Positions 1 to 64,000 of a stretch of 64,000 nt of DNA are shown here, piece by piece. The stretch's first letter is position 1; every line of letters begins with the position of its first letter. Source of the stretch: Malania oleifera (taxonomy: Eukaryota > Streptophyta > Magnoliopsida > Santalales > Ximeniaceae); assembly GCF_029873635.1 (NCBI RefSeq), contig NC_080417.1:30740214-30804213 (forward strand), given 5' to 3'. The notes below the pieces were generated by a model. The model was not told the origin of the DNA. It saw only the letters and a list, made by a program, of their open reading frames with translations, and ran no database searches. Position numbers and translations under genes: made by a program.

Positions 1-561
1 TGGAAAGCTACAAAGAAAGTCTTGAGGTACTTAAAAGGAACCAGACACCATATGCTCACATATAGGAGAACAGATCAGTTGGAGGTGGTCGGCTACTCTG
101 ACTCAGATTTTGTTGGATGCGTTGATAGTTGTAAGTCAACATATGGCTATTTGTTCCTGTTAGCTGGAGGGACAATATCATGGAAAAGCGCCAAAAAGAC
201 TATCATAGTAGCATCTACTATGGAAGCTGAATTTGTGGCGTGCTTTGAGGCCACGATTCAGGCTTTGTGGTTGCGGAACTTCATGTCAGGACTTGGGATT
301 GTCGATAGTATAACCAGGCCGCTGACAATTTATTGTGATAATTCCGCAGCAGTCTTTTTCTCCAAAAACGACAAATACTCTAATGGCGCTAAGCATATGG
401 AGCTGAAGTATTTGGTCGTTAAGGAGGAAGTTCGGAAACAGACAGTACTTATAGAACATATAAGGACTGATCTCATGATAGCAGATCCTTTAACGAAAGG
501 ATTGACATCAAAGGCATTTAAAGAACATGCTGATCACATGAGTCTTTGTTGTAATCTTTGA
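1..561 (+). CDS. Ty1/copia polyprotein, RNase H C-terminal part (partial at window edge)
   Basis: The frame is open from base 1 (W-K-A-T-K-K-V) to a TGA at 559-561, so this is the 3' end of a pol gene that starts outside the window. The product is the RNase H domain of a copia reverse transcriptase, which degrades the RNA strand during cDNA synthesis. The acidic catalytic set is in place: YSDSD, then STMEAE, YCDNSA and IADPLTKG, in the usual copia order. There are no internal stops over 186 codons, so this end of the element is well preserved. The downstream PPT and LTR are at about 981-990. Family assignment is secure; clade (Tork/TAR-like) is inferred. Confidence 0.9.
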   Translation, partial: WKATKKVLRYLKGTRHHMLTYRRTDQLEVVGYSDSDFVGCVDSCKSTYGYLFLLAGGTISWKSAKKTIIVASTMEAEFVACFEATIQALWLRNFMSGLGIVDSITRPLTIYCDNSAAVFFSKNDKYSNGAKHMELKYLVVKEEVRKQTVLIEHIRTDLMIADPLTKGLTSKAFKEHADHMSLCCNL

Positions 562-989
562 TGTATGATAGTGGATCTTTATGTTTTGTTCTATAACATG
601 CATAATGATATCAATAAAAGTGTTTCTGAACATTATTTATGTTTACCATCAATCACGTGATTATGGAGATGGTTCACTGTTAAACAAGAATGGTTTTTGA
701 CAAAGACATTACAGGGACAGTATGGTAACTTCCCATTATAGATCATAGTTAAGTGGTTTATTAGTATTGTGGTACATGGAAGGGAAGATGTCGCTCTAAT
801 AATATTTACCACCATAACTCGTACTAATGGGTTGCTTAATTATGATATTATGGTAATCTCATTGAAAAGTATAAATAAGCTAATGTTTTGTGCATATTAT
901 GGTTATTTGTTAATCCATATTAATATCATTCATATTATGGTTATTTGTTAATCCATATTAATATCATTCATATGGGCTAAGTGGGAGAA
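562..989 (+). other. copia 3' untranslated region ending in polypurine tract
   Basis: AT-rich non-coding stretch between the RNase H stop and the LTR. It contains a perfect tandem duplication (893-968) and ends with the purine run AAGTGGGAGA at about 980-989, directly before the TG of the LTR. No gene seen. Confidence 0.7.
893..968. repeat. tandem duplication, 2 x 38 bp
   Basis: The 38-base unit starting CATATTATGGTTATTTG occurs at 893-930 and again, identically, at 931-968, just upstream of the copia polypurine tract. Perfect identity suggests a recent slippage or repair event. Confidence 0.95.
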
Positions 990-1160
990 TGTAGGATTTA
1001 TATCCCAAAGGATATGTCCCACATGAATGATATGAGTGCCACATGTAGGATATGTGTCCCATATGATAAGGATATGAATTAATGGTTGTATGGGTTAACT
1101 AAAGGGTTAGCTTATTTAATATGAGTAATTAATGGTGGAAGTTTGAAGAGATTCCTATAC

Positions 1161-1221
<61 letters not shown>

Positions 1222-1525
1222 CTACTATTATGAGGAGTAGCTATAAGGGCATGTTATACATCAAACTAAGCTCTAAGAGTAGGAAAAGAGAGCTAAAGAA
1301 GAGAAAGGAAAAGTTAAACTCATTAGATCTAAGAGGTAACTACATGGTAATGTTAGCTACAAAGAAAAGATAGGAAGAAAAGGATTGTCCTCTCTCTGCC
1401 TTTACTTCTCTAATCATCAGGAGATCTCATAAATCTGGTAAGGAAAGAGAAAGAGGAAAAGTGGGAGAAGCGATTTCTTCGAATTCTCCGGGTGTTCTTC
1501 TCGATAGGTTCGATATGGTCAATTC
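990..1525 (+). mobile_element. 3' LTR of the copia element at the left edge
   Basis: Starts TGTAGGATTTATATCCC right after the polypurine tract. It carries a long (TA)n run at 1164-1219 and later a purine-rich stretch (AAAGAGAGCTAAAG). The start is well defined. The end is not: no clear terminal CA plus target duplication was found, and 1525 is an estimate made from where an unrelated integrase remnant follows. Confidence 0.6.
1164..1219. repeat. (TA)n microsatellite
   Basis: About 28 uninterrupted TA units inside the copia LTR. Confidence 0.97.
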
Positions 1526-1547
1526 TGGTATGTAAAGTTTATAGTTT

Positions 1548-1607
1548 ATGATTTATTTATTTTCTTGCATAAAGGTTATGATTTATTTATTTTCCTGCAT
1601 AAAGGTT
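1548..1607. repeat. tandem duplication, 2 x 30 bp
   Basis: The unit beginning ATGATTTATTTATTTTCTTG repeats at 1548 and 1578 with one C/T difference. It lies at the start of the degraded integrase segment. Confidence 0.9.
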
Positions 1608-1649
1608 ATTGATGTGAAGTTTGTGATAATTAAAGATCCTTGGCTGCAA

Positions 1650-2035
1650 CATAGTTATGAAAATTTTCTTACAGTGTATGCTATGAAGAATAAAAATGAT
1701 GTTATATTTTATTTAAGTGAAAAAAATTAATTGAAACTCAAACTGACGGAATGATCAAACGATTCAGATCAGATAATGGTGGTGAATGCACGAGTGATCC
1801 ATTTGTGAAGGTATGTCAAGATAAAGGCATTGCTTGACACTTTACTATAAGAAATACATCACAATAAAATGGGGTGGTAGAGTGCATGAATCGAATTTTG
1901 CTTGAGAAAGTTCGATGTATGTTGTCTAATATTAGGTTGGACAAAAAATTTCGGATTAAGGTTGTTAGGTATGCGTATCATCTCATCAACCATATACTGT
2001 CATCTGCGACCTTTGGAGTGAGTATTTTCTAGATA
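1650..2035 (+). pseudogene. Ty1/copia integrase core remnant
   Basis: Reading across frames gives VYAMKNKNDVIF, then after a frameshift near 1730 the string TQTDGMIKRFRSDNGGE, and then NGVVECMNRILLEKVRCMLS. These are the copia integrase core motifs: the second catalytic Asp in RSDNGGE, and the E of the NGVVE(R)xNR block. The frame is broken by stops at about 1836 (TGA, between KGIA and HFTIRN) and about 1866 (TAA, before NGVVE). It therefore belongs to a dead element, different from the one whose LTR ends upstream. The gag seen at 54.6-55.4 kb is of a similar copia type, but a common origin is only a guess. Confidence 0.85.
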
Positions 2036-2154
2036 ATCAACTGGACAATCCTATCGGAGTGATTGAACAACACAACTCCAATAAGTCTATTGTAGTTGAC
2101 ATCAATCCCGCCCGCCCTAACATCGATCGCGTGTGTTGTGAAATGTACGACAAT

Positions 2155-2300
2155 TATGATGAATAATACATAAAAACACACAAATAGATAAAACAATAAA
2201 AATACACAAATTTAACATGATTTGACAATATGCTTACATCCATAAGAGCAAACGAGGACTGAATTTCATTATATAAAAATAAAGTTATATCATATGTATT
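2155..2300 (-). mobile_element. fragment of a copia LTR family also present at 48 kb and 55.7 kb
   Basis: The stretch with TTTGACAATATGCTTACATC and CATAAGAGC matches, with many changes, the corresponding parts of 47902-48500 and 55470-55924 (TTTACGTGATTCGACAATTTGCC...GAGCAACAATTGAATTTTCC), in the same orientation. On those copies the PBS lies to the left, so the family reads on the minus strand. Confidence 0.5.
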
Positions 2301-2800
2301 TATACTAACCCTAGCCGTTCAAAAGGTATTAAAAAAATTTCTCAATTACTCCCGTACCATACCAGGTAAGCGTTACCAACGTACCCTTAATCTATTAATT
2401 GTCTCAGCCAATAAAACAATAAATTACAAACCCAAAAGCATATCGTTCCACTTGGTACGCTCCGCTCCCCTCGCTCCACTTCGCTTCACTTTCTGCATTA
2501 GTTAATAATACACAGAAACACCAAAAATCAGAGATCTCGTATACTGAAATTACCAATACGAGTATAAGTGCCTTGGGGGATTCGATGCTTAAATCTGTGG
2601 GAACCAGAGTTTTCCCTTCGCTGGAGCTTTAATCTTAGCCGCACTGGTGCATAACAAGAGATGAAGATGAATCGGATTCATGTTAATCGGTCAAATAGTC
2701 TTTGTGTAGAAAAACCAGGGCAGGGATTGATGTTAACTGGAGAGATCGTAGCCGAAGGAGAGATGCAAAGCTGTGGATGGAAAAATGGCATTCTCTAAAA
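2301..2800. other. intergenic, no gene recognised
   Basis: AT-rich sequence containing a pyrimidine-rich block with repeated CGCTCC/CACTTCGCTTC strings near 2455-2505. If the short minus-strand exon at 2811-2893 is real, its intron and later exons should lie here, but no second exon was recognised. Confidence 0.4.
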
Positions 2801-2810
2801 GCTTTTTTAC

Positions 2811-2893
2811 CCCAGCAGTGAAGGGGAGAGATGGGTTTGGGGAGATTCAGGGACGCCGTTCTGGGTTTGATGGAGATTGGGAATTTCAGCCAT
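2811..2893 (-). other. possible first exon of a truncated gene (28 codons)
   Basis: On the minus strand an ATG at 2893 in good context (AAGCATGGCT) opens a short frame reading MAEIPNLHQTQNGVPESP and ending ...SPSLLG. It runs into GGGGTAAAAAAG, which can be read either as a TAA stop or as a splice donor after 2811. About 107 bp upstream (3000-3010) is an E2F-type palindrome. This looks like the 5' end of a cell-cycle gene, but no homology was recognised and no downstream exon found. It may be a gene relic or chance. Confidence 0.3.
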
Positions 2894-2999
2894 GCTTGAG
2901 AGAAGCTCTGAGAACTGAATGAATGGTGGAATGCAGAGAGTTTTTAATCGAAGAAAGTGTGGTTTGGTTAGTGCCAAACTGAGCACTAACGTTCGACTA

Positions 3000-3010
3000 T
3001 TGGCGCCAAA
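3000..3010 (-). promoter_or_regulatory. E2F-like binding site
   Basis: TTGGCGCCAAA on the plus strand reads TTTGGCGCCAA on the minus strand, matching the E2F consensus TTTSSCGC; TTTCCCACC follows at 3012-3020 as a weaker second site. It sits upstream of the possible minus-strand exon. Function is inferred. Confidence 0.4.
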
Positions 3011-3349
3011 ATTTCCCACCGTTTATTAGGGTCAATTGGTCAAACTCGTCTTTACAATCGACGGAATGACTTGCTGCTTGGGAGTGAGATAATAATAAAT
3101 ACTTAAGGGTATTTGGCCAACGGACTTTTTGGTATTGCCATCAAAAAAATAAAAATTAAAAGTATCAATAAGAATTAAAAATTTAAAACCGGTGGTCTAT
3201 TTTGTTAGAACTTACAAAACTAATATAATTATAATTTTTTTATTAAAAAAATACTTATTTTTGCCTTTAAATCAAATAATAATTAAAAATATGATTTAAA
3301 TAAAATATAAAAATATGATTTAAATCCAAGCGATACCCCACGCTCGGTC

Positions 3350-5390
3350 CGCTCTGTTGACCCTATGGGTCATTCCCGGTTTTGATAATGACAAATACTC
3401 TGATATTTGATGACTTTCAAGTTTGTGTGCATGATCATACTAAGTTGGATCACATTGATAGCATGCGGTAACTTGAAGAAAATGAAGACCTCGACATATT
3501 TATTTGTTGTAATTTCTGTTTGGGTCTGTAATCTTAATTAAGAAAATATTTGTAATAATCTGCATATCATGCATGTATAAACTCAAGACCATAGAAATAC
3601 CTTAGGGATCGGTCGACCGATACTGAATTTTTTTTGTGTCCTCAAAAGACCTTAAAAAGACTCTAGATCCTAGCACTAGCACATAAGATGTCCCCAAAAT
3701 CACTTAACATATCAAGAAAATTAATTGAAGTAAAAATGAACATAAATGCCAAATCTATGAGAGGTCGGGCAACCAAACCCGTGGTGTTCAAAACACCTCA
3801 GGCGACCAAACCATGGACAGGTCAACTTGTTGACCTTTGTTCGGTAGACCAAACCATTTTTGAACATATCTTCTTCGATTGACCGAACCTGTGTCAGGTT
3901 ACTTTTCACCAACCCGGGCGCCCAAACCTTAGCGTTCAAAATAGCCTCGGACGACGGAACTTGTGAGTTTGGTCAACCGAATGTAGGATCGGGCACTTGA
4001 ACCGCGGACCTTTTGAGGAATCACCTCATTTAGCCAACCGAGCCCTTTTCGAGCACCCGAACCTCGAACAACACATTTTTGCACTGTGTCTGTTCGGGCA
4101 CCCGAAAACTCTTAGGTTGTTTATTTTTTTTACCAAGGTTAAAGTGGTTAAATGGGGTTATTTTCTTTAAACAGGTTTAAAACTTTTTTAATAATACCCA
4201 TTGAATCCCCAACGGTCATAATTTTGCCTATGCCTATATATACAAGCCCATTTGCAAAATTAAGGGGGGATTAGCAAATAAGATTAAGTCAAAACTCTCT
4301 CAAATTTTCAAATCCTATTTTGTTCATACTACTCTCATACACTCTCATACACCTATTTCTTTGATCATCCAAGCCTTGTGAGAGTGCCTTGAGTGTTTAT
4401 ACTCCATTTCATGTTGCTTAATACTCTCATTTGTATTGTTTGTTGATTGATTTTGATATTGAGAGTTAAGCATAAGTTTTCTCATTGATTTAATCTAATA
4501 AATCTTGTATGGGAAAAACTTTGAGGCTTGTGGGGTTTTGCATTCATATTGCAAGACACCTAAGACTTTTATTTTGTGGTGTAAAAATATTTTTTACAAA
4601 CTTTTTCAAACATCTATTGTGCTAAGTATTTTGAGAAAATATTTTTGAGATTGTTTGATTACTCTTGCTAACATCTTCGAAACCCTAAATTGATATTGAG
4701 ATATATTGTTTATACAAAGTTTCAAAGAAAAGCTTGTTGATACACTCTTGTGCATGATTGAGCATATAAATTATATTGAGTGTTGATTGCACATAAACAC
4801 CATTGAACTTATAATTCCTAGATGATTGGTGTGCATGCATTGATTAGTGCTTGTGCTAAATCGACATAGTCTGCTTAGTTAAGAAGCATTTACGTGTACG
4901 CAAATTTTCATATTTGTTGTATTCTTGGTGTGGGCCTGAAGAGGGAGACTAGTCTTGTTGAATAGTCCCAAATTGGCTTAGACCCAATTAGAAAAGTCAA
5001 GTGCACTATCCTGGTAAGGTGTAGGCTGAGGTCAACCCCACTAATTGTCCTAGTTATAACCGGTGTCGCTCTACCTGTTAAGTGAGCATTAGTGGAATCT
5101 TTGGGCTTGCGAGCTAGAGGCGGGAATGTAGGCAGTATTGGCTGAACCCTGATAACATATCATGTATGCATTTTATTTTTCTGTAATTTATTTACCGCAC
5201 ATGTATGTTATATTGTGAATGTTGCGCATGATTTAAATTTTCACACGCTTTATTTATCTGTGCATTTGGAACTGTATAGACAGGCCCTAGGTTGAGTAAT
5301 TTTGTTGTTATATTAGTTAAACCTAAGACAAAATTTTAAATACCCAATTCACCCCCTTCCTCTTGGGAATACACCAAAGCTAACACGCTC
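3350..5390 (+). mobile_element. solo copia LTR, 2031 bp, with 5-bp target-site duplication
   Basis: The LTR runs from TGTTGACCCTATGGGTC (3355) to GAATACACCAAAGCTAACA (5385). It is flanked by CGCTC at 3350-3354 and CGCTC at 5386-5390. There is no PBS, coding sequence or second LTR, so this is a solo LTR left by LTR-LTR recombination. A TATA box (CCTATATATACAAGCCC) is at about 4233. Upstream of it, 3610-4100 carries many GGTCGACCGAA-like units. The end block CCCAATTCACCCCCTTCC and the start block match the minus-strand LTR at 58149-60230, so both belong to one SIRE-like family. Confidence 0.92.
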
Positions 5391-5625
5391 CTTCTAGGTG
5401 GAGTTACCTTTCCAGACGATACTCCACGCCCAGCACGGTTCACTACCCGAATCGCATGGATACAAAAAGAATAAAAATATTTTTATGTACAATGAAATGC
5501 TTCTTAAACAGACGAATTTGTCCAATGAAAATCTAATACACTATCACAAGATATGATTTAAGCTCAATAGAGTTTAAATGTTCCTCTCAAAAAGATTTTT
5601 ACAATATAAGAGAGTAAATGATCTT
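5391..5625 (-). mobile_element. left piece of an old minus-oriented LTR, interrupted by later insertions
   Basis: Non-coding sequence including TCTCAAAAAGATTTTTACAA, repeated with changes at 16873-16892 on the far side of the nest. It continues, after the gypsy LTR and the copia element, at 7743-7985 and 16850-17690. Orientation is inferred from the reversed TATATAG and the Sal-type palindromes at 17030-17410. Confidence 0.5.
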
Positions 5626-5991
5626 TGTAACGACCCGAAGAATAATGGTATTTAAATAATAAAAAGAAAGGGAAATGGAAACAGGAACAGAAGGAGGCAG
5701 TCGACAACGTTGCATTTTGGATAGGATAATCCCGAGGAATTTTTCAGCTCCTCGTCAACGAACAAAGGGGACTCGTCGACGAGGGTATAAGAGGAGCTCG
5801 TTGACGAGAACAGGATTCATCAACGAGAAGATGCCGAGAGAGGATTTTTGGAAACCTGAAATTCGTCGACAAGGGTTAAAGTTCATCGACAAACTTCCTA
5901 TAGGACTCGTCGACGAGGTGACGTGGATCGTCGACGAATCCCGTAGTATAAATAGAGTTAAACAAGAATTTTCAGTCATTTTCCTACGCCG

Positions 5992-6026
<35 letters not shown>

Positions 6027-7742
6027 ATACGGTTTCTCCTCCTTCTCTCTAAGATTTTGGGTCGGGTTTCCGCTAGTTCGACGATCTAAAGCCACCATGA
6101 CGCTCTTGGAAAAGTTCTCTACAAGTCTCCCGGAGTGGATCGTCGATGGGGCTGAGTTGAAAATCATCCCAAATCCAGGGTAAGACTTTCTACTCAGTAT
6201 TTGGTTATTTGACAGTTGTAGAAAGTGTTATACGTGTAGAAATACTGAACTTTAGTCCTGGGGAATGCTGTCTCCAGAGTGTTAAGTAGGGAACCCTGCG
6301 AGTGCGGGACAGATTTTCTTGAGGGCTTTTTAAGAATCAGGTAAGGGGATAAATTAAGTTAGTTCTTTTAAGAAAATGTATGCATATATAGCATTTGATT
6401 TCTGGAAAGTAAATATATTTATATATATAATTTATATTTTAGAAAACACTGTTGAAAATGATGGTATGCTAAATATATGAAAAACCTGTTTAGTGTGACA
6501 TGAGTAGAAATTGTTATGAAATACTGTTTTCAGGAAATATGATTATGATATGGATTTTTATAATGGAAAACCGGCATAGGAGCCAATATTTTTTATATTT
6601 GTTTGCCAGCGTATGGGCTGTGTTATGGAAATGATTTGCCGGCGTACAGACCAAGCTATGGAAATGATTTGCCAGCGTACGAGTTGTGTTATGATATGAT
6701 TCGCCGGCGTATGGGTCGAGTTATGGTAAAATGTGAAATATCGGCGTACGGGCCAATGATTTTCATGATATACGTATATATGAAAAATGATATGAATGAT
6801 TTGATAATTAATAGTATGAAATATTTATGTATCAAAGTTTCAGTATATGCTATATGATATCAGAACTTGGTTGGATTGGTCTAGTAGCACTTGCACGGTA
6901 CCGTTGCTATATGTCCATAGTCATCATGATCATGATATTTGTGTTAACGCCGCTGTATGAAATGGTGTGAGATTGGATGGTCGATGTGGTTTTTAAGAAG
7001 TGTGTGAGTGCCCCTAGTGTACGGACCAGGTCTGGCAGACCCATCAGACTTACAGACTGTACTTTTGGCTTGGCAGTGGTCGACCAACTATTGTCAGGTC
7101 CCGCCTTCAGGCCACACAATCTAATCATGTGGGGGTAATACATGACAACAGCCAGCTAAGCTACCAGGAATGTTTTTGTATTATATATTATGAAATGAAA
7201 TATGATTATGAAAATGCAATATGTTCTACCATGTTATAATGATATATATGTTTTCCCAAATATGACTTAACAGTTTTCTAAATATGTTTCTATATAATAT
7301 ATGTATGGAATACTCATGTTGTCACACACTAGTATTAGTTTATTTCCCTTACTAAGAGGTGTCTTACCCCAAATTTTATAAACATTTCAGGAGCCCCTGA
7401 TAGGAGAGCGGGTAAAGCCCCGCTGATCTAGTACGGTTGGTCTGCCCTTCTAGAAGGGTAAGTGTTTTGATAGGGTCGGATATATTTTGTGGGATGGCCC
7501 TAGATATCTTTTGGGCTGTGCATTGTGTACATATATATACAATAATTATAGTAACTCTGGTATTGTGATGTATGGTATAATGAGGTGTTTATGATTTATG
7601 TTTCCTGCTGCATAGGCTTCCGTGATTTGTTTCTGATGTATCCCTGGTACCCACGGGTCCACGTGGATTATGATTTTCTGAGATTTGATATATTTATTTT
7701 ATTATAATATGAAAAAAAATATGAAAATTAAACAAGTCGTCA
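5626..7742 (+). mobile_element. Ty3/gypsy LTR
   Basis: Begins TGTAACGACCCGAAGAATAATGG and probably ends AACAAGTCGTCA at 7742. The layout matches the two other gypsy LTRs at 13611 and 32543: an array of TCGTCGACGA-like palindromes (5745-5945), a TATA box (AGTATAAATAGAG, about 5944), a CT microsatellite, and the late block AGAGGTGTCTTACCCC (about 7355). No matching 5-bp duplication was found, so the right border is approximate. The open frames inside (5675-6052 and others) are not coding; they fall in the LTR. Confidence 0.75.
5995..6023. repeat. (CT)n microsatellite
   Basis: TC/CT dinucleotide run just downstream of the TATA box of the gypsy LTR; the equivalent place in the other two gypsy LTRs also carries a CT run. 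Confidence 0.95.
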
Positions 7743-7980
7743 AAATATTTGAGTAAAAATGTATATATTAATAAATGCTCAAAGACTCAAAATGTCATAA
7801 ATGATTTCTCAATAAAAATGTTTGTCAAAAGAAAGTGTAGGAGAGGTTAGGGTTTTGCTTTCAGAGTGACTTTTGCAAATGAAGAGAATAGATGATCGTT
7901 GATATGAAAATAATATATAAGGAAGGCTCAAAGATTCACTATCAATATATGATTTCACCAAAATATTTTCCAAGAAAAGA
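7743..7980 (-). mobile_element. middle piece of the old minus-oriented LTR
   Basis: AT-rich non-coding sequence between the gypsy LTR and the copia element. It ends at the ATAGG target duplication (7981-7985) of the copia insertion. The same host sequence resumes after 16854. Confidence 0.5.
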
Positions 7981-7985
7981 ATAGG

Positions 7986-8150
7986 TATTAGAGAACTATC
8001 TACACTTTCCATTTTCCAATTATTGTGTAATTATTTTAGAGCAGATATTTAGGAGTAATTTTGAGATCTTGTTCCTTAACTCATGTGTATAAATACACCC
8101 TTGTAATGTTGAATAACATAATAGAAAAAAATATTTTCCCAAATTTAACA
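7986..8150 (+). repeat. 5' LTR of the copia element (165 bp)
   Basis: Contains the TATA box GTGTATAAATACACCC (about 8087) and ends CCCAAATTTAACA. The 3' copy at 16769-16849 shares the segment from TGTTCCTTAAC to the end with few differences. Confidence 0.88.
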
Positions 8151-8162
8151 TGGTATCAGAGC
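8151..8162 (+). promoter_or_regulatory. primer binding site (initiator tRNA-Met type)
   Basis: TGGTATCAGAGC directly after the 5' LTR is the standard plant copia PBS, complementary to the 3' end of initiator tRNA-Met. Confidence 0.93.
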
Positions 8163-8928
8163 CCTAGGTTTTCTTAATTTTTTTATCACTTTCTTTGTTG
8201 CTGTCGCCGCCGATCAGAGGCGGCTTTGCCCTTAGGCCATTAAGGCAGCTGCCTAGGGCCCCCAAATTTTTTGGGCCCCTCAATTTTTGTTTAATATAAT
8301 AATATACTTTTAGGGTCCCAAAATTTTTTTTAATTAAATAATATTAATATTATTTATTATGCTCTATTCCCATAATTGACTTCCCAACTAACAAATAAAT
8401 AAAATTATATTTTAAAATATAAAATAAATATAATTTAAATTTTTTTTTTCAAGTCTTATACTTCCCAACTAACAATTTTATTGTATTTCAAATTATATAT
8501 TACTCCCATCTCTCTCTCTTAGTCTCTCTAAAATTTTTTTTTCATCTCTCACACTCTCTCACTCTCATCTTTTAGTCTCTCTATGATTTTTGCTCCAACT
8601 ATTGTATTCATCATTTTCGGGCCTACGATTCTCTGTAATTTTCTTCAACTCTAATTTTGATTTCAATGTTTGTATATTATTTTTCTATTATTTTCACTCT
8701 GAATTTTTTTTTCTTTCTATTTATTCTTAGATTTTGGAAGTTTTGAGGTCAGAGCGCTGTATCCGGCAAGAATCCGATATCTCTAAAGTCTCGCTCACCG
8801 ATCGATTTGCAATAAGAATAATAATCAGGTTATATTGTTTCAATCTACTATTTCTATAGATTTATTAAATTTATTTTTATTTGTTTACATAATTTGTCAA
8901 TTTATAGTGTTAATTTTGAAATTTAACT

Positions 8929-9115
8929 ATGTCAACAAGAAAATATGAATCCGGATACGAAAAACGAAGAAAGAAAAAAAAAATAGAAGAATTAGTGTCA
9001 TCTCAAAAAGGAGCTCTTGATAAATTTATTTTTAGTTCTAAGCAAAATATAAATGAACAAGATGAAAATCCTCCAAGAAACGAGCAATCAATTCCAGAGA
9101 TGGAATTAGAATCTA

Positions 9116-9162
<47 letters not shown>

Positions 9163-11464
9163 GTGATAAAGATAACATTGATATACAGGAAATGTTCACT
9201 AATGATATTTCTTTTGAAAGACATTTTAATAATATAGAAGAAAAAAAAATAAATAATGATGATAATATTTATGATCCAAAATATTGGGAAAATATAGATA
9301 CCAAATTACGAAATTTATTAGTTGAAAAAGGTCCTATTAGGGATAATGATTTAATTTTTCCAAAAGATGAAAATTCAAGACATTTTTCAAATATATATTA
9401 TATTCGAAAATTATCAAATGGAGAGAAACATGATAGAAAATGGCTTATATATTCTAAAGATTTAGATAGAGTATTTTGTTTTTGTTGTAAGTTATTTGGC
9501 CAAAAATTAAATAACCAACAACTAGCTAATGAAGGGTGTAAAGATTGGGAAAATCTTAGTACCAAACTTAAAAGTCACGAAATTAGTGAAGAACATATTT
9601 TTAATATGAGTAAATGGGCTGATTTAGAGTTAAGATTGTTAAAAAATATAACAATTGATAAAAATATAGAAGAACAAATTAACAAAGAAAAAGAACACTG
9701 GAAAAAAGTATTATTGAGAATTATTTCTGTTGTGAAAACTCTTGCTAAAAATAATTTGGCATTTCGTGGGAAAAATAAACGAATTTTTCAAGAGAATAAT
9801 GGAATTTTTTTAAGTTTAATTGAAATGATTGCAGAATTTGATCCAATAATGAAAAAACATATTCGACGTTTTCAATATTGTGAAATTCATAATCATTATC
9901 TTGGTCATACTATGCAAAATGAATTGATAAATTTATTAACTCTTGATATTAAAAAGAAAATTATGAAACAAATCAATGAAACAAAATATTATTCAATCAT
10001 ACTCGATTACACTCCGGATGTAAGTCATCAAGAACAAATGTCTTTAATAATACAATATTTGAATCTTTCTACAAGTCCAATTAAAATAGAAGAACATTTT
10101 ATAGAATTTCTAAAAGTAGATGATACGTCAGGAGAAGAACTCTTTAATGAATTAATAAATGTCATACAAAAATTTGAACTTGGTATTGAGAATATAAGAG
10201 GGCAAGGATATGATAATGGATCTAATATGAAAGGAAAACAACAAGGTGTACAAAAGAGACTATTAGATTTAAATTCTAGAGCATTTTATACTCCGTGTGG
10301 TTGTCACAGTCTTAATCTAGTACTTTGTGATATGGCTAATTGTTGTTCTAAAGCTATAACTTTTTTTTGGAGTAGTACAACGAATATATACATTATTTTC
10401 TTCTTCTACGAAACGATGGAAAATTTTAACCGAATATGTACCAAATTTAACTGTAAAATCATTATCACAAACACGTTGGGAAAGTCGAATAAAGAGTGTT
10501 AAGGCAATAAGGTTTCAAGCTTCTCAAATTAGAGATGCTTTGCTTCAATTAGAAAAAACTAGTGATGATCCAAAAACAAAGAGTGAATCTTATTGTATAG
10601 CAACTTATGAAATGGAAAATTTTGAATTCTTACTAGGAATGATTATTTGGTATAACATATTATTTGCTGTTAATTGTGTTAGTAAAAATTTACAATCAAA
10701 AGATATGTGTATTGATGTCGCCATTAATCAATTAAAAGGTCTTATTGTTTTTCTAAAAAATTATAGGGAGAATGGATTTATATCTTCTATGATTTCAGCA
10801 AAAGAGATTGCATTTGAAATGAATATCGAACCTATATTTCGTAAAAAACGTGTAATTAATAGGAAAAAACAATTTGATGAGAATGCCAATGATAATACAA
10901 CACACTCAGCTGAAGAATCTTTTAGGATTAATTTTCTTATACATAATAGATCAAGCTATTATTTCATTTGAGAGTAGATTTGAACAATTTCAAACATATG
11001 AGAATATTTTTGGTTTTTTATATGATTTAAAAATATTAAAATCATTAGATGAGAATAATTTGAAACAAAAATGTTTGACACTTGTGAATATTTTAAAATG
11101 TGGAACACATTCAGATATTAATGGTTTTGATTTATTTTCAGAATTTAGAATTTTAAAAGAAAGTTTGGAAGAAACGAGTACACCAATTGAAACATTGAAC
11201 TTTATAAAAAAGGTAGATTGTTTTCCAAATACATTTATTGCTTATAGAATTTTATCAACGATACCTGTGACAGTAGCTTCTGCAAAAAGAAGTTTTTCAA
11301 AACTTAAACTTATAAAAAATTATTTGCGATCAACTATGTCACAAGAAAGATTAAATGGATTGGCTATGTTATCAATAGAAAAAGAAATACTTGAAAATCT
11401 TGAATATAAAACTTTAATTAGTGATTTTGCATCTCAAAAAGCTATAAAAATTAATTTTAAATAA
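8929..11464 (+). pseudogene. hAT transposase, TTF-type zinc finger/DUF4371/hATC, three frameshifts
   Basis: ATG at 8929 (MSTRKYESGYEKRRKKKK) starts a transposase of the zinc finger MYM-type protein 1-like class. In order: a basic N-terminus and a TTF-type zinc finger (KWLIYSKDLDRVFCFCC, about 9450, with following H residues). Next comes a DUF4371/RNase H-like core with LDYTPDVSHQEQMS (about 10003) and RGQGYDNGSNMKG (about 10198), and the block TPCGCHSLNLVLCD. Last is the C-terminal hATC dimerisation region (SAKRSFSKLKLIKNYL, about 11278). The aspartates expected of the DDE core are present. Three frameshifts break it: in the AAT repeat at 9115-9163, one extra T in the run at 10361-10368, and one missing T near 10931-10935. 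Otherwise there are no stops over about 800 codons. Either it died very recently or the shifts are assembly errors in homopolymers. Confidence 0.88.
9115..9163. repeat. (AAT)n microsatellite inside the transposase gene
   Basis: About 16 AAT units; in the ancestral frame they would encode poly-Asn followed by SDKDNIDIQEM. A one-base loss at its left edge (AAT then ATA phase) moves the frame. Confidence 0.95.
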
Positions 11465-11554
11465 AAATAAAAATTAAAAAAAAAATATTAAGGGTCCTTG
11501 ATTAAATCATTTGCCTAGGGCCCCATATTGTGAAGAGTCGGCCCTGCCGCCGAT

Positions 11555-12626
11555 CGTTCGTCTTCTCCGGCGTTCATCTTTCACAGCTTGTCTCTTGGTT
11601 CATGGCTCATTATCGTAGTCTCTCAGTTTTCAGTTTTCCATCGTCGTCTTCACCGATCGCTCGTCTCTCTTAGTTCGTCAGCGGTGCTCGACCGTGTCAG
11701 TTCTCTCATCACCACATCTCTTACAGATCTCTCAATCTCCGATGTTCGCCTCCGACGTTCATCGCCTCTCTTAGTTCTTCAACGATTCACTGCCCGCCGA
11801 ATCCCATTCTCTCTCCTCGGCTCGTCGTCTCAAACTCCTTTGGTGGTCTCTCCTCTTCTCCGGCAGTCCTGCCATCTCTCAGACACAGGAAAAACATTAT
11901 TCCCTCATCGTTTTTTTGCCTAGATATCTCTTGATTTCTCAATGCTTCTCCATTAGTCTTCTCCTACTGCTCTCCGCCTCTCATTTTGTCATCACGTCTC
12001 TCTGTTCGATTCTCCTGTCTTCTCTGGCAGTCATCTTCGACTGGTGCATCTTCGGTTCTTTCCCATCTTCGGCGTCGTCTTTCTCAGTTCCAGTTCGTCG
12101 TCTCGGCTAGTTTCTATTCGTAGCTTTCTGGAGATCCATCTTAGTCTTGTTTTCTTCCCTGGCGCCCATCTTCACCGGCAGTATCTCAGCTCTATTTTTT
12201 TTGGCAATCCAACCATCTCAGCTCCGGTGGCAGTTTTTGGTTGATCATTAAATGAGATTTATTTTGTAATTTTTTTTTAATGATTGATAAGTATATTATG
12301 AGTTGCATTCAGTTTATAATCTATTTTGAATCCTTATGGTGCGATTGATCATCTTTGGGTATCCCTCAAGCCTCTAGTCATCTTCTCTGGCATCTATTCA
12401 GTTTTCTCAGTCATCGATGGCATTCCTTGTCTTAGTTTCGACTCGCCTCAGTGGTCTCAACACTCCGACGACACCTTCGGCTTCTCTGATTAAACAATTG
12501 CTGAATTTGTCTTTCAATTCATAAGGTGAGATTATCAACTCAAAGATTTATATTTTTTTTTTGCCATTGCAGAGATCAGATCTGACTCGATTCGACGTTT
12601 GATTTGCCTGAACTGATCTCAAATAT
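11555..12626 (+). other. copia leader, pyrimidine-rich, non-coding
   Basis: Continuation of the copia leader after the hAT insertion: a T/C-rich stretch with many TCTC and CCGGC strings. Several short frames are open here only because stop codons are rare in pyrimidine-rich DNA; no gag homology was recognised. Confidence 0.6.
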
Positions 12627-15600
12627 GACCAACATCACATCTAGTTCTTTAATGACTACAAATACTATCACAAGTTCTTCAACTTCTTCTGAGATTGATA
12701 TCCCTGGTCTCACTAGCAAATAATACCGTCAACTCTTGGATCTTTTATCATCCTTGAACACCAACTCTACCAATTTTGCTGGTAACCTTATCTCTTGTCA
12801 TTCTGCTTCTTTTTCCAATACTAAATGGATTGTTGATTCAAGTGCCTCCGATCATATGACTTCCAATTTGTCTTCTCTTGATAATATTAAACTTCTTAAT
12901 CAACCATGCCCCATTAAGCTTCCAAATGGTGACATTGTTCTTATAATTTCTCCTAATTTAAGCTTTCCAATACTATGCGTTTTTCTCCTAATTTATCACT
13001 TTCTAATGTTTTTTATATGCCTTCATTCAAATTTAATTTATTGTCCATCAGCAAACTTACCACTAACCTCAATTGTGTTGCTATATTTTTTCCTACCTTT
13101 TGTGTTTTTCAAGACCTATCAACGAGGAGGTTAATTGGAACATGTGAAGTACGAGGATTAACTTTACCACTATAAACCTCCCTTTGCCTCAATTTTCCAC
13201 TCTCAGCGTGTTTCTGACACTTCTCTTTGGCATCAACGTCTTGGTCACCCTTCTATTTCATGTATTATGAAAACCCTAAATATTTCTTCTTCCCATTTTC
13301 CTTGTGATGTTTGTGCTAAAGCAAAGCACACTCGTTTACCTTTTTCTTTGAATACAAATAGGAGAATATTTTGTTTTAATCGGATTTATTGTGGTATATG
13401 GGGTGGTTATCCTACAGCTTCACTTTCTAGTGCACATTTTTTTTTAACAATTGTGGATGACTACTCGCATGCTACTTGAGTCTATTTTATGCGCATGAAA
13501 TCTGATACTTTCACTTGCCTTAAAAATTTTTGCGCCGTGGTTAAAAATCAATTCAATTACACTATTAAGCACGTGCGCACTGATAATGGTAGAGAATTTC
13601 TATTTACTCCTGTAAGAACCTGACCCAAGAAGTCCAAATTAAATAAATAAGTAAAGGGTAAAAAGGTAAAATTAGCAGGCTTCGTCGACGAAGCCATTGT
13701 TCTCGTCAACGAAGGCCCTCATACTGTTCATCGCCGAAATTCAGAGCGTTGTCGACGAAGAGATACCGAGCAAGTTGTAAAATATCATAATAGGGTTCGT
13801 CGCCGAAGGTAACGGTTCGTCGACGAAATTCTTGAATGGTTCATCGACGAAGGCACCGTCTCGTCGACGAATTGGACTGGGTCAAGGGTCTATAAATAGG
13901 ATATTTTGTTGCTTCATTGCTAAGAAAACTCAAAATCTCTCTCTCTCTAGAACTCGAACCACTCTCTCTCTCTCTCTCTCTCTCTCTAGGGTTTTGGGCT
14001 ATCTGTTACCCGAATCAATGGTTCGACGTAACCACGTGGATCAAGAGGAGAATCTCTACATTTATAGGATTAGAATTTCGTTTCGAGGATTTTTGAGTTT
14101 TCTCCCAAAATCGAGGTAAGGGTCCGATTTTATTTTTGGTTCGGTAGATTTATAGTAGGTAGGATTATATTGAAGTTGTGTTCTTCAATTTTTAGGTTTT
14201 GGAAACTCAATTCGCTGTTTAGGAGCTGTATAGTTCGTATTTTAGCTTTCGAGGAAAGGTAAGGGGCTTCTGTTTATATCAGTTATTTTTGTAATCTAAA
14301 TTGGTAAAACTATGCTTTACGATCATATAGATGTTTTGGTTACTTATTTGGGAAAATCTATCAGGTGAAATTACGGGATTTTTGGGTTTATAGTTTTTGG
14401 AAAAATTGGGAGTTTCAGGTATCATCTCCGTTTCTGTTGGAAAACTATATATTTGGTTAAACTATAATATAGAGATGACCGTACCTTTGATTATCTTAAA
14501 TTGTATTTTTGGAATACCTGATATGAGATTGTTTGTATACCCAAATAAGTGCGGAATGAGCTTATATATTTTGAATGATATGTTTGTGGAAAAGCATGTC
14601 GATTAACTACTGTAGGCTATGAATGATATGTTTTGTGAAAAAGCGTGTCGGTTAACTGCCATAGGCTGTGAGTATTTGAAATGAGATATAGGAACGTGAG
14701 TTCCAAATTGTTCCAGGTTTTGTGAAAATTCCGAGTTGGAATAAAATCGAAGGCCTAGGACAATCGAAGCGTGCCGGTTAACAACAGAAGGCTAAGATAT
14801 GAAGCATGCTGGAATAATATCGTAGACGATGATATTCGGCTTGAGGCCGAGGGTGTGCAATACCACCTATGATTCTGGTTGGTCACCGAAGGGTATGAGT
14901 TTGTACCGTGTTTGCACCAGTTGAACGTTGCGGGGCTTAGGCTACGCCAGGTTACCAGGGGTGCTGTGTCGTGCAGCCGACTTTGGCCGAAGAGTGTGAT
15001 AATACTAGGCTGAGATGTTTTGTGAGATGTATACTGGAACTATTTTGCAAAAATACTGGAATTGTGAAATGTTTATGTTTTACTGTTGAAATAACACTTA
15101 TGTGCCACATACTGATATAACTTGTTTCTCCCTTACTAAGAGGTGTCTCACCCCTATCATTCAAATATTTTTCAGGACCCTCAAGTAGCTGACACTAGCA
15201 TCCTAGCAGTTCAGGAGCGTGGTGGTTAGTTAGCACTGTCTAGGTACTTGTGTAAGTACTAAACCGTGGCTGAAGTTTCATTTTGGGTTACGTGGATACC
15301 TGGGGATTATGTTTTGTATTATGGGACTAGATCCTGTTTTGTATAGACTCTAGTATGGTTTTATGAATGTATTAGGTTGAATTTTCCGCTGCGTATACAT
15401 GTTGTGTATGTGATGATGGATAGGGTATACGTGAACGCTACGGGGTCGGACCCATATATTGTGTAGTATCATGGATATTGTATGATACAGGGACATGTTA
15501 GGTTACTAAATCACACCTTGGGTCCCATTTTTGGATTTGGGGCGTGACAACTCCACTTCAAACCTTTTTCCATGGTCAAGACATTCTTCATGAGTGCACA

Positions 15601-16750
15601 TGTGTGGATACACCTCAACAGAATGGTGTTGTCGAGCATAAACATCGTCATCTTCTTAATGTGGCTCGGCGTTTACGTTTTCACGCTAATCTTCCCATTA
15701 CTTTTTGGGGTGAATGTATTCTCATAGACACTTATTTAATTAACCGCACTCCTTCACCCAACCTCAATCATAAGTTCCCTTATGAACTTCTTTTTCAGAA
15801 ACCACCATCATATACACACTTATGAGTGTTTGGTTGCTTGTGTTATGCCTAAACCGCTCGCCAACATCGCGATAAATTTTCTCCTCCTGCTCTTAGATGT
15901 GTTTTCTTAGGTTATCCTGCTCATCATAAGGCTTATCGTGTATACGATCTTGAAAACAAAAAAAATTCTTATCTCCCGTGATGTCACTTTTGAAGAAAAT
16001 ATTTTTCCCTATCATCTCATACCTCCAACTCCTACATCTTCTCCAGTCTATTCCTGATATACACTCTTCCTACACTTTGCCTACCCAACCAACCACACCT
16101 AACCCTAGCCCCTCATCTCTCACTTCTTCTCCCTTGGTTTCCTCACCGACACCCTCACCCTCACCCCTTCCCCACCACCCCCTCCACCCATCTCTTCATG
16201 ACCCAAACGAGCTGTCACACATCCCTCTTACTTGGATGATTATATCTGCTCCATTTTACCAAAGTCCTCCACGACTTCACAAGTTTCAAGATGTTCCTTA
16301 GGTACGGTTCATTGTCTCTCCTCTTTTTTATCTTATCATCATTTTTCTAATCAACATTTGGCTTTTCTTTCTGTTATGTACCAACATTGGCGTGATGTCA
16401 TGGCTTCTGAAATCCAAGTTGTAGAAACCAATCATACATGGGTTCTTCAACACCTTTCCCCTGACAAAAAACCAATATTCGGTAAATGGGTGTTCAAAAC
16501 AAAAACTCGGGCTGATGGATCCATAGAGCGACACAAAGCTCGCTTGATGGCCAAATGCTACACTCAAGTAGAAGGTTTGGATTATCATGACACTTTTGCT
16601 CCTGTTGCTAAACTCGTTACTGGTAGATGTGTTCTTGCAGTAGCTGCAGCTCGGAATTGACATCTCCTTCAATTGGACGTGAACAACGCTTTTCTCCATG
16701 GTGACCTTAATGAGGAGGTTTATATGACCCCTCCACCGGGTTATTGCTAA
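12627..16750 (+). pseudogene. Ty1/copia gag-pol pseudogene, split by a solo LTR
   Basis: Begins MTNITSSSLMTTNT and passes, with the gag core deleted, into GLTSK(stop)YRQLLDLLSS, the region before the protease. The protease motif is WIVDSSASDHM (12827), with Ser for the usual Gly. GHP and C-x2-C integrase zinc-finger remnants follow (13240-13330), then VDDYSHAT(stop), HVRTDNGREF (13570) and, after the LTR insertion, TPQQNGVVEH (15610) and GECILIDTYLINRTPSP. The reverse transcriptase starts at VFKTKTRADGSIERHK (16490) and includes FAPVAKL and, after a stop, LDVNNAFLHGD before ending at PPPGY (16744). The rest of RT and RNase H are missing. Several stops and frame changes make it inactive. Confidence 0.9.
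13606..15554 (+). mobile_element. solo Ty3/gypsy LTR, 1939 bp, TSD ACTCC
   Basis: The LTR runs from TGTAAGAACCTGACCCAAG (13611) to TTTGGGGCGTGACA (15549). It is flanked by ACTCC at 13606-13610 and 15550-15554. It interrupts the copia integrase between NGREFLFTP and LQTFFHGQ, which rejoin exactly when one ACTCC is removed. It contains CGTCGACGA-like units at 13681-13870, the TATA box CTATAAATAGG (about 13890), a CT run (13966-13988) and AGAGGTGTCTCACCCC (about 15139). It belongs to the same LTR family group as 5626-7742 and 32543-34441. Confidence 0.95.
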
Positions 16751-16768
16751 TAGGGGGAGACTCATCAT

Positions 16769-16849
16769 GTTCCTTAACCCATGTGTATAAATACACCCTT
16801 ATAATGTTGAAGAACATAATAGAAAAAAAATCTTTTCCCAAATTTAACA
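16769..16849 (+). repeat. truncated 3' LTR of the copia element
   Basis: Shares TGTTCCTTAACCCATGTG to AAATTTAACA with the 5' LTR. The first half of the LTR is missing. It is preceded by the purine run AATAGGGGGAGA (16749-16760), a polypurine tract joined directly to the broken RT. Confidence 0.85.
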
Positions 16850-16854
16850 ATAGG

Positions 16855-17690
16855 AGAACCTATAGATTTGCTCTCAAAAAGATTTTTGCAATGAAGAGTA
16901 TGTGAGATTAAAAAATGAGAATGAATGCTCTTTGATTTGAGAAAATAAGAGTATAAAATGCCCTAATATGTTGAAGTATGAAAATATGTTGGCAAAAGTT
17001 ATTTCAAAGCATTTAGGCTTGGTTTATATAGGCATTTTCAAAAACTAACCGTTATGTGACCGTTGCCCATTAAAATAATAAATTATTTTGAAATTTTTTT
17101 ACCGTTGGGAGCTCAAAAATGGCTCAACCTAAGAGTTTCGATCGACTGGCCTGAGGTCTGGTCAATTGGCCCAAAGGTGAAACCCTTTTTTGCGCAATTT
17201 GGTCGACTGGCCAAATGATCCGGTCGGCTAAATCATCAATCTATGAAGGTCGGTCGACTGGCCTCATAGGTCCAGTCGACCGGGCCCTGTAAAAAATGAT
17301 TTCTTGGCCATTCGTTCTGTTTGGTCAACTAGGCTTGTAAGTCCGATCAACTGGGCCCTTTACAAAATGATTTCTTTGCCATTTGTTTTGTCCGATCGAC
17401 TGACCCCTTCTGAAAATTGAGTTTAAGCCCTCTTTTAATTTCAAAATCACTTTAAAGCTTTTGTATGAGTTATAACTTTTTTTAAGTGAAAGATTTTCCA
17501 TGGGTCATTCTATAGTTGTTATTAAGCTTCTAATCAAATCATATAAGACATGCATGTACAATTAAATCTAAATGCATTACAACTAAAACAAAATAAATCT
17601 TCTTTTCTTTGCTCTTCAATCTTCCATGGAATGGGCCAGATGATGTGAGCTTTAAGAGTCTCATGACTTCCATTTTACCTTTTACCCTAT
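16855..17690 (-). mobile_element. right piece of the old minus-oriented LTR (SIRE-like)
   Basis: Resumes the host sequence after the copia TSD. It contains a reversed TATA area (GGTTTATATAGGC, about 17031), two ACCGTT-type blocks matching the AACGGT block of the solo LTR at 3355-5385, and an array at 17140-17410 with GATCGACTGGCC, GGTCGACTGGCC and CCAGTCGACCGGG. No coding sequence seen. Confidence 0.6.
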
Positions 17691-17818
17691 GTGCGTTCTG
17701 AAATGTAAACATGTTCAAGTACTAAAAGCACAAATAAGATTCATACGATTGTCATTATCAAAACAAGATCAGGCCCAAAAATTCAACAAATTAGCTAGCA
17801 GGGAAGAAATGAAAATAA

Positions 17819-18433
17819 TTAGGGCTTGTTTAGTTATAGAAAAATTTTTTTTATTTTTTATTTTTTTCAAAAAAATTATAAAATTTTGACTTATTTTTTA
17901 GTTTTTCAAGAAGGTAAAAAATAAAAAAGAGTTTGTTCAAATATACGAAACAAATTTTCATTTCATACTTCTAGATTTCAGAATAATTTCAAAAAAAAAA
18001 AAAGACAACTTATTTTCTAATTTTTTTAAAAAAATATATAAGGTAACACTTGAAACTATTGATTTTGGGACATGAATTTTGGCCTTTGTGTGAATTTAAT
18101 AAAAATTCTATACATAATCCGCACAAATTAAAATTTAAGATCCGAATTTCATACTCTTGTATGCGAAGTAAAAATTAGAAATCTAGAAAAATAGTAAAAA
18201 TTGTTTCCAATTTTTTTATATAAATTTGAACATTAGAAATTAAAATGGCACTTTTGTAATTATTTAAAAAATAAAAATAAAATTATTTTTAGAATAAAAT
18301 GATATCAAAACTATTTATTATTATTTTTTTATTTCATACAAATTCGTAAAAATGAAAAATTAATTGATTTTTGGTATATTATTTAATTAAAATGAAAAAT
18401 AAAAATTATTTTCCATAACTAAACAAGTCTTTA
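17819..18433. mobile_element. MITE, PIF/Harbinger (Tourist-like), 609 bp, TSD TTA
   Basis: Element 17822-18430. The left end GGGCTTGTTTAGTTATAG and the right end (reverse complement AGACTTGTTTAGTTATGG) form the terminal inverted repeat, flanked by TTA on both sides (17819-17821 and 18431-18433). The interior is AT-rich and non-coding. The 3-bp TTA duplication and the end sequence fit Tourist-like elements. Confidence 0.8.
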
Positions 18434-18762
18434 ATTTTTTGGGACTCATATCTTGATTCCTTTGTGTATATTCCTAAGTACATATCACACCTAGATGTCG
18501 AGTACAATTCTCTATTTATGCGGGGCACGATCAGAATATAAATCTCACAAAATTGAATTAAGCCAAAATAGAAATTAATTGTTAGATTAACTTATTAAAT
18601 CAAGTTGGTTAATCATACCCTCAAATTTTAACTAATTTTTTTTTTAAAAAAATGACTAAATAGACAATTAGCAATTCATGATGATCACTCAACTTGAATC
18701 TAGAAGATTTTATGATTAGGGACACATCAACCGAATAATTTTACAAGTAAATAGCAGTTAGC
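18434..18762. other. AT-rich intergenic sequence, nothing recognised
   Basis: No open frame, repeat border or RNA gene seen. Confidence 0.6.
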
Positions 18763-19131
18763 TAGGTAGTGAACATTAATCATGCACCACAAAACTAAAT
18801 AGTGTCCAATAGACGCCAGTATGTACTCTCTACCACATACACACACCTAGAGTGTATAAAAATTATCAAAAAACTAAAAATCGGATCGAAATCACAAGCA
18901 GTTTGGTTTTTCGATATTTGGTTTCAGTCTTAGAAAATGTTAGGTAGTGATCATTAATCACGCACCACAAAACTAATAGTGTCTAATATACGGCAGTACG
19001 TACTCTCCACCACACACACACACACATAGCGGTGTACAAAAATGATCAAAAAATTGAAAATCGAATCGAAATCGGACCGAAATAACAAGCAATTCAATTT
19101 TTCGGTATTCGATTTCGGTCTTAGAAAATGT
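18763..19131. repeat. tandem direct duplication, about 2 x 180 bp
   Basis: TAGGTAGTGAACATTAATCA at 18763 recurs as TAGGTAGTGATCATTAATCA at 18941. The similarity continues through CACCACAAAACTAA, the CACACA run, the ATCGAATCGAAATCGGACC block and GTCTTAGAAAATGT. About one base in eight differs, so the duplication is old. The second half of each unit resembles the TCGGTTCGGTT-type interior of plant MITEs. Confidence 0.88.
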
Positions 19132-19440
19132 AAATTTTCTATTTTGATTTCAGTTTCCAAAATATAATCGAACCTAAAAATTGAAAAAACTGATTTTAAT
19201 TTATATTATATATGTAAATTAAAATAATTATTTAATTAGTATGTTAATACATGATTGGTCCATTTAATATTTAGAAATCAAAATGTCTAATAGGTTCTCA
19301 ACAACTTTGTGAAAAGAAATTGTTGAATATTTAAAAAATCGATTAAAAACTAAAAAAAATTGTAATTGAACCAACAAATGTTTGGTTCTCCACGGGATAA
19401 TAAATTCAGTTCAATTTCGATTTCACACACACAGAGGACA

Positions 19441-19679
19441 AAAATTAAGGGCCCCGGCCCAGTCGGGCCAGTTCAAATAATAAGGACAACTTGTGATTTT
19501 TGTGACCTTAAGGTTACGAGTTCAATTCCCACTTAAGGCACTACGTTGGTAAATTACTAGAGATGCGTCAATGGGTGGGCGACTTTCACCTTTCGGATTT
19601 GGTGTCGCACCATAGTGTCCAAAGTAACGCAATAGTAACCGGAGTCTTTAAATAAAAAAATAAAATAAAATTTAAGGGC
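19441..19679 (+). mobile_element. tRNA-derived SINE with imperfect target duplication
   Basis: Body 19453-19666: an A-box-like GGCCCAGTCGG near the start, a B-box-like GGTTACGAGTTCAATTCC (about 19512), and an A-rich tail (TAAATAAAAAAATAAAATAAAA). Flanks AAAATTAAGGGC (19441-19452) and AAAATTTAAGGGC (19667-19679) look like a target duplication differing by one T. RNA polymerase III boxes and the tail support a SINE; the family is not recognised. Confidence 0.65.
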
Positions 19680-19907
19680 ATTGCTAATGGGGAAGTTATA
19701 TATAGGGGGAACAGTACTACCACTGGTGCAGAAAACAAGACGCCCATTTAATATGCCAATATGCATGCCTGTGGTTTCAACCCTTCTGTGTTCGTTCTGC
19801 CATCTCCCCACCTTCTGCGAAATTTCCCTGGAATTTCCTTCTGCTTGTTTTATTTGATTGCGGTATTACTCTACTTTCATTTTTGTCAGGCGCCTTAATA
19901 TCACTCT

Positions 19908-19934
19908 CACACACACACACACACACACACACAC
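19908..19934. repeat. (AC)n microsatellite
   Basis: About 13 CA/AC units. Confidence 0.97.
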
Positions 19935-20040
19935 ATCAAGTCTCTATATTACTTTTTCAAGCAGAAATATTTGTTATTTTTTAAGCCATATATATAATTG
20001 GATGCTATATATGCATGCAGTAATAAAAATTATTAATTAA

Positions 20041-21540
20041 GGTGGTGAGTGTTGTGGGGTTAAATGGATTCCCTGGCGGTAAGTCTAATTCTTTAACAGT
20101 TGTTTAAATAGGCCTTAATATCGTGTCTTATGTGTCTCGAATTGCATTTCACATGCCTTCGAACCCAACCCTACCTCCCATGGTTTGACCGAATCAATTT
20201 TTTAAGTTTAGATGATCCTTATTGATCTCGGTAACACACTTGATCCTCTAATTGTTAGATATCATTTGTTGGTACCGAAAGAGTCCATGTGTAGGCTTGA
20301 TATCTATAGGTGAGCACTCACTTAATCTAAAAATTTAAATTCATTACATCTTGAGCTTAATTATGTATATAAGCACCCATTATTCACTCAATTTTTCTTA
20401 ACCAAAACAAACCAAATTCTCAACCAGTAGCTGTTTGTTTTATTGTACTGAGTAGTTAGCTGCAAAACCAGAGGGAAGCAATTCATAGATAAGAGGCCAA
20501 ACCCAATTTTGGAGTTTAGGCTGCAGGCCGCGGCAGCAGCAGCACCGTAGCTATGGCTGCAGCAATAATGATTAAGCAGATCAATTCTACGGCACTTCTA
20601 CTTCCTGGAAGCTTCGCAGAAATGCAGCGACTGCTTCCTTTTCCCTGTCTCCTGGCCAACCGGCCCAGTTCAGTTCCCATGGTGCATGTACTTCAGCTAG
20701 CTCAAGTACGTGTGTCCATACACAACTACTGCAATATATGAAAAAACAAAACCAATTACTAGGTACATTAGCATTTGAAGGATCAGCTTTTACCTCTAAG
20801 AAATTCAAAGCAGTTAATTGTATTACATTGGTCGCATACCCATCTCACAAATTGATGTGAGAGTTTTGAGCTGACACATGAAAAAATTCTAAATTGATTG
20901 TTCTAAGAATCATCATTTTGCGGACATATAAACTAACTCCTTATTTAATTCCTGTTGTGATAGTGATAAGTATATTCGTTCGAAGATTTCATGAGGACTT
21001 GATTTTATATATTGGTTTTGAAAAGCCCATAAATCAATGATTTTGAAGCTGTCCTTTTTTCCATTATTGGAAAACCCTCCTAATATATACATATGTAACA
21101 TCAAATTTTATAATAGGGAGCTAGTTAAAAAAAAAACATATATAAATTGCACTTCTTCTTTGGTTAAAAGAAATTGTGACATATAATCACTATGGTAGGA
21201 GATAATAACAAATTATTTCATATTTTATGAATCTAAATTAATTTCAATTTTGATGAAATAGAAAAAAATAATTTCACAAAAAAAAAACGAAGTCAGTTAA
21301 AGGCAAAATAAAATCTGATCTTCAAAAAAATTAGAACTGAAAATCTATTAATATTTTTTATTTAGAGATTAATGGATTTTTTAATAATAAAAAAAATTAG
21401 ATTTCGCCATTTTGGTTAAAAAAGAAACTCAAGATAAGAATTATTTATTTATTTATTTATTTGTCTACTTCTTTTTAGGGAAGAAGGTACACTAAGTCGT
21501 AAGATTTGGGCAACGGAGGTCCCCTCAGTAAAAGAATATG
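20041..21540. other. intergenic region upstream of the TauE gene
   Basis: Mostly AT-rich with A/T runs and a TTTA tetranucleotide run (21445-21462). A less AT-rich island at 20523-20720 has an ATG-led frame (20553) reading MAAAIMIKQINSTALLLPGS, ending in LAQ next to AAGTACGTGT, a possible splice donor. It has no recognised homology and no second exon. Nothing else supported. Confidence 0.5.
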
Positions 21541-21552
21541 GCGCGCGCGATG

Positions 21553-21561
21553 GATATAAAT
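21553..21561 (+). promoter_or_regulatory. putative TATA box of the TauE gene
   Basis: GATATAAAT about 200 bp upstream of the ATG, in a short GC-richer block that includes GGCGCGCGCGATGG. A transcription start near 21585-21600 would be expected. Not proven. Confidence 0.5.
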
Positions 21562-21754
21562 GCTAGGGGAGATGGCAGCCACTGAGGAAGTACAGTCTGA
21601 TCTTCTCCGTTGCGTGGGTGCTCAAGAGCAGGAACCCGAAGCAGAGGAAGAAGAGAAAATACGTACAGGAAATTAATATATACAGTTATAGCTCTTGCAG
21701 TTCATAGAAAAAACCCATTTCTTCTTCTCTTTTTGATATTAATTGTTAACCTCC

Positions 21755-24700
21755 ATGGCAAGAGTGGCGATGAGCCAGAGAGCCGTTGCAGCAGTAGCGA
21801 CGGCAGTGGCATGGCTCTGTTTGTGCCTCGTCGTGATGAGCGATGTGGGCAGTGCAGAGAGGGTCCTGAAAGCTACAGACCCAGAAAAGTTGGTTGATCA
21901 GAAAGAAATGAACAGAGGGTTTATGGTAAAGGTGGTTAATTTTTTGTGGCAGAATGGGAAATCTTCATACCAACCTGTTTGGCCGGTGAGAATAATTACT
22001 TTTCTCCCACTTTTCTGATGTTAATGGTGTTTAATTTAATGACCCAGTTCTTATTTCTTGTATAATGCGGTAGGTAACAGATTGGGTCCTTTTAATTTCT
22101 CTTTCCTTTTTTGGCCCTAAAGATATTTGTACTCACAAGTCTAATTTTTCCAATGAGCAGGAGATGAAGTGGGGGTGGAGAATTGTGGTAGGATCGATAG
22201 TTGGATTCTTTGGGGCGGCGCTGGGGAGTGTTGGAGGAGTTGGAGGGGGTGGAATTTTTGTTCCAATGCTCACATTGATCATTGGTTTTGACCCCAAGTC
22301 TTCCACAGCCATTTCTAAATGTGGGTAATCAGCTGCTCCATTTAATTTAATGCCTCTACTTAATTATTAATGTATAATAACTGAGAGTGATTACTGATTC
22401 GTATAAAATATAGAATTGCATTTATTTATTTTTTTACAATGCTAATTAACTAGGCAGTCACAAGTTCTGGAGTTCTTCTGAAGGTATTTAGTTGTTAAAA
22501 TGCTGGAGAATATTATTATGTGTGTATATTTATTGAAGAGAGAGATTTTTGTGGGCTGTAGGTATGATCATGGGGGCAGCGGGATCAACGGTGTACTACA
22601 ATCTTAGGCTAAGACACCCAACGCTGGACATGCCCCTCATAGATTATGATCTAGCCTTGCTCTTCCAGCCTATGCTTATGTTAGGCATCAGCATTGGAGT
22701 TGTCTTCAACGTCATCTTTGCGGATTGGATGGTCACAGTTCTTCTCATCATCTTATTTATAGGTAAAATCCAGGTTATAACATGAGAAATGCCAACTGCA
22801 TATTTTTTCCATTCTATATATTTCATTTTTCATGCCAAATATTGAATATCCTACATATGGATTTGTGAAGAAACATCGATAAATTCCCTCCCCGTGCCCC
22901 CTGCTGGCCTCAAAAAAAAAAAAAAAAAACCATCCCATAAATTAAAGAGTTCATTCTTTTAAGGTTTGTCTAAATCAAGAATTTTGCTTCAAGAAAGAAA
23001 AGGAAAGGAAAATAAGGAAGAAACTCATTTTTCCTTATATTTTCCTTCTCACTTAAATTCTATAAAATAAAAATTTATTTTAATATGATTCAAAATTAAG
23101 AAAAACTAAATATTAATGGTATGTAAACTTAAAATTTTGTTTATAAATTTGTTATATCTTTTTTTTATCTTTCTCACTTTCCTTCATAACCAACATGAGA
23201 ATATGGGTTCTTTGATATTTTTTTTTTCTTTTCCTAACATTTTTCGAGATCCAAACGGAGGCTTAATGTTTAGTATTTGAGCATACTATCCTTTTTACCC
23301 ACCTACTAGTGGTGATAGAAATTTGAAGTGTGGGACGAGGAAGTTGGCATCAAAGCATGCTTATAAAAGAATGGAGAACAACCTTTTCTAGCTGGCCTCA
23401 TGTTTTCTTGTTCCAAGTGCAAAAGAAAAAGCATTTAGCTATTTTCATGAGATTTTCTTCCCAATGGTGGCATGAATCAGTGTGACAATGAAAATTTATG
23501 GTGACAGGTACATCAACTAAAGCTTTTTTTAAAGGTGTAGATACATGGAAGAAAGAAACGGTGATGAAGATGGTAAGGCTACCAAATTCACTCATCACTC
23601 ATCAGTTCAATTTCTCAACAGATTTCTTTTGATGCAAACCTATTAATATGGAGTTTGAGATTCTACTTGACTTTCAGGAAGCTGCCAAGGCACGGGAATT
23701 TGAGAGCAAACCTGATGGTTAGTGCTTTTCACTATTGCCCCATCCTAAATGCTGTAATTAAACACAACTTTCACCACAGAAATTGATAGATAAAACACAT
23801 AACATGAATATAAACCTTTGTAAAGATCAAAGAAACTGTCCTTCCAAGTCCAACTTTCAGAAAGATCTTTTTCTCATAGTCTGTATTAGTTTGTGCTGAC
23901 TCTTGACTTGCAGAAGGCGCCGGAGATGATTACAAACCATTACCGAGTGGTCCAGCTCCTGCGCTAGATGAGGCTGTAAGTCTAAGACAATGATCTCTCC
24001 CAGAATTTTTTTTTTTTCATATCTACTTAACTATTATCATTACTCTCTAGGTTCCTATGAGATACAACATTTTCTGGAAAGAGTTGGGCTTGCTTTTGTT
24101 TGTGTGGGTGGCTTTCCTTGCTGTTCAGCTTGCTAGGGTAATCTATTTTCACCTATCATGCTATATGGTAATAATTTTGGTTCAATTTTCCCCTGAGCTT
24201 TCTAAGATTGTATTCAAGAACATATAATAATATGTGTCACCAAATCATGGCCAGTGCATGGCTCCATGGCAATCTCCTAAATCTCTGGGCAGCCAAACAA
24301 GTTTAACTTTCTAACTTAAAGTCACTATGAGTTGCTGGGTGCTGACTAATTACTGAATGTAACGCGTGTATGAATCTCCATGCAGAGATATACCACAAAT
24401 TGCTCCGTCTTCTATTGGATTATAAACTCCTTGCAGGTAAAATTCCCGATCTAAAATAGTATATATAGTTGTGTTTCAGTCAATAAATTACTAATAACAC
24501 AAATACACATGTTCCCACACCTACACACGCATGCACACACCTAGAGACTCTTGTTCAGGGTTTGCTGAAAAGTTTTGGCTCTATTTCCTTCAACTCTATA
24601 CATTTTTAGTACCAAGAATCAAGCAGTTTTTTATCCTTACCAAAGAGAGAAGGGAGACCAAGAAAAAATGAAAAAATTTTATATTATTGTATGTTATGTT

Positions 24701-26455
24701 ATTTATCTAGTCATCTAACAAATTTTGTGCAGTTCAGAGTGACCGGGCTGCCTTCAAAAGTACTCATGGCAGTGGGGTCTAGGCGTCAATTTAATAACAT
24801 GATGATAAACAAACATTTTTTCATCTGAGATAGAGTTTACGCGGGCAAATTGATGTCTTAACATAAAATACAAACAGAGCTGTCTTTGAAAAACCAATTA
24901 TCACATGTTTTAAAGATCAATCCTTTTAACAACATAATTATGTCATGTTTAGGTACCAATTGCAGTCTCTGTTTCTCTGTTTGAAGCTATATGTTTATGC
25001 AAAGGGACAAGAGTAATTGCATCCAAGGGAAAGGAAATCACAAATTGGAAGATGCATCAGATGATTCTTTACTGTATCTGTGGGATAGTAGCTGGCATTG
25101 TAGGTGGATTGCTCGGGCTTGGAGGTGGTTTTATCTTGGGACCCCTTTTTCTTGAATTGGGAATTCCTCCTCAGGTAAAATTAACTTTATTCACACACGG
25201 ACTGTGCCTATTAATAAAATGAAGCGTATGAGGGAAGGAAATGATCACGAGGAGAATCAAACATAGGAAGTTGGAATGCACAAAGGAAACAAACATGGGA
25301 TACAAGCCTGTATCTTTATCTTTGCAGTTTGTCAACAATGATAGAAGCCTGTAACTATATAGGGAATTAATGCTCACTTCACAATTTTAATCAACCTATT
25401 CCTCTCAAACATTTTGGGACCCATGGATTTTAGAGGAAATGGTTGGCAATCCTTATAGCCAGAACTGGGTTTCATGCAGTCAAGGAAACACCAAAACATG
25501 ATCGGTGGGGTAACTTGTCTGACTCTCCACAAGCTCAATTGAACTGGCCTTGGTCTGCAGGATTGTGTGATTAAGAACCCCATCCCAAGGCTGGCCCAAA
25601 AGTTTAGACACAAACAACAATATTGAATGATTTGCTCTTATAAATTTCAGCCGCTAAAATAAATAATTTTGCATAACAAAGTTTTAACTTTTGCAGGTGG
25701 CAAGTGCAACATCGACCTTTGCGATGACATTTTCTTCCTCCATGTCGGTTGTACAATATTATCTTCTAAAGCGTTTCCCAGTCCCATATGGTATGCAGCA
25801 ATAACAGATTGTGACAGAAATCAATTCTAAATCCTGCTAGCTAGATGTTTCCTGCGCAGACAAGTGAACTGATACCAACCTCATTTATTTTCAAGATTGA
25901 TGTTCCAACAGCCTGTTTCTATTGGCTGATTGGAGAGAGAGAGAGGAAAAACGACTCTCTCCCTCCAAACAACCAGTTTGGATTACATTTTTTGGAAAGA
26001 AATGGTGATAGAGAGAGAATCTGCTTATAATCCCTACAGACATTTGGAGAGAAAATAGCTGGCCTTAAGATTAATTTTTTAGTTCTTAATACATCTTAAC
26101 CTTATATTTACGTTGCCATCTTCTGCTGCAGCTTCTTATCTTGTTCTAGTAGCTTTACTAGCTGCCTTGGCCGGTCAACATGTAGTAAGGAAGATAATAG
26201 CCCTACTTGGGAGGGCGTCGATTATCATCTTTATATTGGCTTTGACAATCTTTGTGAGTGCAATCAGTTTAGGTATGTAGCAATCTAGTTTTCAGTAAAT
26301 TAAAGGTCTTTAGATATGGGCAAAGGTGCACGATTTGTCTCAGAATGCTCAATATGTGATTGTAAATTGCAGGTGGGGTGGGCGTGGCAGATATGGTGGA
26401 GAAGCTGCAAAATGACGAGTACATGGGATTTGAGAATCTCTGCTACCACTCTTAG
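21755..26455 (+). CDS. sulfite exporter TauE/SafE family membrane protein, 12 exons, 478 aa
   Basis: Exons: 21755-21985, 22161-22320, 22562-22762, 23508-23572, 23678-23717, 23914-23975, 24051-24137, 24386-24436, 24953-25174, 25697-25790, 26132-26272, 26373-26455. All introns are GT-AG and the joined frame is 1437 nt. ATG 21755 was chosen because it opens a signal peptide (hydrophobic [16 protein letters not shown]). About nine further membrane segments follow. Two glycine-rich family signatures are present: [13 protein letters not shown] near residue 102 and [15 protein letters not shown] near 351, with [11 protein letters not shown] after the second. The family is thought to export sulfite or organosulfonates; substrates of plant members are largely unknown. 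Length and topology match the plant At2g25737-type proteins. No defects seen. A likely MITE lies in intron 3. Confidence 0.94.
22962..23263. mobile_element. probable MITE in intron 3 of the TauE gene
   Basis: The left end TTAAGGTTTGTCTAAATC and the right end (reverse complement TTAAGCCTCCGTTTGGATC) resemble the widespread plant MITE terminus TTAAGCCTCCGTTTGGATC. Internal GGAAAATAAGGAAG and CCTTATATTTTCCTTC are roughly inverted. The ends are diverged, so assignment is tentative. Confidence 0.5.
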
Positions 26456-27039
26456 ATATGTTGTGCATAAATTAATATGGCAATCGAGTATCTCCAGCAG
26501 GGAGAATTCTACCCGTGTTGATTTTCACTTCTACATGGTCACCTATCTGTTAATTTCTTTTGAGAAAAAATTATAAAGTACTTAGACTTATGGATCACTG
26601 TACCTGTCTTTGCTGGAGCCTCACAAGCAGAGATCCATCACAGTTTTTTTTTGCCTTTTATGTTACCTTGTGTTAATGAATTGAATGTCAGTTTTTTGGT
26701 GCATTATCCTTTGTTAAAACTTCTTTGACTTTGCCTATTCAGTGTAGGACTTGGTCATTTTTTTTTAATCAAAACTGTCTAGCAAAATCATTGGCCACCA
26801 TAGTATATAGCTTCTTTATGCTTATTTTGGAAAGTTCCATATGAAATGGTGGAAACCTTGCATGGGGTGTGATGACAAGATTTGTGCCTCTCTCACATTT
26901 ATGTACATATTGGTGAATCTCACATGCATGTAAGACTTACCATATTTGGGGAAGAGAGCCACGTTTTGGGAACTCCACTGAGTTCTTATTGATGGCTTCT
27001 TTTTGCATTTTTGAGAAGATCCAGTGAAATAAAGGCTGA
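26456..27039. other. 3' flank of the TauE gene
   Basis: Contains the likely 3' UTR, with the poly(A)-signal-like AATGAATTGAATG near 26676 and T-rich stretches. No further gene seen. Confidence 0.5.
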
Positions 27040-27560
27040 CTTTGAGTCTTGAATGGTCCCGAGTTTAAAATTAAGTCCCTTGAATCTTGAGTTTTAAAAC
27101 TGAGTCCTGATATTGGGTACTTTTAGCTGAGTCCTTTGATTTCAAAATTAATTTTCTATTCTTAAAAATGAGTTTGAGTCCTGTATTTTTAAAATTGAGT
27201 CTTCTTATTTTAGTTTTAAACTGAGCTTTTATAACTTTAGTGGAGGTGTCTTTAGTTGCAAAATTAATCTCTTCTATTAGGCTAGGTTTTGTGAAATAAG
27301 TCTCGTATTTCCAAAATTTTGATTCCTTTTAATTTTAAAACTAAGTTCTTCTAATTTTTAGTTGAATTTCCTTAAATTTCAAAATTGAGTTCTTTTATCC
27401 TTTTTATTTGGAAAATTGAGTTTTTCTATTTCTAATTTGAGTCCTAGAATTCTTAAAATTGAGTATCTCTAATTTTTTAATCTTTAGATTTTTAGATTAA
27501 GTCTTTCAATTCCTAAATTGAGTTTTTCACTTATAAGATTGGGTCTTTTAATTTCAAAAC
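27040..27560. repeat. degenerate short tandem repeat with GAGTC(C/T)TTT core
   Basis: Variants of AAAATTGAGTCTTTTAATTTC follow one another every 20-35 bases, for example GAGTCCTTTGATTTCAAAATT and TTGAGTTCTTTTATCC. The copies are much diverged, so this looks like an old minisatellite. No coding frame. Confidence 0.6.
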
Positions 27561-28559
27561 CGGGTTTAGTTTTCAGTTATGATAAAGAGCACAAGAGGTC
27601 ACATTTTTATTAAAAAGGGACAGGGCACGTGTCCAAAGTACAGCGCACACCGCAATACACATACAACAAAAAAATAATATTACAAAAAAGGGAGAATGTC
27701 ACATACATGGGTTACAATTGAGTAAATACAGGGAAAGAATAAGAAAGGTCAGTACAAAGAATAGTTGCAGTAAAGGCAAGGCCATATGGGGGTACATACA
27801 CACCAAAAAAAAATTACAAAAAAACAATAATAAATACAGGGAAATCCAAAGCCCTCCACTCCTGGGTTGCCAGCTGGCATAGCTGGAGGCATCCCAAAGC
27901 TTCCTGCGCACAAAATAGCACATCAATTTGTTAACAGGGAATTCAAAAAAAAAAAATGTAAAATACGAATCCACATGTGTAGGAGAATGAAATCAGTTGA
28001 GGAAAATATTCCCTGCCACCACAGGGAATAAGAAAGGGAAATCAGTTAGGGGGGAGGAAATTGGCGCCAAATCAGCCTCTCAGACTCCCTATAAATAGGG
28101 AGTCTCGCACTATAGGAGGTTAAGGAGGAGAAAGCATAAAAAGAAAAAAAACTCTGCAAAAAAGGAGAGAAAACACAGTAAAGGAGCAATAGAGAAACTT
28201 TGCACAACCAAAGAGAGCATCAAAGAGTGAAGCAAGTAGAGAGAGGAAAGAAAACTCTGCAAAACTGAGAGTTAGAGAAGAGAAAACAAATAGTGTTCAG
28301 AATATAAAGGGGGAGAAAACTCTGTAAAATTCATAGCACAGAGCAACATTTAGAAGCAGAGGGTGCAACACACATTCAGAAGCATAACACTCAGAGCACA
28401 CTATACATTCAGAATACCAGACTGGACAAGCACATACAAACACCAAGGGAAGGGAGAAGAAGACCGAAGGAGAGAAGGAGGAAGGTAAATCCAAAACTAT
28501 ATTGCTTGTATTGTCCAATTCATATAATACCTATGAGTGCGTGAGTATGAATGCAGGTA
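27561..28559. other. non-coding, probable LTR-type promoter and leader
   Basis: An A/G-rich sequence with repeated AAAACTCTGCAAAA strings (28150, 28250, 28320) downstream of a TATA box set in a palindrome (28082-28105). The pattern resembles the U3-R-leader of an LTR element, but no LTR pair, PBS or coding remnant was found. Confidence 0.35.
28082..28105. promoter_or_regulatory. TATA box inside a perfect inverted repeat
   Basis: AGACTCCCTAT and its exact complement arm ATAGGGAGTCT are separated only by AA, so the TATAAATA sequence forms the centre of an 11-bp-stem palindrome. Confidence 0.75.
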
Positions 28560-28580
28560 CCCCCCCCCCCCCCCCCCCCC
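28560..28580. repeat. poly-C homopolymer (21 C)
   Basis: Twenty-one consecutive C followed by a run of T. Such a G/C homopolymer is rare in an AT-rich plant genome and its length is unreliable in most assemblies. Confidence 0.95.
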
Positions 28581-28679
28581 TTTTTTCCTAAGTCTCAAGT
28601 TCAGACCTAAGTCTGAACTCAGGATCAAACTCCTCCAACCTAGGCCCGAATTTGGGTATGAGCTACCCGAACTAAGCCT

Positions 28680-29230
28680 CAAGCCCAATTGAACTTTAAA
28701 ACCCAAAGCCCGTTTTAAATTTTTTACCCTAACCCAATTGAAAGAAATCCCTAAAGCCTGTTTTTAAATTTTTACCCCAGGTCAAGCCCATTTTTAAATT
28801 CAAGCCCAACTCTGTTTTCAAAACCAGCCGAGGCCCACTTGTTTTTTTTTTTTTTTTTTAAATAACTGTCCCGCTTTAAAATTACTTTTAGACCCACTTG
28901 CTTTTAAAACACTAACCCCAAGCCCATTTTGAAACCACCCAAAGTCCATTTGTTTTAAAAATTAAACCCATCCCATTTTTTAAACTCCAACACGTGGCCC
29001 ATATTTATAACCAGCCCGAGGCCCATTTTTTTTAAATTACCCAAGGCCCGTTTCTTTTAAAAAATATTTTAAATTGGGTATGTTTTAAAAAAAAAATGAT
29101 CCTAGCCCATTTCAAAAAGCCTACGGCCCACGTCATTTCAAAGTAACTCTAAAGCCCATTTTCAAAAATAACCAAAGCCCACCAAAACTAACACTGAGCC
29201 CACTAAACCTGACTCGGGTTTAACTGAGTC
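28680..29230. repeat. degenerate array of AGCCCATTTT-type units
   Basis: AAGCCCGTTTTAAATTTTT, AAGCCCATTTTTAAATTC, AGGCCCACTTG, AAGCCCATTTTGAAACC, AGGCCCATTTTTTTTAAATT and similar strings recur about every 25-40 bases. Spacing is irregular and no clear unit length can be set. No coding frame. Confidence 0.65.
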
Positions 29231-30390
29231 ACACAACCCACTAGGTTAACTTGAGTGAGTTAACCCGACACCCACTCATTAGGATGGGATGATTTGACTC
29301 GTCTTCATCCTAGATCTTAAAGCTAAAACCCTAGACCCCCAAAACCCTAATCCAAGCTCAGATCACAACCAGCACAATAAACATCACACATCAAAAATAA
29401 CAAAAGGGGTAAGAGAACTTAGCTTTCTCTTTCATCTTCAACAAACTGGACTCAGACTTGGATTTAAACCATGCCCCTGGATTCTGCACCTAGCTTCGCT
29501 CCTGGGAATACTCTCTGGCGTTCAACTTCAGCTTCTCAGTTATAGAGAGGAAGTAGAGAACCATGAGGTTTCTGAAGTCTTAGCCTACTAAAGGAAACAT
29601 AGAGAAAGAAGGATAGAGAGGAAGATAGATGAAGTTTAGGGTTGCAGAGTTGAGACTAGGGAGAAGAAAGAAGCTCTAGGGTTTTGTTTCGGTTTGGGGA
29701 ATCACAGAAGGGGAAGAGAGAAGAGAGAAGGGAGAAGCTTCAGAGAGAGATGGAGGTTAGGGTTTCGAATGGTAAGTCGCAGGGAGGAAGGAAACCATAG
29801 GGTTTTGTCTTCAGGGTTTTAGAAAAAGGAAAAAGAGAGAACGAGAGTTCGAGACTCAAATAAAAGAAAAGAGATTGAAGTAAGAAGGTTTTTGAGCCAG
29901 AGGAAGAGCTGAGGTTCAGGTTCTAGGGTTTTTCTTAAAACCAAAGAGTGAGAAAGGCGAAGAGGTTTGAGAAAAGATTGGGAAAGGTGAGAGGTCGTGA
30001 GAAAGAGAGGGAGTCACAGGAAGCGTTCGATTGCAGAGAGGTGATAAAAAGATTGCAAGACTAGGGTTTCAGAGAGGAGTTACGGAGAAGAAGGTTGCAG
30101 AAAACCTAGGTTCTCTAGGAACGTTCGAGGAAGAAGAGAAGAGATACTGATAGAGAGAGGGAGATCAGTGAAGAACCCGAAAGAGAGATCGAGAAAAGAG
30201 AGATTGAGGGAGCATAACTTACTGAACCCCTAAGGTTTCAAGATGTTCGATTGTAGAGCTAGGGTAAGGAAGAATGAAGAAACCCTAGGGTTTCATTCAC
30301 AAATAAGAACATAATGGAAGAAGAAAGGAAGAGGAAACGAGAGGTAGAGAGAGGGTGCTTCGAAATGAGGAGAATGAAACTGGGGAGAAT
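29231..30390. other. purine-rich non-coding stretch
   Basis: Long G/A-rich sequence (GAGAGAAGAGAGAAGGGAGAAG and the like) with repeated AGGGTTT and CCTAGGGTTTC strings. It may be an LTR-element leader. No gene or element border recognised. Confidence 0.45.
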
Positions 30391-30415
30391 CAGAAAATTT
30401 TGGTTTTAAGTATCT

Positions 30416-30793
30416 TTGGCACTAGGACGGTATGATCGCGACACATGGTGTCTGATCCTCACTAATGTGCAACATGTGGAGGCCCTATCCTTCACATATG
30501 CTAAAGGTTACGCGGTTCTCTCGAAGCCGTTAGATCTATGCTTTCCATTTATGCTCCATATGAAGCCACTTCAAGAATCCGTGCATGCTTTGTTCCCTAC
30601 CACACGATCAAAGTTTCTCTGGATGGCTCAGATTGATGCCACATCACTGATCCAGAGGTACCCGCTCCCAGTCGTCGGATCCCTACTCCCCGCAACGGCT
30701 GCAATCACGCCGTACGATATGTCCCTTCTACGACGCCCCGATTTTTATACCATTTTTTTTTCTTTTTCATTACCAATAAATAATAAATATTAA
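30416..30793 (+). other. unrecognised open frame in a GC-richer block
   Basis: A 125-codon frame opens at 30416 (TTG) in sequence of balanced base composition, unlike its purine-rich and AT-rich neighbours. It reads HMKPLQESVHALFPTT and WMAQIDATSLIQRYPLP. No family was recognised. The end runs into ACGCCCCGATTTTTATACC, which resembles the start of a gypsy-type LTR. It may be part of an element rather than a gene. Confidence 0.25.
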
Positions 30794-30817
30794 TCAAACA
30801 TCTACCATGTCAAAAAT

Positions 30818-30990
30818 CGTTGACCTTATAGGTCATTCCCAATTTTGATAATGATAAATACTCTAGGTATTTAATGTTTTCCAAGTTTGTGTGCAAGTTC
30901 ATATTAGTAAATCAATTGATGGCACATGAAGTAAAGCCTGAAGACCTCGAAGATTATTTATTGTTGTAATTTATATTATTTGTGTTTCGA
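30818..30990 (+). mobile_element. 5' fragment of a SIRE-like copia LTR
   Basis: CGTTGACCTTATAGGTCATTCCC through AAGTTTGTGTGCAAG and TTATTTATTGTTGTAATTT matches the first about 170 bases of the solo LTR at 3355. It breaks off where the gypsy remnant begins. Confidence 0.8.
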
Positions 30991-31009
30991 ATGACACCAA
31001 GATTAAGTG

Positions 31010-32270
31010 GGCCATTCTAGAGGAGGCACATTGTTCGTTCTACACAGTACATCTAAAAGTACGAAGATTTATAGGGATTTACGAAGATCTTTTTGGTGGT
31101 CTAACAAGAAAAGAGAGATCGCCCATTTTGTAGAGCAGTGCCTAACATGTTAGCAGGTGAAGGCCGAGCACCAGAGGCCAACAAGACTGTTGTAACCACT
31201 TCTCATTTCTAAATGGAAGTGGGAGCGCATCTCCATGGACTTGGTCACGGGGTTGCCATCAGCACTCCACGGGCATAATGCGATTTGGGTTGTGGCTAAC
31301 AGATTGATGAAGACAACCCATTTTATCCCAGTGAAAGGCAGTTATTCCATGGATAAGCTAGCAGATCTGTATGTTCAAGAGATAGTCAGGTTGCATGGGG
31401 TGTCGGTATCTATTGTCTCAGATAAAGATCCACGGTTTACTTCTCGATTCTTGAGGAATCATTGGGATCTCAACTTACATTTAGTACTACGTTTCACCCA
31501 CAGATAGATGGTTAGTATAAGAGGACTATTCAGATTTTAGAGGGCATGTTAAGGACGTGTGTATTGGATTTCAGTGGCAGTTGGATCGAACATCTGCCAT
31601 TGGTTGAGTTCGCCTATAACAATAGTTACTAGTCTAGTATCGGGATAACACCATATGAGGCACTGTATGGCCAGAGATGTTGATCTATGTTGTTATGGGA
31701 TGAGGTTGGTGAGCGATAGATTTTGGGACCATAGTTGGTTCAACAGACTTCGGAGAAGGTAAAGCTCATCAAGGAATGGATTAAAGTAGCTTAGAGTCGG
31801 TAGAAGAGCTACGCAGATACATGCCGATGGGAGTTAGAGTTTGAGGTGGGTGATGCTATATTTTTTAGGATTGCTCCGATGAAAGGAGTGATGAGGTTTG
31901 GTAGGAATGGCAAGCTGAGCCCTTGGTACGTCAGACCATTCAAAATTTTGGAAAGAGTTGGTTCAGTGGCGTACAGGAGCATTACCTCTTGCTTTGTCCA
32001 TAATTCATGACGTGTTCCACATGTCCATGCTTAGGAGGTATATCTTAGATCCTTCACATATGATCAATTACAAGTCATTGGAACTTAGGGACACATTAGC
32101 ATATGAAAAGATACCAATTCAGATCCTATATCATAGAGAGTAGGAGCTATGTACGAAAAGGATTCCACTATTAAACATACTATGGCGTAATCATGCTATA
32201 GAGGAGACTTCATGGGCATTAGAGTCAGAGATACGTCATAAGTATCGTTCAGAGTTAGTCGGATAAGTAG
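31010..32270 (+). pseudogene. Ty3/gypsy integrase remnant
   Basis: Contains a degraded H-x-H/C-x2-C zinc finger (EEAH near 31020 and HFVEQCLTC near 31120). The integrase core follows: [20 protein letters not shown] with the first catalytic Asp (31240), [15 protein letters not shown] with the second Asp (31410), and [15 protein letters not shown] and [12 protein letters not shown] (31515-31630) around the position of the catalytic Glu, then ITPYEALYGQRC. The C-terminal part KLSPWYVRPFKILERVG (31920) is the usual gypsy tail. Frame changes and many stops make it inactive. It is continuous with the LTR at 32543. The 5' half of the element, including gag and RT, is missing. Confidence 0.9.
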
Positions 32271-32542
32271 ATCAGCATATGAGTGGTTAGAGTATGTTTG
32301 GTTATGTTTTAGCGTAAGTTTGGTATTCGAGAGAGTTTTATTTTGATATTGTGATCTCCTGAAACATTATGTGTAACCACAGTATTCCTCCGCCATAAGT
32401 GATGGTAGGTGATAAAATTTAGGACGGGACTGCTATGTGGGTGGCTGCCAGCTCTTTCTAGAGTCATAATAGTGATAGTTCAGATGATGTGTTAGAAATC
32501 AGTAGCAAATTTCGATGATGAAATTTTATAAGGAGGTGAGAT

Positions 32543-34441
32543 TGTAGAGATCTGAACACGAAAATTAAATAAGAAAAGAAGAAAAGAAATTTCAAAAAAA
32601 AAGGAAAACAACAGGCTTCGTCGACGAAGTTTGGGTTCTCGTCGATGAAGGCCCTTCTATGGTTCGTCACCGAAATTCAAAGCATTGTTGATGAAGGGAT
32701 CCCAAGAGGAATTTCAGGTATAGGGTTCGTTGACGAAGGCAACATTTCGTCGACTAATTTGATCGGGTCAAGGGGCTATAAATAGGATTTTTGTTTGGTT
32801 CTTCATTAAGAAATCTAAATCTCTCTCTCTCTCTCTCTCTAAAACTAGGGTTTGGTTTTCGAGCATCTCGGGTGTTTTTTAAAAAATAGGTAAGGGGATT
32901 ATATTATGTTAGCTATATTTAAGAGTTTTAATCGAATGGAATGTTAAAATGATTTTTATATATTTGGTTACGACTTTTCTAGGGTTTTCGGGCCTAGGGT
33001 TCGGTTAACTGACTTTATTTTCTAAACCAACCGTTTAAATTTAAGTATGATATTTTTAAACTATAGTATTGGATTTTTTGCACGTTGTCATCGGTTGGGA
33101 AATCGTTATTTCAAACCATGAGCTTATTTTAAATTTACCAAAGACAGTAGGGTTGATTATCTCCATTTTCCCGTATTTAGCTATATATTTATATTCAATA
33201 AAATAACAACTTGGAGATATTCACACCCCTGTTTTAGCAGCAGTAATTACTTTCTCGAGCAGATGACTTATATATGAATTATCATATGAAAATTATGTGG
33301 CATGCGTATAGTTTTAATTGGCATTAAATGCGCAGGTTTTGTGTAATACTAAAATGTAACGGCTAAATGCTGAGTTATGAAATGCTAATTTTCACCAAAC
33401 CAGTTATGACATATATGATATGCCGGTTTTTACCGAATCAGTATCTAGCAGATATGTAGCAGAGATATGTACAGTTTTATGAAATGAATTATAATTACAG
33501 TTTTATACGATGTAAATTGTCATATATGATAGTAGAGCCCTATTATTATGTTCTCATGATAAAAGCACGGTACCATAACTAAATGTATGTAGAGGTGCAA
33601 TCCACACACCTAGAGTGTGGATGGGAAAGGCGATTGGTGACCTGGGTAAAGTACTCCCCAAAGGTTTAGATTTTGGGGCTCCATCCGATGCAGTAATCTT
33701 GGATGACTCAGCCTTTGGGCATTGGGTAGGCACCATCGTACTACTTTATGACTGACTTAGTTATAGTTGGCCGGCTATTTGCTAAGTCCAGCCTTGAGAT
33801 AGCACAATCCGGCATGGGGGGAAGCATGTTGCACTTGTATGTGATGGCGTGACGACGCAAGTCTTACAGACCAAGCTGTATCTTCTAGGCATATATGAGC
33901 ATATTTACTATAAAAATGGCTATATTGAGCCAGCAGTATGTATTTTCAGATTTACAAAACAATACAATTTTTAAATGCCAATTAAATGTATTTAAATGTT
34001 AGTAGTATATGTACACATGGAATCTCATGCTAGCTACACATTGATAATAATATAATTCGTCTTACTGAGAGGTGTCTCACCCTAGTGTACAAATGTTGTT
34101 TCAGGTCCTCCGAGGGATCGTGCTTAGCATTTTGCCAGGCTGAGTTTAGATAGTAGACAGACTTTGTCAAAGCTGGTGGGATATTAGTCAATGTCTGTCT
34201 CTTTTGGGGATTGTATTAGTAGACTATGTTTTAGTTATATATAGATGTATATGGAGAACAGTCTAGATACTCTGGTAAGTATTTGATGATGTATGTATTT
34301 TCGCTGTATTTGTTTATACAGATTAGTATGGAACACCCGTTTTTCCCTTGGTTGAGCGAGTTGTATATACATAGTATCAGAGAGATGTATGTTCTGCACG
34401 TTTAGTGGCACTCCAAGCCCACCTAGAGGGTCGGGGTTACA
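32543..34441 (+). mobile_element. 3' LTR of the gypsy element, 1899 bp
   Basis: Preceded by the polypurine tract AAGGAGGTGAGA. Starts TGTAGAGATCTGAACACG and ends GGTCGGGGTTACA. CGTCGACGA-like units lie at 32615-32760 upstream of the TATA box CTATAAATAGG (about 32779) and a CT run; AGAGGTGTCTCACCC is at about 34069. The shared layout with 5626 and 13611 places all three in one chromovirus-like group. With the 5' LTR missing, no target duplication can be checked. Confidence 0.9.
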
Positions 34442-34466
34442 TATGGCCTCTATTTGATGTGAACCT

Positions 34467-35140
34467 TAAGGGGTTGTTTGGTATCACCGTAAAAAATGAG
34501 AAAAACGAAGACTAGAAACAAAAACCTAAAACCAAAAGCAGAAACCAACAACCGGTTTGGTTAACATTTATAAAACTAATACCAATTAAAAACTTTAATT
34601 AAAAAATAATTTTGTCATATTTAAATCAATTAATATTATAAAAATGTGATTAAAATAATAAAATTACAAATAATGCAAATTTTAAAAATATTATGATAAA
34701 AAAAAATTAATTATAATTATTTCACTTAATTGTTCTACTTTCAAAATTTACTTTATAATAAAATTTGATTGGGCACGACAATTGAAAAGTAGTAAAAGTA
34801 TTTTGTAGCTGCTTTATTATTGCTTTTTGAAATTTATGTATATATATTTTTAATTATATTTAAATTCATATGATCATTTAATTTTAATTTTAATTTAAAG
34901 GTGTATAAAATGAATAATTTAATAAAAAAAATTTTGATATTAAAATTTTCTGATAATAAGTTGTCAAAACAATTGAAAATCATAAAATATAGTTTTCAGT
35001 TTTTTGGCAAATAGTTGAAAACTAGTAATAGAAACAGAAAACTGATAATATTAACAAATGCATTTTTATAATCTGTTTTTTTACTTTGGAAAAATAGAAA
35101 CCAAAAACAGAAAGCAACAACAATACCAAACAACCCCTAA
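34467..35140. mobile_element. MITE, PIF/Harbinger type, 668 bp, TSD TAA
   Basis: Element 34470-35137. GGGGTTGTTTGGTAT at the left end is matched perfectly by ATACCAAACAACCCC at the right end, with TAA on both sides (34467-34469 and 35138-35140). It lies 28 bp beyond the gypsy LTR. The interior is AT-rich and non-coding. Confidence 0.9.
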
Positions 35141-35980
35141 ATTATTTTATTTGTCCTATTCATTTAATATTTTATGGATAAACTCATTATTTAAACTAAA
35201 GTCCTTATGTATAAGAGCCTCGACCCCTATTGTATATCTTCGAAACACCATTGGCTAACCTAAAAAAAAAATAAAAAATTGAGCATCCAAAATAGCGAAC
35301 CAATCCAACTCATTGTGATGAACAAAACTAGATGCTTTAAGACACAATATATTGTTAAAAGTTTCCTCCTAATAAAAAAAATATTATTATTATTTTTAAT
35401 TATCCAAAACTCCGTCTTAGGTAAGCCTTTTGAATCCACATGGGCAATATCAAACCGGGATGAAAAACTAATTCTTAGCCAAATATTATTTTTTTATGTG
35501 AGTAAAAAAATCTTGTAACTAGTCAAAATCTCAAATCAAAAAATGCAAATTAAATTGAGGAAGTGTTCCTGCTGTAGTTACTCTGCAGCACTAGAATTAT
35601 AATAGTTTTTAAAAAAATTTAGAAAAATCATATTAATACTAGCACTATTTTTATTATTATTATTTTTTTCTATTAAGAAAAGAGATACACCAGTATTAAT
35701 AATTTCAGGTCGTACAACAGCATAAATAAATGAATGGTTATTGCTAATATTCAAACAGAGATTCCGATATGCGCCTCCACTTCTTAGACATCGCCATTAA
35801 CTCTGTTAAACTGCAAGGATTATGTCATTAATTAATATTTAATATTAGTTTAATTACCTGCCAAATCCAAAATACCTGCAGCTGCAAGCCGACAAAACAA
35901 ACCCATGTCCACTGGTTCGAATAAAATTATTTGGTTCCACCGCAATAACACGAATTTCGAAGGGCAATTTCGAAACTCTG
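35141..35980. other. AT-rich intergenic region upstream of the remodeler gene
   Basis: Contains A/T-rich sequence and an open frame at 35279-35518 with no recognised similarity. No gene supported. Confidence 0.55.
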
Positions 35981-35981
35981 G

Positions 35982-35990
35982 TTTCCCGCC
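35982..35990 (+). promoter_or_regulatory. E2F-type site in the DDM1 promoter
   Basis: TTTCCCGCC matches the E2F consensus exactly and is followed by CAGGCGCGACCC. It lies about 435 bp before the ATG and shortly before the likely 5' UTR exon. It would fit S-phase expression; function is inferred. Confidence 0.5.
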
Positions 35991-36416
35991 CAGGCGCGAC
36001 CCACTAGGTCTAGAAAAAATATATTAAAAATAGAAAAATTAATTTCCCCGGTACTTATTTTCATTTTCCAGCCTCGCTCTCCCAATCGCAGACATTCCAT
36101 CTTCCTTGCTCCGCCGGCAGCATTCTGTCCGCCGCTCTCTCAGAGAATTCTCAAGTATGTTCTTCGTCGTTCAAGCATTTTATGTGGTTTGATTTCAACT
36201 GCATTCAAGTTACTATTTCAAAAGCATAAATCTGCAATGCAGTTTTCATCCATGTTTGTTTGAGTAGATTTCAGTATTTCAACTTGAAGAAACCTACTAG
36301 GTTTTTCAGCAAACAATGAAATGTTTTCAGAAAAAGAATCAGTAATGTTTCGTTCTGATGTGGTTTTATTGTTTTTCTGGCTTGTTGATTCAGTTTCGAG
36401 CGACCTAGGGCTCGAA

Positions 36417-46910
<10,494 letters not shown>

Positions 46911-47337
46911 TGATAATGCGATGGACGCTAGAGTGGAGCGAGCGGGACAGCAACCAGAGGCACATGCTCTCTGATGATCAGTTTTATGGAGGTGTTCTTA
47001 GTTTTGGGAAGCTGGCTGTTGAATTTTGTGCTTGGGATTGGGATCTGAGGACGCGAGATTGGTGTTGCATGACAAGGGCCTGGTTGTATTTTAGGTTTGA
47101 TGCGGGGTAATTAAAGTGCATCTGGAATGCTTCCTTTCATTTTGCATGTCTGAAAGGACTCTAGAAAGGAAGCTGGCTTTTGTAAATGATTCCCTTGTAT
47201 GCGGAGCTCCCTCAAGAAACTAACGGTAAAGGGATTAAATTTAATGCTAAAACAATGTGTAAGCGTCAAATCCGTGAATTCGCTTGTGCATTGTGATGTA
47301 ATTTTAAAAATCATTGATTGGAACCATCTGACGGTTT

Positions 47338-47345
<8 letters not shown>
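46911..47345 (+). other. 3' UTR and downstream flank of DDM1
   Basis: Non-coding sequence after the TGA at 46908-46910. No sharp poly(A) signal could be fixed. Nothing else seen before the TA run. Confidence 0.5.
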
Positions 47346-47390
<45 letters not shown>

Positions 47391-47398
47391 AAATGATG
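47346..47398. repeat. (TA)n microsatellite
   Basis: About 25 TA units downstream of DDM1. Confidence 0.97.
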
Positions 47399-47889
47399 TG
47401 TTGAAGTATTATTGTTTGAAATGATACAAAGATTGAAATTTTTTTTTAAAAAAAAAACCTTGAAATGCGTTACCTCAACATAAATATTATTGCTTTGTCA
47501 ATTTTGTGAAAAGGTCCCTAGATTTGATCTACTCATGTTTTCTCTTTTGAGAATTACAATGGAGCAAGAATGGTAAAATGGGTTGAAATTTGATGGGTTA
47601 TTTGTGATCCGTCTATTTAAATCGAGTTTGGGGTTAATTCAAGTTGATTTGTTTATAAATGGATCAAATGGATTAAATTTGTTTATTAAATGGATTAGGT
47701 GGGCTCGAATTGGATTTGTTAGGTAACTTATTAATTTTACTATGTATATAAAATGAAACTTAAACGTACCCTCGCTTGCATTTCTTGTTCTTGTTCTATA
47801 TGGTTGCATAATTGAAATTTATTTGATTATTTTTTTTAAAATGATTAGTTGTGCTCTGTTTCATTCTTCTTGTGTTAATGACAGTTGAC
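47399..47889. other. AT-rich intergenic sequence
   Basis: Has loosely repeated GGATTAAATTTG/GGATCAAATGG strings near 47655-47700. No gene recognised. Confidence 0.5.
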
Positions 47890-48584
47890 GCCCTGATACC
47901 AATTATTGTTTGCTAATGCGCAACAACGGAAACCTTCATAAACTCATGAATTAATCAACAACGAAAACCTTCATAAACTCATGAATTAATCAACAAACAA
48001 GCAATGCAATCACTTAATGATAACTATGTTGAATAAGCAATCACTCAACAATGAGAATTAATTAAAGTAATAAATCAAAGACAAGATTTACGTTGTTTGA
48101 CAATTTTTCTACGTCCACAAGAGCAACAATTGAATTTTCCACTATGAATAATGTCAAGCTTATAATTAGGGTTACAAAATATGATTATGTACGAACCTTA
48201 TGCGTATAGGAACCTTAGATCCTATCTAAATCATCCTTGTAGCAATCTCTGGAGGAAAAATTCTACGATTCCCTCAATCTACTGATCTCCAAATTAAAAA
48301 TCGCAACTTGCGTCAAACGAAACTGTCGATGGTTTGAAGCCGAAAAGGATACCTTTTGTACACTGCCAGAAACCGTTGACAGTTACAATGCAAATTGTCG
48401 ACGGTCATCCCTCATCCTGCAGACTTCTTTTTTGTTCGTTCGTTCACAATGCTTTCCTGGTGTATGTATTTCACTCAAAATACGAGTCACATCTCCAACA
48501 ATCTCTACCTTGACGAATATTCACCACTTAGGAGAAAAATGAAAGCATGACCGCTGTTCCACCTGAGCTAGTAGATTGGGACAG
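47890..48584 (-). mobile_element. copia LTR with PBS on one side and PPT on the other
   Basis: The LTR is about 47902-48500. On the minus strand it starts TGTTGGAGATGTGACTCG, preceded by the polypurine end GTCAAGGTAGAGAT. Its other end is followed by TTGGTATCAGGGCGTC, a PBS (plus strand 47890-47902). It includes a tandem duplication of CCTTCATAAACTCATGAATT (47932 and 47968). The same LTR with gag is at 54590-55924. It is cut on the right by the gypsy LTR at 48585. Confidence 0.75.
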
Positions 48585-50190
48585 TGTAACGCCCTAGACC
48601 CGCCATAGGGGCCCAGAGTGTTATGAGACAAACCCGCATCTTTGATACCATACACGTAGCGGAAATAATAAAATAACCTCAACAGAATATAGCAGAGTTC
48701 TATTTTTACACATGCAGATCCATAATAATTACAACTACATCCTTCATATTACAGAAACTTGAATAAAATATATAAAATATAAAAACTAAAACATAACCCT
48801 TCGAGTACCACTCACAAAACTACCTTGCCCTGGAGTTATCTAAGCTCGATCACCTGGATAACCTGAAAATTTTAAATCATTGACGGAATGAGACACCTTT
48901 CAGTAAGGAAAAAATAATTTATAATAATGTGTGACTGAAATATTTAATATATATTTTAAAAAACTATACAAACACAATCATAATCAACAACAGCCAAAGT
49001 AACCCGTTCATAATCACACCATGATCAATTCCTCAATCGTCCAATCAGATACCCACATACATAAATATTTTACTAATAATTCCCGAGAATAGGGAAGTCT
49101 ATCCGCCCATACAAGTAGATTCTCTCTGCTCTAGTGCTAACACCAGGGTACTTACCTTTCTCAGTAAGCCATCGGGTTATGTATCTAGGTAAAGTCACCG
49201 AGAATAGGGAAGGTCACTCGCCCATACATGTGGCTTCTCTTTACTCTGGTATCCACAAATAATTGTTAGAGTACTCGCTTTTCTCAGCAAGCTCTCGGGT
49301 GACGTAATATACTTTACCATAAATATTTAATTATTTGAAATCACATGCAACCAACAACATTTGTTTATAGAACTCCACACATATATGTATTCGTCCATAC
49401 AAGACTCTAACACACACATCATACACGTCTACACAGGATTGTCAATTACATATACATGTCCACACAAGACTAACCAATCACACAACATATATGTCCACAC
49501 AGGACAAACCATTCACACAACATACATGTCCACATAGGATTGGTCCACACATGACTAATCAAACCACATAGGTTACAAAAAAATACTCCATTCATGGTAA
49601 ATAGGTAAACAACTTCCTCATACCACTACCAATGTTTACCTTCCAATATAAATGCCCATATAACGACCTCCTCATACCACTGCCAACGTTATATAACGGT
49701 TATACCAAGTACGATATAACGACCTCCTCATACCACTGCCAATGCTATATTGCAATTTACATTAACTACAACACAAATCAATATCAAACCTGACCAATCA
49801 ATCACATCAACACAATTACCCTAGTATACAATCATCCAATATTTTCAACCAAACAAAATTCACAACCCAACAATATTCTTAACCTTCATGATTCATCATT
49901 CCATAATACCCATATCCATTTAATTAGCAAAACTGGTTTCAAGCCACACGATTTTTCCCAATATATTAATTAATTAAACCAACATTTTCATTTCCTACAT
50001 CGTTAAGATAATTATACCAAAATATATATATAATTTTATACCCAAATCTACCGTTCTAAAATTGTTAAAAATCTATTATAAAGTATTTTCCCTTACCTGC
50101 TCCTCGGGATTCGGCCTAAAATTAATAAAACGAGACCCTATAATCCAAAAATTCGAAATTCCTCAAATCTTAGTAAAATACCCGTCGTGA
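48585..50190 (-). mobile_element. Ty3/gypsy LTR, minus orientation
   Basis: Read on the minus strand it ends GGGTCTAGGGCGTTACA and contains ACTGAAAGGTGTCTCATTCC (about 48900), the block found as AGAGGTGTCTCACC in the plus-oriented gypsy LTRs. Internal repeats of ACATGTCCACACAGGA and CGACCTCCTCATACCACTGC (49600-49750) are present. The start (right border) is not sharp. Confidence 0.7.
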
Positions 50191-50697
50191 CGTCTTGGAG
50201 CGCGTGTGCCCCGGGGTGGCGAAATAAAATATTTGGTTTTAATTTTCAGGACAAATAAGAATATTGGAGTCGCTACTAACCTTTTAGTGTGGTTAGAACA
50301 CGTGATTACTATTCCAATTAAAGGTAGAATTGGTCTGCATTACCAAAACTAAGGTCTGGAGTTCGGTTACGTAAGGGGAAGGTACGAGCACCCCCTACGC
50401 GCCCATTCTTACGAACGATATCTAATTAATTTGGAATTATCCCTAATTTAATTTAATCAATCTTTAAAATTACTCCCTTTTAGTGAATTTTTAAAATACA
50501 CACAAAAATATATACATAATATATTATATTCCCCCAGAACCAGGATACGTGAAGTCCGAAAGAGCTCATACCCTTTCATTAAAATCATCGGGATAAAAAA
50601 TTGAAGATACTCGATAACAAAAATATAATAATACTAAAATAATAACAAGCTAATACATATACTAAAAATAACACAATCGAATATACGTATACTTTAA
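50191..50697. other. fragment of an unclassified dispersed repeat
   Basis: GGGGTGGCGAAATAAAATAT, GGAGTCGCTACTAACC, GTTCGGTTACGTAAGGGGAA and GCACCCCCTACGCGCCC are blocks seen in common plant LTR-element repeats, from memory of that sequence type. No coding sequence. Confidence 0.45.
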
Positions 50698-50762
<65 letters not shown>

Positions 50763-50772
50763 TGATGATGAC
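50698..50772. repeat. (AAT)n microsatellite
   Basis: About 21 AAT units ending in GATGATGATG. The next about 400 bp (to 51240) remain rich in AATAAT and TAATAT strings, probably decayed expansion of the same repeat. Confidence 0.95.
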
Positions 50773-51575
50773 AATTACAATAATATTTCAATAATATTAA
50801 TAATAATGTAGAAATAATATACTTATGTTTCTAATAATAATACACAAACAATGTAATAATATTACCAATAATAATGTGCAAATAATAAATACAATCCATA
50901 TAATAACCATATGCGTCAAATATATTAATATTTAAACAAATAATGTACTAATATTACCAATAATCATGTACAAATGGTATAACTTTAATGCTAACACAAT
51001 ATCTATAACGACAATACTAATAATAATATGCAAGCAACAGAATACTAATATTAATAAGATCGATGTGATAATAATACTAATATTATCAATATAATAATAG
51101 TATTAATAATAATATCTAATCAATAGTAATATTACTAATAATGGTATACAATGAGCGTAATAATAATATGACTAATAATAATGTACAAGCAATAAGAAAA
51201 TCCTAAACTATAAACACAAATCAATTAATGCCAACACCAAAAATATGAACTTGGAGATTAAAATCTTTTAGAACAAATGTAACAATATTAAAAATTCTAC
51301 GACAATACAACAATAACAACCAAAAACCTAAACATTTACATCAAATATTAAAATACCAACTACTACAATAATTCTACAATAAAAAGATTCAATATGTATA
51401 ACTAATATAACAAAAATTTGACCTGCAACAATAAAAATAATTTAATTAGTATCTCGACTACAACAAAAATATAATCATAGATACATATAAAACAAGTATT
51501 GGGAGATAAAACTCCGTGATAATGAAAAAAAATAAAAGAACCGGCATGTGTGTGTGCTGAGTGTATGGGTTTACA
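50773..51575. other. AT-rich, AAT-dominated non-coding sequence
   Basis: Scattered AATAAT runs, no open frame with any recognised similarity. Confidence 0.6.
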
Positions 51576-51731
51576 TGTTTTAGAGTTGTTAGTTTGTTAA
51601 TTGTTAGTTTTATTGTTAATTTGTTAGTTATTGATTCAGTTGTTTTTTTCATTTTATATACTAGTATAAAAAGCACTGTAAACTGATCTTCTTTTACCAA
51701 TTCCGGAATAATACAGTTTATTTATTTAACA

Positions 51732-51743
51732 TGGTATCAGAGC
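51732..51743 (+). promoter_or_regulatory. primer binding site of the gene-carrying retroelement
   Basis: TGGTATCAGAGC immediately after AATTTAACA-like LTR end; identical to the PBS at 8151-8162. Confidence 0.9.
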
Positions 51744-51821
51744 ATTCTCCGCTGCTGCTCTCCGTGGTTCTCTTCGTAGAGCTTCCTTCAATCGAGGTCT
51801 CATCCATGCTGCGATGAAGTT

Positions 51822-52210
51822 GTGCAAGAAATCGATCCCCGGAATGGAGATCGAGAGTACATAGACGTAGCGTCGCTGCCGATGCTCAACACCGATCTGG
51901 AAATCGACGGCAACTACGACATTCTAGAGAAGAGTCAGGCTCTTCCGGTTTGGCACCAGACATATGAGTTCTTGCAAGCTTTGAAGGCCAATCAGTTCCT
52001 CATCTTGTTCGACGAAACTAGTAGTGGTAAAACAACTCAGATCCGTCAGTTTGTTTTGGAAGTTGTTGATATAGATACGCCAGAAAAACGGAAGAAGATG
52101 ATGATTGCCTGCACTCAGCCTCATAGAGTGGCTGCAATGTCTGTTTTACGTCGAGTTGCTGAAGAGATGGATGTAAATATCGAGGAAGAAGTTGGATACA
52201 ACATTGTTAA
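51822..52210 (+). pseudogene. captured fragment of a DEAH-box pre-mRNA-splicing RNA helicase
   Basis: The frame reads NYDILEKSQALPVWHQTYEF, then LILFDETSSGKTTQIRQFVL, then ACTQPHRVAAMSVLRRVAEEMDV and EEVGYNI. This is the N-terminus and motifs I and Ia of the DEAH2/DEAH3 (Prp43-like) family. In that family motif I is GETGSGKT and Ia is TQPRRVAA; here they are DETSSGKT and TQPHRVAA, so key residues have changed. The fragment is intronless, stays open over about 125 codons, and ends abruptly at about 52210. It sits 90 bp after the PBS in the same orientation as the element. Most likely a copied mRNA piece, not a working helicase. Confidence 0.88.
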
Positions 52211-52432
52211 TATTACTTGGAACCTGACCTTCCGGCTACTTCTCCAGCTCCGGTGTCCTTACTATCTTAAATTTTTTTTTTTTATTTCTTTCTTCAATCT
52301 TTCTGTTTCTTTTTCACTTCTATGGCGAAACCTGGGCATTCCGCTTCTATAGCAAATGCTGATGGTTCTTAAAATTTTCTTCATTTCTTTCTTCAAGTTT
52401 TTATTACTTGGAAAAGTGCTGATGATTCTTTC

Positions 52433-52656
52433 TCCCATATTCTGCTCTGGAATTTTGGGAATTTTCTGTTCTGAATTTTTTTTTTCTCCCATATTCTGCT
52501 CTGGAATTTTGGGAATTTGCTGTGTGCTCCAAGTGTTCGAAAAAATGACACAAAGGAGTTGATGATTCACAATGGAACCTGAGTTTTCTATGGCATTTTG
52601 CTTCTATGACAATTTTGGGTTGTGCTCCAAGTGTTCGAAAGAATGACACAAAGGAG
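52433..52656. repeat. internal direct duplications within the gene-carrying element
   Basis: TCTCCCATATTCTGCTCTGG is at about 52431 and again at about 52485. GTGCTCCAAGTGTTCGAAAA is at about 52524 and 52622, continuing as AATGACACAAAGGAG in both. The parts are direct repeats separated by 54 and 98 bp. Confidence 0.88.
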
Positions 52657-52689
52657 CTGCTCGTGGCAGTGAAGCCACCATCGATCTGG

Positions 52690-53050
52690 TCTTGGTCGCC
52701 GGCGGTGAAGCTAGTAGTTACTGATGCGGCAAAGAAGAAGTCGACAGTAGCAACAAAAGCAAAGTCTGCAAAGGCATCGAATGAGACAAAGGCGAAGGCT
52801 CAGCCAAAACAAAGAAGGCCAAAGCTGCAGAAAACCAAAACCTGCAGCAAATCCAAAAGCTGTGGCAAAGCCAAAGACGAAGCCAAAGGACAAGCCGTTT
52901 AAAGCATTAAGAATCTCAACCAGGACTTAGCCGGGGAAAGAAAGTTGCAGCTCCGAAGCCTGCTGCAAAGAAAACACTGGCTAAGGCAACTTCTTCAATG
53001 AGTGCCAAGCCCAAGAGTGTGAAATCTAAAAAAAAAAAAAAAAATCTGTA
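52690..53050 (+). pseudogene. captured fragment resembling a linker histone H1 tail
   Basis: Across two or three frames it reads VTDAAKKKSTVATKAKSAKA, then KPKAVAKPK-type and KPKDKPFKALRISTRT, then after a stop GKKVAAPKPAAKKTLAKATSS and SAKPKSVKSKKKKK. The Lys/Ala/Pro-rich composition with VAAPKPAAKK matches the C-terminal tail of plant H1. There is no globular domain, at least one stop and frame changes. A 3'-UTR-like T-rich stretch follows up to the 3' LTR. The identification rests on composition and short motifs. Confidence 0.7.
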
Positions 53051-53320
53051 AATTTGCTGATTTTTGTGGTTGTATTTGGCGTTGCGTTATGTTTGTTTTT
53101 TTTTTTTTGGGCAAGATGGAGATGTTAAATCTTTGTTCCCATCTCTCTGGGGCGTATTAGAGTTGTTAGTTTGTTAATTATTAATTTTTTTGTTAATTTG
53201 TTAGTTATTGATTCAGTTGTATTTTTTATTTTATATTTTAGTATAAATACTAATATAAATAACACTGTAAACTGATCTTCTTTTACCAATTCCGGAATAA
53301 TACAGTTTATTAATTTAACA

Positions 53321-54075
53321 ATATGCCTGCTGTGTGCGTGAGTGTGTGCGCGTGCTGTATGTAACTGGCATGCAGGGGGCTTACCTGATGCTGCCGGAAT
53401 TTGGGGGAGAGGTGGCTGGTTCGCTGTAGGGGTTGTGAGGGCGTTGCAGCGACTGTTTGATCTGCTCGCGGTAGTGAGGGAGATTGGCTGAGGGCCAAAA
53501 CGGGGAGTGAGAGCTCGGAGGGATCGACCGTGGATGGTCTTGTGGTCGGACCTGCGGTGTGGTCTGTGGCTTGTGCTGAGTGATGGATTTTGAGGAGGAT
53601 GGCCGGAGATGGCGACGGCGTTGGTTGTTGGGCAGAGAACGGAGACACGTCAAGGCTGCTCCTGGGGTTGCCGAAACTGGGTTAAGACGAAGCAGGGAGG
53701 CGGCTACTGCTGTCGGAGAAGGGGCGATTGCCGGAGCTGCTATGTTTGAGGGACGACGACTCTGGGCTGGTGGCCGTGGCTTGGAGGTGGGGACGCCGAA
53801 GTGGAGATGTTGTGATGGACGATGCAGGTGGCCGGAGATGGTGGCGGATGTAAGGTTGGGAGTGAGGTGGCCAAAGGCGTGCGTGGAGGGGCTCCGCTGG
53901 GGCTGTGTTGTAGGGAAAGGGGGCGTTGATGAAGAGAGGGAGAGGAGAGTTTTTGGTGACAGCTGTGGGATGGAAGGTGGTTCAGGTTTTGTGGCGGGTC
54001 GGCGGCGGTTCTGTGAGAGAGATGGTGGTCGGGTTTGGCTTTTTTTGTCACGGGATGGAATGGAAGATGGGGAGA
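53321..54075. other. GC-rich block of unknown nature
   Basis: About 750 bp rich in GGCGG, GGCCGGAGATGG and GTGGTCGG-type strings, with long overlapping open frames on both strands and no recognised protein. Sequence on both sides of the retroelement is (TG)-rich, so the element interrupts this block's left edge. It may be an LTR-element leader; its base composition differs sharply from the neighbours. Confidence 0.45.
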
Positions 54076-54589
54076 AGAATTAATATTCTTTATTTTGCGA
54101 AAAAAAATGCTAAACATAGCATTCACTCTATCAAAATTAATATGCATGAAGTCATGTGGCACATTTAGAGATTCGAAAAATTTAAATAATAAGAAAAATA
54201 AAGAAAAGAGAACTTTTGGTTTAGCATAGACTAAATCGTCGATGATTTCATGGAACTCAAAAAAATCGTCGACTAGCCATGTGCTATTCTCTTCTTTTAT
54301 AAGCCAAAACCAAAACCCTAAAATCCTTTTTCTTTTTTTTTTCTTTTTGTACTTTTATGGTAATAATAAATATAGTAACAATAATAATACTAATATTACT
54401 AATAATAATAATAAGATTTGAAAATAATGATAATACTAAAAACAATAATAATAAATAGAAATAGTAAAAATAATTATAGTGAAGTAATAATAAAATAGAA
54501 GTAATAAGAATGATAAAAATAATAAAAATAATAATGGTAAAGTAACAATAAAATAATAATAATAATAATAATACTAAAATAATAATAAT
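54076..54589. other. AAT-rich low-complexity sequence
   Basis: 54355-54600 consists largely of AATAATAAT and AATAGTAAT strings. They run into the end of the gag remnant and create a long spurious hydrophobic frame on the minus strand. Confidence 0.7.
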
Positions 54590-55365
54590 AAAAAAATAAT
54601 AATCCTCTTGAGCTTTTACTTTTCCCTTCTCCCACTCCGGACAATCCGATTTTATGTGCCCTATTTTCCTACACTTAAAACAGTGAACGTCATTCCTCCT
54701 CCTGGATTGAGACTGAGTTTTATTACCACTCAATTCGTTCTAGGATTTGCCTCTCCCACAATCCCGATTACCTTTTGCCATGACCCCTTCACCTTGTGAA
54801 CCCTCATCGCTGGCCTTCTTCCTCTGATGGAACCCCAGCAATGCACTCATGACGTCCTCCAACTCCAGAGTTTCTTTCCCCTAAGTCAAAATCGTAACCA
54901 GATTCTTGTATGTAGGCAACGTAGGTAAGGCACTCAGTAGCATCAATGTTTTATCTTCTTCCTCAAACTTCACATCAACTTGTATCAGATCACTAATATC
55001 TGATTGAATTCGTTGATGTGTTGAGTCAAGTTTGAACCTTCTTCCATCTTAAGCCAATATAGTTTTTGCTTAAGATACAACTTATTCGTTAATGACTTGG
55101 ACATGTACCAATGCTCCAGTTTTAGTCAAACTGCTGCTTGCGATTCCTCATCCATTACGTGATACATCACGTCATAGGCCAGACAATGTCTGATAGTGGA
55201 CACAACTTTTGGTTCCAGCTCCTTCTAACTTGTGTCGTCCATGCTTTTCGGCTTCTTCCCGTATAGAGCCTTCACCATACCTTGTTGCAATAGCAAGTTC
55301 TTCACCCTCCTCTGCCAAAGTCCAAAGTTTCCTGTTCCATTGAATTTATTAACATCGAACTTCAT
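54590..55365 (-). pseudogene. Ty1/copia gag remnant with zinc knuckle
   Basis: ATG at 55365 starts MKFDVNKFNGTGNFGLWQRR, the classic N-terminus of this copia gag type. A stop follows after PKSMDDTS, then other frames give VMYHVMDEESQAAVWLKLE, YMSKSLTNKLYLKQKLY and LTQHINEFNQI. The nucleocapsid zinc knuckle CFKCRKIGHIKSDC (CCHC complete) lies at about 54665. The gene is broken by at least two stops and frame changes, and its 3' end dissolves into AAT repeats. The PBS and LTR of the element are to its right, consistent with minus orientation. Confidence 0.9.
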
Positions 55366-55401
55366 TGAAGAGACCCCAGTCATTGTGAACCAATAGCTTT
55401 A

Positions 55402-55490
55402 ATACCAATTGTTGGTGACAATTGACACTTTGATAACAATTGTTGGTGACAATTGGCACTTTGATACCAATTGTTGTTTGCGAATGTGCA
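55402..55490. repeat. tandem repeat of TTGTTGGTGACAATTG units at the PBS
   Basis: About 2.5 copies of a roughly 33-bp unit containing CAATTGTTGGTGACAATTG and CACTTTGATA. Each copy ends with a PBS-like CTTTGATACCAATTGTTG (one as GATAACAATT), so the primer site itself has been duplicated. Confidence 0.85.
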
Positions 55491-55924
55491 TCAACGGAAA
55501 CCCTAAAAAATGATGAATTAATCAACCAATAAGCAATGCAATCACTCAATGATGAACGATGCTGAATAAGCAATCACTCAACAATGAGAATCAATGAAAG
55601 AAATAAATCAAAGACACAAGATTTACGTGATTCGACAATTTGCCTAAATCAACGGGAGCAACAATTGAATTTTCCACTATGAACAATGTCAAGCTTACAG
55701 TTAAGGTTACAAAATATGATTATATACAAACCTTATGCGTATAGTAACCTTAGATCCTATCTAAATCATTCCTGTAACAATCCCAAAAACAATCCTCCGA
55801 TTCCCCCAATTTGCTGATCTCCACATTCAAAAAATTGTAACTTGCACCGAACGAAATTTTTGACAGTTTAGACCAAACCGTCGACGGTTTGAAGCAGAGA
55901 AGAATACTTTCTGCACATTGCTTG
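55470..55924 (-). mobile_element. copia 5' LTR (truncated) of the gag element
   Basis: Aligns with 47902-48500: CAATGCAATCACTCAATGAT, GAGCAACAATTGAATTTTCC, ACCTTATGCGTATAG and ACCTTAGATCCTATCTAAATC. The right part is missing because the gypsy LTR starts at 55925. It contains CCGTCGACGGTTTG (about 55878). Confidence 0.82.
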
Positions 55925-56524
55925 TGTAACGCCTCGAACCCAATAGGGTCTTAGACGTTACTTTCTATAAATATTTTACAACGTATGTAAATAAAACCTC
56001 AAATATCTATACACTAAAGTACTAATTAACTTCATTACAATAGTATTTTCAATATCAAAATTTTATCCTTAAAAATTCAAAAAATATAAAAAACATAATC
56101 AAATGGTACTACATTGATTTTTATTCTAAATAACTCTTTTTATTCCCACTCATGCGCTTGTTACGCCTGATTTCTGGTACGTTTTTCAAAGTTATCTGTA
56201 AGGTGGAATAATAATTGGGGCGAGACAACACTAAGTAAGTAAAAAAGATTATTATTAGTGTGTGACCAAGATGAGCTTTCATAGTATTATAATTTCGTAA
56301 AATAACATTTAATATTGTACTTCAAAACTGCATTTAAAATAAAAATATATTTAAAAATTATGGCATAAAATTTTTACCATCAATTATAGTAGTAAAATTT
56401 TATAATCATATACTGTAACAGTTAAACAGAACTTGTTAATTGTAAACTATAACTATAATACTTAATTATATATATATATATGTATAAATATATTTATTTT
56501 ACATAAATCATTACGTGCGCGTGC

Positions 56525-56525
56525 A

Positions 56526-56595
<70 letters not shown>

Positions 56596-56596
56596 C
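56525..56596. repeat. (CA)n followed by (TA)n microsatellite
   Basis: GCGCAC then a CA run to about 56567, then TA units to 56596. Further TA runs are at 56649-56671 and 56768-56810, with an AAAT run at 56728-56768 between them. Confidence 0.95.
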
Positions 56597-56735
56597 TTAT
56601 TTTATATAAAACAATACATTCACTTATATCAAATTCACACATATATCTTTATATATATATATATATATATACCTTCCTTTATGTTTTTCCTTCAAATCTT
56701 TATTTACTAAAAATAGCTCTATTCACATAAACAAA

Positions 56736-56810
<75 letters not shown>

Positions 56811-56853
56811 TTAGGCTATAAAAACCTCTCTTAGCCTTGTTAACTATAAGTCA

Positions 56854-57426
56854 TGTTTACCTAGGGGTGAGCAAACGGTCGATTCGGTTAAATTCGGGTA
56901 ATTAACTGAATTAACCGAAAAATTCGGTTAAATAATACCATTAACCAAATCGACCGAATTGACGAAGGACACTGAACCAACCCTGACCGAATTGCCCATT
57001 CGGGTAATTCGGTTAACCGATTTTAACCGAAATCATTTAAAATTAATTGCTAGAAATATAATACAATTATAAATTTTTTTTAAAACCAAATCCAACTTAA
57101 TTAAATACCTTATTTATTAATTTTATTAATGAAAATAATACTTTACCATAGAACAAAGAATCCAAATAGGTTAATTAAACTCCTTAATGCACTTGCATAA
57201 GCAAAATTTATATTCATAAATTATATTTAAAATCTAATTAATTAGTAATTCGGTTAATCGGTTAACCGAAATTTTTTTTACCCTTAACCGAACCGAAACC
57301 GATTAACCAAAATTTTGTAGAATTATAACCGAACCGACCGAACTGGGATTTTTACCCGAACCGAACCAGCCAATTTCGGCCTGTTAATTCGGTTTTCACC
57401 GAATTATGCTCACCCCTATGTTTACC
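56854..57426. mobile_element. hAT MITE, 557 bp, TSD TGTTTACC
   Basis: Element 56862-57418 with perfect 11-bp ends TAGGGGTGAGC...GCTCACCCCTA. The 8-bp duplication TGTTTACC is identical at 56854-56861 and 57419-57426. The interior is built of TTCGGTTAACCGA-type inverted strings and has no coding sequence. TSD length places it in the hAT superfamily. Confidence 0.95.
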
Positions 57427-57699
57427 CCTATGATTGGATTGTGCGGTACAAAAACTAGACTTAACTGGCTGGCCGGCCAAACTAAATTAAATTTTAACTT
57501 TAACTTTTAGTAATATTTTTCCTATTAAGTGTTGACATGGAATTAGGTGTGCACTCAAGAGAAATTCAATACTCTGTAAAACCACTTTGTAAATAGTATG
57601 GGTGCACTCTGATCTCTTTAAACTTTAAGCTACGATATCGAACATTTATAACTTTGTAATTTCTTAGTCATAAGGGGTTTTTAAACATATTACTTTATA

Positions 57700-57865
57700 A
57701 TTTATGCAATAAAATAAACAACATCATAAAAAATTTATATATAATTTATGCAATAAAATGAACAACATCATAAAAATTTCATATATAATTTATGCAATAA
57801 AATGAACAACATCATAAAAATTTATATATAATTTATACAATAAAATAACATCATAACAATTTTAC
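57700..57865. repeat. minisatellite, about 3.5 x 50 bp
   Basis: AATTTATGCAATAAAATGAA followed by CAACATCATAAAAATTTCATATAT repeats in tandem with small changes. Confidence 0.93.
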
Positions 57866-58148
57866 CATTTCAAATTATTCCATAAAATATGTAATGTAAT
57901 TTTAAAAAGTAAGCTCATGCCACACGATTTTCGTGCTAAATTTATTTATTTATTTATTTTATTAACAAAATATTATAATGCTGTAAATTATCCTGCGAGA
58001 AAATTTAAAACATTAAAAATAAACTCAGAAATATTTTAAAAAACAGTTAACATAATCAAACTTACTTACCCTGACTTAACCGTGTGAAAGGGTCAAGACG
58101 AATTTTTAACTCTTAAAATGAGATTGGAAAGAGTGGAGGAATGAGAAA

Positions 58149-58782
58149 TGTTGACTTTAGTGTAATCCCAAGAGGGGGGTGAATTGGATATTTAAAGATT
58201 TTCTTCCTTGGTCAACTAACCAGCAGCAGTATTTTACAAATCTAGAGTCAATTTAGAGCATGTATGAAATAAACAGATAGATGCAAATGCAATTAATTTG
58301 CTCCAGATAAATCTAAACAAGCAAACACAATATAGTTAAGCAGATAAGTAAAGATGACACCAAAAGTGTTATCGCGATTCAATAAATGTGCCTATGTTCC
58401 CGCCTCTAACTCGCAAGCCTGAGGATTCCACTAAAGCTCACTTGCGGGTGGAGCAATACCAAATACAACACCCTTTCCTTACTGGGCAAGGACAACCCCA
58501 GGTCAGATTAACAGGCTGACTCCAACCTTTACAACCAATCCTTACGGGCTATATCAACACCCCCTCAGGCCACGCTTGGAATACAACTGATAATGAAAAA
58601 TAAATTTTCGTGTACAATATACATGTTTCTCCAATAAGCAGATAAGTACCAATACAATCAACACAATTAATTACACTTCAGTATGATAGGAGTTATAAGC
58701 TTAATGAAGTTTATGTGGCAACTCTCAAGTGTATACAACAATAACAATTAATATGTGAGAGTGTTGTGAATGAATCTTTGAG

Positions 58783-58829
<47 letters not shown>

Positions 58830-60230
58830 ATCACAAGAATAATTTCAAAGATCTTAAGAACATAAGAAAATATCTCTAAAATATTTTTTGAGTATCAAGT
58901 ATAAGAGATCTTTGAATTTCTAGCTTGTCAAAAATATTTTGCTAAAAGCACAAGACAAGCTCTTGAATCTTGCAACAAGAATGCAAGACTCACAAGCTCA
59001 AGAAAGTCTTCCCAAAAGAAATTTATGAATTAAATTACAAGGGAAAACTTTTAGCTTACTCTCAATAAAATCAATATCAAACAAGAATATGCAATGAGAG
59101 TGTAAGCTTCAAAACTCAATATATAAATCCTCAAGAAAAAGAAGTACTATCAATCTACAAATGCAATGTCTTTGCAAATGAGAAAGATAAACTTAAAGCA
59201 CCCTTTTTAAAAAGATTGTGCAATAAGAATGAGTACGAGTATATCAATATAGGCTTGTATGGATAACTGTATGAAGAAATAGTTCAAAGATTTTTAGAGG
59301 ATTTTGCTTAATCAAGATTTGCTAACTGAAGGCTAATTAAGACAAATGAGGGAGTATATATAGACAACCATTAAAAATTAACCGTTGGGGACACGGAGGT
59401 CCTTTTGGAAAAATATTAATGGTGTTTACTTAAAATTAACCCCATTTATCTGCGGTAGAAAAATACTCAAACCCGAGAGTTTCGGTCGACCAAGTACAAG
59501 GTTCAATTGACCATTTTTATAAGTTCGGTCAACCAAGGCAAATTTGAACTATAGATTTGGTCGATCATATCAGAGCGATTCTAAACCCTTCGTGGGTTTG
59601 GTCGACCAAGGCAAAGATGTAGTCAGCTATTCATATAGCTTCGATCGACCATCTCAAGTTTGAACTACATGGTTTGGTCGATCAAGTAGTCGGGGTGTCA
59701 GTGGTTCATGGTTCGGTTGATCTAAGACGATGCGTTCAATTCATTATGGTCGATCGAGCGAACTCAATATGTTGACTTCTGATTGGTTTGGTCGACTGAG
59801 GCATTTATACTGCCAAGGGTTCGATCAACCGAGACCATTAAATTTGTACTTTTAAGTCCTATTTTGGTCTCTATGCTTCATCAACACAGTGTGAATAAGC
59901 ATAAGACATTTAAGTTATATGGGTATTGGTCCTTATGGTTATACTATGGCCTTTTGAGCTTATGCATCCTATCATGCATGTAATGCAGTTTTACATACAT
60001 AATTTTACAGACCATCAAATTTAAATTGCAATTACAAGAATGAAAAATGATCTTCATATCCTTTGCTTCATTAATAGCCATCTTGCGTTGTGAGCATTAA
60101 GTTTTCTATGGCAACCACCATATCTTTACCGTTGTGTGTAGAGAATGGTCTTGTTAACAAACTCAAGGCATAGGTAAGATACGAAGATATTTGTCATTAT
60201 CAAAATGGGATATGACCTATAAGGTCAACA
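58149..60230 (-). mobile_element. 3' LTR of a SIRE-like copia element, 2082 bp
   Basis: On the minus strand it starts TGTTGACCTTATAGGTCATA (60230), preceded by the polypurine tract AAATAGGGAGAA, and ends GGGATTACACTAAAGTCAACA (58149). It is the same family as the solo LTR at 3355-5385. The TATA area is at about 59355 (TATATATAG on the minus strand is CTATATATA). The GGTCGACCAA array is at 59478-59835. A (TA)n run lies at 58786-58827. Confidence 0.93.
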
Positions 60231-60894
60231 TTCTCCCTATTTTTAATGATGACAAATACTTTAAGTAAAAATCGGTATAGCCATGAAATGCTCCCCCCTG
60301 GAGAATATGCATAATAAAAATTTATAATAAAGCTCAAGCATATGTGGAAGGAAGACACCCAAATAATCCATCATACAGTTATAGCACAACCCAATTTGAT
60401 TTATTTGATTTACCAAGTTTTGCAAACTTCTCCCCCTTTTGGTATCAATAAATGGGTTAAGGTAAATAAGTTTTGAAAGAAACCTTACATAAAGACTCAA
60501 AAGCATGCAGTGGATAATAGTTATTCAAATACAAGATTAGTTTTGAGAAAATTTTAGAAATTTTGGTAGCATGCCATTTGAAAGTAGAGCATTTCTCAAA
60601 AAAAAAAAAAAAAAATGTATATCAAAGACCTTGTTGATTTCAAAAAATAGTTTACAACATTTCACATCAATCAACTCAAGCAGTCCAGTAAGGATCAAAG
60701 CAGTTGATATAATAAATATATTACTTCCAACATCCAAAAGATAGTATAGTCATGTAGTGTAAAATGGATAACTAAAGTGATCTCACAAAGTATGAAGTGT
60801 ATTAATAATTGATGTGAGAGAATGTTTAAATTTCCAGAGTCGTAGTTTTCTAAGTTAAGTAGCTCCCCCTCAGTTTATGTACTCAATCATACTT
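60231..60894 (-). other. 3' untranslated region of the SIRE-like copia element
   Basis: Non-coding sequence between pol and the LTR, with two further polypurine-like strings on the minus strand (AAAAGGGGGAGAA at about 60438 and TGAGGGGGAGCT at about 60871). No envelope-like frame was recognised. Confidence 0.6.
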
Positions 60895-61647
60895 CTAGGT
60901 AGCATCTCTACTGTGCATTGGGTCTAATTCACATCTAATATGTATAAATCTATCGACCTGAAGAGGTTTTGTGAAAATATCAACCCACTGTTCATTAGTG
61001 CACACAAGTGCCACATTCCCCTTTTGCACATGATCACGAATAAAATGATGTCTAATTTCAATGTGTTTGGTTCGTGAATGTGAGATAGGGTTCTTTGAAG
61101 TATTGATTGCACTTGTATTATCACAATTGATCAGAACCGTGTCATAGTGCAATCCAAAATCCATAAGTTCTTGCTTCATATAAAGCTTTTGAGCACAACA
61201 ACTTCCCACCGCATTATATTCAGCTTCGGCTGTAGATAGTACAACTGAGTTCTGTTTCTTGGAGAACCAAGAAACCAAAGATTGTCCTGAGTAATGACAA
61301 GTGCCGCTAGTGCTCTTTCGATCTACTTTACTATCGACAAAGTTAGCATCCGTGTAACTAACAATCTCAAATGAAGTATGCTTAGGGTACCACAATCCTA
61401 ATTCAATAGTCCCAACAAGGTATCTAAGTATCATTTTAACCGCAAACAAGTGAGACTCCTTTGGTACAACCTGAAATCTAGCACAAATACAAACACTAAA
61501 CATAATATCAGGCCTGCTAGCTGTAAGATATAAGAGACTACCAATCATAACATGATAGAATTTGACATCAATAGGAATACCTTGCACATCTTTGTCAAGT
61601 TTAGTAGAAGAACTCATAGGTGTACCTAAGATTTTTCCATCTTCCAT
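60895..61647 (-). CDS. copia RT end and RNase H, SIRE-like (intact segment)
   Basis: A 250-codon open frame. It begins MEDGKILGTPMSSSTKLDKD (end of RT/connection), passes GSLLYLTASRPDIMFSVCICARFQ and continues into RNase H: VSYTDANFV, TAEAEYNAVGSC, INCDNTSAINTSKNP and HHFIRDHVQKG, ending with DIFTKPLQVDRF. The acidic residues D, E, D and D of RNase H are all present. It is the 3' end of a pol gene whose upstream part is frameshifted, so the protein is unlikely to be made whole. Confidence 0.92.
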   Translation of the reverse strand: MEDGKILGTPMSSSTKLDKDVQGIPIDVKFYHVMIGSLLYLTASRPDIMFSVCICARFQVVPKESHLFAVKMILRYLVGTIELGLWYPKHTSFEIVSYTDANFVDSKVDRKSTSGTCHYSGQSLVSWFSKKQNSVVLSTAEAEYNAVGSCCAQKLYMKQELMDFGLHYDTVLINCDNTSAINTSKNPISHSRTKHIEIRHHFIRDHVQKGNVALVCTNEQWVDIFTKPLQVDRFIHIRCELDPMHSRDAT

Positions 61648-62287
61648 GTTAAATTTCTAAAGCAAGTCCCTAATATGTTTGGCTTGTTTAATCTGGAGTC
61701 CTAGGAAGAAGTTTAGTTCACCCATCATGCTCATTTCAAATTCGTTTTGCATGCATTTGGCAAACTCATTGCGCAATTCATCATTTGTAGCTCCAAAGAT
61801 AATATCATCATCATATATTTATACAAGGAGCATGTGATCATTTTTAGATTTAATGAAAATTGTAGTTTCAATCTTACCTCTATTAAATCCATTTTCTAGA
61901 AGAAAACCACTAAGCCTCTCATACTAAGCTCTAGGAGCTTGTTTCAATCCATACAAGGCTTTAGACAATCGATATACATGATTAGGAGATTTATGGTTTT
62001 CAAATCCCGGTGGTTGTTCTACATAAACCTCCTCATTGATGTAGCCATTTAAAAAGATGCTTTTAACATCCATTGGATATAATTTAAAATCCTTAAAAGC
62101 GGCATATGCAAGTAACATGCGAATGACTTCCATCCTAGCCACGGGAGCATATGTTTCATATTCCTTCCTCCTGATTATACCCCTGGTCTACTAACCTAGC
62201 TTTGTTTCTAATCACTACTCCATTTTCATATTTTTTGTTTTTATAAACCCATTTGGTTCCAATAATAGTGTGAGCGTCAGGTCTAGG
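61648..62287 (-). pseudogene. copia reverse transcriptase, frameshifted
   Basis: From the right, the minus strand reads TIIGTKWVYKNKKYENGVVI (about 62260) and NKARLVDQGYNQEEG. After a frame change come ETYAPVARMEVIRMLLAYAA and LYPMDVKSIFLNGYINEEVY with the catalytic Asp block, then EQPPGFENH and SKALYGLKQAPRA. Further on, across stops, the YDDDIIFG-type region and EFEMSMMGELNFFLG follow. These are RT motifs of the SIRE/Maximus type. The upstream part of pol is missing because a gypsy LTR begins at 62288. Confidence 0.88.
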
Positions 62288-64000
62288 TGTAACAACCTGC
62301 TTAATTTCCATGTTTTTTTTTTAATTTTTTATACTATGATTTTTAACATGCTCTGATACCATGCTGAGGAAAACCCAATCATTAACCTAACTAGCGAGAA
62401 GTAGAAATCACATGAACATAATCATATGAAAATATATATAAATACAATATCATACAATACCAGAGTACTACATATTTCCCAAAATACCCTCTACTATGCT
62501 GGGATATACAAAAATCCTCCACAAACATACTCACTATCTACTGACGGGGCAGTACTATGGCCCCTTTATCTATGAGCTTGGTCTGCTCGTCTACTTGGAT
62601 CACCTGAAAAATGATTCAACACTAGAATGAGCCAATGCTCAGTAAGACGAAATATGCTATTACTCGTGTGTGGCAAATGAGCTACAGTATTATGAAAATT
62701 TATTTTCATATAATCATGTATAACTGAATACGTAAGTACAGTACAAGTAATAGAATACACCACCCTTTCCATGTTGCTTAACATAACAGTGTTGTAGGTT
62801 ACTATTCAAAATACTTCTAGTGTACATAAGTATGGTCCCTGTTTCTGTAAATTTGTATATACGTAATAGTAACGGAAAATGTTCCCTGTGGATAACTGTG
62901 TGTCATGATTTAACTAGTCATGACAAGGTTGTGCGGTCCGTATGCGGGATTTACCCTAGCTGGCCAACCAAGAATAAATCACTATACTCCATCGGTCTAA
63001 TCTGCCCACCTCAACCCATATCTGATGGGGAGCCTGTCCACGTAAAGGGCTTAGGTGATTGACCTACTACCACGTATTATCTAAATAGGTGGTTGCACTC
63101 ATAACATAACATAATATCTGTAGTAACGGTACCATGCTCTGTAACTGCATAGTCCAATAGGGTCTGATATTATATAATATATCTCTATATATATCACTAT
63201 TTGATTTACCATGATTATGAAATAACTGTAATAACCATGATGCTACATAAACTGTAACTGTAATTCATACGTCATAATACTGAGAACTGTATAATAATAA
63301 TACTGATAACTACATAAACATAGTATTGTAATTCATATAATTATGGTACTAAGATTCGTATAATTATGGTACTAAAACTCGTATAATCATGGTACTGAAA
63401 TTCGTATAATCATAATACTAAAATTCATAAAAATCATGGTACTAAAATTCGTATAATCATAATATTGAAATTCATAAAAATCATGGTACTGAAATTCGTA
63501 AAAATCATATCCTCGTACTATATTTGTATTCTCAAGCCACACCATACTTTAATACATAATTTTCATAATTTAATAAACTGTATAATATTTTAAAAATACC
63601 TAGCATAGTGTATTTTCCTTACCTGACTACTGAAAAGCCCCTATGGTTTACTAGCCTAACACCTGCAAGGCCTCCTACATAACACCTTGAAAACAACATT
63701 TACCAGAACAGAATATTAGTATTTTTTCGCCTACATCATTTCCTATAACTGTCATAAGGCCAAAAATGGACTAAAAGGCCTTACCCTGAATTTGAGATAA
63801 AATCCAACTTCGTTTTACCAACGATCTGCTCCAGCAGACTTGTAGAGAACTTCGCCAAGAGCGTCGTGGTGGTTTCGGATCATCAATCCGGTGACTGGCG
63901 GGGCTGAAATTGAAGAGAGAAGTGAGAGAGAACGTAGGAGAGAGAGAGGAGTGCTGAAAGTGAATAAAAATCTGAGTTTTCACAATTTATAAGGCCAGAT
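62288..64000 (-). mobile_element. Ty3/gypsy LTR, minus orientation, running off the window
   Basis: Plus strand starts TGTAACAACCTGCTTAATT; as a minus-strand LTR this is the end ATTAAGCAGGTTGTTACA. TGCTCAGTAAGACGAAATAT (about 62637) marks the position of the conserved ACTGAG/AGAGGTGTC area. Near the right edge GAGAGAGAGGAGTG (63942-63955) is the minus-strand CT run that in this group follows the TATA box. It interrupts the copia RT. Confidence 0.75.
63335..63510. repeat. minisatellite, about 22-bp units
   Basis: Units of the type AATTCGTATAATCATGGTAC/TGAA recur about eight times, with ATAAAAATCATGG variants, within the gypsy LTR. Confidence 0.88.

Follow-up and report, generated by a model that had tools for sequence, protein, structure and literature searches.

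What is a short stretch of DNA that is bounded by LTR-like repeats and filled with pieces of host genes, and by what route did those pieces come together? The question is raised by a locus in the window, a stretch of 64,000 nucleotides from Malania oleifera (NC_080417.1, positions 30,740,214 to 30,804,213; contig C1 below). A first-pass annotation had described a small LTR retroelement with LTRs of about 160 bp, a primer-binding site after the 5' LTR and two captured host genes inside. Our analysis makes it very probable that positions 51578-53320, 1743 bp in all, are a non-autonomous element of the TRIM/Bs1 type, an LTR retroelement with an interior of host-gene pieces. Its features, all on the + strand, are as follows.

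51573..51577, +: target-site duplication, 5' copy, ACATG, adjoining the LTR and matching 53321-53325 at four of five positions
51578..51731, +: 5' LTR, 154 bp, from self-alignment and relatives
51732..51743, +: primer-binding site TGGTATCAGAGC, with no gap after the 5' LTR, from the sequence
51740..51913, +: fragment of an NADPH:quinone-reductase-like gene (NQR, FMN-reductase fold), from donor alignment
51913..52204, +: DEAH2/3-type (Prp43/DHX15 family) helicase fragment with motifs I and Ia, from donor exons and the PDB
52205..52425, +: DEAH-subfamily-specific T-rich spacer, 87-92% identical in the other five copies that have DEAH
52426..52690, +: module X, including two pairs of short repeats, common to H1-bearing subfamilies
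52691..53083, +: linker-histone H1 C-terminal tail and part of the 3'UTR, with internal deletions (donor L044)
53143..53154, +: polypurine-tract position, CTCTCTGGGGCG in the window copy, G-rich and directly 5' of the 3' LTR
53155..53320, +: 3' LTR, 166 bp, from self-alignment and relatives
53321..53325, +: target-site duplication, 3' copy, ATATG, four of five positions as in the 5' copy

The outline proposed earlier is borne out: the LTRs measure 154 and 166 bp, and the first is followed at 51732-51743 by TGGTATCAGAGC, which we take to be the complement of the 3' end of plant initiator Met-tRNA. The 5' LTR of the window copy starts with TTTTAG and ends with TTTAACA, while relatives mostly read TATTAG or TATTAA at the start. 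Canonical TG...CA ends are absent, the window LTRs having TT..CA and TA..CA and most of the relatives read having TA..CA; LTR starts of the form TGTTA were seen in L073 and L076. The purine tract is TCTTGAGGGGGCG in many relatives and degenerate in the window version. The two LTRs show 10 differences at 154 sites (K2P 0.068), equivalent to 2.6-4.9 million years at assumed substitution rates of 1.3e-8 to 7e-9. No retroelement protein family was found by Pfam in the four interior ORFs scanned, in line with the first-pass annotation, which had recognised no retroelement genes; together with the short LTRs and the length of 1743 bp, this is what is expected of a TRIM. Rfam gives no match within the window. 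Directly upstream of the element, at 50800-51500, lies an AT-rich tract of degenerate AATAAT-like repeats.

Target-site duplications were assessed by eye in 19 elements with both LTRs measured, including the window copy (W). They are perfect over 5 bp in 11 (L010, L014, L015, L016, L017, L021, L022, L036, L040, L041 and L042, that of L014 being CCCCC inside a C run), alike at four of five positions in five more (W, L009, L019, L023 and L026, the last only if its LTR end is taken as AACG), and absent from three (L018, L027 and L032). In five of the 19 (the window element, L016, L017, L019 and L022) the two LTRs of one element differ in length by 12-13 bp, and the longer may be either the 5' or the 3' one. 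By eye, what sets the two LTRs of the window copy apart resembles a short unit in tandem, close to a TATA-like stretch, and repeat slippage is a simple guess at the origin of such differences.

The genome searched comprises 1.49 Gb in 510 contigs. The element as DNA query has at least 67 matches in it, with 40 of 281 candidates scored, and many of them cover part of its length. One relative, at C4:95.63 Mb and thus on a different contig from the window, aligns over positions 5-1745 of 1745 at 86%; because it matches over the full length, the element is no chance assembly. Thirty-seven loci were fetched (L009-L045), two of them donor genes (L043 and L044) and 35 elements or element fragments; the latter, with the window copy, make up the 36 loci of our module map. 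Of these, 27 have an H1 piece, cut down to 74 bp in L035, and 15 have an NQR piece of 90 bp or more (W, L009-L013, L015, L028 and L036-L042). The DEAH piece is confined to six: W, L009, L010 (in part), L011, L012 and L028.

A 24-mer spanning the LTR end and primer-binding site, with one two-way letter, occurs in 37 places, and its reversed control in none. Ten of these 37 loci were sampled (L066-L069 and L071-L076), and eight have a second LTR-like copy within about 2.4 kb, which is in two parts in L074, whereas L067 and L069 showed none. Five (L066, L068, L071, L073 and L075) have two LTRs, a length of about 1.7-2.4 kb and a 5' part that differs from that of the window copy and is joined to the C3 module. 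Behind the family primer-binding site of L067 (C8:25230550-25233000), positions 400-663 resemble, in antisense, ribosomal protein S13 (Pfam E=3.5e-5, under the curated cut-off) and possibly come from a further donor.

Where do the pieces in the window copy come from? The first-pass annotation had proposed searching the genome for donors and for further copies, and both exist: besides the relative aligning at 86%, donors for NQR, DEAH and H1 lie on C9, C5 and C5, respectively. As the window is on C1, read-through of a neighbouring gene is unlikely. Two of these donors had been recognised before, DEAH and H1; the third, NQR, had been missed and lumped with the helicase, so that a helicase fragment given as 51822-52210 in fact starts at 51913 and is preceded by NQR at 51740-51913. 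The stretch 51754-51913 aligns at 91% to two donor exons, C9:91211247-91211304 and 91211513-91211613, which are joined at about 51811 with exact absence of the 209-bp GT..AG donor intron. A tandem paralogue of this donor lies at C9:91.200 Mb. A 2-bp insertion near 51855 shifts the NQR frame of the window copy. The Pfam FMN_red match, E=0.0091 in the window copy and 4.4e-5 (just under) in L036, stays below the cut-off in both, and between the L036 piece and Arabidopsis NQR identity is 57% over 61 residues.

The helicase piece matches one donor exon (L046:8834-8961) at 91% and the next (L043:1575-1740) at 94%. The exons are joined at about 52039, and the 2115-bp GT..AG intron between them is exactly absent from the window copy, so that the helicase piece was rightly called intronless. 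In a PDB search its frame matches Prp43/DHX15, best at E=2.5e-21 over query residues 46-143. Two derived changes set the copies apart from the donor: ahead of Walker A, V-G has become F-D or F-N in all six DEAH copies, and in QFVLE(A/V) A has become V in the five long ones (W, L009, L011, L012 and L028). These shared derived changes argue for a single capture followed by amplification. In the NQR module tree the six group together with support of 0.81, while the H1 module tree scatters the four of them that have H1; support in these trees is weak.

An H1-like tail at about 52690-53050 had also been correctly noticed, and 52691-53083 aligns, part of the 3'UTR included, to a linker-histone gene at C5:76.03 Mb (L044; Pfam Linker_histone E=1.4e-15) in three pieces at 88-95%. 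It lies within one donor exon, and includes a run of 17 A at 53028-53044 with donor sequence flanking it on both sides. The 102-bp GT..AG intron of the donor is absent from two less shortened relatives, L045 and L072. The latter (C5:108246550-108250550) has much of the H1 coding region, its intron removed, and is less truncated than the window copy. For the T-rich spacer we found no source: with 40 of 52 candidates scored, matches elsewhere are at most 81% identical, except for short ones of 53 bp (96-98%) and 42 bp (88%). That the spacer and module X together (52205-52690) lack a recognised source counts against the reading preferred below.

The same LTRs enclose other genes. In subfamily B1 (L016, L017 and L023, plus the mixed forms L013 and L015) we find a FIP37/WTAP-like piece. 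Six exons of its donor, spread over 13.5 kb at C13:28.318-28.332 Mb, are joined in L016, whose FIP37 stretch recurs in four more elements at 93-95%. Against Arabidopsis FIP37 the L016 piece shows 59% identity over 125 columns; neither a Pfam match to WTAP nor any match in the PDB was obtained with this piece. L018, of subfamily B2, has an antisense fragment of a gene whose relatives lie at C1:54.44, C3:72.26 and C5:18.19 Mb. Further occurrences of the stretch are at C8:59.477 and C2:149.285 Mb, and the other B2 matches lack it among the 40 of 59 candidates that were scored. In L018 the fragment runs on without a gap where the C1 relative has about 108 bp more, with splice letters that are not clean; judged from this alignment, the gap is probably an intron. 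Subfamily C (L036, L038-L042 and L063) combines NQR with a second piece, present at least in part, while L037 has only LTR and NQR in the stretch read. Where read for long enough, the second piece is a G-protein-gamma fragment with donor L064 (C12:58.595 Mb; Pfam G-gamma E=1.2e-6), with which a PDB search produced only three weak, irrelevant matches. At L064 (C12:58594500-58596600) the gamma tail is inverted with respect to the rest, while the element has both in one direction. Part of subfamilies C and D is possibly tetraspanin-like, although Pfam gave no support. Since Pfam scans of ORFs from the window and relatives gave no family above the curated cut-off, identities rest on donors and the PDB, and for NQR and FIP37 on the Arabidopsis proteins.

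By what route, then, were these pieces acquired? The exact absence of the NQR and DEAH introns, and of the H1 intron in relatives, means that capture went through RNA. The G-gamma piece adds a further stage. Its donor holds a 181-bp segment, GTACGT...TAG (177-182 bp in the module map), and of six copies read four keep the segment, with intact ends in L040 and L041 and with the final AG altered to AA and TG in L039 and L042, while from L036 and L063 it is exactly absent. Matches start at the segment point (query 418-420) in 10 places, L039-L042 among them, and one match, at C2:7492526, runs across it. Because the donor-like state has the intron, its loss is derived; judged by these copies, the loss would fit splicing of element RNA before reverse transcription. 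Equally, since the piece at first kept its intron, not every capture was from spliced RNA, a point against the reading set out next.

The module map shows subfamilies sharing modules in differing combinations and orders. In particular, L013 and L015 combine NQR and the first segments of C with that half of B1 which holds FIP37 and H1. The case for exchange between subfamilies rests chiefly on such mixing; the module trees are in weak agreement. Passage through RNA, spread after capture and reuse of modules are thus features of the family. In the mechanism that we favour, host mRNAs would be packaged along with element RNA in particles of an autonomous partner, probably a Copia element; reverse transcriptase would change templates, from element RNA to mRNA and back, and so gain the gene pieces one by one; and later switching between RNAs of different subfamilies could re-sort the captured pieces, which may be filler between the signals that the element needs. 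For such a partner, ORF lists were inspected by eye and one ORF per locus was scanned with Pfam, and no gag or pol was found in the 10 sampled loci (of 37) over the 2.4-4 kb read. Against this reading also stand the L018 antisense fragment, unexplained by simple minus-strand template switching, and the imperfect target-site duplication and purine tract of the window copy. It is quite possible, and we suggest it tentatively, that the LTR family goes further and constitutes an RNA-level exon-shuffling system: at least six host genes (NQR, DEAH, H1, FIP37/WTAP, G-gamma and the source of the antisense fragment) would have yielded pieces in succession, subfamilies would have exchanged these modules by template switching, and new in-frame fusions such as NQR-DEAH would be the outcome.

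That the retroelement gained its gene pieces at the DNA level, by recombination or as processed pseudogenes inserted between the LTRs, seems improbable. The G-gamma intron kept in several copies does call for at least one capture from unspliced RNA or DNA, and the A run in the window H1 piece points the same way, though donor 3'UTR sequence comes after it. Arrival as DNA sits badly, however, with NQR, DEAH, H1 (in L045 and L072) and FIP37 (in L016) being exactly without donor introns and with the pieces being internal fragments, that of H1 ending within the 3'UTR and not at a tail.

Less probable still is that the chimera now serves the host, its NQR-DEAH fusion frame making a protein or a regulatory RNA. 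In L012 NQR and DEAH are indeed fused in frame in one stretch of 198 codons, and the helicase frame is open in L012, in L028 and, over 190 codons, in the window copy, as the first-pass annotation had observed. That openness means little, however. The NQR frame is shifted in W, L010 and L028, putting another frame ahead of DEAH; Walker A is altered in the window copy; and stops interrupt the DEAH frame in three of six copies, two in L009 and one each in L010 and L011. Between five copies (the truncated L010 excluded) dN/dS is 0.38-1.53, at 3-10 synonymous changes per pair, showing no sign of constraint. Values of 0.34-0.70 against the donor include the donor's own branch, which is under constraint. 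Selection on the helicase frame is accordingly unsupported.

Capture of the Pack-MULE or Helitron type with incidental LTR-like repeats, a process explaining much gene capture in rice and maize (PMC3726574), is hardly credible here, as LTR pairs, primer-binding site, purine tract and 5-bp target-site duplications recur over many loci and intron loss points to RNA. The LTR and duplication structure, exact intron loss and internal fragments likewise dispose of a plain processed pseudogene and of segmental duplication; for the latter the first-pass annotation had looked to LTRs restricted to this locus and donor similarity including introns, while in fact LTRs of this family are found at other loci and the window copy has neither the NQR nor the DEAH intron.

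The window element is of a known kind. The first-pass annotation had likened it to Bs1 of maize, an LTR retroelement with fragments of three host genes (PMC13317346), and the comparison is apt: here too, intronless pieces of three host genes lie between LTRs. The donors differ, those of Bs1 being a proton ATPase, a xylan endohydrolase and a beta-1,3-glucanase (PMC13317346). Unlike in the published account of Bs1, one LTR family here comprises several subfamilies with different donor sets and modules in common. The soybean TRIM GmaRetroS15 is similarly small, with two LTRs, 5-bp target-site duplications, no coding capacity, exon-only pieces of three genes and several copies (Gao et al. 2016, PMC4717578). 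Gene-carrying TRIMs in that paper measure 1172-1449 bp against the 1743 bp of the window element and, more than 77% of described TRIMs being below 1 kb, ours is large for a TRIM; section 13 of the paper describes neither module exchange between subfamilies nor a donor intron kept and then lost (PMC4717578). New sequence gained by template switching between packaged RNAs has precedents in wheat Veju TRIMs and BARE-2, the source being an unknown sequence for Veju and another retroelement for BARE-2, as opposed to several host genes here (PMC13317346). A survey counts 672 genes captured by LTR elements in rice and 1343 in sorghum (PMC3726574). Our literature search, with subscription journals mostly outside its coverage, found no report of this LTR family or donor set, nor an account of any single LTR family with as many donors and shared modules. 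The new part is the multi-donor, module-sharing LTR family, which displays with unusual clarity how pieces are mixed and how many donors contribute.

Acquisition of host genes by LTR elements has mostly been inferred from a few cases such as Bs1. In M. oleifera the donors, relatives with less truncation and numerous derived copies coexist in a single genome, which makes the order of capture, breakpoints, intron loss and module exchange directly testable. The family also demonstrates that a TRIM-type element can gather a number of unrelated exons and multiply them together. If the family is indeed an exon-shuffling system, its history would be readable copy by copy, down to a captured intron spliced out between one generation and another.
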